Made by a program: the position numbers and the translations under genes
Virus record (IMG/VR): IMGVR_UViG_3300023174_003433
Span: 53,728 to 117,727 of that record
DNA from: a virus
Length of the DNA stretch: 64,000 bases
Reading direction: 5' to 3' (one strand)
Notes under the pieces: model-generated
Told to the model about the DNA's origin: nothing
Databases searched by the model: none
The model's input: the letters and a program-made list of their open reading frames with translations, nothing else
Shown: piece by piece, positions 1 to 64,000 of the stretch
Position numbering within the stretch: position 1 is the stretch's first letter
How the letters are laid out: each line of letters begins with the position of its first letter

Positions 1-2847
1 AATAATGGTCATACGGGTATTGCTAAAATCTAATCTAGAATTTACATCTAATCCACCAACTCTTGCTGTAGTAGCAATTAAGTTACCTTTGAACCAGTTA
101 CCATGAATATTTGCTTTAGTAAATGATGCAGCGTTAACATTGATTACGTTACCTGATACCTCTGGTGTATAACCTTGAAACGCATAGAATTCTTTTGTTA
201 GGGCATCTCGAATCATACCGGCATGAGCATTCGTGCCATCATTATAGTGACCAACATAACCAATTGTTAAAGCATCTGTATAGTAATTTCCTATACCAAG
301 TTGAATTAAAGTATCTTCTACTTCAAACGAGGTTACATTAAGTGATATGGTGTTGCCAAGAACAACTAAGTTACCTGTTACTGTAACATCATTACCAAAT
401 ACCACATTGCCGGTTACTGTTTGACTTGCTGCACCAGTTAATGCTAATCGATTTGCTATATTAGTATTCTGTGTAACATCCACACCTTCAATGATCGTCA
501 TGCGAGCATTTTGGCCTGCATCGACACCATCAATAATATTCATCCGTGTGTTACTGAAATCCAATCTTACGTTTTGGCTTAAATCCACACCCTCGGATAC
601 AGTTAATCTGGTGTTTTGAGTTACATCTACACCTTGTATAATAGTAATGGCTGTATTGCTAAAATCTAACCGAACGTTTTGGCTTAAATCAACACCTTCA
701 CTTACAACTATACGAGCATTTTGGCTAGTGTCGGTACCTTCAATGATGGTCATACGAGAATTTTGACCAACATCCACACCTTGTATGATTGTTATAGCGG
801 CATTACTGAAATCTAGCCTTACGTTTTGGCTTGCATCGGTACCTTCAATCACGGTCAATCTGGTGTTCTGTGTAACATCTACACCTTGGATGATGGTAAT
901 AGCCGTGTTACTAAAATCCAGCCTTACGTTCTGACTTGCATTGGTACCTTCAATGATGGCCATACGAGCATTTTGGCTGGTATCTGTACCCTCAATGATG
1001 GTCATTCTGTTGTTTTGGCCAACATCAACACCATCAATAATGTTCATTCTAGTGTTACTAAAATCCAATCTTACATTCTGGCTTGCATCAACACCTTCAA
1101 TGATAGTCATGCGAGCATTTTGGCCTGCATCAACACCATCAATAATGTTCATTCTAGTGTTACTAAAATCCAATCTTACGTTTTGGCTTGCATCAGTACC
1201 TTCAATGATTGTCATGCGAGAATTCTGGCCAACATCCACACCTTGTATGATTGTTATAGCGGCATTACTAAAGTCCAGTCTTACGTTTTGACTAACATTC
1301 ACACCATCACTTATAGACATTCTAGAATTTTGACCTGCATCCACACCTTCTATGATGGTCATACGAGTATTACTAAAGTCCAGCCTTACGTTTTGGCTTG
1401 CATCGGCACCTTCGATAATGGTCATTCTAGCATTTTGGCTAGTGTCAGTACCTTCAATGATTGTCATGCGAGCATTTTGGCCTGCATCCACACCATCAAT
1501 AATATTCATACGGGTATTACTAAAGTCCAGCCTTACGTTTTGGCTGGCATCTGTACCTTCAACAATGGTCATTCTAGCATTTTGGCCAACATCTACGCCT
1601 TGAATAATAGTAATGGCTGTGTTACTGAAATCTAGCCTTACGTTTTGGCTGGCATTTACACCATCAATTACAGTCATTCTAGTATTCTGGCCAACATCAA
1701 CACCTTCGATGATGGTCATACGAGTATTACTAAAATCTAACCTTACGTTTTGGCTGGCATTAACGCCATCACTTATGTCCATGCGGGTATTACTGAAATT
1801 TAACCGAACATTCTGGCTCAAATCAGTACCTTCAATCACCGCCATTCTAGTATTGCTGAAATCCAATCTAGAATTTACATCTAAACCACCAACTCTTGCT
1901 GTTGTAGCAATTAGATTGCCTTTGAACCAATTGCCGTGTATGTTTGCCTTGGCAAACGATGCATCATTAATGTTGACCGTATTACCTGTTACTCCTGGTG
2001 TGTAACCTTGAAATGCATAGAACTCTTTCGTTCCCGCATCACGAATCATACCAGCTTGAGCATTTGTTCCATCGTTGTAATGGCCAACATAACCGATAGT
2101 TAGTACATCTGTATTATAATTTCCTATTCCCAACTGAATTAAAGTATCCTTTACTTCAAGCGAGGTCACATTAAGTGATATTGTATTACCGAGAACAATT
2201 AAATTACCTGATACAGAAACATCATTGAGAAATGCAACGTTACCAGAAACAGTTTGAAGGCTTGCTCCAGACAAACTTAGTTTGTTCGCTATGTCGGTGT
2301 TTTGAGTTACATTCACACCTTCAATGATGGTCATACGGGTATTACTAAAATCTAATCTAGAATTCTGGCTTGCGTTTACGCCATCACTAATGGTCATACG
2401 ACTATTTTGACCAGCATCTACACCTTCAATGATGGTCATGCGAGTATTGCTGAAATCTAGCCTTACGTTTTGGCTAACATTAACACCATCACTAATTGCC
2501 ATGCGAGTGTTACTAAAGTCCAGCCTTACGTTTTGGCTAGTGTTTACACCATCACTAATGGACATTCTAGCATTTTGAGAAGCGTCTACACCTATGGTTA
2601 CGTTAGCTTGATTGTAACTAGCTTGAGCCAATACTGTTGCCGTATTTGCTTGATTATAAGCTTCTTGAGCTTTTAGATCAGTAGGAGGATTACTAATAAT
2701 TTTGATGCCAGTATTAGATCCAATAAACAAAGTATTGGATACAAATGAAAATGCTAATTGTCCATCATCTAGTGTTAGTGGCGCACTATTAGAGTACGAC
2801 CGAAGAATCTGTATGGTCGATATATTAGATGTATTTGCAGCTGGCAT
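1..2847 (-). CDS. Giant repeat-containing tail fibre protein (3' end beyond window)
   Basis: The reading frame is open from ATG at 2847 to the left edge, about 949 residues with no stop seen, so it is partial. The N-terminal 80 residues resemble the start of other fibre proteins. Then come two kinds of segment: arrays of 14- or 21-residue repeats (MTIIEG.., D.xQN.R, LDFSNTR) and a roughly 150-residue globular module (NTISLNVTS.., IGYVGHYNDGT.., KANIHGNWFKG) that occurs twice, at about 1850-2290 and again at about 1-455. I infer a trimeric receptor-binding fibre or whisker at the distal end of the tail. The start codon overlaps the upstream stop (TAATG). Virion role is inferred from composition and operon position; no enzymatic motif is seen. 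Confidence 0.85.
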   Translation of the reverse strand, partial: MPAANTSNISTIQILRSYSNSAPLTLDDGQLAFSFVSNTLFIGSNTGIKIISNPPTDLKAQEAYNQANTATVLAQASYNQANVTIGVDASQNARMSISDGVNTSQNVRLDFSNTRMAISDGVNVSQNVRLDFSNTRMTIIEGVDAGQNSRMTISDGVNASQNSRLDFSNTRMTIIEGVNVTQNTDIANKLSLSGASLQTVSGNVAFLNDVSVSGNLIVLGNTISLNVTSLEVKDTLIQLGIGNYNTDVLTIGYVGHYNDGTNAQAGMIRDAGTKEFYAFQGYTPGVTGNTVNINDASFAKANIHGNWFKGNLIATTARVGGLDVNSRLDFSNTRMAVIEGTDLSQNVRLNFSNTRMDISDGVNASQNVRLDFSNTRMTIIEGVDVGQNTRMTVIDGVNASQNVRLDFSNTAITIIQGVDVGQNARMTIVEGTDASQNVRLDFSNTRMNIIDGVDAGQNARMTIIEGTDTSQNARMTIIEGADASQNVRLDFSNTRMTIIEGVDAGQNSRMSISDGVNVSQNVRLDFSNAAITIIQGVDVGQNSRMTIIEGTDASQNVRLDFSNTRMNIIDGVDAGQNARMTIIEGVDASQNVRLDFSNTRMNIIDGVDVGQNNRMTIIEGTDTSQNARMAIIEGTNASQNVRLDFSNTAITIIQGVDVTQNTRLTVIEGTDASQNVRLDFSNAAITIIQGVDVGQNSRMTIIEGTDTSQNARIVVSEGVDLSQNVRLDFSNTAITIIQGVDVTQNTRLTVSEGVDLSQNVRLDFSNTRMNIIDGVDAGQNARMTIIEGVDVTQNTNIANRLALTGAASQTVTGNVVFGNDVTVTGNLVVLGNTISLNVTSFEVEDTLIQLGIGNYYTDALTIGYVGHYNDGTNAHAGMIRDALTKEFYAFQGYTPEVSGNVINVNAASFTKANIHGNWFKGNLIATTARVGGLDVNSRLDFSNTRMTII
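480..1860 (-). repeat. In-frame 42/63-bp protein-coding repeat array
   Basis: Roughly 30 tandem units encoding 14 residues (two heptads: MTIIEGV + DAGQNAR) or 21 residues (a third heptad LDFSNTR added). All unit lengths are multiples of seven residues, so register is kept. The repeats lie in the coding frame of the fibre gene, so they are protein repeats and not a CRISPR or iteron array. Copy-to-copy identity at the DNA level is high, which favours recombinational change of array length. Confidence 0.9.
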
Positions 2848-3068
2848 TAAAAGAATCCGTTATCTATAATTAATCGTGAATTTTCTGCTGGAGCAATAAT
2901 AAAAGAATTTGTTGAAGCCACATAAGTTACCACATCACGGTCTAGAGCACCAGCCATACTAACATCACTTAATGCTTTTAATGTTGTTGCACCATATGAT
3001 AGTGTTCGAACTGTTTGTTGAGAAGCACCTAGTTGTACATTGACTGTACCTATTGTTTGACCTGGCAT
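2847..3068 (-). CDS. Small virion-associated protein, 73 aa
   Basis: Begins MPGQTIGTVNVQLG and contains the stretch LSDVSMAGALDRDVVTYVAS, the short beta-rich motif (L.DV......D.V.Y) that recurs in phage tail fibre and neck proteins. It is coupled by TAATG overlap to the giant fibre gene and lies 3 bp below the 112-residue gene. A fibre-attachment or fibre-chaperone role is inference only. No homologue is recognised with certainty. Confidence 0.65.
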   Translation of the reverse strand: MPGQTIGTVNVQLGASQQTVRTLSYGATTLKALSDVSMAGALDRDVVTYVASTNSFIIAPAENSRLIIDNGFF

Positions 3069-3071
3069 GTT

Positions 3072-3410
3072 TTACCTCGTAACTCGTGGAGAAACATCAA
3101 CAATGCCTTCTAAAACTCTTGTTACTGTATTGGCACCGGCATTGGTGATTATTGTGTCGTAAACATATCTTCCTGGAGAAATGTTAGCGGTTTGAGCAGA
3201 AGTCAAAGCAAGCTCAATGACCCCTGTGGCGGGGTATACTGTTGTTGAAAATGTTGCTGTAGCGTTTGAGGAATAGTAGGATTTACGCATTTGACCACTG
3301 GCCGTACAACCAGTTAAATCGTATACGTTACCATATACATCGTCTAATGTAATAGTGGTATTAAATGTGGTACCTTGTTCTAACAGTAGATTTGAGTAAG
3401 CAGCTGGCAT
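3072..3410 (-). CDS. Beta-sandwich virion protein, 112 aa
   Basis: Starts MPAAYSNLLLEQGTTFNTTI and continues with LTGCTASGQMRKSYYSS. This resembles a family common in marine and freshwater T4-like phages (LxxEQGTTF ... DLTGxTAxxQMRK) that looks like an Ig-like or baseplate-upper-protein fold. It follows a late-promoter octamer 33 bp upstream, so it probably opens a late transcription unit with the 73-aa protein and the giant fibre. The structural role is inferred from family resemblance and context. Confidence 0.7.
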   Translation of the reverse strand: MPAAYSNLLLEQGTTFNTTITLDDVYGNVYDLTGCTASGQMRKSYYSSNATATFSTTVYPATGVIELALTSAQTANISPGRYVYDTIITNAGANTVTRVLEGIVDVSPRVTR

Positions 3411-3442
3411 TTTATATTCCTGATATCATTAATCCTATTGGA

Positions 3443-3450
3443 TATTTATG
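3443..3450 (-). promoter_or_regulatory. T4-type late promoter
   Basis: The minus strand reads CATAAATA, matching the NATAAATA late-promoter octamer of T4-like phages, 33 bp upstream of the 112-residue gene. It sits in a 134-bp gap between structural genes. The phage-encoded gp33 at 34.5 kb fits gp55/gp33-type late transcription. Confidence 0.6.
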
Positions 3451-3493
3451 TCAACACCAACTTAAGCTCAAAAGTAAATTCGCTTTTTGGAAT

Positions 3494-3520
3494 CTAGGAT
3501 TTCGTCTCCGGAAATTCTAG
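3494..3520. other. Imperfect inverted repeat between structural genes
   Basis: CTAGGATTTC at 3494-3503 pairs with GAAATTCTAG at 3511-3520 (one G.U pair) around a 7-nt loop. No U tract follows on the minus strand, so it is not a canonical intrinsic terminator. It lies downstream of the S74 fibre gene and upstream of the late octamer, consistent with an mRNA 3'-end or processing structure. Confidence 0.45.
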
Positions 3521-3544
3521 GCCGGAATGAAAATTTTCGAATTT

Positions 3545-4801
3545 TTAATTATTCAGTTCGTTGTCAAGGGGTTTACGAATTGAATCTAATTCTTTTTTGA
3601 GTTCTTTGATGGCCTCGACTAAAAGTGGTATAACTCGTTCATAATGAATAGTGAGATATTTCTCATCAATCGGTGCTGGAACAACCACTTCAGGTAATAC
3701 TGCCTGTACTTCTTGTGCCGATAGGCCAATTTCTGGTTTAACTGTATATCCTAGAGCTTGTGCGGTTTCATTGGCTTCATATTGAAAACCATTTAATGTC
3801 ATTACCTTGGCCAACGCATTTTCTATATTACCCAAACGTTTCTTCAATCTATCATCCGAATAATAAGCAGTAATATTGTTGGTGGCACGAAGTTCGCCTG
3901 TTGTACCAGAACCTGCAGTTCCTACACCAACCGATCTAAATTGAACATCATTACCCGTACTCACAGATTGGTTAATTGTGTAACTAGAGAGATTTGCTGA
4001 AGAACCGGCGATATCACCAGTTATCTTAGAACCCGCTAAAGATGTAATCCATGAAGGATTAGCATATGAACCATTATTAACCACTCCATTAACTACTGCC
4101 ATATTAAACGTATTACCTGAATTTAAAGCAGACTTAACAAATTGTGTTGTGGCCACAGTATTAGTGTTTGCATTTAAATCTCCAGTAACCGCTGTTGAAC
4201 CAGCGGATAATGTCGCAACACCACTATATGCACCAGCAATTGAACTTGTAGAAATTGCATTATTACATGTAATATTATTAAAAATGCCTGTTGTACTAGC
4301 GTTAATAAGTGGAGCAAATATTGCAGTATTTGAAGTTAAAGAATCTGCCACTACAAATCCAAGTGCATTTAAATTTAAAGTTCTTATTAAAGTATTTGCT
4401 GTAATTCCGTTAACAAAGGCACCACCACTGGCATTTACTGTTGTGGTTCTTACTAAAGTGTTTGATGTGATTGAATCAGTAATTAATGTTTTTGCAATAA
4501 CAGCATTATTAGCAACTTGCAAAGCAAAATCGGAACCAGTAATTGCTACGTTAGATGTAGCAACTAAATCTCCCAATAAAGAGGTGTTTCCAGAAACAAT
4601 TGCTCTTCCTAAACTAACAGTATTGGCTACTGACAAAGCAACACCAACTCCATTTAAAAATAAAGTTCCAGTATCTTTAGTGAAATTGTTAGAAGATGTT
4701 CCTCCAGCAAGATTATTTAACTCGACTGCAGCTTTATTTTGCTGAGCAACTAAGTCACCAAATGTGTTATTAAAACTTAAAATGTTTACTGTATTTGCCA
4801 T
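3545..4801 (-). CDS. Tail fibre with C-terminal S74 intramolecular chaperone
   Basis: 418 residues. The first ~300 are low-complexity Asn/Thr/Ala-rich beta sequence with repeated NTLIRT.., NAISTS.. and GDLNANT.. motifs typical of trimeric fibre shafts. Residues ~310-410 form a Peptidase_S74 domain: YYSDDRLKKRLGNIENAL, then IGLSAQEVQAVLPEVV, then a C-terminal helix EAIKELKKELDSI. In this family the domain trimerises, folds the fibre and cleaves itself off before the Ser of the S-D-D-R-L-K motif. It is 2 bp from the 73-aa coiled-coil gene. Fibre identity is secure; its receptor is unknown. Confidence 0.88.
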   Translation of the reverse strand: MANTVNILSFNNTFGDLVAQQNKAAVELNNLAGGTSSNNFTKDTGTLFLNGVGVALSVANTVSLGRAIVSGNTSLLGDLVATSNVAITGSDFALQVANNAVIAKTLITDSITSNTLVRTTTVNASGGAFVNGITANTLIRTLNLNALGFVVADSLTSNTAIFAPLINASTTGIFNNITCNNAISTSSIAGAYSGVATLSAGSTAVTGDLNANTNTVATTQFVKSALNSGNTFNMAVVNGVVNNGSYANPSWITSLAGSKITGDIAGSSANLSSYTINQSVSTGNDVQFRSVGVGTAGSGTTGELRATNNITAYYSDDRLKKRLGNIENALAKVMTLNGFQYEANETAQALGYTVKPEIGLSAQEVQAVLPEVVVPAPIDEKYLTIHYERVIPLLVEAIKELKKELDSIRKPLDNELNN

Positions 4802-4803
4802 TA

Positions 4804-5025
4804 TTAGTTCCTAGTGAACAATTGTTGTAAAAGATGTTTAATTTCTTTTACATCATTTTTTACGTCATTAATTTCAGATTTTAGAGTATTTATTTCGGAC
4901 TTCTGATTGTTTATTAACTTTGATTTAAAAGTATATTCTTCTAAACCTACAGAATCAGTATTAATCAGAGCCATAGTGTTAGTATCTCTAACAAATGTGG
5001 TTCCTGGTATTTTAACTAATGGCAT
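4804..5025 (-). CDS. Small coiled-coil structural protein, 73 aa
   Basis: N-terminal half MPLVKIPGTTFVRDTNTMAL matches a short protein conserved beside the DUF4815-type gene in T4-like cyanophages and relatives. The C-terminal half (KSEINTLKSEINDVKNDVKEIKHLL) is a clear heptad coiled coil, probably trimeric. It sits between the 2094-residue protein and the S74 fibre with 2-3 bp gaps, so it is likely a connector or fibre-attachment piece. Function is inferred from context. Confidence 0.7.
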   Translation of the reverse strand: MPLVKIPGTTFVRDTNTMALINTDSVGLEEYTFKSKLINNQKSEINTLKSEINDVKNDVKEIKHLLQQLFTRN

Positions 5026-5028
5026 TTT

Positions 5029-8000
5029 TTATCCTATTGCTGGTAGAGCGATTGCACGAATATCAGTTAAGAACGGAACAGCAGTTTTATCTGATGTTGC
5101 AAGAACTACTTTAATTGCAAACTGACTAAATCTATTATATGTTTGTCCGTTAACTGTACTGGCGTAAGAAACATAATTCTGAGCAGTTCCTCCAGAACCA
5201 GGAGCAGCAACATACTCGTACAAATTGTTTCTGTTTTCAGAAAACTTAGAATCGCCACTATTAATTAAAGTCATTAACTGCCAGTTACCATCATCAAATA
5301 ATTGTGTATCGGTTCTTGAAAGAATCTTGTAGTAAACATAGATATTTGTATTAACTGGACGATATGCGGTAAAGTATACACGTAAATCGCCAGAATCAAA
5401 TCCTTGGTCCAATACAACTTTTTTGGTAATATATTTGGCAAGACCATTACCACCAGATTTAGAAGTTTCACCGGCAATCGTAATGATAGCATTTGCATTT
5501 CCTGTCAACCGAGTGTTTCCTGTTGATTCAGAAAGTGTAATTGTTGGTGTTGTTGCATAACCAGAACCACCAGAGGTAATGAAAATACTAGTAATATTAC
5601 CTTGTGCTGAAACATTAGCTACAGCTACTGCACCCGAACCAAAACCATTTGCAGCAGTAACGGTAACCAATAGTGTATTGGCGTTATAACCACCACCAGT
5701 ATTGGCAACAGAAATCATTGAATTAGAGATTCCAAGATTATTAATATTCCAACGAATTGTATACACACTTAAACCATCATCAGAAATCATTGGTGACACG
5801 GCATCATCTGCGGTACTCATTACTGCATACAATGAGAACGATGTATTAGAATCGGCAACAAGTACACGTTCACCATATCCATCATTTAAATAAATGTCAT
5901 CATACGTTGGTGTACCAAATTTACCTGGAGTTATTCCGGTTGTTGCTGCAGCTGTAAATGAACTATTCAATGTAGCACTATAAGTGTAATTTAATGTTGT
6001 ATCGCCGGGCAAGAAATCAGTTGTTGAGATATTCAATGCGTGAATTGGAACATTTGTATTTGCCGAAGTAACAATCTTATTAGATGTTGTATTAGGATTC
6101 AAATAATAGTTAATATCATCTTCAACAACTTTTCTGTATGGTAATCTATTAGGTACAACAAACTGTAATGTTGGAGTTACTGTTTTAGAGAATACGCAAC
6201 GATTCATTACAAACATCATTGCTTCATTTTGGTCAGCAGTCCATGTTTGTAGATTTTGAGAAACAAACAGAGAACCAACATATGGTGCTGAATTAATCTT
6301 AGTTACTGTAGTTGGTGTTGTGTCTGTTGGCAAATTCTTAGTAGAAGATGCAATTGCAGTATCACCAAGTTGAGCAGTATAGATTGAATACTCATTTGAT
6401 GTTGGGCAACGAACAATAAATGCATACAACTTGTTGGATTCCAAATATACAGGAGCAGGGAACTTAAACAATGTGTATGTTGTAGGATCCAAATAATGTG
6501 GTTCTGCTGTAGGTTCATTAATATGTTCAGAAGTCAAAGTTACTTGTGAATTATCTAAAGTTTCACCATTTGGATAACCATTAGTAGTGCCAACAATTGA
6601 CAATGTTACTGGTGCAAAACCTGTTGTTGGCTTAGTTGCAAAAAACAATTTAACAGAATCAATGAATACACCGTTAGGATAATTTTCTTTATCAACAATA
6701 AACGTTTGTGCAACAGGATCCCAAACTACAGTATATGTGTATGAGCTTGTATTTTCTCTTGTTGCTGTGCTAACAAATGTATTCTTTGCAGCATCAATAG
6801 AAGAAGCATAATTTAGACCTTGTTTTGTTGCTTGTAATCCTGAAGCAAAGAATGTTGCCTTAGAATATGTTGTTGCACTATCTAAATTGTTATTGATACT
6901 ATTATCAATTCTAAATGTTCTTTCACCTGTATTAAATGTGCCACCAGGTATAGAGAACACACCAGAAACCATACCAACTTCATTGGTCTTTAATGAACCA
7001 ATAGAGTAAATATCACCATTGGCTGCTGTGATAGAACTACCTAATGTGGCCAACTTAGTGGTGCCATTGTATGAGGTGATATTGGCAGATTGACCAACAC
7101 CTGTTCCGTTAATTACATACAATGTATTGCCAGCATAGAAGTTGGTTGTATTTGAAGCAAGAGGTGATAATGTAAGTGTAGTAGTTGTATTGGCATTGGT
7201 AATTAAACCACCCAAATGAGTATAGGTACTAATTACACCACTTGCCGTTGTTGTTTGATATTGACCAGATGTGTTAAACTGTGCATTACGGACTGAAGCT
7301 CCAGTATTAAAATTCGCATTAACAATATCACCAATTACATATAAACGTACATTGGTTGTTCCTGAATAGCTGTAATATGAGAGAACTTTTGCAATTGGTG
7401 TAAAATTACCACCAGCAAAATAACCAATGATATCACCATCTTGGAATTCACCAGAAACATTAGTTAATTCTAATACGTTTGGTTTACGAATATACTTATT
7501 AACTTGTACGTTGTCAAAATAAGCATTAACAGAAGTGTTAATTAACATGCCATACGAATTAAAGAATACAAATTGTTGACGAATGTAAGGAAGAATACTA
7601 ACGTCTTGTACATATCCAGAAGTTTCAACATAACTAGAATTTAACTTGTCATAGTTACCTAAAATAGTTTGTTGTTGTTCTTGGATATAATTTGTCACCC
7701 GATTGGTGAACCAGTTTCTACCAGAACCAATTGTAGCAACCGTTGTTGTTGCAACAGTAGTTTTCCAATCACCCACTTGTAACACATTAACTTGGTCGCT
7801 TGCACGATATACTTGTAAGTTAGGATCAACAATTAATAAATCAGGAGATTTTTGTGTATCTACCCAATTGTCCATTGGAGGACTTAAAGTTGTTATACCT
7901 TCTTTGAGAGCCACAGCAAAAGGATTTAAATTGACTGTGCGGGAGGCAATTGGCTGTGTAACAACATTCGATGTTGTGTATGGTAATGTATAGAAATTAG

Positions 8001-11000
8001 AAGAACCAGATTTAGAAATCTTGTAGTTCAAATTGTTTGCACTTGTTGAATCTATCTGACCCATGTTATATACAAGTGATAACGACTGTAACGGGAAATT
8101 AGAAACATTCTGTGATGCTGTCATCTGTTTTGTTCTACGATTGACAGTAATCAAATAATCATTATTATTTGTATCTGATGTTGAGTAACCAGAGAAGTCA
8201 TCAACTAAAATACCATTTTTGAAACGATTTAAACCATTAGTATCAGGAATCTGTAATGCGGCTGCATTTTTCTCTAAGAGATTTAATGCTGTATAGTATT
8301 CAAGATTGTTTACTCGGCTTTCTAAACCAGTAATATCACTCATTAACCAACGTTTATGTTTCACTTTCTCAACAGAAAGATTTGGTAAAATACCAGTAGT
8401 TACTTCACTTGGAATATAAGCTGTGTATGGATCGTGGAATAGATTTGCAACAACCAATGCACCATCTGGTTCTGCCGGCAGTAAAGGATTATCAGAAGGT
8501 GTTCCTTGAATGATTTCAAATGCACGGTCTTTACTTAATACTAATTTGTCGTAACGTCCCAAATAATTGGAATAATCAGAAACAAATGTACTTAAATCGA
8601 CAGGCATATAGGCACCAGCAGCACCAGAGCCAGAACCACTAGTTCTAATTGTAAAGTTTGCTTGAGCATTAATAAGTGCTGGTCTAAAATCTAAAGCATC
8701 TCGTAGTTGATATGTTGTGCCTGAAGTACTTGTGTAACTTGGTATCTCTGCATAATTTTCTGGTAAAGAAGAAACTGGAGACAAATATGAACCAACAGAA
8801 TAATAACCATCACCACCAGTTGTTTCATAATAATCTAACAACACCAACATATTACCTTGTATTGGTGTTTGACCAATTTTTAAAGTAAGTGTTGCAAAAT
8901 CATAATATGAATCTCTTTGGCCGTTATCAAACAAGAAACGGTTTGTAACATCAAAAGAAGGATTCGTCAACATTGCATCTGTGGGCACAGTTGCCGGCGC
9001 ACCAGTATCAATAATTTTACGAATTCGTTTTACATCAGTAATATATAATTTTTGTGGCTGTCCCGCAGAAACTAAACCAGAATTTTGTACATATACTTGT
9101 CCATTTGTTAAATCAACTTTGGTAAAAGTTGCAACAGTTGTACCGGTATAATTTACGTTTGCTGTATTTGCCGTTTTGAGATTTTTGGCTTTTAACACAT
9201 AACTGGTATCATTACCATTTCGTACATATGCTTTGGCAATAATGGTGGCCGTAAACGCACCTAGGTCGCTTGTTGGAGTTGTGAAGGTCGCAGTTGATCC
9301 GCTACCTGAAATCGTTACGGTGCGACTTCCTGTCGTCCAAGGCAGGCATTGGCCGGCTCTCAGACCACTGGATTGTGGATTGGTAACGATAATTTGAAAG
9401 TTTTGAGTAACCGAATCTGCTGAAAGTGCTCCGTTACCAAATGGGAAAGATAAAGTGGCAACTGGTGCGGCACCAAATGTTAAAGCGGCAGAAATATTAG
9501 CACCAGAAACAGTAAATGCCACATTTCTAAACACCTGAACGGTATTATAAGAAGTATCTGTTACGGTGCTTACATAACGATTACCCAAATTGAATAATAA
9601 TTCAGGATTGTTTTGATTTTGTAATACTGTATCACCAGTGGAAATATTACCAACTTTACTTGAATTATCAATTGCAGCGTTTGCCGTAATTGTGTATGGT
9701 GTTCCTGGAGTATCTACAATGATAGATTCATAATCAGTAACATCAAAACGTAATGTAAATACTGATGTCGTATCTGGTGCAACAGTAAATGGCCGGTCAA
9801 CAAAAGCAACTCTTGTTGCTCCACCTGGAACATAAGATGTAATTGTTCTAAAATCACCAGCAGATGTGCCTCGGTCAATACTAATTGTTACGTTATAGTA
9901 AGCATTGGCATTGGCAGAAAATTGTGCTGTACTTGGTATTGTAATAAATGTATTATTGGCGGAACTGGCTGATGCATTTGCTGATAACGCTTGATTCTGT
10001 AATCCAAACACATATGCTTTGTAAATATAAGCATCACCATTAGAAGTGTTTGATGTGCTAGAAAATATTAAATTGCGAATATAACCTGTACCTGCCAATG
10101 TTGAGTTATATGTAGTTACGTTTGCTGTATTAACATTTGCTTTAACTACACTATGAAAATCAACTGCCGGTAATGTGGATACATCAAACACACCATTGGC
10201 AGAATTAACATAGAAATAATTGCCATAATCAATATATGTTGGATTATTATTTGCAGCTGATGTTGTTCTTGCACGGTCATTGGTTAAAGTAACATCGCTT
10301 TGAGTTTCTAAACGATAACCACGAACATAGGAAATACCTTTTGAAATACCTAAATTATATTTTGCAGAGTTAATTGTATTTGCTTTAGGTGTCAATGTGT
10401 AATCTTTGACAATAAAATCACCATTTGTATCACTAGTACGTTTTGCAATGTAATCATCGATTGTTGAGTAAACGGTTTCATTGACTTGTTTAAGTATTGA
10501 ACCATTTTCTAAACGAACTAATTCAATAAAATCATTGTCATTACCCAAATCTAATGGACGTGTTTCTAGTGATAATGTAATTTTATATCGGTCGGCACCA
10601 GGTGCCTGATAGTTGGAAGCATTTAACGCTGGATCCAATAAACTAGAATCGTCTGTATAATTGTAAATACTTTCAGTTGCATTTAAACCAACACGTAATG
10701 ATGGTGTTGAACTATATTTTTCTAAAGGAATAGTTGTTTCTGATACAGTAACAAAGTTACCTTTGACATAGAAAATACCATCAGAGATAGAAGCGACAGA
10801 ACTTAAACCTGTTGCAAAATTGGTAACTGTTTCTGTTATTAATGTTGCTGTGTAGTTTGAATCTACAAGATAAATTGTATCACCACTTACAAAACGAGAA
10901 CCTGTAATATAAGATACAATTAATGTGGGTGAATCGCCAGCTGCACCGGAACTAGTTGTTGTTGCTTCAGCTGCATAAACTACTTTAGCAACAACACTTG

Positions 11001-11313
11001 AATCTGCATTTGTAATTGTTCCGTCAGCAAAATCTTCAGCAGAAATTGTTGTTGAACCTACAGTAGTGTTTAATTTTAGATAATATACATTTTGGTTTAC
11101 TGTGACTTTACCACCAGAGATTGGTGTGTTTTGAGCAAAAATAGCATCAGCAAAACTAGTAATTTGATTTTGAAGAATAGTTTGTGATTGAGTTAATTCA
11201 CGAGCTTGTACGGCAAATCCAGGTTTAAATAATATTCTGTGATAATTTTTAGCCGCATCAAAATTATCATAATAAGGATCTACGTTAAAGTCGCCGGTAA
11301 AATTGGTTGCCAT
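5029..11313 (-). CDS. DUF4815-type giant virion structural protein, 2094 aa
   Basis: The N-terminus (DAAKNYHRILFKPGFAVQARELTQSQTILQNQI) is the signature of the DUF4815 family of large T4-like structural proteins. The remainder is Thr/Asn/Ser-rich beta sequence, with a WDPVAQTF-type motif in the middle and a C-terminal segment (DSKFSENRNNLYEYV) also seen in these proteins. It occupies the T4 gp9/gp10 position immediately after gp8, so a baseplate-periphery or long-fibre-connector role is likely. Length exceeds most T4 tail proteins but is usual for this family. Precise T4 equivalence is not established. Confidence 0.82.
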   Translation of the reverse strand: MATNFTGDFNVDPYYDNFDAAKNYHRILFKPGFAVQARELTQSQTILQNQITSFADAIFAQNTPISGGKVTVNQNVYYLKLNTTVGSTTISAEDFADGTITNADSSVVAKVVYAAEATTTSSGAAGDSPTLIVSYITGSRFVSGDTIYLVDSNYTATLITETVTNFATGLSSVASISDGIFYVKGNFVTVSETTIPLEKYSSTPSLRVGLNATESIYNYTDDSSLLDPALNASNYQAPGADRYKITLSLETRPLDLGNDNDFIELVRLENGSILKQVNETVYSTIDDYIAKRTSDTNGDFIVKDYTLTPKANTINSAKYNLGISKGISYVRGYRLETQSDVTLTNDRARTTSAANNNPTYIDYGNYFYVNSANGVFDVSTLPAVDFHSVVKANVNTANVTTYNSTLAGTGYIRNLIFSSTSNTSNGDAYIYKAYVFGLQNQALSANASASSANNTFITIPSTAQFSANANAYYNVTISIDRGTSAGDFRTITSYVPGGATRVAFVDRPFTVAPDTTSVFTLRFDVTDYESIIVDTPGTPYTITANAAIDNSSKVGNISTGDTVLQNQNNPELLFNLGNRYVSTVTDTSYNTVQVFRNVAFTVSGANISAALTFGAAPVATLSFPFGNGALSADSVTQNFQIIVTNPQSSGLRAGQCLPWTTGSRTVTISGSGSTATFTTPTSDLGAFTATIIAKAYVRNGNDTSYVLKAKNLKTANTANVNYTGTTVATFTKVDLTNGQVYVQNSGLVSAGQPQKLYITDVKRIRKIIDTGAPATVPTDAMLTNPSFDVTNRFLFDNGQRDSYYDFATLTLKIGQTPIQGNMLVLLDYYETTGGDGYYSVGSYLSPVSSLPENYAEIPSYTSTSGTTYQLRDALDFRPALINAQANFTIRTSGSGSGAAGAYMPVDLSTFVSDYSNYLGRYDKLVLSKDRAFEIIQGTPSDNPLLPAEPDGALVVANLFHDPYTAYIPSEVTTGILPNLSVEKVKHKRWLMSDITGLESRVNNLEYYTALNLLEKNAAALQIPDTNGLNRFKNGILVDDFSGYSTSDTNNNDYLITVNRRTKQMTASQNVSNFPLQSLSLVYNMGQIDSTSANNLNYKISKSGSSNFYTLPYTTSNVVTQPIASRTVNLNPFAVALKEGITTLSPPMDNWVDTQKSPDLLIVDPNLQVYRASDQVNVLQVGDWKTTVATTTVATIGSGRNWFTNRVTNYIQEQQQTILGNYDKLNSSYVETSGYVQDVSILPYIRQQFVFFNSYGMLINTSVNAYFDNVQVNKYIRKPNVLELTNVSGEFQDGDIIGYFAGGNFTPIAKVLSYYSYSGTTNVRLYVIGDIVNANFNTGASVRNAQFNTSGQYQTTTASGVISTYTHLGGLITNANTTTTLTLSPLASNTTNFYAGNTLYVINGTGVGQSANITSYNGTTKLATLGSSITAANGDIYSIGSLKTNEVGMVSGVFSIPGGTFNTGERTFRIDNSINNNLDSATTYSKATFFASGLQATKQGLNYASSIDAAKNTFVSTATRENTSSYTYTVVWDPVAQTFIVDKENYPNGVFIDSVKLFFATKPTTGFAPVTLSIVGTTNGYPNGETLDNSQVTLTSEHINEPTAEPHYLDPTTYTLFKFPAPVYLESNKLYAFIVRCPTSNEYSIYTAQLGDTAIASSTKNLPTDTTPTTVTKINSAPYVGSLFVSQNLQTWTADQNEAMMFVMNRCVFSKTVTPTLQFVVPNRLPYRKVVEDDINYYLNPNTTSNKIVTSANTNVPIHALNISTTDFLPGDTTLNYTYSATLNSSFTAAATTGITPGKFGTPTYDDIYLNDGYGERVLVADSNTSFSLYAVMSTADDAVSPMISDDGLSVYTIRWNINNLGISNSMISVANTGGGYNANTLLVTVTAANGFGSGAVAVANVSAQGNITSIFITSGGSGYATTPTITLSESTGNTRLTGNANAIITIAGETSKSGGNGLAKYITKKVVLDQGFDSGDLRVYFTAYRPVNTNIYVYYKILSRTDTQLFDDGNWQLMTLINSGDSKFSENRNNLYEYVAAPGSGGTAQNYVSYASTVNGQTYNRFSQFAIKVVLATSDKTAVPFLTDIRAIALPAIG

Positions 11314-11328
11314 TTTTTCTTTCCAAAA

Positions 11329-12729
11329 TTAAAATCTTAACACTAAACGGAATTGTTCTGTGCCATCAGGACTTCTTTGAATTGCCGTTCTATTTTCTAT
11401 ATATGTCATGTATCCAGAGTATAAAATAAATTCTGAATCGGATGTGGCCAATAACGTCCTAACAGCTACGTTTACAGCACCACTCGCATCTTGAATAAGA
11501 GCATCGTTTATAGTTGGTGTTCCATTTGTATTTATGACACTCAAAAGATTGTTTGTGGCATCAAAACTAACAACTTGAGCTGTAAATGTTGCTGAGGTTA
11601 AACTTGGTCCTTGATAAATTGTTTGACCACTAACAAATAAACCTGTTCCAGGAGAAACAGTAAACTGTTTTGTGGTGTTAAAAATATCTTCAAAAGTATA
11701 AGCAGGTGTACTTTGTTGTGATGATGGATCCAATATTAAACCTATTTGATAATAGGTAATGTCTGTTGGAATAGTTCCGTTCTCATCTTCAATAAATTCT
11801 ACAGTTATCATCACATTGTTACAGCCTAAGTCCGAAATTGGATCAAGTCCGTGGCCACCAACAGGAGAAACAGGAGTTATTGCAACGGCCGTTACGTTTG
11901 CTGCCGGATAACCTGCAGCTGGCGTTATAACTGTGTTTGCGTAAGTATAACCTGAACCAACACTTGTCATTATCATATCAGTCAAATAACCTGCTGCATT
12001 AATAACTGGAGAACCGTTTGCACCAGTTCCATCGCCAGTTATAACAACATCTACTCCACCAGATTGATATCCTTGGCCAACTGTTGTAATGTTAATCACA
12101 TCTATTTGTCCTTCAGCTACAGAATTTAATGTAGGATTAGGTACATTAAATCCTACCGGAACAGGCATCCAATTTTCATCCAAAAATTTTTGTTTTATAC
12201 CAGCGTCAATTGAATATATGAATTTCCATTTGTATCCATCAGCTGTTTGTACCAAAAAAGTTGAATCAAACGTTCCTGGAGATAGTTGAGGTTCAACAGT
12301 TGATGCTGCACCTCGATTATTCCATAGACAAATAAACACTTGGTCATATCTATTTTTAATATAGAAATTTTTAGAGACCAAATTATTTGCATCTACAGCA
12401 AACATATTTACTCTGTCATCATAATAGTCATAAACTGTACCTGTAGCCCAATTCCTTCTTGGTACAACAGGTGCAATATCTGAAGATATTATTTTTTTCA
12501 CAGCAATAATGTTTTTAAATGTGTCTTTAATTGCAATTTGACTTTGTTCTGGTGCCGGAGGATTAAAAGGATCAGGCCAAGGAGTTACTCTACCGATAAA
12601 AGCATATAAACTATTAGGCACATCAACAAATTCTGAAGCAGTTGATGAAGGTGCAAAATAGTATTGTAATACCTCATACAACTTACTAGAGTATGTTAGT
12701 AGTGACGAATTGGCGGTTAAAACTGGCAT
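11329..12729 (-). CDS. gp8: Baseplate wedge subunit gp8
   Basis: Residues 1-190 follow the gp8 pattern: LYEVLQYYFAPSS, YAFIGRVTPWPDPFNPP, RRNWATGTVYDYYDD, YDQVFICLWNNRG and ADGYKWKFIYSID. 466 residues, longer than T4 gp8 (334), with the extra length in a Gly-rich beta insertion (about 205-290). gp8 joins gp6, gp7 and gp53 in the wedge. It lies between a repeat fibre and the DUF4815-type protein in the conserved order 25-6-7-8. Confidence 0.85.
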   Translation of the reverse strand: MPVLTANSSLLTYSSKLYEVLQYYFAPSSTASEFVDVPNSLYAFIGRVTPWPDPFNPPAPEQSQIAIKDTFKNIIAVKKIISSDIAPVVPRRNWATGTVYDYYDDRVNMFAVDANNLVSKNFYIKNRYDQVFICLWNNRGAASTVEPQLSPGTFDSTFLVQTADGYKWKFIYSIDAGIKQKFLDENWMPVPVGFNVPNPTLNSVAEGQIDVINITTVGQGYQSGGVDVVITGDGTGANGSPVINAAGYLTDMIMTSVGSGYTYANTVITPAAGYPAANVTAVAITPVSPVGGHGLDPISDLGCNNVMITVEFIEDENGTIPTDITYYQIGLILDPSSQQSTPAYTFEDIFNTTKQFTVSPGTGLFVSGQTIYQGPSLTSATFTAQVVSFDATNNLLSVINTNGTPTINDALIQDASGAVNVAVRTLLATSDSEFILYSGYMTYIENRTAIQRSPDGTEQFRLVLRF

Positions 12730-12744
12730 TATATGATCCTATTA

Positions 12745-14199
12745 TTATTTTGTAATAGCCACAAAAGTATTTGCTAATGTTCCATCCATACACCAGTATC
12801 TTGCAAAAATAGTTGATGTTCCTGGAATTGCGTATGTGGTCGAACTAACTGTTGAATTAATTGCAGAACATCCGTGAGTGAATGTTTGATTGGTGCCAGT
12901 AGTATTAGTAACCCAAGCTTCAACTGTTTTACCTACAACAAAACTTGAGAGTGTTACAACCAAATTGGCTGAAGTCTGAGCCCGAACAACCGAGTCGTCT
13001 GCAAAGTTTATGGTAATTGCCGTCTGAGCATTTGGATATATGTTTGGTGTATAAATGAATCCTTTTCTTGGTGACACAGTATTAGTAATTGTTACGTTGC
13101 CAGTTACGGTTAAATCACCAGCAAATGTTCCTGTTGTATTGGCTAAAGCATTATTGGCTTTAACAAAAGCATTATTAGCAGTATTATAAGCACTTTGCAT
13201 CTTACCATCTGTCGATGAAATTGCCGTGTTTTGAGAAAGGTCAACATTTTCAATAACAGTTAATCTGGTGTTTTGAGTGACATCCGTACCTTCAATTACA
13301 GTAAGTCTGGTATTTTGTGTAGTATCAGTACCTTCTATGATGATCATTCTATTATTTTGGCTAAAATTAGCACCTTCAATTGCACTTATTCTGTTATTTT
13401 GTGTACTATCTACTCCCTCAATAATCAATGTACGTGCATTTTGTGCTACGTCAGTACCTTCAATAATAGTCAATCTGGTGTTTTGAGTAACATCTACACC
13501 TTGAGTTATAAATGTATTTGCAGACGATGTATTGGCCACATTAAATGCGGCTTGAGATAAAACGGAAGTGTTATTGGCTAATGTAAAGGCGGCCTGAGAA
13601 TAATTTACTGGACTAGCGGCAACAGATTGTATAGAACCGTCACCAAATTTAATATTATAATTGGCAGACAATTGTAAATCAGTTTTGGTCATACGAGCTA
13701 CAATATTATTAGTAACTGTGCCGCCAACAATATAAACAATGTTTGCAAAAGAAGATGCGGTACCAATAACTAAATTACCCGAAGCACTTAATGCTGACGG
13801 ACCATAAGAATACAAATAACCATCATATGGCCTCATTGCAGTATAAATTGAGTTATTAAATGTTGACCCATTAATACCCATATTAATATACTTGTTTGAA
13901 TTGTTTGAATCACTTGTTGTTGCTATATAGTCAGAAGAACCATTGGAATTAAAGTTCTGATTATTGATTTGCAAACGAGTATTAGAATTACCTGAAAATT
14001 GGCCAATAGTATTTGAAAATAAAATTCGATTGTTGCCAACTTTTAATGGTTGAAAGGCGTAGAGTCCTTCACCCAAAGTAATTAAATTTGCTTTTCCTGT
14101 AGTTCCAGTAGTGAGATCCACACCAACAAATAGAGTTGCCCCTGTATTGGTACTGAAATTACTTATTTCTGGTAGTTGTGATATTTTTACTGTTGGCAT
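12745..14199 (-). CDS. Tail fibre with 14-residue repeats
   Basis: 484 residues. The N-terminus (MPTVKISQLPEIS...LFVGVDLTTGTTGKANL) is the usual adaptor domain of phage fibre proteins. Residues ~235-330 carry seven 14-residue repeats (TQNTRLTVIEGTDV) of the kind found in the giant fibre at the left end of the window. The C-terminal ~130 residues form a distinct beta domain (SFVVGKTVEAWVTNTTGTNQTF). It is inserted between the gp7-position gene and gp8, where T4 has no fibre. Likely a short tail fibre or baseplate decoration; receptor unknown. Confidence 0.8.
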   Translation of the reverse strand: MPTVKISQLPEISNFSTNTGATLFVGVDLTTGTTGKANLITLGEGLYAFQPLKVGNNRILFSNTIGQFSGNSNTRLQINNQNFNSNGSSDYIATTSDSNNSNKYINMGINGSTFNNSIYTAMRPYDGYLYSYGPSALSASGNLVIGTASSFANIVYIVGGTVTNNIVARMTKTDLQLSANYNIKFGDGSIQSVAASPVNYSQAAFTLANNTSVLSQAAFNVANTSSANTFITQGVDVTQNTRLTIIEGTDVAQNARTLIIEGVDSTQNNRISAIEGANFSQNNRMIIIEGTDTTQNTRLTVIEGTDVTQNTRLTVIENVDLSQNTAISSTDGKMQSAYNTANNAFVKANNALANTTGTFAGDLTVTGNVTITNTVSPRKGFIYTPNIYPNAQTAITINFADDSVVRAQTSANLVVTLSSFVVGKTVEAWVTNTTGTNQTFTHGCSAINSTVSSTTYAIPGTSTIFARYWCMDGTLANTFVAITK

Positions 14200-14202
14200 T
14201 TT

Positions 14203-17115
14203 TTACCCTATTAATATAAAGAGACCACTCTCGGTTAAGAGTGAGTATCCATCTTCCGTTATTAGTTCTGGAGTATTGTATAATCCTACATCTCCATAAA
14301 TTATTACTGACTGTGTATTAGCATTCTTATTAACAGTAATTCTTGTATTTGCTATAGGTCCTAAAGAACTATTATTTATTGAGAAGTTACCATTAGCAAA
14401 TCTCTTAGTAATCGTATAGAACGTTCCGCCATTATTTAAAGAAATTGTGTCACCAACAAAGAATATACTGTTGGAATTTGCTAATTCTCTAAAATTACCA
14501 TCATATTGTCCAGTCAAGGTGTTTATATTTATGACGTTTGAAGATGAACCTATAGAGGCAAAAGCAACATTTGCAAAAGTTAAAAATACATTATCTTGCA
14601 TATAAATCTGATTATTTGACCAATCCACATTAGTAATGGTAGAGTATGCTCGAATATTATTGGTGGCTGTGAATTCTATAAAATCATTAGCGAATATGGT
14701 ATTTCCTATATTGCCGGCAATAACATTGGTCAATTTAATAATATTGTTACTAATTGTTGATGATGTGGCCACAACGGATAGAGTGGCATAGGCGGCCGTA
14801 CCAGCAAGATAGGACAATGGATAACCATTCTGAAACGCATTATCTGAAGTAAAGATAAATGAATTTACTGCTTTTAATAAATTGCGACCAATTAACCTTG
14901 TTCCTGATGGATGAACTAAATTTAATACCAGTTCTTTGTATTTTGCCAAAGCTTGTGTGGTGGAAAGAACATATGTGTATTTGTTGTAGTTTTTACTCTC
15001 TAAAACTCTACCTAAAGAAGAAATCCAACCATCATCATTTAGATATTTTCCTTCACCTAAAACCACACCACCCAAGAAAGATGCTGTTGCTTTTGCTGTA
15101 CCATCACCATATCGTTTAATTGATGTTGGATTTCCAAATTGATCAACATAAGAAGTAACAGATGGCATGATTAAGGTGTATGTATTTGCATTAACATCTT
15201 TATCAATTTTTAATGGCAGTGTTGAATTATAGTCACCCACATAATTATAAGTTCTAATTTGATACACATCATTTGCTGTGTTTGGTGGTGCGGCTGTACT
15301 TAATTTTAATGTAGAATCGACATAAGCATAATAATTAGTATTTGCTGTGGTACCTTGATAAATTAAATCACCAGATGTGATTGGATATAAAAGAGAAACA
15401 TTAGAAACAGCAACATCGGCAACTCTTAATGATAAGTTTGGTGTAGAAACATAATCTTCACCTCCATTAATAATATTAATTGTTTGTATTGAACCAATAG
15501 AATCTGTAGTTGGAGAAAAAGTTGCACCAGCACCCATAATACCAGGTATTATTAAAGACGCATTTGAACCTGAAAGAGAATATACATTTACTGTGGGTAA
15601 ATAATTTGAATCATATCCAAGTCCACCTAAAGGATATGCACTATTTGCGGTGTCTGTTGTTTCAAACCTGTAATTTGCGGAGATAATTGAACCTGCAGCA
15701 TTTACTCTAATGTTTGCATATGCTCCAAATCCTGTACCACCAAGAATCGTAATTGTGTTTGAATTGCCATAATTAACACCGCCGTTTAAGATCCGAATTG
15801 GTTGTAATATACCAAGAACGCTAAAATCGTCTGTGCCAAAATCCGTTGTATAGTTTGACTGCGCAATAATTGTCGGTGCAGTAGAATAATTTTTTCCTGA
15901 ATTGGTAATTTGTACTGAACCAATTGGTGCCACCACAAAAGTTTTAAAGGTTAATGTATTCGATAAAGTTGTATTTGTATTTCCTAAAGCAATAACTCCA
16001 CCGCCAAATGTATATGTTACAGGATGAGTTGTATTTCCTAATAAAACATTAGCAACTGCACCTAATGTATTACTTGTTACTAATGTAAGGTTTGCAAATT
16101 TACTTTCATCTAACAATGATATTTGTGCTGCAGCATTACTACCTCCACCACCAGTAATTGATATTAGAGTATTTGGCGGTAATCTATAACCATGAGAAGG
16201 ATTAACAACAACTAATGTTGCCAGACTACCAAGATTTGTGTCACCAACTTCTGCAGAAAGACCTATTGGATTTGCTTTATTTGGATCTAAACCTCCATAA
16301 GCAACAATTGGATCACCAGTACTATAGAATAAACCTTTATAATTGGGGTTGAGTGCAATTGCTGAAACTGTGCCAACAATTTTTTCAGTTAATGTTACCG
16401 CACCTGCAGGTATTTCATAACCTTGGTTTTGTACATAAATTTCATTGTTATAAAAATAAACTTCTAAATTATTATTATCAACAACTGTAATATTTTCTCC
16501 AGCTGTAAATTGTCTTTGTATATTTGAAATGTATAATTCTATTCGTTCACCAGCAATTTTAACGTAATCAATTACAGCATACGATTTACTAGTTTCACCA
16601 AAAATTTTAAAACCTTCGGTTAAAAGCCAGTTCAAATCTGCAGATTCAATTCTTAAATATTTTGGTATAATCCATTTACCATCAGATGATCTTAACACGG
16701 CATCATTGGTATTAAAAAGTTCTAGATTTGCATTATATAAAACTTTAAACAAGAATTTATAAGAATTTTCGGTACCTTTTGCTTGATAAAACTGTTTTGA
16801 TATTTTTAATAATTTTCTTTTGTCTGTGGATATTTCAACAGGAATATATGGAAGAAAATCATTAAGAAAATATTGAACAAATTCATCAAGTGTTTCATCA
16901 ACATCAACATAATTTAAAATATTTTTTGAGCCATAGGTTATGCCTTGGCTAGTGGTACTAACAATGGTACTATTGGCATTGGCCGTATATTGAGTTTCTA
17001 ACCACTCATAGTATGCCTCTAAGAAAAGTACAAAATTTTGATAATTGCTATCGTCCCGAACAAATTCGGGAAGTTGTTGAGCAATTTGTACTGAAGTTTT
17101 TTTACTTAAAGACAT
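14203..17115 (-). CDS. Baseplate wedge protein at gp7 position, 970 aa
   Basis: The N-terminus (IAQQLPEFVRDDSNYQNFVLFLEAYYEWLE; then VDETLDEFVQYFLNDFLPYIP; then FYQAKGTENSYKFLFKVLY) is a conserved module of large T4-like baseplate proteins and recalls P2 gpI-type wedge domains. The rest is beta-rich with repeated GxGFGAxA and GGxxYxxxPxI motifs. It directly follows gp6 (1-bp overlap) and is close to T4 gp7 in length (1032). I call it the functional gp7 counterpart by position; sequence identity to T4 gp7 is not claimed. Confidence 0.75.
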   Translation of the reverse strand: MSLSKKTSVQIAQQLPEFVRDDSNYQNFVLFLEAYYEWLETQYTANANSTIVSTTSQGITYGSKNILNYVDVDETLDEFVQYFLNDFLPYIPVEISTDKRKLLKISKQFYQAKGTENSYKFLFKVLYNANLELFNTNDAVLRSSDGKWIIPKYLRIESADLNWLLTEGFKIFGETSKSYAVIDYVKIAGERIELYISNIQRQFTAGENITVVDNNNLEVYFYNNEIYVQNQGYEIPAGAVTLTEKIVGTVSAIALNPNYKGLFYSTGDPIVAYGGLDPNKANPIGLSAEVGDTNLGSLATLVVVNPSHGYRLPPNTLISITGGGGSNAAAQISLLDESKFANLTLVTSNTLGAVANVLLGNTTHPVTYTFGGGVIALGNTNTTLSNTLTFKTFVVAPIGSVQITNSGKNYSTAPTIIAQSNYTTDFGTDDFSVLGILQPIRILNGGVNYGNSNTITILGGTGFGAYANIRVNAAGSIISANYRFETTDTANSAYPLGGLGYDSNYLPTVNVYSLSGSNASLIIPGIMGAGATFSPTTDSIGSIQTINIINGGEDYVSTPNLSLRVADVAVSNVSLLYPITSGDLIYQGTTANTNYYAYVDSTLKLSTAAPPNTANDVYQIRTYNYVGDYNSTLPLKIDKDVNANTYTLIMPSVTSYVDQFGNPTSIKRYGDGTAKATASFLGGVVLGEGKYLNDDGWISSLGRVLESKNYNKYTYVLSTTQALAKYKELVLNLVHPSGTRLIGRNLLKAVNSFIFTSDNAFQNGYPLSYLAGTAAYATLSVVATSSTISNNIIKLTNVIAGNIGNTIFANDFIEFTATNNIRAYSTITNVDWSNNQIYMQDNVFLTFANVAFASIGSSSNVININTLTGQYDGNFRELANSNSIFFVGDTISLNNGGTFYTITKRFANGNFSINNSSLGPIANTRITVNKNANTQSVIIYGDVGLYNTPELITEDGYSLLTESGLFILIG

Positions 17116-19181
17116 TATATTTTAGCAGCAATGTTTATATTAATTGAATCTGGATCAGTTGAATCAAGTGTGACAATCTTATCTCTACTAGAAGATATAA
17201 TTGTTGATACTGGTGTGGCTTGAATACTTAAAACACCGGTTGTATTGTTTATTTGAGTTGGATTAAAAGCAGTTAGTGTCACAATACCTGTACCATAATT
17301 AACAGTACCAGCAGTAGGATCTAAAACAGTTTTTACACCATTGTTATAATAATACGTCCTTAATGTGCCTATGTTTCCTGCTAATACAGCATATGCAGAG
17401 GCCAACGAACCTCCACCACCTGTAATTTGAACTAATGCTTGGGTGTAGTTTGAACCTGCATTTGTAATTTCAATACTAACAACTTGGCCATTAATAACTG
17501 TGGCGGTAGCAGTAGCACCAAAACCATCACCAACAATAGTAACTGTTGGTGTTGTTGTGTAATTAAAACCAGGATTTACAATTGAAATTGAATCAATTAT
17601 TGATGTAGATGATGGTGTTTCTTCCAAATAAACAACTTCTCTAATAATGTTATTGTTTTTAGAATCTCTATATTGGAATGTTGGATTTGCCGTAATACTT
17701 CCTGAATATATGTCTTTCTTTAAAGATGTATCAAAATTAAAATTATAAGTTGTTGAGTTTAATAAATCTGGAACAAATCGTTTTTGTAAAATAATTGATG
17801 CATCATTTGTAATAAATGAAGGACTTACCGATTGTACAGTAGTTATTAAAGAAGATAATTTGAATGTTGAATTGAATGTATTTAATGTACTAGATCCAAA
17901 TGACTGAATAGCACCCAACACTTGTGTTTCTAGTTGTGTTGCTGAATAGGCTGTTAATCTTGGTGTGTATAATATATTTGAAGTAATTTTTAAATAGGTA
18001 TAATCAACATCCACTATTCTTGGTACAACAGTTAATATACTAATAGGTTTAATAATTTCAGTTTCAACAATACGTTTTTGTGTTTCTGTCAATACATAAC
18101 CACCTCTCGGTTTAATGGCAACAAGAACGGTACCATATACGGGAGGATCATTTTCTTCTCCGCCCCATACGTTTACTGCTTCAATTGGAATTAAACCAGC
18201 ATTATTTTGAATTTGATAAATATAATCTTCTTTTGTTACTGCACGACCTTGTGCAGAATATGCTTTTGGTGCTGTGTAACGAATAGAATCGAGTGTTTCT
18301 TTATCTGATCCTTGAGTTGTTGATGTAATTGGTGTGATGACTGTATTTGAATAACCTGCAATCGTGTCCATTAAAACAAAGTTATTGGCACCATAAGATG
18401 CTGTACTACTTGTTGTGATGTATGAAACAATTACTTGATTGCCATCAGTCAATAATTTACCTAAAACACCATCACCAAAGTAAATTTGATAATTGCCATT
18501 AGGACCTTCTTGTAAGAAATATACAGCAGAAGTGGGATCTAATTCCAAATAAGCTTCGGCCAATGAGTATACTTCTGAATATGTATTTGAAGTGCTTTGT
18601 TGAACGACTACAGTTAGTGTTGAAGTATCAATTGTGGAATCTGGCATTTCAAAAGTCTTTGAAGGGTTTTGAGTTGCGTCATAATTAAATGTGAGATTAA
18701 CGGGCTCACCTTGTTTAATTGTCAGATTTGAGAATGTGGCTGTCTGATTAACTGTATTAGTATTTACAGTAGTGTCTGTTACTGTCACAAAACGATAGTT
18801 GATGCCATCAATTGCTTCCGAGATAAAATTGGTAAATTTTGGTAGTGTTACAGCCAAATCTGTAACTTGATTAATTTTTAAGTCAATCGTTGCAGATGGA
18901 GCCGATGCAGATGTGGGAGTATAATTCAACAACTTGGCTTGAGATACTACCGACTGACGTTGAATAGCTGAGTCCAAGAACATCTCATTAGCCACCATAT
19001 TCAAATAGTAAGCATTGTATTGAGTATTATAAGCAAGAATATCTAAAAGAGTAGAAAGTGCAGAACCTTCGTAGTTATAATCTTTTAGTGTATCTTGTGA
19101 CTGTAAATACCGTTTTAGATTGGTTTTAATTGTATTAAAATCTAAATCTGTTATCTGAATATTGGAATTAGCCCCTGCCAT
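17115..19181 (-). CDS. gp6: Baseplate wedge subunit gp6
   Basis: 688 residues (T4: 660). The N-terminus (ITDLDFNTIKTNLKRYLQSQDTLKDYNYEGSALSTLLDILAYNTQYNAYYLNMVANEMFLDSA) is strongly characteristic of gp6/J-like baseplate proteins. The middle part (YTAPKAYSAQGRAVTKEDYIYQI) is the conserved gp6 motif. gp6 dimers form the inner ring of the baseplate that changes conformation on contraction. Near residue 560 there is an insertion of GFGATATATV-type repeats as in the neighbouring 970-aa protein. Start ATG lies 1 bp from the gp25 stop. Confidence 0.92.
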   Translation of the reverse strand: MAGANSNIQITDLDFNTIKTNLKRYLQSQDTLKDYNYEGSALSTLLDILAYNTQYNAYYLNMVANEMFLDSAIQRQSVVSQAKLLNYTPTSASAPSATIDLKINQVTDLAVTLPKFTNFISEAIDGINYRFVTVTDTTVNTNTVNQTATFSNLTIKQGEPVNLTFNYDATQNPSKTFEMPDSTIDTSTLTVVVQQSTSNTYSEVYSLAEAYLELDPTSAVYFLQEGPNGNYQIYFGDGVLGKLLTDGNQVIVSYITTSSTASYGANNFVLMDTIAGYSNTVITPITSTTQGSDKETLDSIRYTAPKAYSAQGRAVTKEDYIYQIQNNAGLIPIEAVNVWGGEENDPPVYGTVLVAIKPRGGYVLTETQKRIVETEIIKPISILTVVPRIVDVDYTYLKITSNILYTPRLTAYSATQLETQVLGAIQSFGSSTLNTFNSTFKLSSLITTVQSVSPSFITNDASIILQKRFVPDLLNSTTYNFNFDTSLKKDIYSGSITANPTFQYRDSKNNNIIREVVYLEETPSSTSIIDSISIVNPGFNYTTTPTVTIVGDGFGATATATVINGQVVSIEITNAGSNYTQALVQITGGGGSLASAYAVLAGNIGTLRTYYYNNGVKTVLDPTAGTVNYGTGIVTLTAFNPTQINNTTGVLSIQATPVSTIISSSRDKIVTLDSTDPDSININIAAKI

Positions 19182-19182
19182 T

Positions 19183-19575
19183 TTATCTATTTCTCTCTAA
19201 AAGGAGTGTTACTGTGGTTGGTAATGTAGCATTTTCTATATAAAATGTTATAGTAGCATTATATGCATTGTAGTCTGGTTGTGCAGATACTACGACACTA
19301 TCTACTCTGGCTCTTGGCTCATAGTTTTCTATGACGTTTTGAATTTCTCTTTCTAAACTGGTAGCCGTTAAAGGAGAAACCATTTCAAACAATAAAGCAT
19401 CAATATTTGAACCTAAATCTGGATTAAAAGGCCTTTCATAATGCCTAGTTAATAATAGATTGCGAACAGAACGAATTACTGCCTGAGTATCAAAACTCAA
19501 AGCAACATCACCTACTACCGGTTTTTTGGTAAATGTGAAGTCGATATCGGAGTATATTCTGGTTAAGCTTGCCAT
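19183..19575 (-). CDS. gp25: Baseplate wedge subunit gp25
   Basis: 130 residues (T4: 132). Shows the gp25/GpW family pattern: DIDFTFTKKP, then RSVRNLLLTRHYERPFNPDLGSNI, and the diagnostic EPR motif in NYEPRARVD. gp25 clamps the wedge to the sheath initiator and is shared with type VI secretion. Transcribed just ahead of gp6. Confidence 0.93.
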   Translation of the reverse strand: MASLTRIYSDIDFTFTKKPVVGDVALSFDTQAVIRSVRNLLLTRHYERPFNPDLGSNIDALLFEMVSPLTATSLEREIQNVIENYEPRARVDSVVVSAQPDYNAYNATITFYIENATLPTTVTLLLERNR

Positions 19576-19579
19576 TCTT

Positions 19580-19587
19580 TATTTATA
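19580..19587 (-). promoter_or_regulatory. Late-promoter-like octamer TATAAATA
   Basis: A perfect T4 late octamer on the minus strand overlapping the stop codon of the 61-residue gene and ending 5 bp before gp25. A transcript starting about 6 bp downstream would begin at or after the gp25 ATG, so it would serve gp6 and below or be fortuitous. Confidence 0.35.
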
Positions 19588-19768
19588 TTGCTTCCCAGGT
19601 TTCTGAATCATCATCATTGATAGTTACTTTAGAAATGGGAGAATTACTAGTTTGTGAAAGATAAAATTGCCAAGCAACTTCTTTTGCTTTAATATTAGCT
19701 AATTCAATTGTTTCAGCATCTTCATATAGACCTATACTAGGATTTACAACTTTATAAATTATTCTCAT
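19583..19768 (-). CDS. Hypothetical protein, 61 aa
   Basis: ATG at 19768 (MRIIYKVVNPSIGLYE) is preferred over an upstream in-frame start because it abuts the stop of the adhesin gene. The product contains ETIELANIKAKEVAWQFYLSQ, predicted alpha/beta, and is acidic at its end. It sits between the glycine-rich adhesin and gp25. No family recognised. Confidence 0.6.
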   Translation of the reverse strand: MRIIYKVVNPSIGLYEDAETIELANIKAKEVAWQFYLSQTSNSPISKVTINDDDSETWEAI

Positions 19769-19769
19769 T

Positions 19770-20789
19770 TTAACTAATCGCTCCGTATGTTGTTCCCGAA
19801 CCACTTGTTGTTGCTGAATAACCATTTAATGCAATTGCTTTGCCGCCTGCGCCACCAGCAATTGATCCGGCAGATGCGGTGCCACCAGATGCACCCCAGC
19901 CACCGCCACCTCCACTACCATGGCTATTGGAGGGACTGGCTACTGAACCAGCATTACCTGCACTACCGCCGGCACCACCGGTACTAGGACCTCCGGGACC
20001 ACCTGCGCCGCCAGTTCCTGGTAATATTCGGCCTCCGCCGCCGCCGCAGCCACCAACAGCTGGATTTGGTGGACCAGTAGCAATCGTGCCGCCTGCACCG
20101 CCACCAGCACCGCCACCAGAACCGCCAATGTTACTTGATCCATACGTTTGGCCTCCATTACTTCCTGAAGAACCTATTGATCCTCCAGTTCCAAAAGGAC
20201 TTGTAAATCTGCCCAATCCTCCATCTCCGCCACCGGCACCGCCACCACCGCCAGCTAAATTACCGCCACCACCGCCGCCACCACCAGCTATAAATGCACC
20301 TGAACCATTTACTATAGTGACATTGATGCCTAAAGATATCGCCGGACCTCCTGAAGCACCAGCTGTTGTTCCAGAATTAGTGCCTCCTTTACCACCTTTT
20401 CCAATAATATATCCGTTATTGGTTAATGTTACACCATTAGGCCAAGAACCATCAATTGTTAAACCTGCTACACCAGTATTATCTGACCAAACATATACAC
20501 CAGCACCAATTGTGGCCGCAACAGCAGCTGTGCCGTCCCATCCAGCAGCCAATGCTAATGTTCGCAAATTTACTTCTTGTTGGTTAGATGAAATAGTAAA
20601 AGAAAACGAACTTGATTTACCATAACCATTAAACATACTTATTGGTCCACTAGCGACACCCAATAAAGTTCTTACAGAAGAATCAAACAAACTAAGTTGT
20701 GCTGTTTCACTAAGACTCAATTCTTTCGCTATTGATTGACCTGTAATAGAACCAATTAAACTAATTGGACCAGAAGAATTCAATGGCAT
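19770..20789 (-). CDS. Glycine-rich adhesin-like tail protein
   Basis: 339 residues. The N-terminal 80 residues (MPLNSSGPISLIGSITGQSIAKEL.., PISMFNGYGKSS) are the short anchor module seen in many fibre-tip proteins. Residues ~80-140 form a beta domain with the motif DGSWPNGVTLTNNGYIIGKGGKGG. From ~165 onward it is dominated by runs of glycine (up to 8) alternating with short variable loops, recalling the glycine-rich motifs of T-even gp38 adhesins. I infer a receptor-binding tip protein. The antisense strand is open and proline-rich for this reason and is not a gene. Confidence 0.75.
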   Translation of the reverse strand: MPLNSSGPISLIGSITGQSIAKELSLSETAQLSLFDSSVRTLLGVASGPISMFNGYGKSSSFSFTISSNQQEVNLRTLALAAGWDGTAAVAATIGAGVYVWSDNTGVAGLTIDGSWPNGVTLTNNGYIIGKGGKGGTNSGTTAGASGGPAISLGINVTIVNGSGAFIAGGGGGGGGNLAGGGGGAGGGDGGLGRFTSPFGTGGSIGSSGSNGGQTYGSSNIGGSGGGAGGGAGGTIATGPPNPAVGGCGGGGGRILPGTGGAGGPGGPSTGGAGGSAGNAGSVASPSNSHGSGGGGGWGASGGTASAGSIAGGAGGKAIALNGYSATTSGSGTTYGAIS

Positions 20790-21985
20790 TATGGAGTTCC
20801 GCCAGCAATAACATTATTAGCAGAAATAAAGATTCCGTTTGCACCCATTGAAGCAATCACAGTTGCCCCATACTTAAATATTAATTTTCCGCCAGATTCA
20901 GATATAGAAAAATTAGAAGTTGTCAATGTATTTGCTGCAAGATTTCCAATAATTTGAGTATTGGCTACTTGTGTTGAAGAATTAAATGCTGGTGTGCCTA
21001 TTCCGGTGTTTGCAAATGTCACACGACCATAGGCATCAACAGAAATAGTTGATAATGTATATGTTCCAGGAACAACACCAGTAACCGATAATCCTTCAGT
21101 AGACGTTGAGGTGCTTGTGCTCGTAGTTGTTGTACTTGTACCAGAATATATGTTATTTGGATAACCTACAGGTACACTATACTGTAAATAATTTTGTAAC
21201 TTGGTTGTACCAATATTTAAATCTTTAATGAGATACGATGAATTTACGCCAAGATTTGAGAACTGAAGAATAGTATTGTAATCTTGAATAAGAGAAATTG
21301 AGTTTGTATAGAATGTTGTGTCGCCTACTCGCCTACTATTCAATAAATTAAATGCTGTTTGAGCCGATGCAATAATAGTATTCATTGAGGCTCTTGATAT
21401 GTCACTATAGGTATTACTGCCAACTATACTTAAACTGGCATTTAATGTGGTAGCACTACTGGATAATTGTATAACACTATTTGAAACATCTTGTACAACT
21501 GCCAAACTGGTAAAATTACCAAGAATTGGTGCATTGTTTTGAACACCATCAACTTGATTACAAATTTGCAAAACTTGCCGGCCAATCGACATAGCAATTT
21601 GATAATCTGGTATTGTGAGTTTGTTTGTTGATTCTGTTACACCAGACATTCTGTTGGTGTGGTCTGTGAAACTTGATATCTCAATTAAAAGATTATTAGC
21701 CAAAGCATTCAAAGTATTAGCTTCTATTGGTGCTACGTTATATGTTACTGTTTGAGTATTTGAATATGTGAGCAACTGGTTTGTATAACTTGTCATCAAA
21801 GTCAAATTAGCAGAATGTGGATTCTGAAAATAATTTGCAACAGAACTTCCGGACAAATCACTGGCCTGCCAAGTGTATAAAGGACTTGGATAATTTAGTG
21901 TAAGTTTTTGACCGTCAGTAAGTTCGTTGTTTGCACCAAACTTAGCTGAATCAAAATTATAATTTAATCTACCAAAAGCACTCAT
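20789..21985 (-). CDS. Virion structural protein with Thr/Ser-rich hinge
   Basis: 398 residues. Residues 1-280 are helical and Asn/Ser-rich without a recognised family. About residue 285 there is an (T/S)-rich linker (TSTTTTSTSTSTSTEG), then a C-terminal fibre module (TGVVPGTYTLSTISVDAYGRVTFANTG ... GKLIFKYGATVIASMG) common in T4-like cyanophage fibres. It lies directly below the beta-helix spike gene and overlaps the adhesin start by one base, so it may tether the adhesin to the baseplate. Function inferred. Confidence 0.65.
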   Translation of the reverse strand: MSAFGRLNYNFDSAKFGANNELTDGQKLTLNYPSPLYTWQASDLSGSSVANYFQNPHSANLTLMTSYTNQLLTYSNTQTVTYNVAPIEANTLNALANNLLIEISSFTDHTNRMSGVTESTNKLTIPDYQIAMSIGRQVLQICNQVDGVQNNAPILGNFTSLAVVQDVSNSVIQLSSSATTLNASLSIVGSNTYSDISRASMNTIIASAQTAFNLLNSRRVGDTTFYTNSISLIQDYNTILQFSNLGVNSSYLIKDLNIGTTKLQNYLQYSVPVGYPNNIYSGTSTTTTSTSTSTSTEGLSVTGVVPGTYTLSTISVDAYGRVTFANTGIGTPAFNSSTQVANTQIIGNLAANTLTTSNFSISESGGKLIFKYGATVIASMGANGIFISANNVIAGGTP

Positions 21986-21993
21986 TTATATTC

Positions 21994-22740
21994 TCACATT
22001 AAAGGTGTAGGTAAAGAAGTAACGCCAAAATCTTTACTTAAAACTGCATGATTGTGTATGTCATAAATTATACGATCCATCACCATAGTTCGTACTATAT
22101 CTGTCACCATAATTCCTGATACCCAACCTGGAATAGGATTTAAAGGTACAGGAGAACCAGCAGAAATATAACCTGGCGTTACCATGCCCAATGTAGCAAA
22201 ACATTGTAAGCCAGCATTTAAATTACCTAATGCTGAAACACTTTGTGTTGCAGCCACACTACCCGTCACATTCAATTGGCCATCGACATTGATTGCTTGA
22301 GCCTGTAAACTAATATCACCAGATGAAGCAATATCTACATCACCTTTGCCAACTATTTTTGTGGTGCCATCAACTGTCTGTGTAACATCACCTTTGACTT
22401 GTTGAGTGACGTTGCCCTCTACTTTCATCAAACTATCACCTTTGATGGTTACAACACAAGCACCTTCAATAGTAATATTACATTGGCCAGTAATTTGTAC
22501 ATCTTTATCACCTAAAACAATCTCGTAGCCATTACCATAAATTTTATGAACTTCACCATCAGGTTGCATTTCTAAAAATGTACCATCACGATGTTGAACA
22601 CGCACACGCTCCCTATTAGGTGTGTCATCCATTTCTATTAAATGGCCAGATTCAGATTGTTGTGCCTTATTATATGGGTATTGTGGCGGATTATCTGAAT
22701 CTACTACGACCGGTTCTGTCCATGAACTATCTATTGTCAT
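21994..22740 (-). CDS. Baseplate spike beta-helix protein (gp5 C-terminal part)
   Basis: 248 residues. Residues ~40-160 form a VgrG/gp5-type triple-stranded beta-helix with short repeated strands (YEIVLGDKDVQITGQCNITIEG, VTQQVKGDVTQTVDG). The C-terminus has IHNHAVL, resembling the His-x-His iron site at the tip of P2 gpV-type spikes. T4 gp5 carries this helix fused behind its OB fold and lysozyme; here it is a separate gene 9 bp below the OB-fold protein. It probably forms the membrane-piercing needle. Metal binding is inference. Confidence 0.8.
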   Translation of the reverse strand: MTIDSSWTEPVVVDSDNPPQYPYNKAQQSESGHLIEMDDTPNRERVRVQHRDGTFLEMQPDGEVHKIYGNGYEIVLGDKDVQITGQCNITIEGACVVTIKGDSLMKVEGNVTQQVKGDVTQTVDGTTKIVGKGDVDIASSGDISLQAQAINVDGQLNVTGSVAATQSVSALGNLNAGLQCFATLGMVTPGYISAGSPVPLNPIPGWVSGIMVTDIVRTMVMDRIIYDIHNHAVLSKDFGVTSLPTPLM

Positions 22741-22748
22741 TACTCATC

Positions 22749-23690
22749 CTATGATAATTGTGGTACTACTAAAGCCGTATTTCCGCTGGCCACCACTTCT
22801 TGTATATTAATTGCTGATTGCACTTCTGCTTTTAATTCATTCAACACAGCAGTTTGGTCAGTCAACGTGCTAACTACTTGTTGAGCAGCTTTTAATTCAA
22901 CTGTTGCTTCGGCTAAACATTTTGCTAATAATGCCTGTAATTGTGCTGGCAGGCTTTGTATATATGCGATTAATTGTTGTAGATACTTTATGTATTCTTG
23001 GTAAGCTCGTATCTCATCAATAATAGGCTCTATTTCTTTTTGAATTAATTTAACTTTTGCTTTTAATGCCAGAGCAACTTCTTTTGCTTCTTCAATAATA
23101 GGTGTGCTTGATGTGCCGGCCCACAAGCCTTCTAATGTTGTTCGTATTAACTTAACGATACCCATAACTTCAGATTTAATCACTGCAACATCTTTATTAA
23201 TCTCTACAGCTACGTTACAGATGTGTGTACGATTATTGGCCGCTCGACCTTGAGGAGTATTTGCAACTACACCTCTGGCTGAAGGTGATGTGGTGGGCTG
23301 TCCTACTGATTCAACAACAATACCATCTGGTGGTTTGGGTGCAGCTGCAATTTGTGCTGGTGTTCTTGGATCTTGGAAACCTGCATCACCGCCTGCAGAT
23401 TGTTTTATGCCAGAATATACTCCCATAATTACAGGATCTTGATTTGATTCACCATCAGCAAAAAATCCTACGACATATTCTCCTTCTTTAGGAGGTGAAA
23501 AATTTTGTGTTGAATTTGGTGAAACAAGACAAGCCGCCCATGGTAAATCTGCTGTGGGTATTAATTGTTTATTTTCTGTATGATAACCAAAAATACGAAC
23601 TTGACACCGACCCAACTTTAAAGGATCAGTTCGAGTTTCTACAACACCGACCCACCAATTAAACCCATCTTTTCCAATAAAATTTTCCAT
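22749..23690 (-). CDS. gp5: Baseplate hub gp5 OB-fold protein lacking lysozyme
   Basis: 313 residues. Residues ~10-95 match the gp5/VgrG OB fold (WWVGVVETRTDPLKLGRCQVRIFGYHTENK ... DLPWAACLV ... GEYVVGFFADG). After a Pro-rich linker, residues ~150-310 are long amphipathic helices (KAKVKLIQKEIEPIIDEIRAY). No lysozyme domain is present, unlike T4 gp5. It overlaps gp27 by TAATG, matching the gp27-gp5 contact in the hub. The missing muralytic function may be supplied by the protein at 29298-30797. Confidence 0.85.
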   Translation of the reverse strand: MENFIGKDGFNWWVGVVETRTDPLKLGRCQVRIFGYHTENKQLIPTADLPWAACLVSPNSTQNFSPPKEGEYVVGFFADGESNQDPVIMGVYSGIKQSAGGDAGFQDPRTPAQIAAAPKPPDGIVVESVGQPTTSPSARGVVANTPQGRAANNRTHICNVAVEINKDVAVIKSEVMGIVKLIRTTLEGLWAGTSSTPIIEEAKEVALALKAKVKLIQKEIEPIIDEIRAYQEYIKYLQQLIAYIQSLPAQLQALLAKCLAEATVELKAAQQVVSTLTDQTAVLNELKAEVQSAINIQEVVASGNTALVVPQLS

Positions 23691-25063
23691 TATCCTTCTA
23701 ATGCCTTATTGTAATCAGAGTTATAATTAATGTTTTGATATGCCTGTGCTGAACTATCTTTAGCCAATTCTAAAACAGTTTGATAACCGGTTGGTACGAT
23801 AATATGCCTTACAGCCGTGACCAAATATTTACCTGAATAAAATTTATCCATTTCTTTTCCATTTGCCATTGGCTTTAAAGATGGTAATTGAATATTCACC
23901 GTTCTACCTGCCGTTATCGAAGCATTTCCTGGTACTGTAGCTTTAATAATTGTATAATTGGCCAAAGCAATTTGAGCCGTTCTGGTTGGAATAAATGTTT
24001 CAACAAAAATGTCCTTGGCAACTCCTGCTTCTTTATCTTTAATATAAGCCACATCTTGCTGATTGGCATTTCCAAAAAGAACTTTTATTGTTCCATCGTA
24101 ACTTTCATTTGAATTTGTACCAAGTCTATTTTTTATTGTATTTGATGGACTATTTGGATTTAAAGTCTTTGCTTGAGGTTTAAATTTATTGTAATTAAAT
24201 ATTGTTGTTTTGTATTTTCTTGTTAATGGATCAATTGTTATTACTTTATTTGCAAATGTTCCAGAACTAATTTCTTCTAAAGCATCAAAAGGTTTTACAA
24301 TTTCATAATTTAGTATACTCATAAATTTTTCTTGTGTACTTTCCACATTTTCTGGCAAATTTTGCATTTGGTATTTGTATGTTCCAAATACAGGATCAAT
24401 ATACATTGACTGTAATGACCTAAAATTGTAACCATTCTGTGTTTCAAAGAATAACATATCAGCACCAACATAATTCAATGGCCTAGCGTAAGTTGATAAC
24501 CAAGAGATTGCTTCAAGTGGCTTTAAACGAGGTATAATAAAATCATAAACACCTTTGGTTTTTTCAATTACTTGCACTCTTTCTTTTTTTATTTTTAATT
24601 GTTCATATACTATATTTTCAATAATCTTATGAATTTCTGTGCCTTTATAAGATTTACTAATTTTAATTTGTTCCGACAAAAGTAATTCTTCTGAACAAAA
24701 ATACAAAGTATAGAATTCAGTATTTAAATTGCCCGCAGGCACTCTTGGCCCAACTTTGTATACTCGAAACTTTTGTACATTTTCACTTGGATCATTTTTG
24801 ATTTTACTGAATACGACTTCGATATATTCATTACCTGTTAACTGTAATAACTCAATAAAACCTTGTGAATCAGTTACCGTAACATAACCAGAAGAAACAA
24901 AATTGTAGATATCTTCATAATATGAAAACTCTCCTAGAATTCTTTTTAACTCTATTCGTTGACCATTGGCGGTCAAAAAATTTAAAGTTTTTAAATTGTA
25001 ATCTTGAGGATAATATAAACCTGGTGATTCTACCCCATCAGGAAAAGATACGATTTCAGCCAT
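23690..25063 (-). CDS. gp27: Baseplate hub subunit gp27
   Basis: 457 residues (T4: 391). Shows hub gp27/gpD-like features: early VTVTDSQGFIELLQLTGNEYIEVVF, then ISKSYKGTEIHKIIENIV, then FIIPRLKPLEAISWLSTYARP and a C-terminal beta domain with FYSGKYLVTAVRHII. gp27 trimers form the adaptor from the sixfold tube to the threefold gp5 spike. It lies between gp53 and gp5 with a one-base overlap to gp5. Confidence 0.88.
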   Translation of the reverse strand: MAEIVSFPDGVESPGLYYPQDYNLKTLNFLTANGQRIELKRILGEFSYYEDIYNFVSSGYVTVTDSQGFIELLQLTGNEYIEVVFSKIKNDPSENVQKFRVYKVGPRVPAGNLNTEFYTLYFCSEELLLSEQIKISKSYKGTEIHKIIENIVYEQLKIKKERVQVIEKTKGVYDFIIPRLKPLEAISWLSTYARPLNYVGADMLFFETQNGYNFRSLQSMYIDPVFGTYKYQMQNLPENVESTQEKFMSILNYEIVKPFDALEEISSGTFANKVITIDPLTRKYKTTIFNYNKFKPQAKTLNPNSPSNTIKNRLGTNSNESYDGTIKVLFGNANQQDVAYIKDKEAGVAKDIFVETFIPTRTAQIALANYTIIKATVPGNASITAGRTVNIQLPSLKPMANGKEMDKFYSGKYLVTAVRHIIVPTGYQTVLELAKDSSAQAYQNINYNSDYNKALEG

Positions 25064-25064
25064 G

Positions 25065-25664
25065 TTAAGTTGTCAACAATTGTTTAAATTGTTCTTCAAA
25101 TTGATTAACGTAAATTGAATTTAAAATTTTAATGTTTCTTTTTGATTCATTCAAATCTAATTCATAATCATAGACACTAACTGCATTACGTTCTGTAGTT
25201 ATTGTTACAGGTCCAGTAGGTAAAGTATATGTTGCTGTTTGAGTAACCGGTAAAAGATTGTATGCATCTTCATCAATTCTAACTTTATTTACTGTGGTTG
25301 TTTGAGTATTAGAATCATACTGTGTTATTATTTTTTCATAATATTCCACTTCAGAATATACATTTGTTGAAGGATACTTATCTGCAAGATATTGTTCGAA
25401 CACTCTAGAAGTCATTGGCCAATCCCATTGAGGATCTAATAATTCATTTGCAAACAATACAATCCAATAACGATATGAATCACCATAGTATTTGTGTGCA
25501 ATAATTTCTGGTGTATCACCTTCTTGAATATCGTATGTATAATACAATAAAGGATCTTTAAGTATTTCTGGTATTACACTTACACGAGCCAATAAATTAG
25601 TATAGATTGAAGCTACACCATTTTGTGTATAGAGAACTTTTGGTAAAGTATCAAAATATTGCAT
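25065..25664 (-). CDS. gp53: Baseplate wedge subunit gp53
   Basis: 199 residues (T4: 196). Typical pattern YFDTLPKVLY at the start, TYDIQEGDTPEIIAHKYYGDSYRYWIVLFANELLDPQWDWPM (LysM-like), and a C-terminal SKRNIKILNSIYVNQFEEQF. gp53 clamps adjacent wedges during baseplate assembly. It sits between gp48 and gp27 with 1-2 bp gaps, so translation is probably coupled. Confidence 0.92.
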   Translation of the reverse strand: MQYFDTLPKVLYTQNGVASIYTNLLARVSVIPEILKDPLLYYTYDIQEGDTPEIIAHKYYGDSYRYWIVLFANELLDPQWDWPMTSRVFEQYLADKYPSTNVYSEVEYYEKIITQYDSNTQTTTVNKVRIDEDAYNLLPVTQTATYTLPTGPVTITTERNAVSVYDYELDLNESKRNIKILNSIYVNQFEEQFKQLLTT

Positions 25665-25666
25665 TT

Positions 25667-26611
25667 TTAATATCCTTGAGCAATTTTTTTCTTGTCAACA
25701 AGTTCAATTTCTTTGAAATTCATTGTCAATGTTGTTTGTACTGGTGCACCATCTGTGTGTGCTGACCATCCATTAGGCGCATAATTGACATCGATACTGT
25801 CGATCACACTTTCTGTCACTTTAGAAATGTTTTTGTTTATATCATTATTATATAAAAAATCAATTTTAAATGTGCTAGGAGGAATAAAAAACATACCAAA
25901 AGCTGCATCTGTTATTTTTGGTAGTGCAGCCTCTTTAAATAATGTAATTATTTTTTTCACATCTTCTGCCTCTTGTTGAGAATATGGTGTAAATGTGAAC
26001 GCCAATTGATATGACCTAAAATCAATCGTATCAAACAATAACTGATTCAATGGATTTAAAGCTAAACCTTGAGTTGCTAAAGCCAATCGAGTAATATCAG
26101 ATTCAATAGCTGCCGTAATATTTTTTTGAGCTGTTGCATTTGGAATTGCTTTGATTAATGTATTTCTTAATCCCAAATTATTATATTGTGGAGTGTATTG
26201 AAAATTTACTGTATCTGGCATATACAAAGCTACTGTTGCAACTTGCCGGGTTTGCCTTTTTGTAAGACTTAAATTTATATTATTGTCTTTTGCAAAAGTG
26301 GTTCCAAAATCAGAGAATGCATCCCACGCACTTCTTGCAAGGTCAGTTAATCCTCTGGACTCAACTGAATTTAATTTTTGGCCTAATGCTTCAACTGCCG
26401 ATGCTGTTTTAGAGGAAGAAAAGGATATTGGTTGTATTTCATTTATAGTAAATTTTATGGCGTGGCCTTTGGTTGCTGAACCCAAATCTCTAGGATACTG
26501 ATAGTTTGCCAGTTTATATTTACTATCAAATAAAGCTCCCAAAGGACCTTTTGTTGTAGTACCAGGTATACTTACACCACCGATTGAGGTTGGAATAGAA
26601 ATGATGGCCAT
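25667..26611 (-). CDS. gp48: Baseplate tail tube cap protein (gp48, possibly gp54)
   Basis: 314 residues. The N-terminus (YQYPRDLGSATKGHAIKFTINEI) and the middle motif (VALYMPDTVNFQYTPQYNNLGLRN) are those of the T4-like gp48/gp54 tube-initiation proteins; LPKITDAAFGMFFIPPSTFKIDFLY near the end is also typical. gp48 caps the hub and starts tube polymerisation. First gene of the minus structural operon, 28 bp below a perfect late promoter. gp48 is preferred over gp54 on the DTVNF motif, but the two are paralogues. Confidence 0.75.
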   Translation of the reverse strand: MAIISIPTSIGGVSIPGTTTKGPLGALFDSKYKLANYQYPRDLGSATKGHAIKFTINEIQPISFSSSKTASAVEALGQKLNSVESRGLTDLARSAWDAFSDFGTTFAKDNNINLSLTKRQTRQVATVALYMPDTVNFQYTPQYNNLGLRNTLIKAIPNATAQKNITAAIESDITRLALATQGLALNPLNQLLFDTIDFRSYQLAFTFTPYSQQEAEDVKKIITLFKEAALPKITDAAFGMFFIPPSTFKIDFLYNNDINKNISKVTESVIDSIDVNYAPNGWSAHTDGAPVQTTLTMNFKEIELVDKKKIAQGY

Positions 26612-26639
26612 TGATTTCTCTTTTTAGATTGAATATACA

Positions 26640-26647
26640 TATTTATA
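26640..26647 (-). promoter_or_regulatory. T4-type late promoter of the structural operon
   Basis: A perfect TATAAATA on the minus strand, 28 bp upstream of the gp48 ATG and at the divergent junction with gp4. It is well placed to start the 26-kb leftward structural transcript. Its last base is the A of the gp4 ATG on the plus strand. Confidence 0.75.
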
Positions 26648-27081
26648 TGGCTTACCAAGGAATATTCAGACCAAAAAACCCTCAAAAATATATTGGGGAC
26701 TCAAATAACATTGTGTATCGCTCTTCATGGGAATGTAGAGTGATGAACTGGTTCGACCAGAATGATGACATTATATCATGGGCAAGTGAAGAATTGATTG
26801 TTCCTTATAAATCTCCAATCGATAATCGTTTTCACCGGTACTTTCCTGATTTCATAGTAAAAGTTAAAACCAGAGATGGTACAATGAAAACATTGATGAT
26901 AGAGGTCAAACCAAAGAAACAAACCGTACCACCAGAACCAAGAAAACGAGTTACCAAACAATACATAACTGAAGTTACAACATATGGTGTCAATCAGGCC
27001 AAATGGAAAGCCGCTCAAGAATATTGTTTAGACCGTGGCTGGGAGTTCAAAATAATGACAGAAGAACATTTGGGACTGTAA
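26647..27081 (+). CDS. gp4: Head completion nuclease-like protein gp4
   Basis: 144 residues from ATG at 26647; an upstream TTG start at 26611 is rejected because it overlaps the divergent promoter and the gp48 start. It matches gp4: IFRPKNPQKYIGDSNNIVYRSSWECRVMNWFD, then HRYFPDFIVKVKTRDGTMKTLMIEVKPKKQTVPP, then NQAKWKAAQEYCLDRGWEFKIMTEEHLGL. The D...IEVKPK arrangement is a PD-(D/E)XK core. In T4, gp4 with gp2 and gp50 finishes filled heads. It begins the short plus-strand operon. Confidence 0.92.
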   Translation: MAYQGIFRPKNPQKYIGDSNNIVYRSSWECRVMNWFDQNDDIISWASEELIVPYKSPIDNRFHRYFPDFIVKVKTRDGTMKTLMIEVKPKKQTVPPEPRKRVTKQYITEVTTYGVNQAKWKAAQEYCLDRGWEFKIMTEEHLGL

Positions 27082-27093
27082 CTAAATACTTCA

Positions 27094-27687
27094 ATGGAAT
27101 CTAAACTTACACTATTGGCCAAAGAACGGTCATCTTCAGAAATGAAAGTGATGTCCAAGCAATCATTAGATTGGCTGGCACAGAAGATTGCTCAACTAAA
27201 AGGAACAGCAAGCATACCAATCGGCATGAGCCGTGAAAAGTTTAGGCAAGTGAATGATTTTAGATTGGGTAAACTATATTGTTTTTACTACGATCCAAAA
27301 GGTAAAGAAGATTTGCCATACTATGACCGTTTTCCAATGGTATTGGCAATCGAAAAATATAATGATGGTTTTTTAGGCCTAAACCTTCATTATTTGCCAT
27401 TTAATTATCGGATGGCATTTTTAGGTAAACTACTTAAATTTGCGGTCCAAGGTGAACCAGGAGAAATTGACAGGTTGAGAGTCACCTATGATATTTTAGT
27501 CGCCTCCAGACGCCTTAAAGAGTTTCGGCCTTGTATTAAACGTTATCTTTCTGGTCATATCCAGTCAAAGATACTTGCCATCCAACCTAATGAGTGGGAT
27601 ATTGCCGCTTTTCTGCCATTACAGCAGTTCAGAGGTGCCAAATCCCAACAAGTGTGGCAAGAATCATTAGAACAAATAAGGAACTAA
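27094..27687 (+). CDS. gp2: DNA end protector / head completion protein gp2
   Basis: 197 residues (T4: 274). The central region (LYCFYYDPKGKEDLPYYDRFPMVLAIEKYNDGFLGLNLHYLPFNYRMAFLGKLL) is the conserved core of proteins annotated as gp2 in T4-like phages. T4 gp2 protects packaged DNA ends from RecBCD after injection. It lies 12 bp after gp4, its partner in head completion. The C-terminal RGAKSQQVWQESLEQIRN is also typical. Confidence 0.82.
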   Translation: MESKLTLLAKERSSSEMKVMSKQSLDWLAQKIAQLKGTASIPIGMSREKFRQVNDFRLGKLYCFYYDPKGKEDLPYYDRFPMVLAIEKYNDGFLGLNLHYLPFNYRMAFLGKLLKFAVQGEPGEIDRLRVTYDILVASRRLKEFRPCIKRYLSGHIQSKILAIQPNEWDIAAFLPLQQFRGAKSQQVWQESLEQIRN

Positions 27688-27688
27688 A

Positions 27689-28369
27689 ATGGCAGGTAGC
27701 ATTAGCGAATTTAAATCAAGTTTTCGTGGTGACCTAGCACGACCAAACAAATTTGATGTCAATGTTAATATTCCATTGGTATTAATACCATATGTTGCTG
27801 GTGCAAGGTCATTAAATTTTCGTTGCGAGAATACTCAATTACCTGGTAGAACACTTGCCACTACAGAACAAAAAACATATGGACCAATTGAAAAGTTTCC
27901 ATATTTAAACACCTATAATGATATTGATTTAACATTTATTGTTGATGATGACATGCAACAAAAGATATTATTTGATGCTTGGCTAAACTTTATTAATCCA
28001 TTGTACAATAATAATATTCGTTATAAACAAGAATATGCAACCATATTGACAATTAATCAATATGATGTAACCAATAAAGTATCATATTCTATTAATTTGT
28101 ATGACGCTTTTCCCATTTCACTAAATCAAATGGATTTAGATTGGAGTGGAGATGGTTATCATAAACTAGGAGTGACTTTTGCCTATACCTACTGGCAAAA
28201 CAATTCTCTACAATCGCTTGGTATGCAGTTTGTCGATGCGGGTATTGCTGCAGTATCAAGCATTTTAAATGGTGGACCAGAACTAACACAATTTGGTATA
28301 AGTCCTCCAGACCAATCAGCATCTTTTAGTGCTGAAGCTTTACGAGAAAGAACTACAAATTTAATATGA
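27689..28369 (+). CDS. Tail-tube-fold protein (gp54 or gp19 type)
   Basis: 226 residues. Starts SEFKSSFRGDLARPNKFDVNV with later LNFRCENTQLPGRTLATTEQKTYGPIEKFPY and IDLTFIVDDDMQQKILFDAWL, the pattern of gp19 tube proteins and their gp54/gp48 relatives. The surroundings (gp26, gp51, tape-measure-position genes) favour a baseplate-proximal initiator (gp54) over the main tube; no sheath gene is adjacent. A Shine-Dalgarno AAGGA precedes the ATG. Confidence 0.75.
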   Translation: MAGSISEFKSSFRGDLARPNKFDVNVNIPLVLIPYVAGARSLNFRCENTQLPGRTLATTEQKTYGPIEKFPYLNTYNDIDLTFIVDDDMQQKILFDAWLNFINPLYNNNIRYKQEYATILTINQYDVTNKVSYSINLYDAFPISLNQMDLDWSGDGYHKLGVTFAYTYWQNNSLQSLGMQFVDAGIAAVSSILNGGPELTQFGISPPDQSASFSAEALRERTTNLI

Positions 28370-28386
28370 TTATATAAGGAGTTATT

Positions 28387-29112
28387 ATGGCTTTACCAAA
28401 ACTTGATGTACCAATCTATGAACTTGAATTGCCTTTATCTAAAAAGAAAATTCGTTATCGTCCTTTTCTTGTAAAAGAGCAAAAGAATTTATTAATGGCC
28501 ATTGAATCTTCTGATTCAAATACTGTACAACAAAGTGTTCGTGACATTTTAAATAATTGCACAGTTACAGAAGGTATTGAAATCGATAAATTGCCTATTA
28601 TTGATATTGAATATTATTTTATTAATCTGAGAGCCAAATCTGTAGGTGAAGTTGTTGAATCAAAATATAAGTGTAATAATATTGTTGATGATAAAGAGTG
28701 TGGCAATATTATGGAAAAGAATATTGATTTAACAAAAATACAAGTTACATTTCCAGAAAATGCGGAATCAGAAATTCAACTCACACCAAAGATTTCAATC
28801 AAAATGAAATATCCTGAATTTAGTGTGGTTAAAGATTCTCTAAAATATGAAGATATTAGTCAAGTAACCTTTAATATGATTGCTCAATCAATCGAGTATA
28901 TTTACGATGGTGAACAGTTTTATTATGGCCATGAAGCACAACCTGGTGAAATGTTAGAATTTGTAGAAGGCATGAACCAAGAACAATTCTCTAAAGTAGA
29001 AAAGTTCTTAGAGAATTTACCAAAATTAAAAGAAGATGTGAACATTACCTGTGGTAAGTGTGGGTTTAACCACACGATAGAGGTGGAAGGGTTAGAAAGT
29101 TTTTTCGGTTAA
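28387..29112 (+). CDS. gp26: Baseplate hub assembly protein gp26
   Basis: 241 residues. N-terminus (LPKLDVPIYELELPLSKKKIRYRPFLVKEQKNLLMA) is typical of gp26-family proteins of T4-like phages. Two Cys pairs (KCNNIVDDKEC and CGKCGF) look like a zinc ribbon. Strong Shine-Dalgarno AAGGAG. The gene ends GLESFFG-stop, and the last codons form a slip site leading into the gp51 frame. In function and position it corresponds to the upstream member of the lambda G/GT tail-assembly chaperone pair. Assembly rather than virion role is inference. Confidence 0.85.
   Translation: MALPKLDVPIYELELPLSKKKIRYRPFLVKEQKNLLMAIESSDSNTVQQSVRDILNNCTVTEGIEIDKLPIIDIEYYFINLRAKSVGEVVESKYKCNNIVDDKECGNIMEKNIDLTKIQVTFPENAESEIQLTPKISIKMKYPEFSVVKDSLKYEDISQVTFNMIAQSIEYIYDGEQFYYGHEAQPGEMLEFVEGMNQEQFSKVEKFLENLPKLKEDVNITCGKCGFNHTIEVEGLESFFG
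29100..29106 (+). promoter_or_regulatory. Programmed -1 ribosomal frameshift site
   Basis: The zero-frame codons AGT TTT TTC form the canonical slippery heptamer T TTT TTC, two codons before the gp26 stop. A purine-rich internal Shine-Dalgarno-like run (AGGTGGAAGG at 29081-29090) lies 9-10 nt upstream, the spacing known to stimulate -1 shifts in dnaX-type sites. After slipping, the frame continues CGG TTA ACA TTT CGT into gp51 with no stop until 29292. Confidence 0.82.
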
Positions 29113-29294
29113 CATTTCGTCATGACAATCTGAGTAATTATTATAAAACAAATTTTGCTTTAATGCAACACCACAAATACAGTTTGACCGAACTTGAAAA
29201 TATGTTACCTTGGGAAAGAGATATTTACATATCTTTGTTGATTTCGTATATTGAAGAAGAAAATCAAAAAATTAAAGAAAGACAAAGAAAATAG
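29106..29294 (+). CDS. gp51: gp51-like frameshift extension of gp26
   Basis: Open frame of 62 codons plus stop reading RLTFRHDNLSNYYKTNFALM...LTELENMLPWERDIYISLLISYIEEENQKIKERQRK. It resembles the small gp51-like proteins found after gp26 in T4-like phages. There is no ATG before codon 20 (29163) and no ribosome site, so independent translation would lose the conserved N-terminus. It is most simply made as a gp26-gp51 fusion of about 302 residues by -1 shift. This parallels lambda gpGT, whose extension binds the tape measure. Confidence 0.8.
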   Translation, partial: RLTFRHDNLSNYYKTNFALMQHHKYSLTELENMLPWERDIYISLLISYIEEENQKIKERQRK

Positions 29295-29297
29295 TAA

Positions 29298-30797
29298 ATG
29301 GATTACCAAAAAGCCAAAGATGTTAGAGGTAAATCTTTTTCATCACTACTGATAGACAATATTGTTGGAGGTGGTGGTGTTGGTTCGTCTTTAAGTAAAA
29401 CCATTTCAGAAAAAACACAAGCAAGCGTTAAAGGCATAAAACAGGCCTTTGACCCATTACAAATTGCCAAGACTTTAACTTTTGGTGGTAATATTGCACC
29501 AGCATTATTAGGTCGTGCAATGGGTCGTAGTAAAGGAGATATTAAGTTTTTTACTGGTAGAACCAGAAAAAGACGTTCTGCATTTGCAAGTGCACTAGAT
29601 AATTCTGCTTCTGGTATTGGCCAAGCAAATCCTGCTGTCGAGGCTTTAGGTAACATTTACGATCTATTGGTTGAAAAAGATGAATTAAGAAAACAAGAAA
29701 TACTCGATAGAGAAAAAGAATCTAAAAATGAAGAAGATTATGCTGAGTTTGTTAATCAAGAATTAATTAAAGCATTAACTGCTCGTAGAAAACCTTCTAA
29801 AGAAAAAAAACAATATCGTGATGAAAAAGGCAGGTTTGCTAAAGAACCTCCTGTTGAAGCGCCAAAAAGTGCACCAGCACCTAAACCAGCAACACCAGCA
29901 CCAGCACCTAAACCAGCAACACCAGCACCAGCACCTAAACCAGCAACACCAGCAGCTAAGCCACCAGCACCAGCAGCTAAGCCAACAGTTAAACCATCTA
30001 CAGCCGTAAAATTGTCAACTGGAGCTGCAGCAATATCAATATTTGGAGAAACCGGAGCAAAAACTCCAGAGCAAGCTTTAAAAAAAGGTGGCCAAATTGT
30101 GGGTAACGATCCTAGTGCCGGTTATTATTCATATGGAATTTTTGGTATGAATTCCAAATCAAAAACTATTGACGATTTTGTTGTACAGAACCCACAATTT
30201 GGATTTAAAGAAAAACCAGGCACAAAAGAATTTAACGAAGAATGGAAAAAAGTGGCATCTGAACGAGCAAAAGAACTGTTTGATGCACAGATGGATTGGT
30301 ACGAAAAAAATGTATTTGATCCATTAAAGAAAGACTTATCATCTAAATTACCTAATGGTTTTGGAGAAGATCCTAGAGTAATATCTTATTTTGCTGATAG
30401 GCGAATACAATATGGAAAAGTGCAAGAAAATTCAGCAATAGAATATGCAAAATCATCTTCAACACCAACAGAATTTTTAGAGAAAATCACTGATTACGAT
30501 TTAAACACTTTAAATTTGAGCTTTCCAACAGCACTAAAAAATAATCCTGATATAAGAAAAGGTTTAGAAAATCGAGTAAAAAATAGAAAAAGTTTATCCT
30601 TATCAATTAATAATTCTGGCAATGTAATTGTTACCGGAGCTAAAGAGAATCAAGAACTTAAAGAAAGCTTAAATAGAGATAAACGAGCACAAGATACAGT
30701 AACAAATAATATAACCACAAATACAAGTCAAAAAACGGAAGAACGAGAAGAACCCGCTGATGATAAACCAGCACTTATGAAGAAAAGGCGCAAGTAA
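29298..30797 (+). CDS. Tape-measure-position protein with virion muralytic domain
   Basis: 499 residues. Residues 1-100 (VRGKSFSSLLIDNIVGGGGVGSSL...LGRAMGRSKGDIKFFTGR) are paralogous to the next protein. A coiled coil (125-175) and an (APKPATP)n linker (185-230) follow. Residues ~240-420 resemble lysozyme/chitosanase-like domains of tail proteins: IFGETG (possible catalytic Glu), YYSYGIFGMNSKSKTIDDFV, FNEEWKKVASERAKELFDAQMDWYEKNVFDPL, VISYFADRRIQYGK. It follows gp26-gp51 as the lambda tape measure follows G-GT. I infer a tail-internal protein that cleaves peptidoglycan during entry, replacing the lysozyme absent from gp5. Confidence 0.72.
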   Translation: MDYQKAKDVRGKSFSSLLIDNIVGGGGVGSSLSKTISEKTQASVKGIKQAFDPLQIAKTLTFGGNIAPALLGRAMGRSKGDIKFFTGRTRKRRSAFASALDNSASGIGQANPAVEALGNIYDLLVEKDELRKQEILDREKESKNEEDYAEFVNQELIKALTARRKPSKEKKQYRDEKGRFAKEPPVEAPKSAPAPKPATPAPAPKPATPAPAPKPATPAAKPPAPAAKPTVKPSTAVKLSTGAAAISIFGETGAKTPEQALKKGGQIVGNDPSAGYYSYGIFGMNSKSKTIDDFVVQNPQFGFKEKPGTKEFNEEWKKVASERAKELFDAQMDWYEKNVFDPLKKDLSSKLPNGFGEDPRVISYFADRRIQYGKVQENSAIEYAKSSSTPTEFLEKITDYDLNTLNLSFPTALKNNPDIRKGLENRVKNRKSLSLSINNSGNVIVTGAKENQELKESLNRDKRAQDTVTNNITTNTSQKTEEREEPADDKPALMKKRRK

Positions 30798-32182
30798 TGG
30801 ATTACCAACAAGCAGAAAAAATTAGAGGCAAATCTTTTGCTTCTTTAATGACAGAAAAACTTGCTGAAGGTGGTGGTATTGGTGGTTCATTGAGAGCAAC
30901 TGTTTCTGAAAGATCCCAAGCAAGAATGAAAGGTATCAAAGAAAAGTTTGATATTTTAAATATTGCCAAGATGTTGACCGGTGGTTCAAACTTAGCACCT
31001 GCCATTTTGGGCAGAATATTAGGTCGTAGCACAAGAGATATAAAGTATTTTGCTGGTATTAAAGATAAAAAGACCGCCAGTAAATTAGGACCAACTGGTG
31101 GTGATGTTAGTCCTGAAATGATGAATATTTTAGAAAAAATATACGATTTTCTAAAAGAAACAAATGATGAAGATAGGTTAAAAAAACAAAGTGAATCTCA
31201 ATTTGCTGAGGAAAAAGAATTAGAAAGAATGCGCCGGCACAAAGAACTTATGCAGGCTATAACAGGTAAACCGTACACACAAAAAATTGTAACTGCAACA
31301 AAGTTGGATGAAGAAGATGATGGAAGTTTTTTAGATAAATTTTTGAGAATGTTGAGTATTGGTAAAAACACTTGGAAAAATTTAAAATTTGCTTTAGGTG
31401 TTCTTGGTTTGGTTGGTGGTATGGTGGGATTTTATGGTGGCCTTTTGTGGTTGGTGAATAAAATGAATGAAATAACTCCAAACATGAAAGCTCTTTCACC
31501 AGAAGAAGCTCGAAATGTATTACAAAATGGAAGTCCAAAAGATATTGAAGCTGCCGGAGGCCGGCAATTCTTGGAAAATATTATTCTGAACCGCAAACAA
31601 GAAGCAATTGATGCATTAGCAATGGAACCAGGAGAAGAACGAGATAAAAGAATACGTCAATTGGGCGGTGAAGATAAATTAAATAAAATTGTTGCTGATA
31701 CAAAAGTTTATGAAGTTCCTGCACCCAGAGCTGTTGGTGAAGATATGGCTGAAAAACTTCCATTTACAAAAGAACAATTTATAGGAAAAGGAACCGCAAG
31801 GCGTGTAAAAGAAGATAAGTGGAACAAACAATATGCTCCATTTTATAATGATGATGGTACTTTAAAACAAGAACTTAAAGTTCAACCAAAAGAATCTCCT
31901 AAGCCAGAAACTCCAACACAAGTAGTTCCGGCACCTGTTACCAACAATACAGAACCTCCCTCAGTAGAAACCCCAAACGTTGGCCAAAAATTAAATGTGT
32001 TGCAAGGTGAAAATTTGATGGCAAAAATTGATGATAAAACTGAGGTGGCAAAAGCTATTACAACAAACAATGTTATTAAAAATGATTTGAATTCTTCTGT
32101 AAAGAGGGGTTACATACCTGCAGTAAGAAACCAAGAAGAAACGTTTCAACAAATGATATTACAAAGTACCAGAGTTGTATAA
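30797..32182 (+). CDS. Tape-measure-position membrane-active protein (paralogue)
   Basis: 461 residues. The first ~90 residues (IRGKSFASLMTEKLAEGGGIGGSL...LGRILGRSTRDIKYFAG) align with the preceding protein, showing tandem duplication. An acidic coiled coil spans ~110-165. Residues ~190-225 form hydrophobic segments (FALGVLGLVGGMVGFYGGLLWLV), as found in tape measures that enter the inner membrane. The C-terminal third is Pro/Lys/Thr-rich. ATG overlaps the upstream stop (TAATG). Last gene of the plus operon. A gp29-like length-determining or channel role is inferred. Confidence 0.68.
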   Translation: MDYQQAEKIRGKSFASLMTEKLAEGGGIGGSLRATVSERSQARMKGIKEKFDILNIAKMLTGGSNLAPAILGRILGRSTRDIKYFAGIKDKKTASKLGPTGGDVSPEMMNILEKIYDFLKETNDEDRLKKQSESQFAEEKELERMRRHKELMQAITGKPYTQKIVTATKLDEEDDGSFLDKFLRMLSIGKNTWKNLKFALGVLGLVGGMVGFYGGLLWLVNKMNEITPNMKALSPEEARNVLQNGSPKDIEAAGGRQFLENIILNRKQEAIDALAMEPGEERDKRIRQLGGEDKLNKIVADTKVYEVPAPRAVGEDMAEKLPFTKEQFIGKGTARRVKEDKWNKQYAPFYNDDGTLKQELKVQPKESPKPETPTQVVPAPVTNNTEPPSVETPNVGQKLNVLQGENLMAKIDDKTEVAKAITTNNVIKNDLNSSVKRGYIPAVRNQEETFQQMILQSTRVV

Positions 32183-32183
32183 T

Positions 32184-32227
32184 AAAAAACCCGCCAAGGT
32201 TGCGCATTGTTAAGAGGCGTGGCGGGT
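32184..32227 (-). terminator. Intrinsic terminator at convergent operon ends
   Basis: ACCCGCCA (32189-32196) pairs with TGGCGGGT (32220-32227). On the minus strand the stem is followed by TTTTTTATTAT, a classic U tract, so it terminates leftward transcription from the gp32 region. It also lies 7 bp after the plus-strand operon stop and could act weakly in both directions. Confidence 0.85.
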
Positions 32228-32249
32228 GTGTTACTACTATTTAGAAGAA

Positions 32250-32378
32250 TTACTTCTTCTTTTCATCTTTCTTAACTTCTGCTTTTGGAGCTTCTTTCTT
32301 TGGCTCTTCTTTCTTAGGAGCTTGAGCAAAGGCGGTTACTGCAAATGCAGCTGCGAGTAGAGATACGAGATACTTCAT
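32250..32378 (-). CDS. Small secreted Ala/Lys/Pro/Glu-rich protein, 42 aa
   Basis: ATG at 32378. A clean signal peptide (MKYLVSLLAAAFAVTAFA, cleavage before QAP) is followed by a low-complexity mature part of Lys, Glu, Pro and Ala. Short proteins of exactly this form are common in Burkholderiales genomes, so this looks host-derived. It lies between the gp32 stop and the terminator, so it would be transcribed with gp32. Function unknown; a periplasmic stress-type role is speculation. Confidence 0.72.
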   Translation of the reverse strand: MKYLVSLLAAAFAVTAFAQAPKKEEPKKEAPKAEVKKDEKKK

Positions 32379-32417
32379 TTTATTTCCTTTCAATCAAAGT
32401 TAAAAATTCACAAGGCA

Positions 32418-33296
32418 TTAATCTTCTTCAGCGAGCTTACTAAAGTATGCCATATCATCATCATCTGCTAGGTCAGGTTCAGCAACTGTTTTCTTAGTAG
32501 CAGTAAACTCTTTTGCTTTTACCTGTTCTACGGTCGTCTTTGGTGCTTCACCATTAAGGCCAAGTACCTTATCAAGACGTTTCTTCAAATCATCATATGA
32601 CTTAAATTCTTTATCACTAATCAACTCTTGTAGTGAGTATTGTGATTTCCAAATTGTTTCAAGTTCAGCATCATCACTAGATAATGGAGCTGCCGATTCA
32701 AATTCAGATTTGTCATAATTCTGATAACCTTCAACTTTACGAATCTTTAACTTGAAGTTAGCACCTTTCCATAAATCAAATGGATTGACTGCTTGTTCAT
32801 CAGCAAACTGAGGATTCATGGCTTCAGTAATCTTATCAAAGATTTTCTTACCATAACGGAACAAGAATACTTTACCTTCATTCTCAGGATGTTTTGGATC
32901 GGATACAATATAAACGTTTGAAACGTAATTTAGTTTACGTTTTTGTTTGCGAACTACATCTTTGTTCGCTTCTATACCAGAATTCCACAATGTAGAATTG
33001 TGTTCACACACAGGACATTGTTGATTCTTAGTGGTCAAACAATTATCAATTAACCAACCACCAGGACCTTGAAATCCATGTGAGAAGATTTTGACCCAAG
33101 GCAGAGCATCATCACCATCTTTTTCAGATGCAGGAAGAAAACGGATAGTGGCCATGCCATTACCTGCTTTATCAACTTCTGGACGCCAGAAATTATCGAC
33201 CTTTGTATTGCCTTCGGTTGTTTGGGAGAGTGCCTCGACTGCTTTAGATAGTTTGTCAAGGTTGCCAGATTGGCGTTTTAGATTTGCAAAACTCAT
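32418..33296 (-). CDS. gp32: Single-stranded DNA-binding protein gp32
   Basis: 292 residues (T4: 301). N-terminal basic LAST-like motif (KRQSG), OB core with FLPASEKDGDDALPWVKIFSHGF, zinc ligands His73, Cys86, Cys94 and Cys97 (T4 uses H64, C77, C87, C90) and an acidic C-tail (DDDDMAYFSKLAEED) that recruits replication partners. It coats ssDNA and works with gp59, encoded just upstream. A sigma70 promoter and an overlapping late octamer precede it, so it is expected both early and late. Confidence 0.95.
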   Translation of the reverse strand: MSFANLKRQSGNLDKLSKAVEALSQTTEGNTKVDNFWRPEVDKAGNGMATIRFLPASEKDGDDALPWVKIFSHGFQGPGGWLIDNCLTTKNQQCPVCEHNSTLWNSGIEANKDVVRKQKRKLNYVSNVYIVSDPKHPENEGKVFLFRYGKKIFDKITEAMNPQFADEQAVNPFDLWKGANFKLKIRKVEGYQNYDKSEFESAAPLSSDDAELETIWKSQYSLQELISDKEFKSYDDLKKRLDKVLGLNGEAPKTTVEQVKAKEFTATKKTVAEPDLADDDDMAYFSKLAEED

Positions 33297-33360
33297 AGTA
33301 ATTCCTTTCGTATAAACGGAGTATTAAACGGTGTATAAACAACTTATCCACGAACTTCTC

Positions 33361-33389
33361 ATTATATAATAGTATTTATCCAATGTCAA
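33361..33389 (-). promoter_or_regulatory. Sigma70 promoter of gp32
   Basis: The minus strand has TTGACA (33389-33384), a 17-bp spacer, and TATAAT (33366-33361), a perfect consensus, 65 bp upstream of the gp32 ATG. It lies inside the start of the converging downstream gene end of the HAD gene. Confidence 0.85.
33373..33380 (-). promoter_or_regulatory. Late octamer nested in the gp32 promoter spacer
   Basis: GATAAATA on the minus strand matches NATAAATA and lies wholly inside the 17-bp spacer of the sigma70 promoter. Host-type and late-type initiation would be mutually exclusive here, giving a simple early-to-late switch for gp32. Confidence 0.55.
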
Positions 33390-33871
33390 GTGTACATTTT
33401 CAAAATACCTAACGTGGTCATGGTATCTGTGTGAAGTATACCAACACCACCTTCTCTACGCCATTGGTCAATATTAACTAGTGTATCATCAATCAATATT
33501 GAATTGGCATTAGAAAAATCTTTTTTCAATCTTTTACCTGGTACCAAATTGACCTTGAAACCAATGTTATGGGTTTGTAACCATGTTAGTTTCTGAGCCC
33601 TAATATCAGCATCACGTTTTTCGGATGATGTAGAAGATAATATCTCAGTAGGTATGTTTAACTTACTAAGATAGTTTAATAATGGTACAGCATCTGGCAT
33701 CAAATCTAGTGTTGCAAATTGTTGAGTGGCAATAAACTCACTAAAAAATTTATGAAACTCTTTTTTATTCTCTGCCTCTTTTGGTTCCATCTTGTACAAT
33801 TCTTTATACCGTTTATTAAAATCGGCAATCACACCATCCATGTCCAAGTAAATCTTTGTAATCTTATGCAT
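33386..33871 (-). CDS. HAD-family phosphatase (5'-nucleotidase type)
   Basis: 161 residues. The first HAD motif is IYLDMDGVIADFNKRY (nucleophile Asp and acid/base Asp); a Ser/Thr follows in EILSSTSSE; Lys and the acidic motif appear in KKDFSNANSILIDDTLVNIDQW. The DMDGV..DF form is typical of the 5'(3')-deoxyribonucleotidase-like branch common in T4-like phages, which would adjust dNMP pools. It overlaps gp59 by 8 bp. Substrate is inferred. Confidence 0.82.
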   Translation of the reverse strand: MHKITKIYLDMDGVIADFNKRYKELYKMEPKEAENKKEFHKFFSEFIATQQFATLDLMPDAVPLLNYLSKLNIPTEILSSTSSEKRDADIRAQKLTWLQTHNIGFKVNLVPGKRLKKDFSNANSILIDDTLVNIDQWRREGGVGILHTDTMTTLGILKMYT

Positions 33872-34484
33872 GTTCTTTAATTTTTTCTTTCAATATTTCT
33901 TTAAACTTCTGTTTATTATAATTAATAAATGGTGTGTATTTCTTTACAATTCTTCGGTGTGTCGGCCAAATAATATCTTCAGTAATTTGTTTTTCCCATC
34001 GTGGCATACAGTCAAATATATCTATTAGAATACAAACTGTTTCTAATTTAATCTTATCGTGCATCATTTTGGTGATTAACATTGGCCAACCGCCATCAAT
34101 AGGTTTAAAGTAATCATCAATGTGCCAGAACTCAGCGCCATCAACACTATCGAACATATACATTATATCATTCTCAAAGGTATATGTCAAGCTTTGTTGA
34201 GTTTTTTGCCACTTGGTATAGTTCTCATCACCATCTTGAAGTAAATCACCAACCCAATCACCTTTGCCTTGAATAAAATTGGCAATATAAAAATCTTTGA
34301 GTTCCTCTAGATTGTATTTTCGGGATAATTTATAGAAATGGTATTTTGATTTGTTTGTACTAAATGTGGATTTAGATACATTCGTCTTACCATTGTATTT
34401 AAAGTAATCATAAGAATCGGAAGTAAAGTGCAGCTTCAATGCGTTCCATAGAGCATAGGCTGCAAAGCCTGTGTTCTCGGTCAT
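33864..34484 (-). CDS. gp59: Helicase loader gp59
   Basis: 206 residues (T4: 217). Matches gp59 across its length: YDYFKYNGKTNVSKSTFSTNKSKYHFYKLSRKYNLEELKDFYIANFIQGKGDWVGDLL, with FENDIMYMF in the middle and ETVCILIDIFDCMP near the end. gp59 loads gp41 helicase onto gp32-coated forks. It sits between gp33 and gp32 as in T4 and overlaps gp33 by four bases. Confidence 0.9.
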   Translation of the reverse strand: MTENTGFAAYALWNALKLHFTSDSYDYFKYNGKTNVSKSTFSTNKSKYHFYKLSRKYNLEELKDFYIANFIQGKGDWVGDLLQDGDENYTKWQKTQQSLTYTFENDIMYMFDSVDGAEFWHIDDYFKPIDGGWPMLITKMMHDKIKLETVCILIDIFDCMPRWEKQITEDIIWPTHRRIVKKYTPFINYNKQKFKEILKEKIKEHA

Positions 34485-34702
34485 ATCGGCAGTTTCGAAC
34501 TCTTTTTCAACAGATTATTTTCTTGTGCTTCATCTTTAATCTTTGCTTTGAGTGCAGACGATATAAGAGTGGCAGCAACTTCTATTTCGAGTCCAGTTTC
34601 TTTACAATGATGACAGATGGCATCCATATAACCTAGATGTTCATCTGCCACTAGTTTTTCAATCAGCATACTAAATTGCTTTATTTCTTCACGACTTGGC
34701 AT
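34481..34702 (-). CDS. gp33: Late transcription coactivator gp33
   Basis: 73 residues (T4: 112; shorter forms are usual in other T4-like phages). Typical sequence SREEIKQFSMLIEKLVADEHLGYMDAICHHCKETGLEIEVAATLISSALKAKIKDEA. gp33 bridges the host RNA polymerase beta flap to the sliding clamp, coupling replication to late transcription. The late octamers in this window are its expected targets together with a gp55 sigma encoded elsewhere. Confidence 0.88.
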   Translation of the reverse strand: MPSREEIKQFSMLIEKLVADEHLGYMDAICHHCKETGLEIEVAATLISSALKAKIKDEAQENNLLKKSSKLPI

Positions 34703-34703
34703 A

Positions 34704-35243
34704 TTAAATTCTACTATAAAATATATGATTACCTATTTTCGTTACAACCTTGTTTCTATTCCAACCAGGATTTACATACGTAGCATGGTAATACAGTGCG
34801 TTTGTTTCTGCTATTTTATCATGTAAAACTGGAACTGTCAATGCTCTTTTTGCAATTAGTAGAGATTCTTCCCATCTATACCGATCTTGTCCGTGTACCA
34901 TTTCTTTGACCATACAGGTCCATGAAAATTGGCAAACTGTCCTAAGATTGGCATCTGTGGTTTTTTGGTAAACAACAGCACAGATGTCTGTTGGGAATTG
35001 GCCACTCTTAACACGATTAAGTGTTACTTGTGCAACGGCTAATTTACCTTCGTATGTTTCGCCAGCCGATTCATAGTAAATATTTTTGGCGAGGCATTCT
35101 ACTTGTTTGTTGTAACTTGCAGCAACTTGTTTCTCTGTTGCTGTCGATATGAATTCTTTTGATAGTGTTGGTACAGTAAACAAAACAGCAACTGCTGTTA
35201 ATACTGCCGTGACTAAATTAATTTTTGGAAGATTAAACTTCAT
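34704..35243 (-). CDS. Endolysin, SleB-type cell wall hydrolase
   Basis: 179 residues. An N-terminal hydrophobic segment (LVTAVLTAVAVLFTVPTLS) could be a signal-anchor-release or signal peptide. The Hydrolase_2/SleB domain follows: VECLAKNIYYESAGETYEGKLAVAQVTLNRVKSGQFPTDICAVVYQ (catalytic Glu in YYESAGE), CQFSWTC, and ALYYHATYVNPGWNRNKVVTKIGNHIFY. The family cleaves the glycan backbone of murein. Export by the host Sec pathway would explain the absence of an obvious holin nearby. It precedes gp33 by one base. Confidence 0.85.
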   Translation of the reverse strand: MKFNLPKINLVTAVLTAVAVLFTVPTLSKEFISTATEKQVAASYNKQVECLAKNIYYESAGETYEGKLAVAQVTLNRVKSGQFPTDICAVVYQKTTDANLRTVCQFSWTCMVKEMVHGQDRYRWEESLLIAKRALTVPVLHDKIAETNALYYHATYVNPGWNRNKVVTKIGNHIFYSRI

Positions 35244-35261
35244 CTTATCTCCTTGTTAATT

Positions 35262-35277
35262 GCCGGCCGAAGCCGGC
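35262..35277 (-). promoter_or_regulatory. UUCG-capped hairpin just upstream of the endolysin
   Basis: The minus strand reads GCCGGC-TTCG-GCCGGC, a six-GC stem with an extra-stable UUCG loop, 19 bp before the endolysin ATG and just ahead of its AAGGAG site. No U tract follows on that strand. It may be a 5' stabiliser or processing end. T4 similarly controls its lysozyme gene with a leader hairpin. Confidence 0.6.
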
Positions 35278-35286
35278 TTTCTCCAA

Positions 35287-35565
35287 TTACGAATTTGATT
35301 TCGATTTTATTTTAACTTCAGGTTGTGGAGTGGTTTGAGAAACAAATTGATTGAGAGCTTCCGCTTTCTTTACAATTTCTTCTTCTGTGGGAAATGGCGG
35401 TAACGCCGGGAAATCAGGTGATGATGTGCCAGCAATTTTTGCTGCATCTACCTGTGTATGCCATTGCTGTTGTAGAGAATCATGTCTAGTGTGATAATCA
35501 TCAGTTAGCATATCTTTGGCCATTTTTAAGAGTTCTAGCCGAATCTCATAAGGTGTCATACTCAT
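35287..35565 (-). CDS. Conserved T4-like hypothetical protein, 92 aa
   Basis: Starts MSMTPYEIRLELLKMAKDMLTDDYH and continues with FPALPPFPTEEEIVKKAEALNQFVSQ. Small proteins of this pattern are widespread in T4-like phages of aquatic bacteria, but no function is known to me. Helical and charged, with a Pro-rich middle. It follows the tmRNA gene and precedes the endolysin. Confidence 0.75.
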   Translation of the reverse strand: MSMTPYEIRLELLKMAKDMLTDDYHTRHDSLQQQWHTQVDAAKIAGTSSPDFPALPPFPTEEEIVKKAEALNQFVSQTTPQPEVKIKSKSNS

Positions 35566-35625
35566 TTACTTCTCCTTTTGTGTGTGTTTATGTGTATTAC
35601 CAGCGGTTTGTGTGTTGCTGGTGTT

Positions 35626-35633
35626 TTATTTAT
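35626..35633 (-). promoter_or_regulatory. T4-type late promoter
   Basis: GATAAATA on the minus strand, immediately after the terminal hairpin of the tmRNA coding piece and 60 bp upstream of the 92-residue gene. Well placed for late expression of the endolysin cluster. Confidence 0.55.
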
Positions 35634-35930
35634 CCAGGTGATTCTGTTGCTAAGTTCACCTGGTGAAACTCCGCTTACCTTTTAGGCAGCAAGTGCAAAC
35701 TTATTATCGTTAGCGTTTAATTTAATTTAGTGATTACGCCTTCTCTGGCGATTCTCCATTATTATACTAATCTGATAATCGAATCTATTCGCCCCCATTA
35801 GGAACTACACTAGACCAGTCTGGCTCTGTTTGCTACCGATAACTCGGTTCGTTCTAATGTAGTTGCTGGTGGAGGCGGTGGGATTCGCACCCACGTCTTA
35901 CCAAACGTTTTAATAACTTCTACGAATTAT
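35632..35930 (-). ncRNA. ssrA: Circularly permuted two-piece tmRNA
   Basis: On the minus strand the acceptor piece comes first and ends CGCCTCCACCA at 35867, with a T arm GTGGG-TGCGAAT-CCCAC. A 70-nt intervening loop follows, then the coding piece begins GGGGGCG at 35796. GGGGGCG pairs with CGCCTCC to give a 7-bp acceptor stem with the G3.U70 pair that specifies alanine. A D-like arm (GATTCGA) and a P2 helix (TTATCAGAT with GTTTGGTAA) also join the pieces. The tag frame GCT AAC GAT AAT AAG TTT GCA CTT GCT GCC TAA at 35714-35682 encodes ANDNKFALAA. A final 8-bp hairpin (CCAGGTGA/TCACCTGG) closes the coding piece. Ends are approximate. Confidence 0.93.
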
Positions 35931-36037
35931 TTCAAAATAAAAAGTATTGCTAGTACACCTACAGCGAATGCACAGGCACCCATGTAGAAAGCAAAACTTC
36001 TTACCTTATATTCTTTTACACAATCTTTGCTAGGCAT
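35927..36037 (-). CDS. Small membrane protein, 36 aa
   Basis: ATG at 36037, overlapping the preceding stop as TAATG. MPSKDCVKEYKVRSFAF is followed by one transmembrane segment (YMGACAFAVGVLAILFIL) and a terminal Lys. It lies directly upstream of the tmRNA and shares its transcript. Possibly a holin-like or signalling peptide; that is speculation. Confidence 0.65.
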   Translation of the reverse strand: MPSKDCVKEYKVRSFAFYMGACAFAVGVLAILFILK

Positions 36038-36162
36038 TATAGAATCCTTTCTAGTAACCAAATAACAAAAAGAAAACTTAGACCACCAGCCAAAAGTTTT
36101 AAAGCCCCGTACTGTCTTTCATTCTGCTCGGGAGTGCAGAGTTTTTTCCAATATTTGTTCAT
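36037..36162 (-). CDS. Small membrane protein, 41 aa
   Basis: ATG at 36162; product MNKYWKKLCTPEQNERQYGAL followed by a single hydrophobic segment (LLAGGLSFLFVIWLLERIL). The -10 of the upstream promoter is so close that the transcript would start about 3 bases before the ATG, so translation may be nearly leaderless. First gene of a unit that runs through the tmRNA. No family recognised. Confidence 0.62.
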   Translation of the reverse strand: MNKYWKKLCTPEQNERQYGALKLLAGGLSFLFVIWLLERIL

Positions 36163-36171
36163 AGTGTTCCT

Positions 36172-36200
36172 ATTATAAGTGTTTATACTTATATAGGCAA
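36172..36200 (-). promoter_or_regulatory. Sigma70 promoter for the tmRNA operon
   Basis: The minus strand has TTGCCT (36200-36195), a 17-bp spacer and TATAAT (36177-36172). It is upstream of two tiny membrane proteins and the permuted tmRNA, indicating early or constitutive transcription of the tmRNA. Confidence 0.7.
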
Positions 36201-36224
36201 CCAGTTTACTTCAAGTTTACCACT

Positions 36225-36659
36225 TTATGGACACCAACTGGTCTTTGCCTCACCATAGTATTCCCGTGCATAACCTTGTTGGATCAACATGGAACGCAAG
36301 GACTGACCATTCAATAGTACGTCACCTAGGACACGACCACCATACTTGTCCCAATCCATTAATACCACTTGCCGAGTGGTAAATTGTTCTATCATCTTCT
36401 TGGTAAATGCTGTGGCGGCTTGGCCACGAGCATCCTCAGAAGGACATTTGGCACGAAAACCTTTTTCTGGCGTATCAACACCAAATACACGGATTGACAA
36501 TTCTTTCTTTAATGGATCTGGTAACCATAACGCTTGGAATGCCACAGTATCACCATCAATAACTCTAGTAATTGTTGCATTGTATGTTACGCCAGCTTTT
36601 TGTTGTTGAGCAAAAGCCAACATTGGTACAAATAATAATGTAAGTAATATTTTTTTCAT
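36225..36659 (-). CDS. Secreted thermonuclease-family nuclease
   Basis: 144 residues. Signal peptide MKKILLTLLFVPMLAFA with cleavage before QQQ. The SNase core shows VIDGDTV (Ca-binding Asp), IRVFGVDTPEKG (Arg and Glu), DWDKYGGRVLGDV (third catalytic-type Arg) and GYAREYYG. The family hydrolyses DNA and RNA with calcium. Export to the periplasm would let it destroy incoming DNA of competing phages or salvage nucleotides. That role is inference. It overlaps the PD-(D/E)XK gene by four bases. Confidence 0.88.
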   Translation of the reverse strand: MKKILLTLLFVPMLAFAQQQKAGVTYNATITRVIDGDTVAFQALWLPDPLKKELSIRVFGVDTPEKGFRAKCPSEDARGQAATAFTKKMIEQFTTRQVVLMDWDKYGGRVLGDVLLNGQSLRSMLIQQGYAREYYGEAKTSWCP

Positions 36660-37324
36660 TTGTATTGGTCCTTATAAAATTGTATGGCCTTTACCAAACC
36701 ATCGATATGATGTTCTGTTTTTTCTTGGAACAATAAAGGTTGTTCATCTTGTACTGCCATGATAATGACCAAATTATTTATTGGTGTGCCAATCAATTCT
36801 TCATACATGAGTGCATATGCTGATGTTTGCCAGAAATAATCTTCAATCTCAACTTTAGATTTTATTTTCTTAGATGTTTTAAAATCAATTACAGATAATA
36901 CACCATCAAACTCACCAATACAATCTACACGACCTGCCATACCTAATTGTTTAGACCATAGTGCTTGTTCTTGGTAATGAATATTATTGATACGATTGAG
37001 TAATGGCTTGATTGATTTAAACATTTCTTTGGCATCAGGCATAATATCACCTAACGATTCATTGTTTAAATAACGTTCACATAGTGTATGAACATTGGTG
37101 CCACGACCTGTGGCGGCCTTTGATATTCTATTGGCCTCTGCTTCACCAACTCGTTTACGCCATGCCATGATGGCATCTTTCTTTTGTGCACCAAGAACTG
37201 TGGTGACCGATGGCAACTTTGTGCCATCTTCTAATGTATAGTATCGTTTACCATCAGGAAAAGTTTCGGATTGTAAGTCTTTTAGTTCTTTTGGTGAACA
37301 GTAATTAAACATTCTTTTTCTCAA
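36656..37324 (-). CDS. PD-(D/E)XK exonuclease (RecB/Cas4-like)
   Basis: 222 residues; ATG at 37312 (MFNYCSPKEL) is an equally good start. Motifs: SVTTVLGAQKKDAIMAWRKRVGEAEANRISKAATGRGTNVHTLCERYL (the GxxxH..E motif I), then WSKQLGMAGRVDCIGEFDGVLSVIDFKTSKK, with Asp and the DFKTSK core of the nuclease. A QTSAYALMYEEL motif follows. Such enzymes are frequent in T4-like phages of aquatic hosts, where they probably process recombination ends or degrade host DNA. Substrate not determined. Confidence 0.85.
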   Translation of the reverse strand: MRKRMFNYCSPKELKDLQSETFPDGKRYYTLEDGTKLPSVTTVLGAQKKDAIMAWRKRVGEAEANRISKAATGRGTNVHTLCERYLNNESLGDIMPDAKEMFKSIKPLLNRINNIHYQEQALWSKQLGMAGRVDCIGEFDGVLSVIDFKTSKKIKSKVEIEDYFWQTSAYALMYEELIGTPINNLVIIMAVQDEQPLLFQEKTEHHIDGLVKAIQFYKDQYK

Positions 37325-37907
37325 ATTTAGGTATCAATAAAAATTCTCTTGTTATATCTATAATATAAATTAATCTTCTTTTGTTTGTTCTATTATATGC
37401 ACTATGTAATTCTCCATTATCAAAAGCAAACAAATTTGACCAATTGGTTGTTAAACCATTAACTTCAAAACCAGAATCTCCTTCGGGTATGATTAGTGGT
37501 ATATGTATTCTAACACTATTATGTGACCTATTTTCAACATCAACGTGTTTTTTAATTATTCCACCAGATTCTAAAATACTATAACCACTACAACCACAAT
37601 GTTTAATATATTTTTGTGTTAATGTTGATGCTGTTGGAAAAGCATTTGACACCTTTGGATCTAAAAACATATTACTCTCTTTTTTTTGTTCTGGCAAGAA
37701 GTATCGTAAACCTTCAACTTTCCAATCCACTTTTCCGGGAACATGATCTAAAATAGCCAATGGATTTGCCTTAGAATAGGGAATACCTCCCTTAAATGTG
37801 GTGTCAAAATCTTTGTGGTGGGCTAAAAATTCACTTCGTAAGTTTGGTACCAATGATAATAATTCATCCGCAATATGTATTTCTTCTTTTGTCCAAAGAT
37901 ATTTCAT
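37305..37907 (-). CDS. Aspartyl/asparaginyl beta-hydroxylase-like 2OG oxygenase
   Basis: 200 residues. The double-stranded beta-helix signature is visible: GGIIKKHVDVENRSHNSVRIHIPLII (HxD iron ligands), FEVNG, LFAFDNGELHSAYNRTNKRRLIYIIDI (distal His and the 2-oxoglutarate-binding Arg). This is the pattern of Asp/Asn beta-hydroxylase-like dioxygenases. First member of a run of oxygenase-like genes. Protein or small-molecule target unknown. Confidence 0.78.
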   Translation of the reverse strand: MKYLWTKEEIHIADELLSLVPNLRSEFLAHHKDFDTTFKGGIPYSKANPLAILDHVPGKVDWKVEGLRYFLPEQKKESNMFLDPKVSNAFPTASTLTQKYIKHCGCSGYSILESGGIIKKHVDVENRSHNSVRIHIPLIIPEGDSGFEVNGLTTNWSNLFAFDNGELHSAYNRTNKRRLIYIIDITREFLLIPKFEKKNV

Positions 37908-39424
37908 TGTATGCCCAACTTTAATTTTTTATATTCTAAAATGGTTTGATCCGCTTCTCGTATTTTTTTATTTAAAAAAGACTTGTCAAAATTGCCATCA
38001 ATAATGTCTTTAATATCAACACCCATACCAACCAATTCATAAACATCATGGTTGATACTAACTCCCTTATCGGCATTTCCATAAATCGATTTACCAGCTT
38101 TAATTCTGTGTTTTTCGGTCTCAATATTTAATTGATTAGTAATTGTTCTGGCCGTGTGCCAGTTCGTATATTTGTTTTTCCATATCATCACACCATTATT
38201 ATCCGTACCATATTTTATATCATCATCAACTTTTGGTATGGAATATTCTCCTGGTAACAGTTCAGTATAACCCCATTTGTCATATTCTTTTTCAAATTCA
38301 CTTAGGCGGCTTATTGAACCTTTTCTAATTAACAACGGCCACCAATCCCAATTATCGAACACTTCAAAGTTTTGGTCAAGTAACATTTGTTGGCTTTTAA
38401 TCACACTAGAGATTGGTTCTCCTGGTAAACCACAAATCATACCAGTATATGTATAGATTGGTTTGTATTTCTTTAATTGCCTAATTGCCTCAAACTGTCT
38501 TTCATTATCTAATCCTTTGCCAATGGCTTTCTTTGCTTCTGGATGAAATGTTTCTAAACCAAAAGTTGCAGCGACTAATCCTGTATCGGCCAACATTGGA
38601 ATTGTTTCAGGAAAAGCCTCAATTAAATCTGCTCTGAGAAATGCTGTATATGTTATTTTTATTCCACTTTTAGCAATTGCTTCAGCAACATATTCCAATT
38701 TAACTACATTATCATTAAAGGTATCATCATTAAACCAATAATTATTGACACCAAACATTTCATAATTTCTTCTCAACTCAGCAGATAGGTTATCCACATG
38801 ACGAATATAATCATTCTTTTTTTTACCTAAAAGTGGAAAGGCACAAAATCTACATCTAAAAATACAACCTCTACTAATTTCAATCGGTAAAAAATTGTTT
38901 TTAATCAAATCACTTTCCAACCATTTGATTGTCAGGTCGCTAGAATCATTCTTGTATAACATTTCCGCATTGATTGATTTTGTTCCACGATAAGGCACCC
39001 ACGGCAAATCATTCAAAAGCTTTTTATTAAGAAATTTCATGTAGTGTAACATGGCTTCTTCAGAATACCCCCAAACAATTCTATCTACTTGTGTCAAATC
39101 AACACCTTCAATAGGAGTTTCACTACCACCAATTAGTGTTTGTACTTTTGGATATTTTTCTTTGATGTGTTTGAATAGATAATTAATTTTATCGAATGCA
39201 TATATGAATGTTATACTGATACCAATAAACAAAGTTTTTGGTCCAATATATCTTTCACAAAGTAGTTCTAGTTCTCTTTCAGTAAAATTACCAAAATAAT
39301 CTATAACTTCAATATTGTAATTGTGTTGTTCTAAAAAAGTTCTTAGGCGTGCGGCACCAGCAGGACGACTAATTGTCCTAGTTCTTTCCATACCAGTGAA
39401 TATAATACCATGCCGATCATCCAT
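37904..39424 (-). CDS. B12-binding-type radical SAM protein
   Basis: 506 residues. Residues ~15-140 look like a cobalamin-binding Rossmann domain (PAGAARLRTFLEQHNYNIEVIDYFGNF...TLIGGSETPIEG) without a clear DxHxxG. The radical SAM core has Cys187, Cys191 and Cys194 in ISRGCIFRCRFCAF, followed by WFNDDTF and CGLPGEP motifs. This architecture is shared with BchE-like and methyltransferase or epimerase-type enzymes. It overlaps the neighbouring oxygenase by 4 bp. Together with the SPASM enzyme downstream it suggests modification of a peptide or glycan. Reaction unknown. Confidence 0.82.
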   Translation of the reverse strand: MDDRHGIIFTGMERTRTISRPAGAARLRTFLEQHNYNIEVIDYFGNFTERELELLCERYIGPKTLFIGISITFIYAFDKINYLFKHIKEKYPKVQTLIGGSETPIEGVDLTQVDRIVWGYSEEAMLHYMKFLNKKLLNDLPWVPYRGTKSINAEMLYKNDSSDLTIKWLESDLIKNNFLPIEISRGCIFRCRFCAFPLLGKKKNDYIRHVDNLSAELRRNYEMFGVNNYWFNDDTFNDNVVKLEYVAEAIAKSGIKITYTAFLRADLIEAFPETIPMLADTGLVAATFGLETFHPEAKKAIGKGLDNERQFEAIRQLKKYKPIYTYTGMICGLPGEPISSVIKSQQMLLDQNFEVFDNWDWWPLLIRKGSISRLSEFEKEYDKWGYTELLPGEYSIPKVDDDIKYGTDNNGVMIWKNKYTNWHTARTITNQLNIETEKHRIKAGKSIYGNADKGVSINHDVYELVGMGVDIKDIIDGNFDKSFLNKKIREADQTILEYKKLKLGIQ

Positions 39425-39427
39425 AAT

Positions 39428-40201
39428 TTATTTTTTAGTTAAATATTTTTCTTTGATTGCTTCAAAGAAATCAATATCTTCTTCAGTCAATTCAACACTT
39501 TCAATTTTTTCCATTTGGCCACGAATATAGTTACGATACAATTCAAAATCACCTTCATATTTAAAATTCTTTGTAATTTTTTTTGTATCGTAAGCATCCA
39601 TAATAATATGGTACCGATCTTCGTCAGAATCATTTCTAATTTGGTGCCAAAGATTTGTCCAAAGAATCCAAACACCACCATCTGCCGGCATGTGTAGATT
39701 TTTACCTTGGCATATGTGAACAGATTTTTTATTAGTCCACAATGGTATGTGTATGCGGGTCATATATTCGGAAGAATTTGCATCTCTATGAATTAAACTC
39801 TTTGAGTGTGCTTTTAGACAAGCAACTCTCGCTCTACACGGAGTTAATCCAAGCTCACGCAAATCATCCAATACTTTTTTAATTTCACCAACATACGCTT
39901 CTGTTGGTTTGTCATGTTCTAATCCATGATAAATGTTAAAATGTTTATATGCTTTCCAAATTAATTCTTGTGTAGGTAAAAAGGACTCTAATGTTTGTCC
40001 TTGTTCTAGTTGAATTGCTTCCCAGCCATCAGTCCATGTGGCATTTCTACTCAACAAACTCCAACCACCAAAACCATGATATTTTGGTGTTTCATATTCT
40101 TTACCTTGAACAACTTGGTCACCTAAAATGAAAACACTTTCACGGACTTCTTTTTTTAATTTTTCAATATCAACTGTATAATCTAATTTTTCAAAAAACA
40201 T
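39428..40201 (-). CDS. 2OG-Fe(II) oxygenase-like protein (beta-hydroxylase type)
   Basis: 257 residues. Core signature: LIHRDANSSEYMTRIHIPLWTNKKSVHI (HxD ligands and a substrate-strand RIHIP), then GGVWILWTNLWHQIRNDSDEDRYHIIMDAYD (distal His, Arg). The N-terminal GFGGWSLLSRNATWTDGW is conserved in Asp/Asn hydroxylase-like phage proteins. It lies between the B12 radical SAM gene and two further oxygenase-like genes. Substrate not known. Confidence 0.75.
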   Translation of the reverse strand: MFFEKLDYTVDIEKLKKEVRESVFILGDQVVQGKEYETPKYHGFGGWSLLSRNATWTDGWEAIQLEQGQTLESFLPTQELIWKAYKHFNIYHGLEHDKPTEAYVGEIKKVLDDLRELGLTPCRARVACLKAHSKSLIHRDANSSEYMTRIHIPLWTNKKSVHICQGKNLHMPADGGVWILWTNLWHQIRNDSDEDRYHIIMDAYDTKKITKNFKYEGDFELYRNYIRGQMEKIESVELTEEDIDFFEAIKEKYLTKK

Positions 40202-40212
40202 TTTTATTTCCT

Positions 40213-40881
40213 TTATAAATTTCCAGTTTCTTTTAACATTTCGTACACTTGTTCATAGTTATAGTGTCTGGTTCTTAAAGCAAAAGCTTTTCTAAGTTTT
40301 GTGCCATCCAATGGTTCAACATTATGTGCCACACTAACATCTAACAAATACGCTTCATTCTTATTAGCGACAAATGAACCAATTTCATACACATCGTCAA
40401 AAGTATATACTGCATCAACATATGTAATTTCTTCACAAGTGGGCATATTTTGTTTCTCAGCTACAAACTCTTTAACTTTAGTTTTTAAATCTTCCACATT
40501 AATATCTTTTGCTTGCATATTGCCAGTTGTAACCTCTGTGTGCCTATCTTCTTCTGTTTTCCAAGAATTTGCACCTGGTTTTGCTTTCCAAAAAATAGTT
40601 TTATAATCTCCTGGTTCATAATAAAAATTAATTGTTGTTATAAAATCATTATCAACATGAGGTAACAATAAACTATTAATTGACATTCTCGTTACTTGAA
40701 AATCTTTCCAATACCTTTCTGGAATAACTTTATATAAAGTTTCACGTTCAGGTTCTGGTGTCCAAATTGTACTGTGTCTTACTCCTAATCCATATTTTCC
40801 TGCAAATGAATCAGCCTGACCTTTTGGTATAATTGTGTGTGGCATATATTCATAGAGGTGTTTTAATTTAACAAATGCCAT
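40213..40881 (-). CDS. 2OG oxygenase-like protein, paralogue A
   Basis: 222 residues. Contains SLLLPHVDNDFITTINFYYEPGDYKTIFWK (HxD and strand) and AYLLDVSVAHNVEPLDGTKLRKAFALRT (distal His and Arg). It is clearly homologous to the next protein: both share ERYWKDF/RRYWQDFHLT and end YEQVYEMLKETGN-type sequence. Tandem duplication is therefore likely. Target unknown; start overlaps the paralogue's end by 14 bp. Confidence 0.7.
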   Translation of the reverse strand: MAFVKLKHLYEYMPHTIIPKGQADSFAGKYGLGVRHSTIWTPEPERETLYKVIPERYWKDFQVTRMSINSLLLPHVDNDFITTINFYYEPGDYKTIFWKAKPGANSWKTEEDRHTEVTTGNMQAKDINVEDLKTKVKEFVAEKQNMPTCEEITYVDAVYTFDDVYEIGSFVANKNEAYLLDVSVAHNVEPLDGTKLRKAFALRTRHYNYEQVYEMLKETGNL

Positions 40882-41401
40882 TACCTGTTTCCTTTAACAT
40901 TTTAAGGACATCTTCATACTTATGTATGAAAGTTCCTAGTGTAAGTGCTTTTCTTAAATTAAAATTCCCTTGTACGCCGTGTATTTGAGTTACATCAAGT
41001 AACCAAATTTCAAAATCTTTGGCAATAAAACTATCTACCTCAATCAAATCTTCTTCAAAATAAATGTGACCATTAGTTTGATTTTTAACCTGTATAGTTT
41101 TTAAATCATTATTTTTTGGTTTATAAAATACAGTTTTACAACCTTCTGTTTGCAAATAAAAATTAATTGAAGTAATTATTTCCGTGTCTGTGTGAGGAGG
41201 TATTATACAGTCAATTGTCATTATTGTCAAGTGAAAATCTTGCCAATACCTTCTTGGTAATATACCATAAAGTTTTTCTGCTTCGGGTGACCATATCTTT
41301 TTGTAATCAATACCCTTGCCATTATCACCTTTAAATGATTTTAACGGATCGGTAATTGCATAAAGTGGTTTTTCAAATGTTTTTTCCAATCTGGCAAACA
41401 T
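40868..41401 (-). CDS. 2OG oxygenase-like protein, paralogue B
   Basis: 177 residues. RRYWQDFHLTIMTIDCIIPPHTDTEIITSINFYLQTEGCKTVFYKPK gives the HxD pair and the beta strand; IWLLDVTQIHGVQGNFNLRKALTLGTF gives the distal His and Arg. It lacks the ~45-residue middle insertion of paralogue A. Likely iron and 2-oxoglutarate dependent by fold; activity inferred only. One-base overlap with the upstream oxygenase. Confidence 0.7.
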   Translation of the reverse strand: MFARLEKTFEKPLYAITDPLKSFKGDNGKGIDYKKIWSPEAEKLYGILPRRYWQDFHLTIMTIDCIIPPHTDTEIITSINFYLQTEGCKTVFYKPKNNDLKTIQVKNQTNGHIYFEEDLIEVDSFIAKDFEIWLLDVTQIHGVQGNFNLRKALTLGTFIHKYEDVLKMLKETGNGIC

Positions 41402-42111
41402 TACTCAAGTTTCCACTCTTTGATTTTGGACATTCTGCCTGCCCAACTTTTTAAGATAACAGTATTTGATGCGTCTTTATCGACTACTTTTCTTAGGTCG
41501 GTCGATAATGAAATTCTTAAATCATCTGATTTGTTTTCATCAATACCATGTAACACATAAGACGGGAAGAAAATTAATCTACCTTCAACGGGTTTATATC
41601 TACGTTCACGCATGAAAGGACTGCCACTTAAACGATTATTCTCCCAATCAATGGCATGAGAAGAATCAAATGCCACTAAATCACCACAACCTTCTTTGGC
41701 TTTGATGTAATATGTTGCAGCAATTGCTGATTCAGTATGTCCGTGTACTTCAAGTCTTTCACCTGGTTCCCGTACATTGACCCAACCCATGAAATGTTCA
41801 CAACCACGAATATTTAACATACGAAGTTGTGGTATGTTCTGTACAATTTTTCTAGTTACAATATCAATAATTTCTTGTTTAAGTATATCTAAATTGGGTC
41901 TGCTGTAGTCCCATATACTATTATGAGGATCTCTATCTACACCTAAGGCAATATTTTTACCAATGGCATAAATTTCTTCTAATAAAACTTCATTGAATGA
42001 TGTATCGAATTTGGTTTGTTCTTCCCAGATTGGGCTTTGCCAAAACATATTTTGTGCATTTTGATACCAATGATAACGATCCCTATCAGCTTTTGTTTTA
42101 AAACTATTCAT
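41401..42111 (-). CDS. 2OG-Fe(II) oxygenase-like protein of the HxE/HxD...H type
   Basis: 236 residues. FMGWVNVREPGERLEVHGHTESAIAATYYIKAKEGCGDLVAFDSS, then GRLIFFPSYVLHGIDENKSDDLRISLSTDLRK resemble the putative 2OG oxygenases that are very common in T4-like phages of aquatic bacteria. The distal His lies in VLHGI and the co-substrate Arg in RISLS. Known relatives are of unknown target. It is 12 bp from the next gene, so operonic. Confidence 0.78.
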   Translation of the reverse strand: MNSFKTKADRDRYHWYQNAQNMFWQSPIWEEQTKFDTSFNEVLLEEIYAIGKNIALGVDRDPHNSIWDYSRPNLDILKQEIIDIVTRKIVQNIPQLRMLNIRGCEHFMGWVNVREPGERLEVHGHTESAIAATYYIKAKEGCGDLVAFDSSHAIDWENNRLSGSPFMRERRYKPVEGRLIFFPSYVLHGIDENKSDDLRISLSTDLRKVVDKDASNTVILKSWAGRMSKIKEWKLE

Positions 42112-42123
42112 AATAAAATATTA

Positions 42124-42510
42124 CTACTTATTTTCTTTTGCAAAGAGCTCTGCGTGAAGTCTTAATCTTTCCATTTTAGCTTGATGTGCTTCTTCTGTTA
42201 TGTCAGCATCTTTTGCCATGTCTAAAGCGTATCGATATTCTTCTATAGGATTTCTTTCTTCATCTTGAAAAACCCATCCGGCACCAATACTTTTAACAGC
42301 TACTTGCAAAGGAGATTTCCATACTCTATCTAAAATATCCCCATAATTCTGTTCAATTAAATAAACTTCTTCTTTTTCTTCTGGTGAAAGTTTCAAGTAA
42401 TTTTGTTCGAAAATAGTTTTAAAAAATTCTCCCACACACATTGGGTTGAATATAATTGTATTGCCATCATGTGTTGTTAAAGTTTCTAATGAAGTAAAAG
42501 TATTTTTCAT
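42124..42510 (-). CDS. Hypothetical protein, 128 aa
   Basis: MKNTFTSLETLTTHDGNTIIFNPMCVGEFFKTIF with an acidic helical C-terminal half ending EEAHQAKMERLRLHAELFAKENK. Not recognised. Its position inside the oxygenase/radical SAM island and 4-bp overlap with the next gene suggest a partner protein, for instance a binding or chaperone component. Confidence 0.6.
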   Translation of the reverse strand: MKNTFTSLETLTTHDGNTIIFNPMCVGEFFKTIFEQNYLKLSPEEKEEVYLIEQNYGDILDRVWKSPLQVAVKSIGAGWVFQDEERNPIEEYRYALDMAKDADITEEAHQAKMERLRLHAELFAKENK

Positions 42511-42830
42511 TGTTTATCCAGCCATAATTTATATTCTCGAATTAATTCGTTATTTACACCTTTTCTTAAAGCCACAGGCAAAAATACTATAGAATTTAAC
42601 ATTGAATTTCCATATAAATTAGTTATCATTTTTTCATGGTCTGTTACCATCTTAAAATATCTTTCTTTATCTTGTTTTGAAAAAGAACTAATAATTTCAT
42701 AACTAATGACATTGGCAAAATAAGAAACATGGTCATGTATATACTGGCCATTATCGTCTGCAGTTATTTCAACCGCTTTAAGTTTTCCTTTAGGTTTTTT
42801 CTTTATAAAGGTTTTTCTTAATTCTTTCAT
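42507..42830 (-). CDS. Hypothetical protein, 107 aa
   Basis: Basic N-terminus (MKELRKTFIKKKPKGKLKAVEI) then a helical region (DKERYFKMVTDHEKMITNLYGNS). No family recognised. It overlaps the cysteine-rich protein's stop by one base, so the two are translationally coupled; it may act on or accompany that protein. Confidence 0.6.
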   Translation of the reverse strand: MKELRKTFIKKKPKGKLKAVEITADDNGQYIHDHVSYFANVISYEIISSFSKQDKERYFKMVTDHEKMITNLYGNSMLNSIVFLPVALRKGVNNELIREYKLWLDKQ

Positions 42831-43732
42831 TAAACAATTTTCCTTTGTGGTGTCAATTTTTCAATCATTCGGCCAAGTTCAGCAACTAGTTTAAACATGA
42901 CAAAAATAACAACAAGAGATGCACCTTTAATGAATCCTGGTTTCTTTTTACTTGGACCAAACCAACGGCGCCATACACCCACAACTTTACAAATTGGTAT
43001 GCCAAAAATCATTAACATTTTACCGGCAATACTACCAGTTTCTTTTTCGCCCATCATATAGGCCATTTCTTCAGCCCAAGGTGTTGCAATATCATAAGCC
43101 CAAGATGTTGACCATTTCTTGGCAGCAATACTAAATTCTTCGTCATTCATCCAAGGCATCATTTTTGGACCTTTACCTTCCATCCAATCAACGACAATTT
43201 CAGCCCATGCTCTGTAACCATTGTAAATGTCTGGATTGGTCTTAATTAGTCTTTCACCAAATGCTTGGTCGGCTTCAAAAATGCTTTGCTTCATAAGGCC
43301 AATTTCAAATAATTTAGTACAAATAATTTTACTACAATTACAATCATATGTGAAGCAATTTTGGTCACTTGTACAATTATATGTGGGTGTTGGCGAAATT
43401 TGACAATTTCCCGTTTGCAACCAAGATTGTGTGTCACAGTTGGCAGCACCTATGTTGGTACAATTATTTGTTGTATAGCATTGAATTGCCTCTCCGCCAC
43501 CACAGTTACTACAGTTGCAATTAGTTACGTTACCATTATTGCAGTTACCCTGGTCATTCTGTAAAAAATAACTTAATCCCCAAAACCCAGCCAAATTTGG
43601 CGTACCTGGTCGTATACCCGGTTTTATGTAATCGTTCAAAAAAGTTAAATCAGCAGCGGTTCCTACAGGAATTCCGAGCTCGGTTTCAATATCCGCTATG
43701 CCAATTGGTTGTCCTGAAGATGGTAATGTCAT
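42830..43732 (-). CDS. Cysteine/asparagine-rich virion-like protein
   Basis: 300 residues. Residues 1-55 form the anchor module of phage fibre-type proteins (MTLPSSGQPIGIADIETELGIP.., TPNLAGFWGLSYF). Residues 64-138 (DNA 43319-43543) hold 13 cysteines, often as CxC or CNC, set in Asn/Gly/Thr. The C-terminal ~150 residues are helical with a hydrophobic stretch (GASLVVIFVMFKLVAELG). It has its own late promoter and sits next to a SPASM radical SAM enzyme. A modified structural protein or RiPP-like precursor is inferred. Disulfide-bonded or metal-binding alternatives remain open. Confidence 0.7.
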   Translation of the reverse strand: MTLPSSGQPIGIADIETELGIPVGTAADLTFLNDYIKPGIRPGTPNLAGFWGLSYFLQNDQGNCNNGNVTNCNCSNCGGGEAIQCYTTNNCTNIGAANCDTQSWLQTGNCQISPTPTYNCTSDQNCFTYDCNCSKIICTKLFEIGLMKQSIFEADQAFGERLIKTNPDIYNGYRAWAEIVVDWMEGKGPKMMPWMNDEEFSIAAKKWSTSWAYDIATPWAEEMAYMMGEKETGSIAGKMLMIFGIPICKVVGVWRRWFGPSKKKPGFIKGASLVVIFVMFKLVAELGRMIEKLTPQRKIV

Positions 43733-43765
43733 TTTTACACACTTTTTAAAAGGTTATTATTTTAT

Positions 43766-43773
43766 TATTTATA
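43766..43773 (-). promoter_or_regulatory. T4-type late promoter of the cysteine-rich gene
   Basis: A perfect TATAAATA on the minus strand, 34 bp upstream of the cysteine-rich gene and overlapping the stop of the SPASM radical SAM gene. It marks the cysteine-rich protein and the oxygenase genes below it as late genes. Confidence 0.7.
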
Positions 43774-45223
43774 CTTCCAAACGAGATTTGCCGTATACAG
43801 GAACATCGTCTACTTGACCAACAATTTCTTTTACAACTTTAATTGGTATGATTTTTTTATTGGATTTTTCTTCTTCATGTTGAAAGATAGTACCAAAAAT
43901 GTCTTGTCTATCTAATGGTAAAGTATCACTCTTAATTAAAGTGGGTACATATCCATTGGTTATTAAGGTGAATGCCGAAGCAAACAAAGCCACATTATCT
44001 GAATAGGCATTGGCACATGAGATGTCCCAAAACTTTTCATCCAAGAACATACAGGCACCTTTACAAATGTGTAGTACAGGACACTCAGGACATTCTTTAC
44101 GATTTGACCAATGAGTAACTGATTTGAGTTCTACGTTTGAATAATCACTCAAATTACCACCATGATGTGATTCTCCATTCTTTGAGATTTCTAAAGAACT
44201 GACATTTTGACAGGTCATTACATTTCCACGTAAATCCACTGCAATGGTATGTTCGTCATCCATACCACATTTTTGGCCTAAGTATTTTGCTTCTGAGTGA
44301 TTTAAAATAGATTGAATCAAACTGTCAATTTTACCCAATTGAGCAACAAATCCTATTTTACCTCCAGTACCATACAATTCACCAAAAGCTTTTTTTCTGA
44401 ATTCAAAATGTTCTTTTTTTGTAATTAAAGAGTTTGAAATGCCTTCTTCATCATAAGCATCAACCAAAGAACCTTCACCAAGTTTAACGTCCTCATCACC
44501 AGTTAAATTCACAAACCAATCATAAATTTCTTTTCTACTTTGATTTTTAGAATTCAACATCGAATTAAAACTAAATTTTTTACCTAAACGAGTCATCATT
44601 CTATAAAACCCAAGAATAGTTTCTTTCTTTTCTGGATCGTCAAAAGGATCTGGACCACGAACAAATTGACCAGGACCATCATGTGATATGGCTACAGAAA
44701 AGTCCATCATCATCAACCAATCAATGATTTCATCTGTCAAAATAGAACCATTTGTAATAATACTAAATCTTGGTTTAGTTTTCCAATCATCAAATTTTTC
44801 AGCGATAGCCTCAGCCAAAGGTTTTAATGTTTTCCAATACACAAGAGGTTCACCACCCCAAAATTCGATTGCCAATCCAACATCTTCATCAAAATGTAAA
44901 GATTCTAATTTTTCCATGAAAGCATCGATGTCTTTCTTTGATGTTTCTGGTTGACGTTCAACAAATTTTTGAGAACAATAATCACAAGAATAATTACAAC
45001 TTAAACCCATTTGGATTTTTAAAGTACTAATTAATTTGGCCTTCTTTAATGGATGATTTTTATCAAAAGACTTAAATGGTTTTAAGTTAAAATTTTGTCT
45101 TTGATTTTCTGGATATTCAAAAATATTACCTTCTGCATCCTTTAAGACATTTGCAATGTTGTCATAATGGAAAATTTTTGTATCACCATCCTCAAATCTG
45201 GTGCCTTTAATTTCAAATAGCAT
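43769..45223 (-). CDS. SPASM-domain radical SAM peptide-modifying enzyme
   Basis: 484 residues. Cys76, Cys80 and Cys83 in GLSCNYSCDYCSQKF bind the SAM cluster. FWGGEPLVYWKTL is the GGEP motif. The C-terminal SPASM region has KCGMDDEHTIAVDLRGNVMTC and ECPECPVLHICKGACM for auxiliary Fe-S clusters. The family modifies ribosomal peptides or matures enzymes such as sulfatases. The N-terminal ~65 residues may hold a peptide-recognition part. Its likely target here is the cysteine-rich protein encoded next; that is inference. Confidence 0.85.
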   Translation of the reverse strand: MLFEIKGTRFEDGDTKIFHYDNIANVLKDAEGNIFEYPENQRQNFNLKPFKSFDKNHPLKKAKLISTLKIQMGLSCNYSCDYCSQKFVERQPETSKKDIDAFMEKLESLHFDEDVGLAIEFWGGEPLVYWKTLKPLAEAIAEKFDDWKTKPRFSIITNGSILTDEIIDWLMMMDFSVAISHDGPGQFVRGPDPFDDPEKKETILGFYRMMTRLGKKFSFNSMLNSKNQSRKEIYDWFVNLTGDEDVKLGEGSLVDAYDEEGISNSLITKKEHFEFRKKAFGELYGTGGKIGFVAQLGKIDSLIQSILNHSEAKYLGQKCGMDDEHTIAVDLRGNVMTCQNVSSLEISKNGESHHGGNLSDYSNVELKSVTHWSNRKECPECPVLHICKGACMFLDEKFWDISCANAYSDNVALFASAFTLITNGYVPTLIKSDTLPLDRQDIFGTIFQHEEEKSNKKIIPIKVVKEIVGQVDDVPVYGKSRLEV

Positions 45224-45231
45224 TTGTTATC

Positions 45232-45381
45232 CTAAAAAATTCGTTTATGTAATTCGGTTCTAAATCGTTCTATTTCTCTTAGTTGTTTAACGTATTCAGC
45301 CAATTCTTGCCTTACTCTTTCCTTGTTCGCTGATTCGTAGTATAGCCGCTGTTGTTTTGACATCATTCTTTTTTTGCTCAT
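45232..45381 (-). CDS. Small basic coiled-coil protein, 49 aa
   Basis: ATG at 45381 after an AGGAG ribosome site (ACAGGAGACCTG). Product MSKKRMMSKQQRLYYESANK.. continues as a charged helix (QELAEYVKQLREIERFRTELHKRIF). Its 3' end is 9 bp from the SPASM gene. The overlapping 69-residue frame uses another phase. No function assignable. Confidence 0.6.
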   Translation of the reverse strand: MSKKRMMSKQQRLYYESANKERVRQELAEYVKQLREIERFRTELHKRIF

Positions 45382-45505
45382 CAGGTCTCCTGTTATTTTT
45401 ATTATACTTGGATACTTTTTGAGCTTTTACTATGGGGGCAATTTTATCATTGACACCTCGTTGTTTAGTTAATAGAACAGGGAATTGAATATTCACATTT
45501 ACCAT
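45296..45505 (-). CDS. Possible small basic protein, 69 aa
   Basis: Frame from ATG at 45505 (MVNVNIQFPVLLTKQRG) overlaps the 49-residue gene by 86 bp and the upstream gene by 7 bp. The first ~40 residues look protein-like; the overlapped tail may be fortuitous. Lys/Arg-rich. Retained with low confidence because otherwise the 120-bp gap would be empty. Confidence 0.42.
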   Translation of the reverse strand: MVNVNIQFPVLLTKQRGVNDKIAPIVKAQKVSKYNKNNRRPDEQKKNDVKTTAAILRISEQGKSKARIG

Positions 45506-45780
45506 TCTCTAGGCAACTTTGTTTTGTGTGATTTGTGTAAGGTATTTCCTGGTACGGTGGCTTTGATTCGTTCAATGACACCTTTTTCAAAGGCAGCATC
45601 AGCAGTTTTGGTACCAGGTACAGACATACGACCAGCATCCGAAAATACTGGTAGATTCTCGGCTGAATGATGACGTTCTAGGTGTGGGTTATTGGAGATG
45701 AATTCATCCAATACCGTATAGGACATACGGTGTTCTTCAATTGAATTGGTTTTTTTATTTAAAAAATCATATGTTGGCAT
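45499..45780 (-). CDS. Conserved T4-like hypothetical protein, 93 aa
   Basis: MPTYDFLNKKTNSIEEHRMSYTVLDEFISNNPHLE recalls the FmdB-like N-terminus widely found in T4-like phages (MPTYDF.N...G.E.E), followed by SDAGRMSVPGTKTADAAFEKGVIERIKATVPG. The cysteines of a zinc ribbon are absent. ATG 45780 is used; a TTG one codon upstream is less likely. It overlaps the next gene by one base. Confidence 0.75.
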   Translation of the reverse strand: MPTYDFLNKKTNSIEEHRMSYTVLDEFISNNPHLERHHSAENLPVFSDAGRMSVPGTKTADAAFEKGVIERIKATVPGNTLHKSHKTKLPREW

Positions 45781-46370
45781 CAAAGGTACTCATGGGTAAG
45801 TGATGAATTCATTTTACGATACCATTCTTTCATAAAGGGTGGTACCTCTCTCTTATTTATCTTACCTTTCCATGACCAAAGATGTGATTTATTCATTTTG
45901 TAATAATTGTGATAGGACTTCAAGGAATCACCTGTCACCTTACATTCATCAGGCATGGCAGGTGTGGGACCAGTAAATTTACCTTTAGGTATATTGGTGG
46001 GCAATACCGCCAGATCAGGTATCAATCGTGCCGTAGCATGAACCTTGCCATAACGATAGGTAAATTCACTCAATAGTTCACACCACATATTATAAAGCCA
46101 CCGATAGTTTTCATTACTTTGGCGAACCCATATTGCAGAAGGATGATTCATCATAGTGGGTTTCATAAGGCGTTCTTCACGACCATCAGGCAACCGCCAT
46201 GCTTTGATTGACCGATTATTGGCCGACAATCTTTTGTATTCTTGGCCATCAAGCACTCGATGTGCTGTTGAAAGTAACTGAGCATACTCAATTACCATTT
46301 TGCAAACATGGCGGTCAACGTGCATTTGTGCACATTTTTTTACATCTTCATCAAGATAAAATATATTCAT
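45780..46370 (-). CDS. Conserved phage protein, 196 aa
   Basis: MNIFYLDEDVKKCAQMHVDRHVCKMVIEYAQLLSTAHRVLDG, then MMNHPSAIWVRQSNENYRWLYNMWCELLSEFTYRYGKVHATARLI, then PAMPDECKVTGDSLKSYHNYYKMNKSHLWSWKG. This family is very common in tailed phages with this order of motifs, but has no firmly assigned function. The many His, Trp and Tyr suggest a metal- or nucleotide-related enzyme. ATGA-type overlap to the membrane protein upstream. Confidence 0.78.
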   Translation of the reverse strand: MNIFYLDEDVKKCAQMHVDRHVCKMVIEYAQLLSTAHRVLDGQEYKRLSANNRSIKAWRLPDGREERLMKPTMMNHPSAIWVRQSNENYRWLYNMWCELLSEFTYRYGKVHATARLIPDLAVLPTNIPKGKFTGPTPAMPDECKVTGDSLKSYHNYYKMNKSHLWSWKGKINKREVPPFMKEWYRKMNSSLTHEYL

Positions 46371-46651
46371 AGCATTCTAATTAGTCCAATTGTGTCGATT
46401 GTGGTGAGAAGAATATAATTAGCCAGCATACCAAATGATTTACGAGTATAGGAAGCCCAACCATACATAGCGCAACCGGCAATCCAAATAGGGTATAAGA
46501 TAAGAAGTGGGGGGTTGGGAACGGTGAGAGCCATAGTGATACTGCAACCAATGCTAATAGCCCAAGCAACGAGTTCAACCAGAAAACGTATTCTATTACT
46601 TTTCCAATCATCACGAATCCAATCAAACAGGTTATAAAATAAATCGTTCAC
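46367..46651 (-). CDS. Conserved phage membrane protein, 94 aa
   Basis: NLFDWIRDDWKSNRIRFLVELVAWAISIGCSITMALTVPNPPLLILYPIWIAGCAMYGWASYTRKSFGMLANYILLTTIDTIGLIRML. Three hydrophobic segments and the conserved FDWIRDDW..N..RF and FG..ANY..L...D.IGLIRML motifs resemble small inner-membrane proteins of T4-like phages. Role unknown. Confidence 0.75.
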   Translation of the reverse strand: MNDLFYNLFDWIRDDWKSNRIRFLVELVAWAISIGCSITMALTVPNPPLLILYPIWIAGCAMYGWASYTRKSFGMLANYILLTTIDTIGLIRML

Positions 46652-46911
46652 TTAATAACGCTTATTTTTTTATTAAAAATTGAATCTAAATCATCCAAAT
46701 CATCTTCTTGTTTAAGAGTTGTTGTGGATTGATTATCATTTACAATTTCCAAATAACCACCAAAATTGAATCCACAACCTTTTAAAAAAGTTTCAAACTC
46801 ACCAATAACACTATCTAAATGGTCAGCATTGAATTCAAATGTTTTTTTGGTGACGATTGCATCAGCAAATGGCATTGGATCATCTTCACAAATAAATGTA
46901 AACTTACTCAT
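46648..46911 (-). CDS. Conserved T4-like hypothetical protein, 87 aa
   Basis: MSKFTFICEDDPMPFADAIVTKKTFEFNADHLDSVIGEFETFLKGCGFNFGGYLEI matches a small family in T4-like phages of aquatic bacteria (FICE...PMPF......TK.T.EF). Acidic, two cysteines. Function unknown. Four-base overlaps with both neighbours. Confidence 0.72.
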   Translation of the reverse strand: MSKFTFICEDDPMPFADAIVTKKTFEFNADHLDSVIGEFETFLKGCGFNFGGYLEIVNDNQSTTTLKQEDDLDDLDSIFNKKISVIK

Positions 46912-47186
46912 AATTTTGGAATATCCAAATCAACAGGTGTATTTTTCTTTAAAGACTTAATACGAGCCGCAATATCTTCACTCGACACAGTTTGCATAGC
47001 AAATTGTTTGAACTGGTCATAAGTATCTTTTACTTTGTATGCCTTGCTACCACCAACAGCTGCTTGGTCAGCAATGAATAAAGCACAACCACCTGCGGCC
47101 AAAGGAGCAATCTCAATTACTTCATCTAAATTAATGATTACTTTACATTGTTTTTCTACTGATTCAACTTCAACAAATAATGCCAT
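46908..47186 (-). CDS. Hypothetical protein, 92 aa
   Basis: MALFVEVESVEKQCKVIINLDEVIEIAPLAAGGCALFIADQ..AYKVKDTYDQFKQF. A compact alpha/beta sequence resembling short LytTR-like or flagellar-FlbD-like folds (INLDEVIEI.....G..LF), but this similarity is weak. Part of a tightly coupled run of small genes. Confidence 0.65.
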   Translation of the reverse strand: MALFVEVESVEKQCKVIINLDEVIEIAPLAAGGCALFIADQAAVGGSKAYKVKDTYDQFKQFAMQTVSSEDIAARIKSLKKNTPVDLDIPKL

Positions 47187-47359
47187 TATGCTTCTCCCTT
47201 TTCAGATTTGTTTTCTTTCAATTTGGCCAACTTGGCACGTTTTTCCAATACTTCTGCTTCAATCATCATGCTTTTCCAATGACCACGTTTACTGTCAGGC
47301 ATTAGTGCAAGAATTCGTTTTGATTCTTTACTTAGTTTAAAATCACTATTTGTTTTCAT
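47186..47359 (-). CDS. Small basic protein, 57 aa
   Basis: ATG at 47359; product MKTNSDFKLSKESKRILALMPDSKRGHWKSMMIEAEVLEKRAKLAKLKENKSEKGEA. It is Lys-rich and helical; the LMPDSKRGHWKSMMIEAE segment recurs in small T4-like proteins. Its stop overlaps the next ATG (TAATG). Unknown role. Confidence 0.65.
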   Translation of the reverse strand: MKTNSDFKLSKESKRILALMPDSKRGHWKSMMIEAEVLEKRAKLAKLKENKSEKGEA

Positions 47360-47634
47360 TTAGTTACCTTTTGAATTGACTCCTGTTTATCACAATCTTT
47401 TACACGAACCAATAATGTATCTGTTTGATTTAGTGGTCGTACAAAAAAACATTCACCTTTAACTGACCAAACCAACTTGTTTTGAATACCACCATCAAAG
47501 TTACCATTGACAGGCACATTCATAAAATATGGTGTGTAGTGGAATGTTAAACCAAATACAATAATGGCAACAAAAAATATTGTTCGATTACTTTGAAACC
47601 ATTCACTTATTTTTTTAATGATTAATGTAAACAT
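47356..47634 (-). CDS. Membrane-anchored protein, 92 aa
   Basis: ATG 47634 is chosen over an in-frame TTG two codons upstream. MFTLIIKKISEWFQSNRT precedes one transmembrane segment (IFFVAIIVFGLTFHYTPYF) and a ~60-residue extracytoplasmic domain with two Cys. Not recognised. Could be a phage envelope protein such as a superinfection or lysis factor; this is not supported beyond topology. Confidence 0.62.
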   Translation of the reverse strand: MFTLIIKKISEWFQSNRTIFFVAIIVFGLTFHYTPYFMNVPVNGNFDGGIQNKLVWSVKGECFFVRPLNQTDTLLVRVKDCDKQESIQKVTK

Positions 47635-47863
47635 CAGCAATTCCTTTAGTAAATAATATGGCCATTGTACCAGTAAACATCATTAAAGTCAATAGAAATA
47701 TGGTACACTTTGTTGATTGTTCACGATAGTATTCCACTTCTCGTTCAATCATCTCATGTTGCGCCTGAACCATATCTGGTACATCAGGTGCCATGAGTTT
47801 AAGAGTTTCGGTAGATTGTTCCAATCGTTTCACCGCCTGCCAATAACGATAATAAGATAACAT
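47615..47863 (-). CDS. Membrane protein, 82 aa
   Basis: ATG at 47863 (MLSYYRYWQAVKRLEQST). A helical amphipathic region (DMVQAQHEMIEREVEYYREQS) precedes a transmembrane segment (CTIFLLTLMMFTGTMAILF). It overlaps the preceding membrane gene by 20 bp, so both are likely made together. Function unknown. Confidence 0.62.
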   Translation of the reverse strand: MLSYYRYWQAVKRLEQSTETLKLMAPDVPDMVQAQHEMIEREVEYYREQSTKCTIFLLTLMMFTGTMAILFTKGIADVYINH

Positions 47864-47865
47864 GA

Positions 47866-48531
47866 TTAGTCCCACAAATTACGATAGTATTTACCAAATA
47901 GTATTAGACCATTTTTAATTCTATCGTCCACTTTTTCGTGGCCTTCACGATCCCATACTCTCTTTGATTTCCAACCTGGTTTAAACATATTGGCAATATC
48001 TTCGTTTTGATCGTTTTTATCACCAGACCAGAATTCTTCTTCCCATGAATCATCAACGAGATGTTCAAATGCCCAAATCATTTCATTCATTACATAATCC
48101 CAACGCTTGAAATGGTTTGAATCGGTGTCCCACTCATTCTCTTTTGGTTCAGCATTGGTAGATTTCAATTCATCAGGCACATCTTCATCATCAACATATG
48201 GTGCGCCATGCTTTTCTTTATTCAACTGTTTAAGCATTGGCAAAATAATTTGTGATAGTGTGTGGTCCATTGACCATGTATCGTATCTATCAATCTTCAC
48301 ATACTTGATTGGTGGATGAATAAAATCTAAAACTACACGAATGGCGGTACTGATAGGTTCCATTCGATTGGCCCATTTATTAACCCATGCAGGATGATCC
48401 ACATAATCTTCATCTGCGATTACACCTTTATTGCGACCGCATTTACTCCAATCAGTCCAGAAAAAGATGTATTCTAGGATTGTATATGGAGAAATCCAGT
48501 GATTTCTATAATTACTTAAATAAACTTTCAT
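47866..48531 (-). CDS. Conserved phage protein, 221 aa
   Basis: ATG 48531 gives MKVYLSNYRNHWISPYTILEYIFFW, the conserved start of a family common in T4-like phages; a longer start five codons upstream is less likely. Many Trp and acidic residues: FKRWDYVMNEMIWAFEHLVDDSWEEEFW. Later KVDDRIKNGLILFGKYYRNLW. No catalytic motif I can name. Probably cytoplasmic and early. Confidence 0.72.
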   Translation of the reverse strand: MKVYLSNYRNHWISPYTILEYIFFWTDWSKCGRNKGVIADEDYVDHPAWVNKWANRMEPISTAIRVVLDFIHPPIKYVKIDRYDTWSMDHTLSQIILPMLKQLNKEKHGAPYVDDEDVPDELKSTNAEPKENEWDTDSNHFKRWDYVMNEMIWAFEHLVDDSWEEEFWSGDKNDQNEDIANMFKPGWKSKRVWDREGHEKVDDRIKNGLILFGKYYRNLWD

Positions 48532-48896
48532 TTTTCTACCCACCATTCAATTTTAGGATTATTTCTTTCATACAATTCAACCAATTCTTCCAATGACCAC
48601 ATAAAATCGGTCTCAAAAGTATCTAACCATTTACCAAATTGGTGCCAAGATTCTGCCTTCATTGGGCCAACACCAATCTCATCACCAAACTGACCTAAAT
48701 CTTCACCACGACAATCAATACGACCACATGAATACTCCTGAATAATCTCGGAATACTCAACGACATCACCGGCCTTTCGGTTGGTCAAAGTAGAATCCTC
48801 GGTGAGTGTTCGTTTAATCTTTTTAAGTAGGCCACGATCCTCGTACCATTTCAGGTTCGCCACTCCCATCCAGTTTGTGCTATATCTCACAGGCAT
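48528..48896 (-). CDS. Hypothetical protein, 122 aa
   Basis: MPVRYSTNWMGVANLKWYEDRGL, then YSCGRIDCRGEDLGQFGDEIGVGPMKAESWHQFGKWLDTFETDFMWSLEELVELYERNNPKIEWW. The GRIDC..ED and MKAESW.....WL segments recur in small phage proteins of unknown role. Overlaps both neighbours (4 and 17 bp), so part of one coupled unit. Confidence 0.68.
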   Translation of the reverse strand: MPVRYSTNWMGVANLKWYEDRGLLKKIKRTLTEDSTLTNRKAGDVVEYSEIIQEYSCGRIDCRGEDLGQFGDEIGVGPMKAESWHQFGKWLDTFETDFMWSLEELVELYERNNPKIEWWVEK

Positions 48897-49212
48897 AATT
48901 TAACTCTTTCCAATTTGTGTTCTCAGGCAGCATCTCAATTTTGAAATCTGCCTTATCAATAAAGTTTTGTAATACTCTACCACCATAACCATTGGTGCCG
49001 TATGAATTCTTATAACAACGATATACCGATCCAGAGTGACCATGAAAATCATAGTAATCATCCGTTGATTCAACATTAACGATACCACTATTGAATTGCC
49101 ATGAATCGGAACCAATATATCCACCATACCAACAGGCAAATACCTTGTATAGTGGTTCTTTATCGGCTGTAATCTTCACTACAACCCATTTATCAGGTGT
49201 ATAATCACTCAT
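48880..49212 (-). CDS. Hypothetical protein, 110 aa
   Basis: ATG 49212 (MSDYTPDKWVVVKITADKEPLYKVFACWYGGYIGSDSWQFNSGI) fits the spacing better than an ATG four codons upstream. Tyr- and Gly-rich alpha/beta sequence with SGSVYRCYKNSYGT. A phage family of this form exists, function unknown. Confidence 0.65.
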   Translation of the reverse strand: MSDYTPDKWVVVKITADKEPLYKVFACWYGGYIGSDSWQFNSGIVNVESTDDYYDFHGHSGSVYRCYKNSYGTNGYGGRVLQNFIDKADFKIEMLPENTNWKELNYACEI

Positions 49213-49552
49213 TAACTCTCTCAATCTTTAATAATTGGCCATTCATGAATAATGATTTATATTCAATCCATTTATCGGCCTTATGACCACCATTCTCTTT
49301 ATCTTCACGGTAGAACCTAATGGCACCATCAAAATCATGGCAATACACCCAGCGTTCATTGAATTGTCTTAGATAACCACCCAAGAATCCATCATTATCT
49401 TCTATCCATTCAGCATCATAATCTTCATGCCACAAATATATGTGGCCAGAATCTTGGTCATGTTCAATTTTGTATTTGTCTAGAGTTTGGCAAGGTGTAT
49501 CTTTGGTTTGATACACCTCACCTTGGTAATGAATCTCATCAAACATTCCCAT
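49205..49552 (-). CDS. MGMFD-type conserved protein, 115 aa
   Basis: Starts MGMFDEIHYQGEVYQTKDTPCQTLDKYKIEHDQDSGHIYLWHEDYD, the recognisable MGMFD family found in Proteobacteria and their phages. WIEYKSLFMNGQLLKIERV follows. No biochemical function is established. Lies one base from the metallophosphoesterase. Confidence 0.7.
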   Translation of the reverse strand: MGMFDEIHYQGEVYQTKDTPCQTLDKYKIEHDQDSGHIYLWHEDYDAEWIEDNDGFLGGYLRQFNERWVYCHDFDGAIRFYREDKENGGHKADKWIEYKSLFMNGQLLKIERVNE

Positions 49553-50410
49553 TTAAATCTCCAAATATATCAATTTAAATTCTTTTGCTCTCTGTTCATA
49601 ACCAACATAACCACGAGGATTACAAACTACTCTCGTATCACCAACCATATAATCAGATACATTGTGCATATGACCATGAGTCCACAATTTAATCTGTGGC
49701 CTATCCATAATAAACTCGGACAAATCAGAATGAAATGCGCCATTCATCAATGTATCAAACCGATAACACTCAGCAATACTGATTGGCGTTGGTGCATGGT
49801 GTGTTACCACAACATACTGTTTTGTTTTATTCTCAGTAGCAATCTTTATGTAGTCCAACATTTTTTTATGGTCTTCCACAGAATCTTCTGCTGACCACAA
49901 TGAAGGTGTTTGATAATGATCCACAGATTTAACAACCAAAGTGTTATCATGGTAAACATTCTTCTTATGCTGAACCATACGATTGCTGTTTTTAGTTAAA
50001 CGAAAATCATTCATCGCTCTACCACAATGCCATAAAGTTAATGAATCACCTTTGTTCATATCAGTCCATAATGTACCAGCAACAAAGGTCACATCATTGT
50101 GTTCCCATGTTTCTTTTTCTAATACATGAATGTTTGGTAAATCGGCTAATTCAGCCTTCAATCTATCATACGTATTAGCAATATCAAAATCATAATGCTC
50201 ATGATTACCCATGATATACACAACGTGAGGAAATTGAAAAGCACACCGGCTAAAGAAACTTTTTACCTTATTTCTTTCTTTTGGCTTTTTCTTAAACTGA
50301 CTAGCGGTACAGATATCACCACTCAGGATGAGGACGTCAGCATTCTCCTCATTCTTTAAAATGAGGTCACCAAATTCTAAATGGATATCGGATGCTAACG
50401 CTATTTTCAT
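49553..50410 (-). CDS. Calcineurin-like metallophosphoesterase
   Basis: 285 residues. Metal-ligand motifs in order: ASDIHLEFGD (Asp8, His10), ILSGDIC (GD), YIMGNHEHYD (GNHE), VVVTHHAPTP (His) and LWTHGHMHN (GHxH). This is the full binuclear metallophosphoesterase set. Similar phage enzymes act on phosphodiesters or cyclic nucleotides; a defence-counter role such as removing a cyclic signal is possible but unproven. Overlaps the 78-aa gene by one base. Confidence 0.88.
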   Translation of the reverse strand: MKIALASDIHLEFGDLILKNEENADVLILSGDICTASQFKKKPKERNKVKSFFSRCAFQFPHVVYIMGNHEHYDFDIANTYDRLKAELADLPNIHVLEKETWEHNDVTFVAGTLWTDMNKGDSLTLWHCGRAMNDFRLTKNSNRMVQHKKNVYHDNTLVVKSVDHYQTPSLWSAEDSVEDHKKMLDYIKIATENKTKQYVVVTHHAPTPISIAECYRFDTLMNGAFHSDLSEFIMDRPQIKLWTHGHMHNVSDYMVGDTRVVCNPRGYVGYEQRAKEFKLIYLEI

Positions 50411-50646
50411 TAATGCAATCTTTCTGGTTTCTCTAATTCTTTATTTAAAATACTTTCACCCACACTTAATAATAATTTGGCCAAATCATCTGAACTTTTT
50501 ACTGAATTATTCAAATGAATTAATCTGGCCAATGTTACTGCACTAAATTTTAATGGTGATATTTTATATTTAACACATGATTCAGTTATAAACAAATCAA
50601 TCTCATCTGAAACTAAATGCAATTCACTTTCATCAAATTGATCCAT
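50410..50646 (-). CDS. Hypothetical protein, 78 aa
   Basis: Acidic helical protein MDQFDESELHLVSDEIDLFITESCVKYKISPLKFSAVTLARLIHLN. No family recognised. The overlap with the metallophosphoesterase ATG suggests a coupled partner, but nothing more can be said. Confidence 0.62.
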   Translation of the reverse strand: MDQFDESELHLVSDEIDLFITESCVKYKISPLKFSAVTLARLIHLNNSVKSSDDLAKLLLSVGESILNKELEKPERLH

Positions 50647-51082
50647 GTTTAACTCGTTTCATGTAATCTTTTTTCCATTGTTTACGCCATTTAACGGTTT
50701 CCATATTACTTTCACGGTCACGCCATAACGCATTACACTCTGATTGTGTCATACCACCATATAGTTTACAATCTTCCATAAACATCTCTTGGTCAGGTGA
50801 CATTTTTGCTTCAGGTTTCACCTCTGCAACGGGTGGTTGTGGTTTAATTTCTTCTACCTTTGGTTCTTCTTTAGCAATAGGAGTTACCACAGCAACCTCA
50901 GTAGGTTTATCAACCTTTTTGGATGGCATAGCAAATACAGCAACACAAAATGCCAAACCAACACCAATAACAATATAACGCCAATACATTCCAACCAAGA
51001 AAATGACGATTGCTGAAATGATTACGATTTGTAACACATCGGTAGTTAAACCTACTGCGGCTAAATTATCAAATAATTGCAT
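50633..51082 (-). CDS. Membrane-anchored Pro/Lys/Glu-rich protein, 149 aa
   Basis: Residues ~15-52 contain two adjacent hydrophobic segments (VLQIVIISAIVIFLVGMYW, YIVIGVGLAFCVAVFAM). A P/K/E/V-rich spacer follows (KEEPKVEEIKPQPPVAEVKPE), then a helical end with DQEMFMEDCKLYGGMTQSECNALWRDRES. The topology would span the periplasm, as inner-membrane spanins do. It is adjacent to a lipoprotein, so an i-spanin/o-spanin pair is possible. This is inference from topology only. Confidence 0.65.
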   Translation of the reverse strand: MQLFDNLAAVGLTTDVLQIVIISAIVIFLVGMYWRYIVIGVGLAFCVAVFAMPSKKVDKPTEVAVVTPIAKEEPKVEEIKPQPPVAEVKPEAKMSPDQEMFMEDCKLYGGMTQSECNALWRDRESNMETVKWRKQWKKDYMKRVKHGSI

Positions 51083-51084
51083 GA

Positions 51085-51312
51085 TTATCTCACAGGTTCA
51101 CAAATAACATTTACTGGCACCAATAGTTTGCCGTGTTCTGTATTAACGACAACATAATCAACATAGGGGCGCATACGAGCATTCACACAATCTTTGTGTG
51201 CTTTAACAACGTCTGCACGATCCATTGCTTTAGGGCCATCATAGTTGGTCAATTTAGGTGTTGATGAGCACCCTACGACCAACAACAAGGCGGCACCAAT
51301 TAGATATTTCAT
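51085..51312 (-). CDS. Small lipoprotein, 75 aa
   Basis: MKYLIGAALLLVVGCSSTPKL has a clear lipobox (VVGC) giving a mature lipidated protein of about 60 residues. AHKDCVNARMRPYVDYVVVNTEHGKLLVPVNVICEP follows with two further Cys. Position after the Pro-rich membrane protein suggests an outer-membrane spanin-like partner, though the mature part is not Pro-rich as usual. Confidence 0.72.
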   Translation of the reverse strand: MKYLIGAALLLVVGCSSTPKLTNYDGPKAMDRADVVKAHKDCVNARMRPYVDYVVVNTEHGKLLVPVNVICEPVR

Positions 51313-51509
51313 TTTAACTCCATAACGTGTTTAATAACTGCATTTGCTTCACTCAAATCAGATTTAGCCAAAGCGGCCTCAATCAACGATTCACGAAGCG
51401 TTTCTTCTTTTGATCGGTTCAACAACCATTGCATAAACAAATTTGCTTCCGATCTATCATAGAAATTTTTAATGGGTTTACCATTCATTCTTACTGTGTA
51501 TTGTATCAT
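51309..51509 (-). CDS. Hypothetical protein, 66 aa
   Basis: MIQYTVRMNGKPIKNFYDRSEANLFMQWLLNRSKEETLRESLIEAALAKSDLSEANAVIKHV. A short beta start then helices. Four-base overlaps on both sides. Not recognised. Confidence 0.6.
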   Translation of the reverse strand: MIQYTVRMNGKPIKNFYDRSEANLFMQWLLNRSKEETLRESLIEAALAKSDLSEANAVIKHVMELK

Positions 51510-51637
51510 TTTGAATCCACACTAATTGAGGTGTTTTTAACTTTATCAATTCCACTATCCACCATCTGTGCAAAGCCAGTAAAGCCTGTAGTAGCGACAA
51601 TAAAGCCTAAAACAAAACCTATCACAAAATTAATCAT
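51506..51637 (-). CDS. Small membrane protein, 43 aa
   Basis: ATG at 51637 after AAGGAAAC. MINFVIGFVLGFIVATTGFTGFA is one hydrophobic helix, then QMVDSGIDKVKNTSISVDSK. Stop overlaps the next ATG as ATGA. Function unknown. Confidence 0.62.
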   Translation of the reverse strand: MINFVIGFVLGFIVATTGFTGFAQMVDSGIDKVKNTSISVDSK

Positions 51638-51646
51638 AATGTTTCC

Positions 51647-51865
51647 TTATTCTGGTACCAACATCAACTTACCAATACCAACATATTCTTCAATGGACTT
51701 CTTTAGGTTGCGCTTGGAGGTCGATGGCGATATGAACACATAGTCTTGGTGGTCGCCTTCTTCGGCACTCATATATTCGTTTAGGTACTTAATGGCATCA
51801 ACGGGGTTATCAAACTCCTTTTGGTGTGTCTTATTAAACAATCTAGGTTTTGCAATATATCTCAT
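51647..51865 (-). CDS. Hypothetical protein, 72 aa
   Basis: ATG 51865 (MRYIAKPRLFNKTHQKEFDNPVDAIKYLNEYMS) overlaps the upstream stop as ATGA and is preferred to a start 14 codons earlier that lies within another gene. The rest is DYVFISPSTSKRNLKKSIEEY. No family recognised. Confidence 0.6.
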   Translation of the reverse strand: MRYIAKPRLFNKTHQKEFDNPVDAIKYLNEYMSAEEGDHQDYVFISPSTSKRNLKKSIEEYVGIGKLMLVPE

Positions 51866-52023
51866 TGTAAATATCCCAATCCACCCAAAATACCAACTAC
51901 CATACAAATCACCATAACAATAAACAATGTTGCAAGCATGCCGAATGTAATAAGGGCATCATAACGAATTGCCTTATTCAACACATCACCACACCAATCA
52001 TTCATTCGTTCTAATCTACTCAT
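51862..52023 (-). CDS. Small membrane protein, 53 aa
   Basis: ATG at 52023. MSRLERMNDWCGDVLNKAIRYDALI leads into one long transmembrane segment (TFGMLATLFIVMVICMVVGILGGLGYL). Four-base overlaps with both neighbours. Unknown role. Confidence 0.62.
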   Translation of the reverse strand: MSRLERMNDWCGDVLNKAIRYDALITFGMLATLFIVMVICMVVGILGGLGYLQ

Positions 52024-52355
52024 TTCTTATCTTTCTTTTTTGGTTTAATTGCCGCAATACCATAACCTTGGCCATCGTATGCATCACTTAATTGCTCACG
52101 CAACGCAGCACATTCTTCTTCAAGCATTTTATTTTTACGAACTTCCGCCATCATTACATCTTCAAATAAACTCCACAGTTTGTGAAATTTCACATCATAA
52201 ACATGAGCAAGAGCCATCACATGATTTGAAAATGAATCTTCGCTATTGTTTTCTACCCAACCTTCAAATATGCCTTCATCGAGCTCTTTGAGGTCATCTA
52301 CTATATTCCAGCATCTTATAATCTGCTGTTCAAAATCAAATCTATCGCTGGGCAT
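52020..52355 (-). CDS. Conserved phage hypothetical protein, 111 aa
   Basis: MPSDRFDFEQQIIRCWNIVDDLKELDEGIFEG, then HVMALAHVYDVKFHKLWSLFEDVMMAEVRKNKMLEEECAALREQL. Helical and acidic, with a KKKDKK end. The DRFDFEQQI.RCW...DDL motif is common in T4-like phages; role unknown. Confidence 0.68.
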   Translation of the reverse strand: MPSDRFDFEQQIIRCWNIVDDLKELDEGIFEGWVENNSEDSFSNHVMALAHVYDVKFHKLWSLFEDVMMAEVRKNKMLEEECAALREQLSDAYDGQGYGIAAIKPKKKDKK

Positions 52356-52509
52356 ATGTTTGCATCCATTCTGTTAAGATATTTTTTGCTTCTCTGCGCT
52401 CAAGGCCAAATGCCTGTTGCAAATATGGTGAAGCACCAAACATATTGGTTACACCAGTTTCACGCAATGTATCCAAATACTCAAACATTTCTTCTTTATC
52501 GATTGTCAT
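52342..52509 (-). CDS. Hypothetical protein, 55 aa
   Basis: ATG at 52509. MTIDKEEMFEYLDTLRETGVTNMFGASPYLQQAFGLERREAKNILTEWMQTYAQR. The pattern DTLRETG.TNMFGA.PYL...F.L....A...L..WM is found in many small phage proteins. It may be a helix-turn-helix-like regulator. Overlaps the next gene by 14 bp. Confidence 0.72.
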   Translation of the reverse strand: MTIDKEEMFEYLDTLRETGVTNMFGASPYLQQAFGLERREAKNILTEWMQTYAQR

Positions 52510-52521
52510 AATTTTCCATAA

Positions 52522-52585
52522 TATAAAAAGGTGCCATCACATAGCTCGAGCGTTTCACAACGAGTCTAAACAACTATATGATGGC
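52522..52585 (-). terminator. Intrinsic terminator with long hairpin
   Basis: On the minus strand GCCATCATATAG pairs with CTATGTGATGGC (12 bp, one G.U) around a ~29-nt loop, and ACCTTTTTATAT follows. This ends transcription from the 111-residue winged-helix-like gene. The large structured loop is unusual for a simple terminator. Confidence 0.8.
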
Positions 52586-52592
52586 GGAGAGA

Positions 52593-52928
52593 TTAAACTG
52601 TTGCTGACTGCTGAACAACAACTGGTTTTACAGGTGTTGCTTTAGTTTGCAACTGTTGGTTGCCTTTGAATCGACCATTGGAATCGAACTGGTCGGCATT
52701 AATCAATTGATACGCCTTTACTTTACGGCCATCTTTGATTACTTTAACGATACCGCCATCTTTACGAATGTTATAAATGTTGGTACTGAGGCGATACAAT
52801 ACTGATTCTTGGTCTGTGCCTTTGAATACTGTTTCGATTTCAGCAGGACTCACAGGTTTGCCTGACAACAATACTTGGGTAATTTTCTCATGACGGTTTA
52901 CCTTACCTTTACGAACTGTTAATGCCAT
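52593..52928 (-). CDS. Possible winged-helix DNA-binding protein, 111 aa
   Basis: MALTVRKGKVNRHEKITQVLLSGKPVSPAEIETVFKGTDQESVLYRLSTNIYNIRKDGGIVKVIKDGRKVKAYQLIN fits a winged-helix layout: helix, turn (SPAEI), recognition helix (YRLSTNIYNIRK) and beta wing. The tail is Gln/Pro/Val-rich. It has its own promoter and terminator, so it is a monocistronic unit, as regulators often are. It is one candidate to bind the palindromes described elsewhere; unproven. Confidence 0.62.
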   Translation of the reverse strand: MALTVRKGKVNRHEKITQVLLSGKPVSPAEIETVFKGTDQESVLYRLSTNIYNIRKDGGIVKVIKDGRKVKAYQLINADQFDSNGRFKGNQQLQTKATPVKPVVVQQSATV

Positions 52929-52982
52929 TGTAATACTCCTAATAAATTAATAATATAAAAACTTCTCATTTGCTACATACCC

Positions 52983-53011
52983 ATTATACTACACTTGAGA
53001 TTGGTTGGCAA
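52983..53011 (-). promoter_or_regulatory. Sigma70 promoter of the winged-helix-like gene
   Basis: TTGCCA (53011-53006), 17-bp spacer, TATAAT (52988-52983) on the minus strand, followed by GGG. It overlaps the end of the AAA+ gene. No TGTTGT-type palindrome is found upstream, unlike four other early promoters. Confidence 0.68.
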
Positions 53012-54152
53012 CCTCAGATGTGGTAGAAATGGTACTTGTATTGGCAGGTGATTCTACCGAACTATCGACCTTGCTATACAAATCTAAGAATGCCATTTTG
53101 GTTTCTTCGTCAAAACGATTTACACACAATGTAATGGCTTTCATTCTATCTTTGAATATAGAAAAAGCTTTTGCGATGTGTACCAAACGGCGAGTGCTGA
53201 TAATTTCATCAGTTGCACCTTCATCATACGATTTGCGAACCACATCAGCCCATTGGCATAAATGTTCAACAAATTCTTTATCTTCAATCAATGGTGTTAA
53301 AATCTTTTTCTCAGTTTTAACATCAGGATATTCCTGTTCTACCGTGATTGGGAATCGTTCTAAGAAAGCATCATCTAGAATTTGTGATAGATACTTGCCT
53401 TCATCACTACCACGACCTTTGGTGTTGGCAGTTGCAACGATTGTGAAACCAGATTTTGGATACACCATCTCACCTGATTTTTTATTGTAATGTGGTTTGC
53501 CTTCCATGATACCTTGCAAGCACATTAGTTTATTAGAACCACGGTCAACTTCATCAATCAACAATACTGCGCCACGCTTCATAGCGATAAGAACAGGACC
53601 ATCACGATTGACCACATTACCATTGACCAATGTAGGACCACCAAGTAAATCGGTCTCATCAGTTTCAACGGAGATATTCACACGAATACACTCACGGCCT
53701 AATTCAGCACACACTTGCTCGACCATCAAGGTCTTGCCGTTACCTGATAAACCAGTAACGAAAATTGGATAGAATGCCTTGCTACTAATGATATTTTTCA
53801 TATCTTTGTAGAAACCAAACGGCACATAATCAGGCCATTTTTGTGGCACCGATGGTTCGTTATCATCAACCAGTTTTGGTTGGCGGAACTCTAACACTTG
53901 TGCAGGTTGTGCATAAGCAATCTCTAATTCAGGTTCTTGTTCTTTCACTTTTGCCTTTACAATCTTTTCGCCAGATGGTGGCACTTTGTATTGACCACGG
54001 TCATAACGATATTGTGATTTGGTCACCAACCAATAAGGATAGGGCGCACCTGATTCATTACAAACTTGTGTAATGTTATCTCTATTAATAACGGCTTCAG
54101 AACCAAATCGTTCTTCACACGCTACAACGAATTGCTTTGCATTTTTATTCAT
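52989..54152 (-). CDS. CobS-like AAA+ ATPase
   Basis: 387 residues from ATG 54152. Walker A is GLSGNGKTLMVEQ (about 140), Walker B is AVLLIDEVDRG, sensor 1 is IVATANTKG, and an arginine finger-like DDAFLERF follows. VSVETDETDLLGG is typical of the MoxR/CobS branch. The N-terminal ~110 residues are a separate charged domain. CobS-like ATPases are common in T4-like phages without a cobalamin pathway and probably remodel protein complexes; a VWA partner is not seen here. Transcribed after tRNA-Tyr. Confidence 0.85.
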   Translation of the reverse strand: MNKNAKQFVVACEERFGSEAVINRDNITQVCNESGAPYPYWLVTKSQYRYDRGQYKVPPSGEKIVKAKVKEQEPELEIAYAQPAQVLEFRQPKLVDDNEPSVPQKWPDYVPFGFYKDMKNIISSKAFYPIFVTGLSGNGKTLMVEQVCAELGRECIRVNISVETDETDLLGGPTLVNGNVVNRDGPVLIAMKRGAVLLIDEVDRGSNKLMCLQGIMEGKPHYNKKSGEMVYPKSGFTIVATANTKGRGSDEGKYLSQILDDAFLERFPITVEQEYPDVKTEKKILTPLIEDKEFVEHLCQWADVVRKSYDEGATDEIISTRRLVHIAKAFSIFKDRMKAITLCVNRFDEETKMAFLDLYSKVDSSVESPANTSTISTTSEVANQSQV

Positions 54153-54180
54153 ACATTCTCCAATTAAACATAACAAATTC

Positions 54181-54266
54181 TGGTGGGCAAGGATGGATTC
54201 GAACCAACTCAGCCTTAGGCAACGGATTTACAGTCCGCTGTAACTCTCCAACTTTACCGCTTACCC
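54181..54266 (-). tRNA. tRNA-Tyr (anticodon GUA)
   Basis: 86 nt, class II. Acceptor GGGTAAG pairs with CTTGCCC (one U.G), the 3' CCA is encoded (TGG at 54181-54183), the T loop reads GGTTCGAATCC and the anticodon loop is ACTGTAAATC with GUA. A long variable arm is present. The only canonical tRNA in the window, it is the first product of an early promoter and lies directly above the AAA+ gene. Confidence 0.95.
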
Positions 54267-54279
54267 AATTTCAACTACC

Positions 54280-54307
54280 ATTATACAGATTCCACACCAG
54301 AAGTCAA
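54280..54307 (-). promoter_or_regulatory. Sigma70 early promoter for tRNA-Tyr and AAA+ gene
   Basis: TTGACT (54307-54302), 16-bp spacer, TATAAT (54285-54280), followed by GGTAGT on the minus strand. The TATAATGGTAGT block is shared with the promoter at 57581 and, in near form, with that at 60821. Confidence 0.85.
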
Positions 54308-54312
54308 CCTAC

Positions 54313-54330
54313 TGTTGTGTCCATACAACA
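54313..54330. promoter_or_regulatory. Palindromic operator TGTTGT-N6-ACAACA (copy 1)
   Basis: TGTTGT GTCCAT ACAACA, exactly 5 bp upstream of the tRNA-Tyr promoter -35 box. One of four copies, all upstream of early promoters. Confidence 0.75.
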
Positions 54331-54333
54331 CTT

Positions 54334-54669
54334 TTAGTACCATGTTCTATGCTTTTCAGCAATATGTTCCAAACCATCGTATTGTACCACTTCCCAATTT
54401 ACATCATCGGGTATTTCCACAATTTTTAGATTGGCCGCAAAACCAAATGATTTGCTACCTAATTCTTCAACAACTTTGACCAACACAGGATCATTTCGTT
54501 CAATGTCCCTACTTTCAAAATCTTCATTGGTGTCGGCATTGGTATATAATGTTATACCAAATTTGGTTTTTTCTTTTTTCAATTTGATGCCTTTGCGGTC
54601 AGCATACGCCTCGATTGCCCAATCAGACAAAGAAAAACCACCATAATCACAATTAATTACTATTTTCAT
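54334..54669 (-). CDS. Conserved bacterial/phage hypothetical protein, 111 aa
   Basis: ATG 54669 gives MKIVINCDYGGFSLSDWAIEAYADRKGIKL, the usual start of a family seen in bacteria and phages (KI.IN...GGF.LS..A...Y). The later part NDPVLVKVVEELGSKSFGFAANLKIVEIPDDVNWEVVQYDGLEHIAEKHRTW is also diagnostic. Its biochemical function is unknown. The longer upstream start overlaps the SWIM protein and is rejected. Confidence 0.78.
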   Translation of the reverse strand: MKIVINCDYGGFSLSDWAIEAYADRKGIKLKKEKTKFGITLYTNADTNEDFESRDIERNDPVLVKVVEELGSKSFGFAANLKIVEIPDDVNWEVVQYDGLEHIAEKHRTWY

Positions 54670-55048
54670 TTTTAATTTGCTCGCTGTGTTTACATTTACC
54701 ACGATACGAATAACCAACACAATTACATTGATACTTACCAGATTCTAAGGTGACTGTATAGGTCTTGCCTGAATCGCTTTTGACCTGCCAATTAGGCACA
54801 TTCAAAGCTTTTGGTTGTTGAACCACCACCGTTGCGCTTATGGCGTCCAATTCTTTATGTTTGACCTTGATAAACTTACGCCTACGAGTGTCCATTGGCA
54901 TAGGTTTGCTGAATACGGTCACTTGGCCATCACTCTCACGAGCATAGGCCAAGATATTGGACTTACCATCAAACAAGTATGTATGATTTGGTATCACAAA
55001 CTCTGGTTCATTCCATTCGGTAATTTCTTTGTATGCTGATATTCCCAT
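54653..55048 (-). CDS. SWIM zinc-finger protein, 131 aa
   Basis: The C-terminal YQCNCVGYSYRGKCKHSEQI gives the SWIM pattern CxCx(n)CxH. The N-terminal half (HTYLFDGKSNILAYARESDGQVTVFSKPM, DTRRRKFIKV) is beta-rich. SWIM fingers bind DNA or proteins; phage versions are uncharacterised. One-base overlap with the next gene. Confidence 0.8.
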   Translation of the reverse strand: MGISAYKEITEWNEPEFVIPNHTYLFDGKSNILAYARESDGQVTVFSKPMPMDTRRRKFIKVKHKELDAISATVVVQQPKALNVPNWQVKSDSGKTYTVTLESGKYQCNCVGYSYRGKCKHSEQIKNENSN

Positions 55049-55221
55049 TACTCATCTTTCCATTGGTCGTTTTCACCACAATCAATCCAAACATTCCAAA
55101 TCTTGGCTGTTGGCCAACCTAGTTTAATACTACGCACCGCCTCTTGTGCTGAAATGGCGGACACTTCTTCATATTGAGGATGAATTGAATCATCCATAAA
55201 TTCAACCAAGTAATAATTCAT
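55048..55221 (-). CDS. Hypothetical protein, 57 aa
   Basis: ATG at 55221. MNYYLVEFMDDSIHPQYEEVSAISAQEAVRSIKLGWPTAKIWNVWIDCGENDQW. A ferredoxin-like alpha/beta order resembles short proteins with the YLV.F.D...P....V.A.S..EA pattern. Function unknown. Confidence 0.62.
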   Translation of the reverse strand: MNYYLVEFMDDSIHPQYEEVSAISAQEAVRSIKLGWPTAKIWNVWIDCGENDQWKDE

Positions 55222-55394
55222 TTCTTTGCCTTTATTTTATTAATTGCATCCATAGCATCAGGATATTCCTGCATCCATGAAACCAACTCATCATTCTTCA
55301 CCACATCTTGCAACGGATCTTTTGGTTGTGTATTGACCACAATATTATAATTGGCCAATTTATTCCAATCGATTTGATAATTGTTTTTATTCAT
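55218..55394 (-). CDS. Hypothetical protein, 58 aa
   Basis: ATG 55394 (MNKNNYQIDWNKLANYNIVVNTQPKDPLQ) fits the spacing to the upstream stop. Ends YPDAMDAINKIKAKK. Charged and helical at its end; not recognised. Confidence 0.6.
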   Translation of the reverse strand: MNKNNYQIDWNKLANYNIVVNTQPKDPLQDVVKNDELVSWMQEYPDAMDAINKIKAKK

Positions 55395-55563
55395 TATCTT
55401 CACCAACATAAACTTCTTTGTAAATTACTTTGATGGTTTCGTCTGAATATTCTTCCGCACAAAATTCTTTTACATCTTGAACTTCATAAAAGCTCAAATG
55501 AATGATTCGGCCGGACTCAAACTCAACCATGTAGATGTTTTCTACATCTGAATCGTAACTCAT
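55387..55563 (-). CDS. Hypothetical protein, 58 aa
   Basis: ATG at 55563. MSYDSDVENIYMVEFESGRIIHLSFYEVQDVKEFCAEEYSDETIKVIYKEVYVGEDNE. Highly acidic, alternating strands and helices, which could mimic DNA charge as some small early phage proteins do. That idea rests on composition only. Confidence 0.62.
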   Translation of the reverse strand: MSYDSDVENIYMVEFESGRIIHLSFYEVQDVKEFCAEEYSDETIKVIYKEVYVGEDNE

Positions 55564-56009
55564 GCTGTTTCCTTTTCTTTACAGAATTCTACAAACTCAG
55601 GTAATGAACCAGAGAAAATAACTTCACTTTCATAATCACTACTCATACCAAACATATTGCAACCACAATAATACACTTCAATTTTGAATTGACCATCAAC
55701 ATTCAAAATGTGATACTCATAATCTTGACCACATGATTGCTCAACAACAGGATGCAAATAGAATTGACCTGCACCATCTTTGAAGTTTGCTACCATCTGT
55801 GCAGCCAAACAACCCATGCCATTGAAGAATCTCTCATTAGTACCAAGGCGTAGGCCATTGGTCATACTGCCACTTGATAGAAACTCTGCCAACTCAGCAC
55901 CATGGCCTGTTGGATAACCATCATATTGGCGGTACATATTGATAATACGCTCAGCGGCCTCACCGCTCTTAGATTCACTATACACAAATGTTAAACTTCT
56001 GGTACCCAT
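55560..56009 (-). CDS. Conserved phage protein MGTRSLTFVY-type, 149 aa
   Basis: ATG 56009 gives MGTRSLTFVYSESKSG, the conserved start of a widespread family in bacteria and phages, then INMYRQYDGYPTGHGAELAEFLSS and GCLAAQMVANFKDGAGQFYL. The longer start (14 codons up) has no conservation pattern and is rejected. Function unknown. Confidence 0.78.
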   Translation of the reverse strand: MGTRSLTFVYSESKSGEAAERIINMYRQYDGYPTGHGAELAEFLSSGSMTNGLRLGTNERFFNGMGCLAAQMVANFKDGAGQFYLHPVVEQSCGQDYEYHILNVDGQFKIEVYYCGCNMFGMSSDYESEVIFSGSLPEFVEFCKEKETA

Positions 56010-56037
56010 AATATAAACTCCAATCAATAAAAATAAG

Positions 56038-56071
56038 TGCTGGTTTATCATTTTATAGCCTCAAACCAGCA
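56038..56071 (-). terminator. Possible terminator hairpin
   Basis: TGCTGGTTT (56038-56046) pairs with AAACCAGCA (56063-56071), a 9-bp stem. On the minus strand CTTATTTTTATT follows. It would lie between the small genes at 56.1-56.5 kb and the MGTRSL gene. Confidence 0.5.
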
Positions 56072-56099
56072 AATGTCGGCTGCATCTGTTTATTGCTCT

Positions 56100-56195
56100 T
56101 TATTTAAAGTCATACTCAGCAAAAGGCCGCATCGGCCTGTAGACATAGACTGCTGTTTGTGCTAGTTTAGAGTCTTGCACCGGATATCCCTCCAT
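56100..56195 (-). CDS. Possible peptide, 31 aa
   Basis: ATG at 56195 after a GGAG-poor leader; product MEGYPVQDSKLAQTAVYVYRPMRPFAEYDFK. It covers an otherwise empty 150-bp gap. A GC-rich hairpin inside it (AGGCC-GATGC-GGCCT, 56124-56138, then TTTT on the minus strand) could instead be an intrinsic terminator, so the coding call is weak. Confidence 0.35.
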   Translation of the reverse strand: MEGYPVQDSKLAQTAVYVYRPMRPFAEYDFK

Positions 56196-56207
56196 TAAGA
56201 CTATGCT

Positions 56208-56525
56208 TTAATGACTACGATTATTAGCCCACTTCACACCACGCTCAAATGCTTCACGCTCAATACGAAGCTCACGAACAGTCCGTGCATCACGCTGATA
56301 CACATCAAAAGCTTTTGCATCACGCTTGCGAGTGGAGTTTTGGCCAATGTTTGGCCTTGGTCCACGGAACATTACATAATACTTGGTAAAATCAATAAAC
56401 TGCTTGATTTGCTCATAATTATCAATTGGAACGCCTTTGTAAACTGACCGAAAACCAATTGGTGAATGATGATTAGCAAATATTGATTGCATAATATCTT
56501 CTTTCTGTTGGTAATTTAATTTCAT
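56208..56525 (-). CDS. Conserved hypothetical protein, 105 aa
   Basis: MKLNYQQKEDIMQSIFANHHSPIGFRSVYKGVPIDNYEQIKQFIDFTKYYVMFRGPRPNIGQNSTRKRDAKAFDVYQR. The YY..FRGPRP.......T.K.DA..FDVY motif appears in many phages, often annotated as hypothetical. Basic C-terminus suggests nucleic acid contact. Function unknown. Confidence 0.7.
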   Translation of the reverse strand: MKLNYQQKEDIMQSIFANHHSPIGFRSVYKGVPIDNYEQIKQFIDFTKYYVMFRGPRPNIGQNSTRKRDAKAFDVYQRDARTVRELRIEREAFERGVKWANNRSH

Positions 56526-56716
56526 TCTACACTCCGCACATAGGTATGGAATCTTTCTTCATACAATTCCACAATAGTTTCATTGGACAACTCACGATAA
56601 TTCCGCTCTAACAAATCTTCTGCCAATACTTTGAGATCCGTTTTAAGCATTTTCTTCACCGTGAGCATATCACTATCTACCAACTCACGGACAAAATGGT
56701 CAATTTTTCTACTCAT
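56522..56716 (-). CDS. Hypothetical protein, 64 aa
   Basis: ATG 56716 (MSRKIDHFVRELVDSDMLTVKKMLKTDLKVLAEDLLERNYRELS) is chosen because the longer frame runs through the upstream gene. Helical, charged. Four-base overlap with the next gene. Not recognised. Confidence 0.62.
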   Translation of the reverse strand: MSRKIDHFVRELVDSDMLTVKKMLKTDLKVLAEDLLERNYRELSNETIVELYEERFHTYVRSVE

Positions 56717-56723
56717 AATATCC

Positions 56724-56957
56724 TTAATCAAGCAATACCATGTAGGCTTCAGAATTGTTGCTTCTGAACCAATCAAGGCATTTACGCAAATTCTTATAAT
56801 CGCCAATCAACTCACAACCTTTGAGATAATCATATACTGCCACTTCATCAGGTTGTAATTTAATGGACTCACCACTAAATGGATTCTCCACCACTACTGG
56901 TTCACTATCTAACACCATAATACCAGGAAATAACTCTTGAATCGTTTTCTTTTTCAT
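56724..56957 (-). CDS. Hypothetical protein, 77 aa
   Basis: ATG 56957 (MKKKTIQELFPGIMVLDSEPVVVENPFSGESIKLQPDEVAVYDYLKGCEL). The NPFSG....L.P...A.YD...G.E motif followed by LRKCLDWFRSNNSEAYMVLLD occurs in several small phage proteins. Function unknown. Confidence 0.66.
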   Translation of the reverse strand: MKKKTIQELFPGIMVLDSEPVVVENPFSGESIKLQPDEVAVYDYLKGCELIGDYKNLRKCLDWFRSNNSEAYMVLLD

Positions 56958-56959
56958 AA

Positions 56960-57265
56960 TTACGCTCCACACCATCTAATATGATTAAACTTACCAAACA
57001 CACTACCACGAGCAAAGTTTCTTGCTGGTGCATTCCATGATGCTGATTTGAGAATGTCACCTTGCTTAAACTTTTTATCATCTGCCAACATTACCCACGA
57101 ATGTGAACTGCGTTGGTTATCTTCCATGATGATATGTGCATACTTACGACCAACAGCAATATAAAACTTTTTGCTATTGTAAGCCGCTGTTTCCTTATAA
57201 TCATCAGCCAAATGTTTAATATACGCATCGATGGCTTCGTATAAACTCATATTAATTTTACTCAT
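56960..57265 (-). CDS. Hypothetical protein, 101 aa
   Basis: MSKINMSLYEAIDAYIKHLADDYKETAAYNSKKFYIAVGRKYAHIIMEDNQRSSHSWVMLADDKKFKQGDILKSASWNAPARNFARGSVFGK. The FKQGDILKSASWNAPA..ARG pattern is repeated in phage and bacterial hypotheticals. Role unknown; one base from the next gene. Confidence 0.68.
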   Translation of the reverse strand: MSKINMSLYEAIDAYIKHLADDYKETAAYNSKKFYIAVGRKYAHIIMEDNQRSSHSWVMLADDKKFKQGDILKSASWNAPARNFARGSVFGKFNHIRWCGA

Positions 57266-57266
57266 A

Positions 57267-57551
57267 TTACACCTTGCTCAAATTAATCACACGAAAATCA
57301 AATTCCATAAAACTGGTTTGGTGTGGTACAAACATAATCTTACCAACACGATTCTTTTTATTGGGTTTGGTTTCAAACTTACGGAACTTATCAGCAGTCA
57401 CCGTAATTTTGTAACAATTAAAACCAGGTTCATTACAATTTGCCTGCTCAACAACACCTTCAATAAAAGCATCATCACGACCAGCACATGGTGCAAAATC
57501 GTATGCACGAATCACATCACCAACTTTTGCAATACCTTCAAATTTCAACAT
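57267..57551 (-). CDS. Hypothetical protein, 94 aa
   Basis: ATG 57551 (MLKFEGIAKVGDVIRAYDFAPCAGRDDAFIEGVVEQAN) after GAAAGG; a start six codons earlier is possible. Beta-rich, with VGDVIRAYDFAP and VEG motifs seen in bacterial and phage hypotheticals. First gene after an early promoter with a palindrome. Confidence 0.68.
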   Translation of the reverse strand: MLKFEGIAKVGDVIRAYDFAPCAGRDDAFIEGVVEQANCNEPGFNCYKITVTADKFRKFETKPNKKNRVGKIMFVPHQTSFMEFDFRVINLSKV

Positions 57552-57580
57552 AATGTACCTTTCACTCAATTAATACTACC

Positions 57581-57608
57581 ATTATACACTTACCACAGGG
57601 GAACACAA
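57581..57608 (-). promoter_or_regulatory. Sigma70 early promoter
   Basis: TTGTGT (57608-57603), 16-bp spacer, TATAAT (57586-57581) then GGTAGT. Shares TGTATAATGGTAGT with the tRNA-Tyr promoter. Confidence 0.78.
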
Positions 57609-57614
57609 GCCCCC

Positions 57615-57632
57615 TGTTGTAAATATACAACA
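57615..57632. promoter_or_regulatory. Palindromic operator TGTTGT-N6-ACAACA (copy 2)
   Basis: TGTTGT AAATAT ACAACA, 6 bp upstream of the -35 box at 57603-57608 and abutting the stop of the next gene. Confidence 0.72.
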
Positions 57633-57764
57633 CTATTTGGTCTTTTTAATGGAATAACCCTTTAATAAAACCCATTCAACATACGCTTCAACGATTGCTG
57701 GTGTATCTGGCGTTTCCTGTTGTAATGCCTTTAATTCTTTGATTGTAAATTCCCATTTACTCAT
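57633..57764 (-). CDS. Hypothetical protein, 43 aa
   Basis: ATG at 57764. MSKWEFTIKELKALQQETPDTPAIVEAYVEWVLLKGYSIKKTK. Likely a small helical protein. Its stop touches operator copy 2. Unknown. Confidence 0.6.
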   Translation of the reverse strand: MSKWEFTIKELKALQQETPDTPAIVEAYVEWVLLKGYSIKKTK

Positions 57765-57937
57765 TATGCCAAACTTTCATATTCTTCAATAATGTGCCGT
57801 TCTGGCAGATTATTGTATTTTTCAATAAGCAACTCATTAAGAGCTTCCATCAATTCACTACGGTTCGATGTTTGAAAATAATTCATTTCATCACGAACCA
57901 AGGCTTCACGCATACGGTCAATATTAGAGATACTCAT
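57764..57937 (-). CDS. Hypothetical protein, 57 aa
   Basis: ATG at 57937. MSISNIDRMREALVRDEMNYFQTSNRSELMEALNELLIEKYNNLPERHIIEEYESLA. It shares layout with the next protein (N..F/YFQTS..., then helix ending in an acidic segment), suggesting a paralogue pair. TAATG and ATGA overlaps. Confidence 0.64.
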   Translation of the reverse strand: MSISNIDRMREALVRDEMNYFQTSNRSELMEALNELLIEKYNNLPERHIIEEYESLA

Positions 57938-58128
57938 ACGGTCTCCTTAAACCATTCATTCCAAAGCTCCCGCTCGTTCATCTCTTGCACCAATTCTTCT
58001 TCGGTGTAGTTTTCATAACCTTTGAAACCTGACCTTAGTATATCACTAATAATCCACGAATCAGAGGATTGGAAAGTGTTAATATCATCATCAATTAACA
58101 TATTGACCATTTCATGGCGCCTGCTCAT
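57934..58128 (-). CDS. Hypothetical protein, 64 aa
   Basis: ATG 58128 (MSRRHEMVNMLIDDDINTFQSSDSWIISDILRSGFKGYENYTEEELVQEMNEREL). A longer start inside the DUF1281 gene is rejected. Helical and acidic; likely paralogue of the next gene. Unknown role. Confidence 0.64.
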   Translation of the reverse strand: MSRRHEMVNMLIDDDINTFQSSDSWIISDILRSGFKGYENYTEEELVQEMNERELWNEWFKETV

Positions 58129-58129
58129 A

Positions 58130-58681
58130 TTAATTATCGTCCTCTTCCGCATTTTCTTCTTCCCACTCACGCATATTTTCCGTGATACAATACATTTCAT
58201 CTAATGCTTCTGGCAGATAATCTTCTGCTTCATCAGCACTCATACCAGAATAATCGTAGGACTCATCAAAGCCGTCCTCATACACGCCTGCAAAACCCAT
58301 ACCAGGTTCACAGTAATAGGCACGAACTGAAAAACCCATTTCTTCGAGCTTTTCATAGGCGACCGTAGGTGGACCCCATGGTGAATCAAACGAACCGACC
58401 AACTGACCATTTTCAATTTCACAGGCATATGGTGAGATATCCCACTTGGTGCCCCAATTAGATACGCACCATGAATACCAATCGGCCGCACCGTATTTGG
58501 CAATCAATTCTTCGGTTGTTGGTGTCACCTCACGGACTGGTGAAGTGGTATCTTCCAACTCTTTTGGTAATGGAATGAATTCATTCAACAACTTACCATC
58601 AGCAAAGGCGGCCTTGGCACGCTCAATCATTTCTGGATCCTCATGAGCCAGCTCAATATTGTTATTACACCAATTTGGCAT
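58130..58681 (-). CDS. Api92/YubB-like DUF1281 protein, 183 aa
   Basis: Starts MPNWCNNNIELAHEDPEMIERAKAAFADGKLLNEFIPLPKEL, with WGTKWDISPYACEIENGQLVGSFDSPWGPPTVAYEKLEEMGFSVRAYYCEPGMGFAGVYEDGFDESYDYSG. This is the typical MPNWCxNxL ... WGTKWD ... F.SPW.PP family found on plasmids and in phages (ferredoxin-like fold). Acidic C-terminus. Function unknown; may mimic DNA. Confidence 0.85.
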   Translation of the reverse strand: MPNWCNNNIELAHEDPEMIERAKAAFADGKLLNEFIPLPKELEDTTSPVREVTPTTEELIAKYGAADWYSWCVSNWGTKWDISPYACEIENGQLVGSFDSPWGPPTVAYEKLEEMGFSVRAYYCEPGMGFAGVYEDGFDESYDYSGMSADEAEDYLPEALDEMYCITENMREWEEENAEEDDN

Positions 58682-58684
58682 ATT

Positions 58685-58768
58685 TTAATACTCCTTAATC
58701 ACAAAATAAATTAATAACGCTGATGCTACCATATACAACAAAATACAAATGCTAATCGCTAACATCAT
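58685..58768 (-). CDS. Tiny membrane peptide, 27 aa
   Basis: ATG at 58768 in ATGATG. MMLAISICILLYMVASALLIYFVIKEY is a single transmembrane helix. ATGA overlap with the preceding 40-residue gene supports translation. Unknown role. Confidence 0.52.
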   Translation of the reverse strand: MMLAISICILLYMVASALLIYFVIKEY

Positions 58769-58887
58769 ACCTTGACCACTCGTTCAATATTCAAAGCAAT
58801 ATCAAACTTGCGGAACTGGTCATTGGCATAATCAACAGCACGCTGATAACTATCAAAAAGTAAACCATCACAAACATAGAATGTCAT
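58765..58887 (-). CDS. Hypothetical protein, 40 aa
   Basis: ATG at 58887 after TGGAGAAAATGT. MTFYVCDGLLFDSYQRAVDYANDQFRKFDIALNIERVVKV, a short alpha/beta sequence (YVCDG..F....A..YAN) seen in other small phage proteins. First gene after a strong sigma70 promoter. Confidence 0.64.
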   Translation of the reverse strand: MTFYVCDGLLFDSYQRAVDYANDQFRKFDIALNIERVVKV

Positions 58888-58910
58888 ACATTTTCTCCAC
58901 TAAAAAGACC

Positions 58911-58939
58911 ATTATACAGGAAACTGGTAAAAAAGTCAA
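58911..58939 (-). promoter_or_regulatory. Sigma70 early promoter
   Basis: TTGACT (58939-58934), 17-bp spacer, TATAAT (58916-58911) followed by GG on the minus strand. Drives the 40-aa and 27-aa genes and the DUF1281 gene. Confidence 0.82.
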
Positions 58940-58949
58940 TACCCTGTAT

Positions 58950-64000: not shown

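Follow-up and report, generated by a model that had tools for sequence, protein, structure and literature searches.

Comparison with Described Permuted tmRNAs

Permuted, two-piece tmRNAs have been described in bacteria and in phages. The tmRNA of phage Melnitz has been reported as two-piece, and 53 of 133 unique phage tmRNA structures belonged to this class (PMC9004378). Permuted tmRNAs scoring over the cut-off were found here in CcrRogue, CcrBL9 and Synechococcus phage BUCT-ZZ01, and those that were inspected lacked a tmRNA annotation in the records; they were also found in Melnitz and HTVC008M. Given these named phages, the published survey and the tmRNA database, phage-borne permuted tmRNA is already known. 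A sequence-only reading of the window (the whole stretch of 64,000 nucleotides analyzed here) was right about the kind of gene present, but wrong or unproven as to its lineage and novelty. What is new is the mosaic make-up, the window gene included, and the gene-bearing spacers of relatives; the window element alone is of a known kind.

Melnitz (a methylophage) and HTVC008M (a pelagiphage) are, like the phage of the window, T4-like, and carry the tmRNA at the same locus near gp33, gp59 and exonuclease genes. In Melnitz, a glutamine riboswitch lies directly after the tmRNA, whereas none is present at the window. The Melnitz spacer (142 nt) contains a conserved ORF, whereas the window spacer is 70 nt long and empty, and tag and head also differ. 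The Caulobacter phages CcrRogue and CcrBL9 share with the window a UGC T-loop with an AG D-loop, but they belong to another phage group and have different tags, e.g., ANDNAPFAVREAIAA. A broad DNA search of named phages returned short shared stretches only. The window gene agrees with the Rfam families RF04321, RF01849 and RF01850 in the order of its parts, acceptor stem, T arm, P2 and tag, and differs in having a longer spacer than the bacterial genes examined (n = 29; 10–47 nt, one at 115 nt); the median of 94 phage genes is 68 nt.

A homing endonuclease in a part that is removed also occurs in bacterial tmRNA genes interrupted by group I introns that encode LAGLIDADG endonucleases (PMC11915505). 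Those introns are self-splicing and lie in the T-loop, whereas the HNH genes of the relatives described below lie in the permuted spacer, where no splicing is needed. Endonucleases are mentioned in the tmRNA database paper only in group I introns, and a full-text literature search of incomplete coverage returned no report of protein genes in permuted-tmRNA spacers.

Detection and Anatomy of the Window Gene

The window belongs to a virus record of 117.7 kb, possibly a fragment. The Rfam model RF04321 (tmRNA_permuted; gathering score 47) matched positions 35927-35682 of its minus strand over the full model with 102.9 bits (E = 6e-19), in agreement with the earlier proposal of a phage-encoded two-piece tmRNA whose acceptor half lies upstream of the coding half. 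ARAGORN, run on the window, reported a tRNA-Tyr only and missed the tmRNA gene. The match is not due to chance, since 47 of 80 related contigs match as well and compensatory pairing extends across both pieces.

All features lie on the minus strand. The acceptor piece (35867..35927), delimited by RF04321, sequence and covariation with the coding piece, consists of the P2 3' strands, the T arm GTGGG-TGCGAAT-CCCAC (35894-35878), the acceptor 3' strand CGCCTCC (35877-35871) and A73-CCA (35870-35867). It is followed by the 70-nt spacer (35866-35797), which, as had been proposed earlier and is supported here, would have to be lost. This spacer holds a hairpin (ACCGA..TCGGT), conserved with compensatory changes, and a clamp stem (AACTACA..TGTAGTT); inspection of its sequence revealed no protein cargo. 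The coding piece through the tag end (35682..35796), delimited by the same three kinds of evidence, begins with the acceptor 5' strand GGGGGCG (35796-35790) and the D-loop AATAGATTCGA (35789-35779), and continues with the P2 5' strands, the pre-tag hairpin CGCC-AGAGAA-GGCG (35737..35750) and the tag frame (35682..35714). The pre-tag hairpin, a short cassette, occupies the PK1 position and is by sequence a simple 4-bp hairpin. The tag frame, with resume codon GCT, reads GCT AAC GAT AAT AAG TTT GCA CTT GCT GCC TAA and encodes ANDNKFALAA followed by a stop. A 3' terminal hairpin, CCAGGTGA..TCACCTGG, with the motif GCAACAGAA (35634..35663), matched the alpha_tmRNA consensus in the model alignment. 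The positions previously assigned to the acceptor strands, CCA, T arm and tag were all exact. As that reading had also described, the acceptor stem has 7/7 pairs with the G3.U70 alanine identity pair and a CCA end; the tertiary-contact bases are G55 in the T-loop and A18 in the D-loop.

The window gene exceeded the gathering score of the alpha model RF01849 (59.4 bits vs. 50), while the beta model RF01850 gave 73.9 bits, more than the alpha model, but under its own gathering score of 84. The proposed link to Betaproteobacteria and Burkholderiales is therefore not supported; the ANDxxxALAA tag, which had been taken as a betaproteobacterial sign, is not diagnostic of any lineage. Passing the alpha model leaves the lineage unproven because heads are exchanged, one phage body bearing alpha-type or beta-type heads depending on the relative. 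The T-loop UGCGAAU with an A18 D-loop is a variant also found in the alphaproteobacterium Rhodobacter capsulatus. A scan of bacterial genomes for the shared T arm returned mostly Elusimicrobia, Acidobacteria and others, none of them linkable to the phage.

Conservation and Selection among Relatives

Relatives were fetched via the gp59-like helicase loader, which yielded 80 contigs. Among the 47 with a tmRNA match, 46 matched over the whole model, and the 47th was the spacer-split gene of L038 (in G033), which scored under the cut-off. Scanning viral contigs for a sequence pattern returned 114 stretches, which, combined with the gp59 set, comprised 76 distinct genes.

All 39 distinct heads had 7/7 acceptor pairs and G3.U70. 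Pairs 4–6 alternated between G-C, C-G, A-U and U-A, with the strands on opposite sides of the spacer; in a further head (L028), pair 2 was swapped to U-A and G3.U70 was kept. An RNAalifold consensus of 55 genes recovered P2, the T stem, the acceptor stem and the spacer hairpin with compensatory changes, which substantiates the suggested P2 pairing between the pieces. Position 18 of the D-loop covaried with position 55 of the T-loop, U55 occurring with G18 and G55 with A18 (22:0 vs. 0:35 distinct heads). The tags comprised 45 distinct nucleotide sequences encoding 24 peptides, with a pN/pS of 0.35; residues A1, N2 and A10 were invariant, residue 6 was always Y or F in 10-aa tags, and variation was concentrated at residues 4, 5 and 7. 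The tag frame was intact in nearly all complete copies, and the resume region was conserved. The tag ANDNKFALAA named in the sequence-only reading is thus upheld by its frame, resume codon, stop and AA end as well as by peptide selection across relatives.

Taken together, the invariance of G3.U70, the covariation in the acceptor stem and P2, and the purifying selection on the tag indicate a working tmRNA gene; they demonstrate selection in the family rather than function in this particular phage. The gene is accessory: in two close relatives, L020 and L021, whose gp59 is 87% identical, everything between the start of the staphylococcal-nuclease-like gene and the tmRNA end is missing, with 14 nt remaining at the junction.

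Proposed Mode of Action

We consider it probable that the phage carries here a working version of the circularly permuted tmRNA gene, whose RNA is processed and charged by the host and rescues ribosomes. Judging from the family, host enzymes of tRNA maturation would cleave a single transcript so that the spacer is lost and the acceptor and coding pieces are released, which the acceptor stem and P2 would hold together. Recognition of G3.U70 by the host alanyl-tRNA synthetase would lead to charging. No SmpB was detected in the 117.7-kb record (which may be a fragment) or in another 11 phage records, including several complete ones, so host SmpB would be needed and, with EF-Tu, would deliver the phage tmRNA to stalled ribosomes. 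ANDNKFALAA would then be appended as a degradation tag and addressed to host ClpXP/SspB-type machinery. The likely benefit to the phage would be that ribosomes are freed and recycled from mRNA cut during infection; the earlier idea that products of degraded host mRNA are marked by the phage tmRNA is plausible.

Mosaic Structure of the tmRNA Gene

The tmRNA gene is a mosaic in which the head, the pre-tag cassette plus tag, and the 3' domain assort almost independently. Seventy genes were cut into modules and the identity matrices were correlated. The two P2 halves were correlated at 0.79 despite flanking the head on either side, and modules within the head at 0.48–0.62, whereas the correlation of P2 with the head was just 0.13–0.26 and that of the pre-tag cassette with all other modules −0.02 to 0.14. 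Strict double discordance was found in 0/70 genes between T arm and pre-tag cassette; the counts were 8 for spacer vs. cassette, 18 for spacer vs. 3' domain and 8 for cassette vs. 3' domain. Individual pairs illustrate the exchange. The window gene and that of L006 have near-identical flanks but differ in the cassette spanning pre-tag hairpin and tag (ANDNKFALAA vs. ANESVYKIAA), and L022 and L027 have a common body with different heads, that of L027 carrying an alpha-type GGC T-loop. The pre-tag cassette itself is short in the window and 60 nt long in the alternative form of relatives. Since the permuted order puts the T arm, acceptor strands and D-loop side by side in the DNA, the head could be exchanged in one piece. 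The gene as a whole evolves through exchange of its three modules. The approximately 95 distinct phage tmRNA genes include natural head and tag swaps, which would be informative on the acceptance of such RNAs by SmpB, AlaRS and ClpXP/SspB across hosts.

The exchange of whole cassettes between close relatives, as seen in L006, is also what would be expected if the main role of the gene were to change the tag, that is, if the phage RNA competed with host tmRNA and gave nascent chains a tag of the phage's choice with a different fate (faster or slower degradation, or another protease), with cassettes exchanged to fit host proteases. In the same direction point the variability of residue 7 (A, R, K or L) and the occurrence of tags ending in YRLAA, YKIAA or FLMAA. 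However, selection maintains the AND...(Y/F) pattern and the LAA end that characterize bacterial tags, and most phage tags should therefore read like host tags. We regard tag change as the main role as unlikely, and ribosome rescue as the preferred reading.

Protein Genes in the Spacers of Relatives

In L038, the spacer is 517 nt long and contains a gene for a 152-aa HNH protein (phrog_655, homing endonuclease, 5e-14); the tmRNA halves around it are intact and match each other, and the tag is ANDNKFALAA. The corresponding empty form is found in L027 and L214, whose spacer is 40 nt long; L038 has the same 40 nt plus a 477-bp insert with a 6-nt direct repeat. A second HNH gene, 35% identical to that of L038 (phrog_655, 3e-12), fills a 642-nt spacer in three contigs from three samples (L304–L306), in which the acceptor strands match and the tag is ANDNEAFDYALAA. 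Both HNH proteins scored under the cut-off of the Pfam HNH model, and they are called endonucleases on the basis of PHROGs and the motif. The homology, the intact host gene and the known empty allele argue for spacer homing endonucleases in these relatives, with a predicted homing activity.

Smaller ORFs were also observed. The spacers of L039 and L059 (175 and 172 nt) are filled by 50-aa ORFs, each equaled in 1/2000 shuffles. The Melnitz spacer holds an ORF (MZ577097, about 46096-46257) that is preceded by a GGAGAAG site and is missing from the record, where ssrA is the sole annotation at this place; its peptide begins MFKWLSKTRLVVITRDYF. ORFs of this type occurred in 17 viral contigs with a pN/pS of 0.33, codon-position differences of 217/206/433 and an in-frame 24-nt indel; in some copies the ORF ends inside the spacer. 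The number of spacer ORFs of at least 20 aa counted across all phages was no better than in shuffles, and therefore only long ORFs are claimed, by homology, selection or a per-gene shuffle test. The Melnitz-type protein, hidden under the ssrA annotation of a cultured phage, is directly testable.

As judged from the sequences, then, spacers do carry cargo. As tRNA-type processing would remove the spacer, homing endonucleases and small protein genes could occupy it at no cost to the RNA, and in relatives this removed segment would be a place where protein genes are tolerated. We tentatively suggest, at somewhat less than an even chance, that the permutation provides an intron-like niche without an intron, in which cargo is harmless and gene conversion driven by homing helps to shuffle the head and the tag cassette, refitting the gene to new hosts; that homing caused the mosaic is put forward as a hypothesis. 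A spacer able to carry genes could explain in functional terms the retention of a permuted RNA gene.

The endonuclease genes in two phage groups, the empty and filled pair and the mosaic exchange could be taken further, to mean that the locus is maintained chiefly because it houses selfish endonucleases that spread it by homing, ribosome rescue being secondary. This is improbable, as endonuclease genes are present in only 2 of about 95 distinct tmRNA genes, and tag and stems are selected for rescue. We consider it very improbable that the RNA is a tRNA-like decoy blocking host trans-translation, for which the tag-less tmRNA of phage DS6A provides a precedent (cited in PMC11915505), given that the tag frame is under purifying selection and the resume region is conserved; a degradation tag selected at the level of its translation speaks against both decoy and relic. 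Least likely, and already largely refuted, is that the phage contains a decaying gene captured from its host, or that the gene is an assembly artifact, which the accessory nature of the gene and the chimeric look of mosaic genes could suggest, but which is contradicted by perfect stems in all distinct heads, by tag selection, by identical combinations in many independent samples and by the homologous locus in cultured phages.

Several further observations were made around the spacers. A hairpin of the type CTGTCGAT..ATCGACAG, with ACTAAATATA in the loop, lies before both spacer endonuclease genes (L038 2675-2725, L305 200-250), immediately ahead of the ribosome site; it resembles the RNA switches preceding T4 homing endonucleases. 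Same-family HNH genes were found near permuted tmRNA genes, in divergent orientation, in L317 (G099) and L318 (G100). Upstream of the endonuclease-bearing tmRNA, L304 133-1589 contains ORFs that by eye resemble a phosphate transporter permease and ATPase (PstA/PstB). A bin titled Flavobacteriales (G118; L268, L376, L378, L379) contains three permuted tmRNAs, each on its own contig and two of them with possible spacer membrane microproteins; the contigs are probably phage sequences within the bin, and the membrane-like ORFs of L378 and L379 (28 and 30 aa; 24 and 12 of 2000 shuffles) are leads only.

Genomic Setting

The neighborhood of the window gene is of T4 type, with gp32, gp59, gp33, endolysin, exonuclease and baseplate genes, which confirms the T4-like genome recognized earlier. 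The following features are also on the minus strand. The conserved neighbors are a gp59-like helicase loader (33864..34484; phrog_269, 4.8e-57) and a gp33-like late transcription regulator (34481..34702; phrog_254, 9.5e-19). Directly upstream of the tmRNA, two overlapping small ORFs of 41 and 36 aa (35927..36162) were identified from the sequence; they resemble single membrane spans by eye and had no Pfam match, and the last base of the second ORF's stop codon is the first base of the tmRNA model. A staphylococcal-nuclease-like endonuclease is encoded just upstream (36225..36659; PF00565, 2.5e-11), and, being a staphylococcal-nuclease homolog, was rejected as a homing enzyme.

A consensus scan revealed a possible early promoter, TTGCCT-17-TATAAT (10/12; 36172..36200), a weak candidate given that shuffles of the region also give such sites. 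No T4 late promoter TATAAATA was found near the window tmRNA; this T4-type late promoter lies approximately 50 nt before the tmRNA T arm in L080, L304 and L318. The expression timing of the tmRNA may differ between phages with and without it.

Two other elements were recorded in the window. An abiF RNA (RF03085, 51.5 bits vs. a cut-off of 37) is located at 32226-32189 (minus strand), just downstream of gp32, with no recognizable AbiF protein among the scanned neighbors. Of ten other contigs searched, the closest relatives L007 and L009 have it and eight do not; it may be an antitoxin-like RNA directed at host AbiF. The stretch 37305-40201 (minus strand), which lies upstream of the exonuclease gene, encodes two Asp/Arg hydroxylase-like proteins and a B12-binding radical SAM protein.

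Follow-up and report, generated by a model that had tools for sequence, protein, structure and literature searches.

A SPASM radical SAM enzyme paired with Asn-Cys-rich, fibre-like proteins in tailed phages: a candidate RiPP-like maturation cassette for fibre tips

Introduction

Why would a tailed phage carry a radical SAM enzyme with a SPASM domain beside a gene for a protein packed with asparagine and cysteine? The question is raised by a stretch of 64,000 nucleotides (the window), part of a virus record of 117.7 kb. An earlier note had described a modification island in it, with two radical SAM proteins, several oxygenase-like proteins and a fibre-like Cys-rich protein, had likened the set to a RiPP maturation cluster, and had suggested that the phage modifies its own adhesin or an injected peptide. 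In the open-access literature, to which the search was limited (it left out all preprints and most subscription papers), we found no account of radical SAM enzymes that modify phage fibres. Here, we ask how firmly the enzyme and the Cys-rich protein belong together, and what the one may do to the other.

Results

The locus

Baseplate wedge, gp25-type, DUF4815-type and single-strand-binding genes are recognisable in the window, which therefore stems from a T4-like tailed phage. Its host was not determined; the placement of the SPASM enzyme in our tree fits phages of freshwater Burkholderiales. The island lies on the minus strand and runs from 45223 to 37305 in window coordinates (Table 1). The gene inventory drawn up in the earlier note was correct: every ORF was found in its place, Pfam confirms both Radical_SAM proteins, and the "about five" 2OG-oxygenase-like proteins are two PF05118 proteins, one 2OG-FeII_Oxy_5 protein and the pair p177 and p222, which have the HxD...H...R residues and a predicted double-stranded beta-helix (DSBH) fold. 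Overlaps of 1-20 bases between genes, also reported there, exist at about half of the junctions, the remaining ones being gaps of 3-36 bases.

Table 1. Features of the island, in window coordinates, with the basis or distribution of each assignment
Feature	Position	Strand	Basis or distribution
SPASM radical SAM maturase, 484 aa	43769..45223	-	Pfam/NCBIfam; GQKCGMD and TCQN signatures; Cys invariant in 20 diverse members
Putative substrate, 300 aa: N-terminal module 1-55, Asn-Cys segment 63-138, helical C-terminal domain 136-300	42830..43732	-	
DNA coding for residues 63-138 (Asn-Cys segment), the presumed target of modification	43319..43546	-	Conserved in 54 homologues
Unknown 107-aa protein	42507..42830	-	Homologues directly after the NC gene in some relatives
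Unknown 128-aa protein	42124..42510	-	Limited to close relatives
2OG-Fe(II) oxygenase (2OG-FeII_Oxy_5, PF13759, phrog_81)	41401..42111	-	Domain recurs in unrelated NC cassettes
p177, 2OG-oxygenase fold	40868..41401	-	Invariant HxD...H...R; predicted fold
p222, tandem paralogue of p177	40213..40881	-	
Asp/Asn beta-hydroxylase-like (PF05118)	39428..40201	-	Pfam; kept in nearly all T4-type relatives
B12-binding-type radical SAM protein	37904..39424	-	Pfam Radical_SAM and weak B12-binding match; close relatives only
Second Asp/Asn beta-hydroxylase-like (PF05118)	37305..37907	-	Pfam; close relatives only

Two RNA matches were recorded elsewhere in the window, both on the minus strand: a permuted, alpha-type tmRNA gene at 35631-35978 (RF04321, 102.9 bits; RF01849, 59.4 bits), and a match to the abiF RNA family at 32189-32226 (51.5 bits against a gathering score of 37), which adjoins the single-strand-binding protein gene.

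The SPASM enzyme

The SPASM enzyme has a CxxxCxxC motif at C76/80/83 and seven SPASM cysteines (319, 338, 378, 381, 387, 391, 403). It meets the SPASM criterion CX9-15GX4C-CX2CX5CX3C-C, with C319, G333, C338, C378, C381, C387, C391 and C403 all invariant, and more than 60 columns, those of every radical SAM and SPASM cysteine included, are invariant in a profile built from 20 diverse enzymes. Judging from these residues, the enzyme has what is required for 5'-deoxyadenosyl radical chemistry with two auxiliary clusters; the activity itself is inferred.

The family is distinct, with its GQKCGMD and TCQN signatures. Identity with a known NCBIfam maturase was rejected, since the scores lie far below the cut-offs in every curated model. 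The nearest curated families are Cys-peptide maturases, with the PapB ranthipeptide maturase at the top (NF047865, 83 bits against a cut-off of 340); the anaerobic sulfatase maturase model TIGR03942 gives 48 bits against a cut-off of 349. Among solved structures, the anaerobic sulfatase-maturating enzyme (anSME) can be detected as a relative, and so can the radical SAM protein 5WGG. In PHROGs the family corresponds to phrog_1802, for which no role is listed. In the tree, the window group joins the enzyme of locus L071 and prophage-type members from Polynucleobacter and Paraburkholderia with full support.

The Asn-Cys protein

The product of 42830-43732 has the 13 cysteines in residues 64-138 that the earlier note had counted (64, 72, 74, 77, 85, 91, 99, 110, 120, 126, 131, 133, 138), plus one at 248. 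Among 54 distinct homologues, three of which contribute no segment, asparagine makes up 22% and cysteine 21% of the Cys-rich segment, and 596 of 802 cysteines (~74%) directly follow an asparagine; we refer to these as NC repeats. The window protein is less regular than most, with fewer NCNC runs. Its codons are mixed (Asn AAT/AAC 9/6; Cys TGT/TGC 9/4), so the segment is not a simple DNA repeat, and this, together with its conservation in the homologues, led us to reject a simple-repeat artefact. Tandem Repeats Finder reports just two short, low-scoring repeats in it. The segment is disordered in an AlphaFold model. The only PDB match of the NC-protein profile, a cytochrome c555 trimer construct, is marginal (E 4e-4, no stretch passing alone) and was taken as chance.

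On our reading of the sequence, the N-terminal module of about 55 residues resembles phage fibre proteins, and at L135, within the tail module of a prophage, an NC protein bears a similar one. The C-terminal domain is helical with a hydrophobic end. The same domain is found at the end of DUF4815-type virion proteins and of one cyanophage protein and is therefore a movable module; a fold search against solved structures returned nothing significant for it, and its relatives are viral only. The evidence for a fibre is thus indirect: the N-terminal module, the occurrence of the C-terminal domain on DUF4815 proteins, and related proteins encoded within tail modules. Location in the virion has not been shown.

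Across the family, the NC tail usually stands at the C-terminus or just before a Hint, S74 or helical domain; neither Hint nor S74 is recognised in the window protein. With the NC part taken away, at least four unrelated groups of N-terminal scaffolds can be told apart (67, 62, 11 and 6 members). Many are C-terminal extensions of tail-fibre proteins that adjoin J-type tail genes, and short NC proteins of 119-133 aa occur as well; in L094, one of 133 aa and the SPASM enzyme next to it make up a minimal pair of two genes. One locus (L129:2156-4385, minus strand) encodes three NC proteins in tandem, one of which ends in the window-type helical domain.

Pairing of enzyme and Asn-Cys protein

A homologue of the NC protein lies beside the enzyme in 74 of the 75 nearest viral loci, some of which are near-identical contigs. 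The remaining locus, L071, encodes a form of 125 aa in which the C-terminal domain is missing but the N-terminal module and NC segment are present, so that the NC protein is kept in 75 of 75. When all 265 family ORFs are grouped at 90% identity, an automatic rule scores 113 of 119 testable clusters as NC-positive, and hand reading of L278/L279 brings the count to 114. The five others are three from Variovorax, one from Bacteriovorax and one short fragment. Loss of the Cys-rich protein from phages that keep the radical SAM genes, which the earlier note had named as grounds for refutation, is thus not what is seen.

The reverse search was blind to radical SAM genes: viral contigs were scanned with a DNA pattern that encodes NCNC[DN]CNCNCxC. 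Those loci found in this way that have a genuine NC protein led back to the same SPASM family. Four of them (L106, L108, L110, L131) seemed to lack the enzyme, and a family enzyme is present in each whole record (E 1e-170 to 1e-210); such cases are locus-edge or ORF-picking effects, not true absences. Records that have the same C-terminal domain without an NC segment, our negative control, contain no SPASM family member, and off-frame pattern matches (e.g. L096, L104, L123) have neither an NC protein nor a family enzyme in the flank examined. Locus L098 was left out, as its NC tail is short and its radical SAM relative weak and shorter. There, a large tail-type protein (L098:10564-12459, minus strand) ends in RNCNCDCNCNCDC, and the nearby radical SAM relative is distant.

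The pairing is not one fixed arrangement. The genes between the two partners differ among loci, and the enzyme comes first in the window group, the NC protein elsewhere. Given the scaffold groups, the varying middle genes and the differing gene order, descent of one cassette explains the pairing poorly, and from the sequence comparisons the link looks functional.

Bacterial genomes and cultured phages

A profile search of bacterial genomes returned 86 relatives of the enzyme, mostly from Burkholderiales and Alphaproteobacteria, and the loci are prophages where checked. Among the 61 with at least 5 kb upstream, an [NDA]C.C.C ORF lies upstream on the same strand in 49, downstream in two and on the opposite strand in one. 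In most cases the motif either stands at the C-terminus, with 0-9 residues after it, or is immediately followed by a Hint domain. In PHROGs neighbourhoods, two checked loci are beside lambda J-type tail proteins and a third is among tail-fibre proteins. Members without an NC protein occur in Variovorax and relatives (L193-L196), and in Bacteriovorax (L207, L209), in both cases in non-phage settings, which shows that the enzyme family is not strictly fibre-specific. The enzymes of L193-L196, which are not phage-borne, sit beside a protein of 750-777 aa and a small Cys-containing peptide gene (L196:7612-7821), perhaps a separate RiPP cluster.

Close relatives among 50,697 isolate phage records are confined to Achromobacter phages JWF and 2-1, whose annotations call the enzyme an anaerobic sulfatase maturase or a radical SAM protein and assign no role to it. 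In both, the cassette sits in a tail-fibre module, and the NC motif precedes a Hint-type domain in a fibre gene two genes upstream of the enzyme. In JWF, the NC protein is the product of PJWF_00028, with the residues NCNCDCNCNCSC. These two phages are cultured test systems for the pair.

Oxygenases and other tailoring genes

Both AspH-like proteins exceed the PF05118 gathering score of 22.6 bits (47.3 and 36.0 bits). p177 and p222 are 41% identical and match no Pfam family. H70, D72, H141 and R150, a metal triad and an arginine for 2OG, are invariant in them, and the fold predicted for this type is a double-stranded beta-helix (pLDDT 90) whose best PDB neighbours include NO66, MINA53, YcfD and FIH. 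On residues and modelled fold, they satisfy the criteria for 2OG-Fe(II) oxygenases (HxD...H, Arg, DSBH). Comparing the profiles of p177 and AspH2 did not add support; this came from the predicted fold.

Other NC cassettes carry other enzymes. There are 2OG oxygenases (PF13640 in L093, PF13759 in L115 and, weakly, in L182), membrane desaturases as fatty-acid-desaturase-type pairs (L114:4888-6398, L111:4605-6042 and L037; PF00487 confirmed for L114), and a second, smaller radical SAM-type protein adjoining the family enzyme (L118:4695-5708, L165:1140-2165). The cassettes look like a common core with changing tailoring enzymes. The earlier reading, in which a phage modifies its own adhesin, is supported for the SPASM enzyme; the B12 radical SAM protein and the AspH-like protein at 37305-37907 are confined to the closest relatives and would be optional tailoring enzymes at most.

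AspH-like enzymes suit the Asn and Asp residues of a Cys-rich segment; that this segment is their target here is inferred. The nearest named NCBIfam relatives of these proteins act on lipids or free amino acids, and the 2OG oxygenases could have other targets. We lean only slightly towards the inference that they share the substrate of the SPASM enzyme. In cyanophage-like contigs (L087:17388-18457, L089:17267-20354), one to three other radical SAM genes lie downstream of a DUF4815-type protein with the C-terminal domain, possibly another modification system.

Discussion

We consider it probable, in the absence of biochemical data, that the phage encodes at this locus a RiPP-like cassette for the maturation of Asn-Cys fibre tips, to which hydroxylases are optional additions. 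Gene content, family membership, active-site residues and the near-obligate pairing of enzyme and NC protein are direct observations. For the SPASM enzyme, modification of the phage's own adhesin remains the best reading, owing to the near-constant pairing and the tail-fibre module context, although neither a modification nor a virion location has been shown. That the two proteins are enzyme and substrate we infer with considerable confidence, and we are equally confident in inferring that the NC protein is part of the virion.

According to our model, the SPASM enzyme would act inside the cell, while the virion is being assembled or earlier, on the Asn-Cys segment of a fibre-type tail protein. 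Its 5'-deoxyadenosyl radical chemistry would most likely join cysteine sulfur to neighbouring residues as thioether cross-links. Disulfides are short-lived in the reducing cytoplasm; a segment hardened covalently by thioethers could, unlike them, form there. This segment would usually be the C-terminal tip of the fibre, or would precede a Hint, endosialidase-chaperone or helical domain, which may be removed or may anchor it. In the phage studied here, hydroxylation of Asn and Asp residues of the segment is the probable task of the AspH-like proteins and the other 2OG oxygenases, and the B12 radical SAM protein may be an optional extra tailoring enzyme.

The nature of the product is the least certain part. 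PapB makes thioethers in Cys-Xn-Asp with n = 0-6, and thus tolerates adjacent Cys and Asp (PMC9413430), a range that would, by analogy, be compatible with directly adjacent residues. As PapB is also the nearest curated family, we judge the thioether to be the likeliest single product, tentatively, with its chances about balanced against all other SPASM outcomes combined. The chemistry of PapB cannot simply be transferred, because the NCBIfam scores are far under the cut-offs. SPASM enzymes also perform epimerisation, formylglycine formation, carbon-carbon cross-linking and Asn modification, and the same pair might carry out any of these, with Cys as the precursor of formylglycine. The anSME and 5WGG relatives and the annotation of the JWF copy as an anaerobic sulfatase-maturating enzyme speak for this; yet anSME has no special lead, scoring below many others, and PapB is followed by several further Cys-peptide maturases. 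Such other chemistry is a real possibility, though not the one that we would expect. A simpler role for the cysteines is metal binding: in T4 and P2, the tips of fibres and spikes bind iron through HxH motifs, and an xCxCxC tail could bind metal along the axis of a trimeric fibre, the enzyme modifying Cys or a neighbour to aid binding without any cross-links. Strict xCxCxC alternation, C-terminal position and tail-fibre context would all suit this. However, metal binding by itself would not call for the radical SAM enzyme that almost always accompanies the NC protein, and window-type segments are long and alternate in part only, which makes the idea unlikely.

Two further explanations do without a modified fibre. 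The NC protein could be the precursor of a cleaved peptide, secreted or injected against the host or competing phages, and not structural. The short NC proteins, the hydrophobic end of the helical domain, which could enter a membrane, and the RiPP-like settings of non-phage family members are in keeping with it. Neither Pfam nor PHROGs, however, revealed a protease or an exporter/transporter in the island, and so many NC proteins extend tail-fibre proteins beside J-type tail genes that we think it quite unlikely. Finally, as phage tail-fibre modules move as cassettes and biochemistry is absent, the enzyme might merely travel with the NC protein and act on another molecule. Against this stand the unrelated scaffolds that carry NC tails, the differing middle genes and gene order (the enzyme comes first in the window group, the NC gene elsewhere), and the lack of the enzyme in relatives without an NC segment, and we regard mere co-travel as very unlikely.

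If maturation of the fibre tip is correct, radical chemistry, which had been known from peptide natural products and a small number of enzymes, serves tailed phages in building the part that contacts the host. The orphan phrog_1802 would be explained, SPASM enzymes would gain a new substrate class, and the system would be a source of very stable protein cross-links. The idea would also bear on host recognition, since without the maturase the fibres would stay unmodified, and it is directly testable in phages JWF and 2-1. On balance, we favour the view that this is an undescribed and widespread maturation of viral structural proteins. In tailed phages and prophages, a dedicated SPASM family would covalently harden the Asn-Cys fibre tips, and hydroxylases, desaturases or additional radical SAM enzymes, which differ between lineages, would contribute further chemistry to the surface that meets the host.

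Several known systems resemble parts of this one. Anaerobic sulfatase-maturating enzymes (4K36) have the same architecture and match the sequence distantly, but the score falls far short (48 against 349 bits) and no sulfatase is among the listed neighbours. AspH-type Asp/Asn beta-hydroxylases (PF05118), to which two island proteins belong by Pfam score, act in animals on Asn and Asp of Cys-rich domains, whereas the substrate of the phage proteins is unproven. The processing domains of phage tail fibres, Hint and the endosialidase-type chaperone (PF13884), directly follow the NC repeat in some members; the window protein instead has a different, helical C-terminal domain, the one that also ends DUF4815 virion proteins. 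Closest are the PapB-type ranthipeptide maturases (NF047865), SCIFF (CteB) and CcpM, which likewise combine radical SAM with a seven-Cys SPASM domain and have a Cys-rich ribosomal substrate beside the enzyme. In those systems the substrate is a small secreted peptide; here it is a tail-fibre-type Asn-Cys protein, with no protease or exporter seen. The likeness to a RiPP cluster that had been noted earlier is borne out on one point: a gene-encoded putative substrate lies beside its putative maturase and the two are conserved as a pair. The locus would work like a RiPP maturation pair whose enzyme is outside every maturase family tested and whose inferred substrate is a phage tail protein.

Follow-up and report, generated by a model that had tools for sequence, protein, structure and literature searches.

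The window examined here, a stretch of 64,000 nucleotides of viral DNA, encodes a Cys/Asn-rich protein and, directly upstream of its gene, a radical SAM (rSAM)/SPASM enzyme, and the pairing of this enzyme with an Asn-Cys tract is strongly supported. We propose that the two probably constitute a two-part system for the maturation of a virion protein, made up of an Asn-Cys tract protein and its own rSAM/SPASM maturase. Within this proposal, the phage's rSAM enzyme very likely acts on the tract as its substrate, and a thioether is the somewhat favoured identity of the bond that would be made. More generally, the results suggest that chemical cross-linking of the part of the virion in contact with the host occurs in some viruses. 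Genes at 3545-29112 for a baseplate, a tail tube and a distal tail fibre, all T4-like, show that the window comes from a T4-like myovirus.

The Asn-Cys tract protein

The Cys/Asn-rich protein, the proposed substrate, is encoded by a 300-amino-acid ORF at 42830-43732 on the minus strand. It is composed of an N-terminal module (aa 1-59, 43556-43732), the Cys tract (aa 64-138, 43319-43543), a C-terminal helical module that we refer to as KIIC (aa 134-258, 42959-43333), after the KIIC sequence (from aa 135) with which it begins, and which comes after polyglycine in other phages, and a C-terminal hydrophobic helix (aa 267-293, 42854-42934) predicted in the AlphaFold2 model. The tract holds thirteen Cys (positions 64, 72, 74, 77, 85, 91, 99, 110, 120, 126, 131, 133 and 138), and one further Cys, at position 248, lies outside it. 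An initial sequence-only reading of the window had described thirteen Cys in the arrangements NCNC, CSNC and DCNC in an Asn-rich setting, and inspection of aa 64-138 bears this out. The pattern is not due to chance: an NC-x-C motif of the tract type is found in only one of the 100 window ORFs of at least 80 aa, namely the 300-aa protein, which is also the only convincing NC-tract protein across the 117.7-kb viral contig.

Conservation was counted in the 55 relatives with the tract among 58 relatives collected. Eight tract positions are Cys in 96-100% of these 55 homologues: Cys 64, 120, 131, 133 and 138 are found in 55/55, Cys 85 and 99 in 54/55 and Cys 74 in 53/55, while the other tract Cys vary among homologues in number and placement. 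The sequence-only reading had held that its proposal should be given up if the Cys were not conserved among homologues; this was looked for and not found, given the retention of the eight positions. Across 40 aligned homologues, Asn directly precedes 76% of the tract Cys, compared with an overall Asn content of 23% in the tract.

Database searches with the protein found no match in Pfam (at an E value of 0.1), PHROGs or NCBIfam, and only chance matches by sequence in the PDB. In the AlphaFold2 model the tract has no confident fold (pLDDT below 50 at aa 57-100 and 109-135) and the C-terminal helices are of moderate confidence; a Foldseek search of viral models with it returned only uncharacterised relatives and one DUF4815 protein. 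The N-terminal module is kept among the protein's own homologues. It had been taken for an anchor common to other fibre genes, but a profile search of the genome found no second copy, and a search of the phage collection found no match. The product had also been described as a phage structural-type protein. The window protein itself has no fibre match in Pfam or PHROGs; NC-tail partners in other phages match tail-fibre families and collagen repeats. A virion location is putative for the window protein and better supported for those relatives that are tail fibres.

The radical SAM/SPASM enzyme

The proposed maturase (43769-45223, minus strand, 484 aa) is encoded by a gene that the sequence-only reading had overlooked and whose end lies 37 nt upstream of the Cys gene. 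It carries the CxxxCxxC motif for the [4Fe-4S] cluster that binds SAM (44975-44998; C76, C80 and C83, invariant in 44 diverse relatives) and matches the Radical_SAM domain PF04055 with 40.3 bits (cut-off 29.5), features that together define the radical SAM superfamily. The SPASM pattern is also complete, with seven further Cys arranged as C, Gx4C, CxxCx5CxxxC and C (C319, C338, C378, C381, C387, C391 and C403), which are invariant in 44 relatives with identity down to about 30%. This pattern assigns the enzyme to the SPASM subfamily and predicts two auxiliary [4Fe-4S] clusters.

By profile the enzyme belongs to phrog_1802 (212 bits, E value 4e-62), a family of radical SAM domain-containing proteins that includes Achromobacter phage JWF gp030 and carries no function or substrate. 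Its best NCBIfam relatives are maturases of Cys peptides (PapB, geopeptide, CcpM, QhpD type, nif11 and SCIFF), all scoring far below their cut-offs: 83 bits against 340 for the PapB-type NF047865, 66.2 against 453 for QhpD TIGR03906 and 55.4 against 425 for the SCIFF maturase TIGR03974. No qhp-like gene is seen among the window neighbours annotated with Pfam and PHROGs. As the enzyme lies far below every curated cut-off, its exact reaction can not be read from family membership. Its AlphaFold2 model is confident (pLDDT 90), and the best VIA-align match is CteB (5why/5wgg, Z 22-23), followed by ChlB and anSME at about 19 and TigE at 17. With regard to a possible PqqD-like RiPP recognition element (RRE), which would bind a leader peptide, the N-terminus of the model is beta-rich, and the alignment with CteB begins at residue 1. 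Ranked by Foldseek E value, anSME and CteB lead jointly, with anSMEcpe at the top.

This last ranking, together with the annotation of the JWF homologue as an anaerobic sulfatase-maturating enzyme, raises the alternative that an anSME-like enzyme oxidises the tract Cys to formylglycine, yielding an aldehyde-rich tip that could bond amines of the host surface. We consider this very unlikely, since the tract is without the sulfatase-type motif C/S-x-P/A-x-R (C-x-P-x-R) and the anSME profile TIGR03942 gives 48.1 bits against a cut-off of 349. The low family scores also leave some room for the enzyme to act on the tract by chemistry other than thioether formation, such as epimerisation, carbon-carbon cross-linking, desaturation or another reaction, in which case some of the role of the Cys would be to ligate clusters or to act as thiols. 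SPASM enzymes are chemically diverse, and the fold is common to ChlB, TigE, SuiB, EpeE and PqqE. However, Cys itself is what is conserved across unrelated partners, with mostly small or Asn neighbours, and the closest whole-chain structure, CteB, is a thioether former, so that we regard a different chemistry as unlikely, although less so than formylglycine formation.

Pairing in close relatives and gene neighbourhood

Relatives of both proteins are present in all 61 of the viral loci that extend at least 6 kb downstream. In a second scan, a relative of the Cys protein was found at 69 of 75 further loci, some contigs of which overlap the first set. At three of the remaining six, a Cys-rich protein with an NC-tract end and no KIIC module is encoded on the opposite flank of the enzyme gene; the other three are truncated at a contig end or are without upstream sequence.

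Downstream of the Cys gene, also on the minus strand, are genes for two small proteins, of 107 aa (42507-42830, with relatives in 27/61 viral loci) and 128 aa (42124-42510, 22/61), followed by a 2OG-Fe(II) oxygenase (41401-42111; PF13759, phrog_81). The latter is found in 53/61 viral loci, in none of the polyglycine controls described below, and in 1/52 cellular loci. Beyond it are a probable 2OG-type oxygenase (40868-41401), which has PHTD and a distal H in its sequence and no Pfam match, a protein resembling it in style (40213-40881), and a member of the Asp/Asn beta-hydroxylase family PF05118 (39428-40201), each kept in 60/61 viral loci. The 2OG oxygenase at 41401-42111 is a possible second modifier. 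The 2OG-oxygenase block was considered as an essential part of the system and rejected: it is kept in the T4-like relatives and found at no more than one of 52 cellular rSAM loci. Missing from the polyglycine controls and from nearly all cellular loci, the 2OG/hydroxylase block does not belong to the core pair. In this T4-like freshwater lineage, the Cys protein may be modified further by the 2OG oxygenases and Asp/Asn hydroxylases, or the block may act on something else.

With two PF05118 proteins (37305-37907 and 39428-40201, both on the minus strand) alongside the 2OG oxygenases, this gene run is a dense set of protein-modifying enzymes. The window also encodes another radical SAM protein (37904-39424, minus strand), which has a B12-binding domain, is present in 21/61 related loci and has as its best NCBIfam relative the P-methyltransferase PhpK (97 of 600 bits).

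Pairing in unrelated fibres

The enzyme is also found beside tracts in other kinds of fibre. Achromobacter phages JWF and 2-1 encode enzymes that are 42-44% identical to that of the window, and the tail fibre 0.7 kb upstream of the enzyme reads RQNCNCDCNCNCSCFPAGT where its Hint domain starts. A scan of bacterial genomes identified 52 further enzyme loci, mostly prophage-like and mainly from Limnohabitans, Polynucleobacter, Burkholderia and Rhodobacteraceae; some names of metagenome-assembled genomes (MAGs), such as Akkermansia, are likely to be binning errors. Most of these cellular loci have a protein with an NC tail 0.6-3 kb upstream of the enzyme, and in many prophages the NC tract is the extreme C-terminus of the tail fibre (for example NFNCNCNCACDCCC, YNCNCNCRC and TNCNCNCGC). 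Several NC-tail partners match tail-fibre families, one of them with long collagen repeats. Taken across the enzyme homologues, partner proteins with NC tracts are 125-616 aa in length.

For the 84 loci that have distinct enzymes and full flanks (4 kb or more upstream and 1.5 kb or more downstream), an Asn-Cys tract is found on the same strand at 80, of which about 78 are credible and two look accidental, and at four there is none, although many loci are close relatives and the counts are therefore not independent. Control stretches on the opposite strand carry a tract in 7 of 200 cases. The enzyme loci without a credible tract nearby are L194, L217, L231, L232 and probably L229 and L230. Loci L229-L232 are from Variovorax and a gammaproteobacterial MAG, and their enzyme possibly has a different substrate. 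At one locus (L166, 2156-4385, minus strand), a divergent rSAM enzyme has beside it a tandem set of three paralogues whose NC tails differ in length, and one of the three carries a KIIC module.

Reverse tests and polyglycine controls

The association was also approached from the other side, by searching for the tract alone with the DNA patterns NCNCxKII and NCxCFPAGT. The enzyme lies beside 39 of 40 viral NCNC-x-KIIC ORFs, the fortieth being at a contig end. In the GGGKIIC control, where polyglycine stands before the module, the enzyme is found in the same stretch at 0/68 scanned ORFs, 43 of which clearly match the KIIC module of the window protein, with identity up to 73%. When 20 polyglycine-KIIC records were searched whole, one contained the enzyme, with its own NC-tract protein adjoining. 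Fibres with a Hint domain behave in the same way, the enzyme accompanying NC-x-CFPAGT in 4/4 records and GGGCFPAGT in 0/10. The enzyme phylogeny shows no fewer than five well supported switches of fibre context (KIIC, Hint or plain tip), with the NC tract retained, indicating that the constant partner of the enzyme is the tract and not the fibre; one Hint row of the tree (L097, the JWF Hint fibre) is wrongly labelled TIP, which leaves the conclusion of several switches unaffected.

These tests bear on two further alternatives. Published papers on phages treat rSAM genes as metabolic cargo (PMC2853527, PMC7029224), and the gene could be an auxiliary metabolic gene that lies in the fibre region by chance. 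The polyglycine-controlled reverse tests and the recurrence of the pair in unrelated phages contradict this, and we regard it as highly improbable. The second alternative is that the tract is a metal-binding element (metallothionein-like or Fe-S) or a disulfide element, with the rSAM enzyme helping indirectly or acting elsewhere. The tract has CxC and CxxC spacings of the kind usual in sites for soft metals, and tips rich in Cys could become oxidised once outside the cell. Metallothioneins, however, require no rSAM maturase, and no metallothionein family in Pfam matches the protein at an E value of 0.1; furthermore, the enzyme accompanies the tract whether the context is Hint, KIIC or a plain C-terminus, and it is absent where polyglycine takes the tract's place, making a metal or disulfide element quite unlikely. 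The sequence-only reading had allowed metal binding, disulfides and enzymatic cross-links alike. The genome context now favours enzymatic cross-linking, because the rSAM/SPASM gene adjoins the Cys gene in the window, lies near the tracts of non-homologous fibres elsewhere and is absent with polyglycine; the shared anchor that was part of the same reading is not borne out.

Polyglycine followed by a KIIC or KIVC helical module is in itself a common and apparently undescribed C-terminal design in phage proteins (L243-L320, for example L244, L257 and L258), with a second subtype that reads KIICTAMN. Two polyglycine-KIIC phages (L018 and L016) have other, distant rSAM genes (E values of about 1e-10 to 1e-12), with no NC tract seen nearby. 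In Synechococcus phage SynMITS9220M01, gp028 (L001, 6669-8519) has about 30 Pro, then about nine Arg, then a KIIC-like module, and its gene adjoins a large fibre gene.

Proposed maturation of the tract

In the mechanism that we propose, the phage would make a fibre-type protein with a tract of Asn-Cys units and spaced Cys, together with a dedicated rSAM/SPASM enzyme. In the reducing cytoplasm of the host and ahead of virion assembly, the enzyme would abstract hydrogens in the tract and link the sulfur atoms of Cys to carbons close by, forming several thioethers as stable cross-links; the Asn that precedes each Cys is a natural, if unproven, candidate for the acceptor carbon. Among SPASM enzymes with Cys-rich substrates, the bonding of Cys sulfur to carbon is common, and it is from this habit and the precedents of QhpD and PapB that several thioethers are proposed. 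Thioethers would also be workable in a reducing cytoplasm, where disulfides could not form. The product would be a rigid, protease-resistant and redox-independent fibre tip or junction. As the tract stands where related fibres have polyglycine and often lies at the very end of the fibre, it is likely to yield a tip or junction that is stiff and stable. That the cross-links serve the stability of the fibre tip or contact with the host has about an even chance of being right. Taking the argument a step further, the KIIC and Hint modules might be cleaved from the fibre as it matures, so that every type would end in an NC tip.

On a broader scale, thioether cross-linking of Asn-Cys tracts may be widespread at the tips of unrelated tail fibres in tailed phages of Proteobacteria, replacing polyglycine, with maturase and tract moving together between fibres; we see the case for and against this generalisation as evenly balanced. 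Radical SAM maturases have been described for peptide natural products and for a handful of enzyme subunits. The full-text literature searched, in which subscription journals are thinly represented, contains no report of an rSAM enzyme acting on a virus particle, and phage rSAM genes are mentioned there as metabolic or accessory genes only. The proposed system would extend rSAM peptide maturation to the fibres of virions and to a substrate motif that is new; we found no earlier description of such a system. If correct, it would give phrog_1802 a function, account for a Cys-dense virion-type protein that is produced in a reducing cytoplasm, and reveal a new way to build fibre tips as well as a substrate code made up of Asn-Cys repeats, of which natural variants exist. 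Because the cultured Achromobacter phages JWF and 2-1 both carry the pair, the proposal is directly testable.

Comparison with known systems

In design, the tract resembles the polyglycine tips of phage fibres, such as the polyglycine sandwich of Salmonella phage S16 gp38, which packs through backbone hydrogen bonds (PMC6851490); both are low-complexity fibre-tip segments. Polyglycine-KIIC fibres have the same KIIC module as the window protein, and polyglycine fibre loci are without Cys or a linked rSAM enzyme.

Among the enzymes, the thioether maturase of SCIFF peptides, CteB (5wgg, 5why), is the best whole-chain structural match, covering residues 1-424 of the window enzyme model with 16% identity in the aligned part. 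The two are alike in their rSAM barrel, SPASM domain and Cys-rich substrate. CteB differs in acting on a short peptide and not a fibre: the SCIFF peptide has six Cys in about 45 residues, whereas the partners found here are 125-616 aa and that of the window is not a SCIFF peptide. The ranthipeptide maturase PapB, the top NCBIfam profile for the window enzyme, forms Cys-Asp/Glu thioethers in substrate motifs that are repeated, and accepts Cys-Xn-Asp spacings with n of 0-6 (PMC9413430); its substrate motif is C-X3-D/E, not N-C. QhpD, working in the cytoplasm, introduces three Cys-Asp/Glu thioethers into a single protein subunit (PMC7876137). Although its acceptors are Asp/Glu, as opposed to the Asn-rich tract seen here, and its product is an enzyme subunit and not a virion part, the QhpD/QhpC system (QhpC being the gamma subunit of quinohemoprotein amine dehydrogenase), in which an rSAM/SPASM enzyme cross-links a structural protein encoded in the same operon, parallels the arrangement that we propose for the phage fibre and its maturase (PMC7876137).
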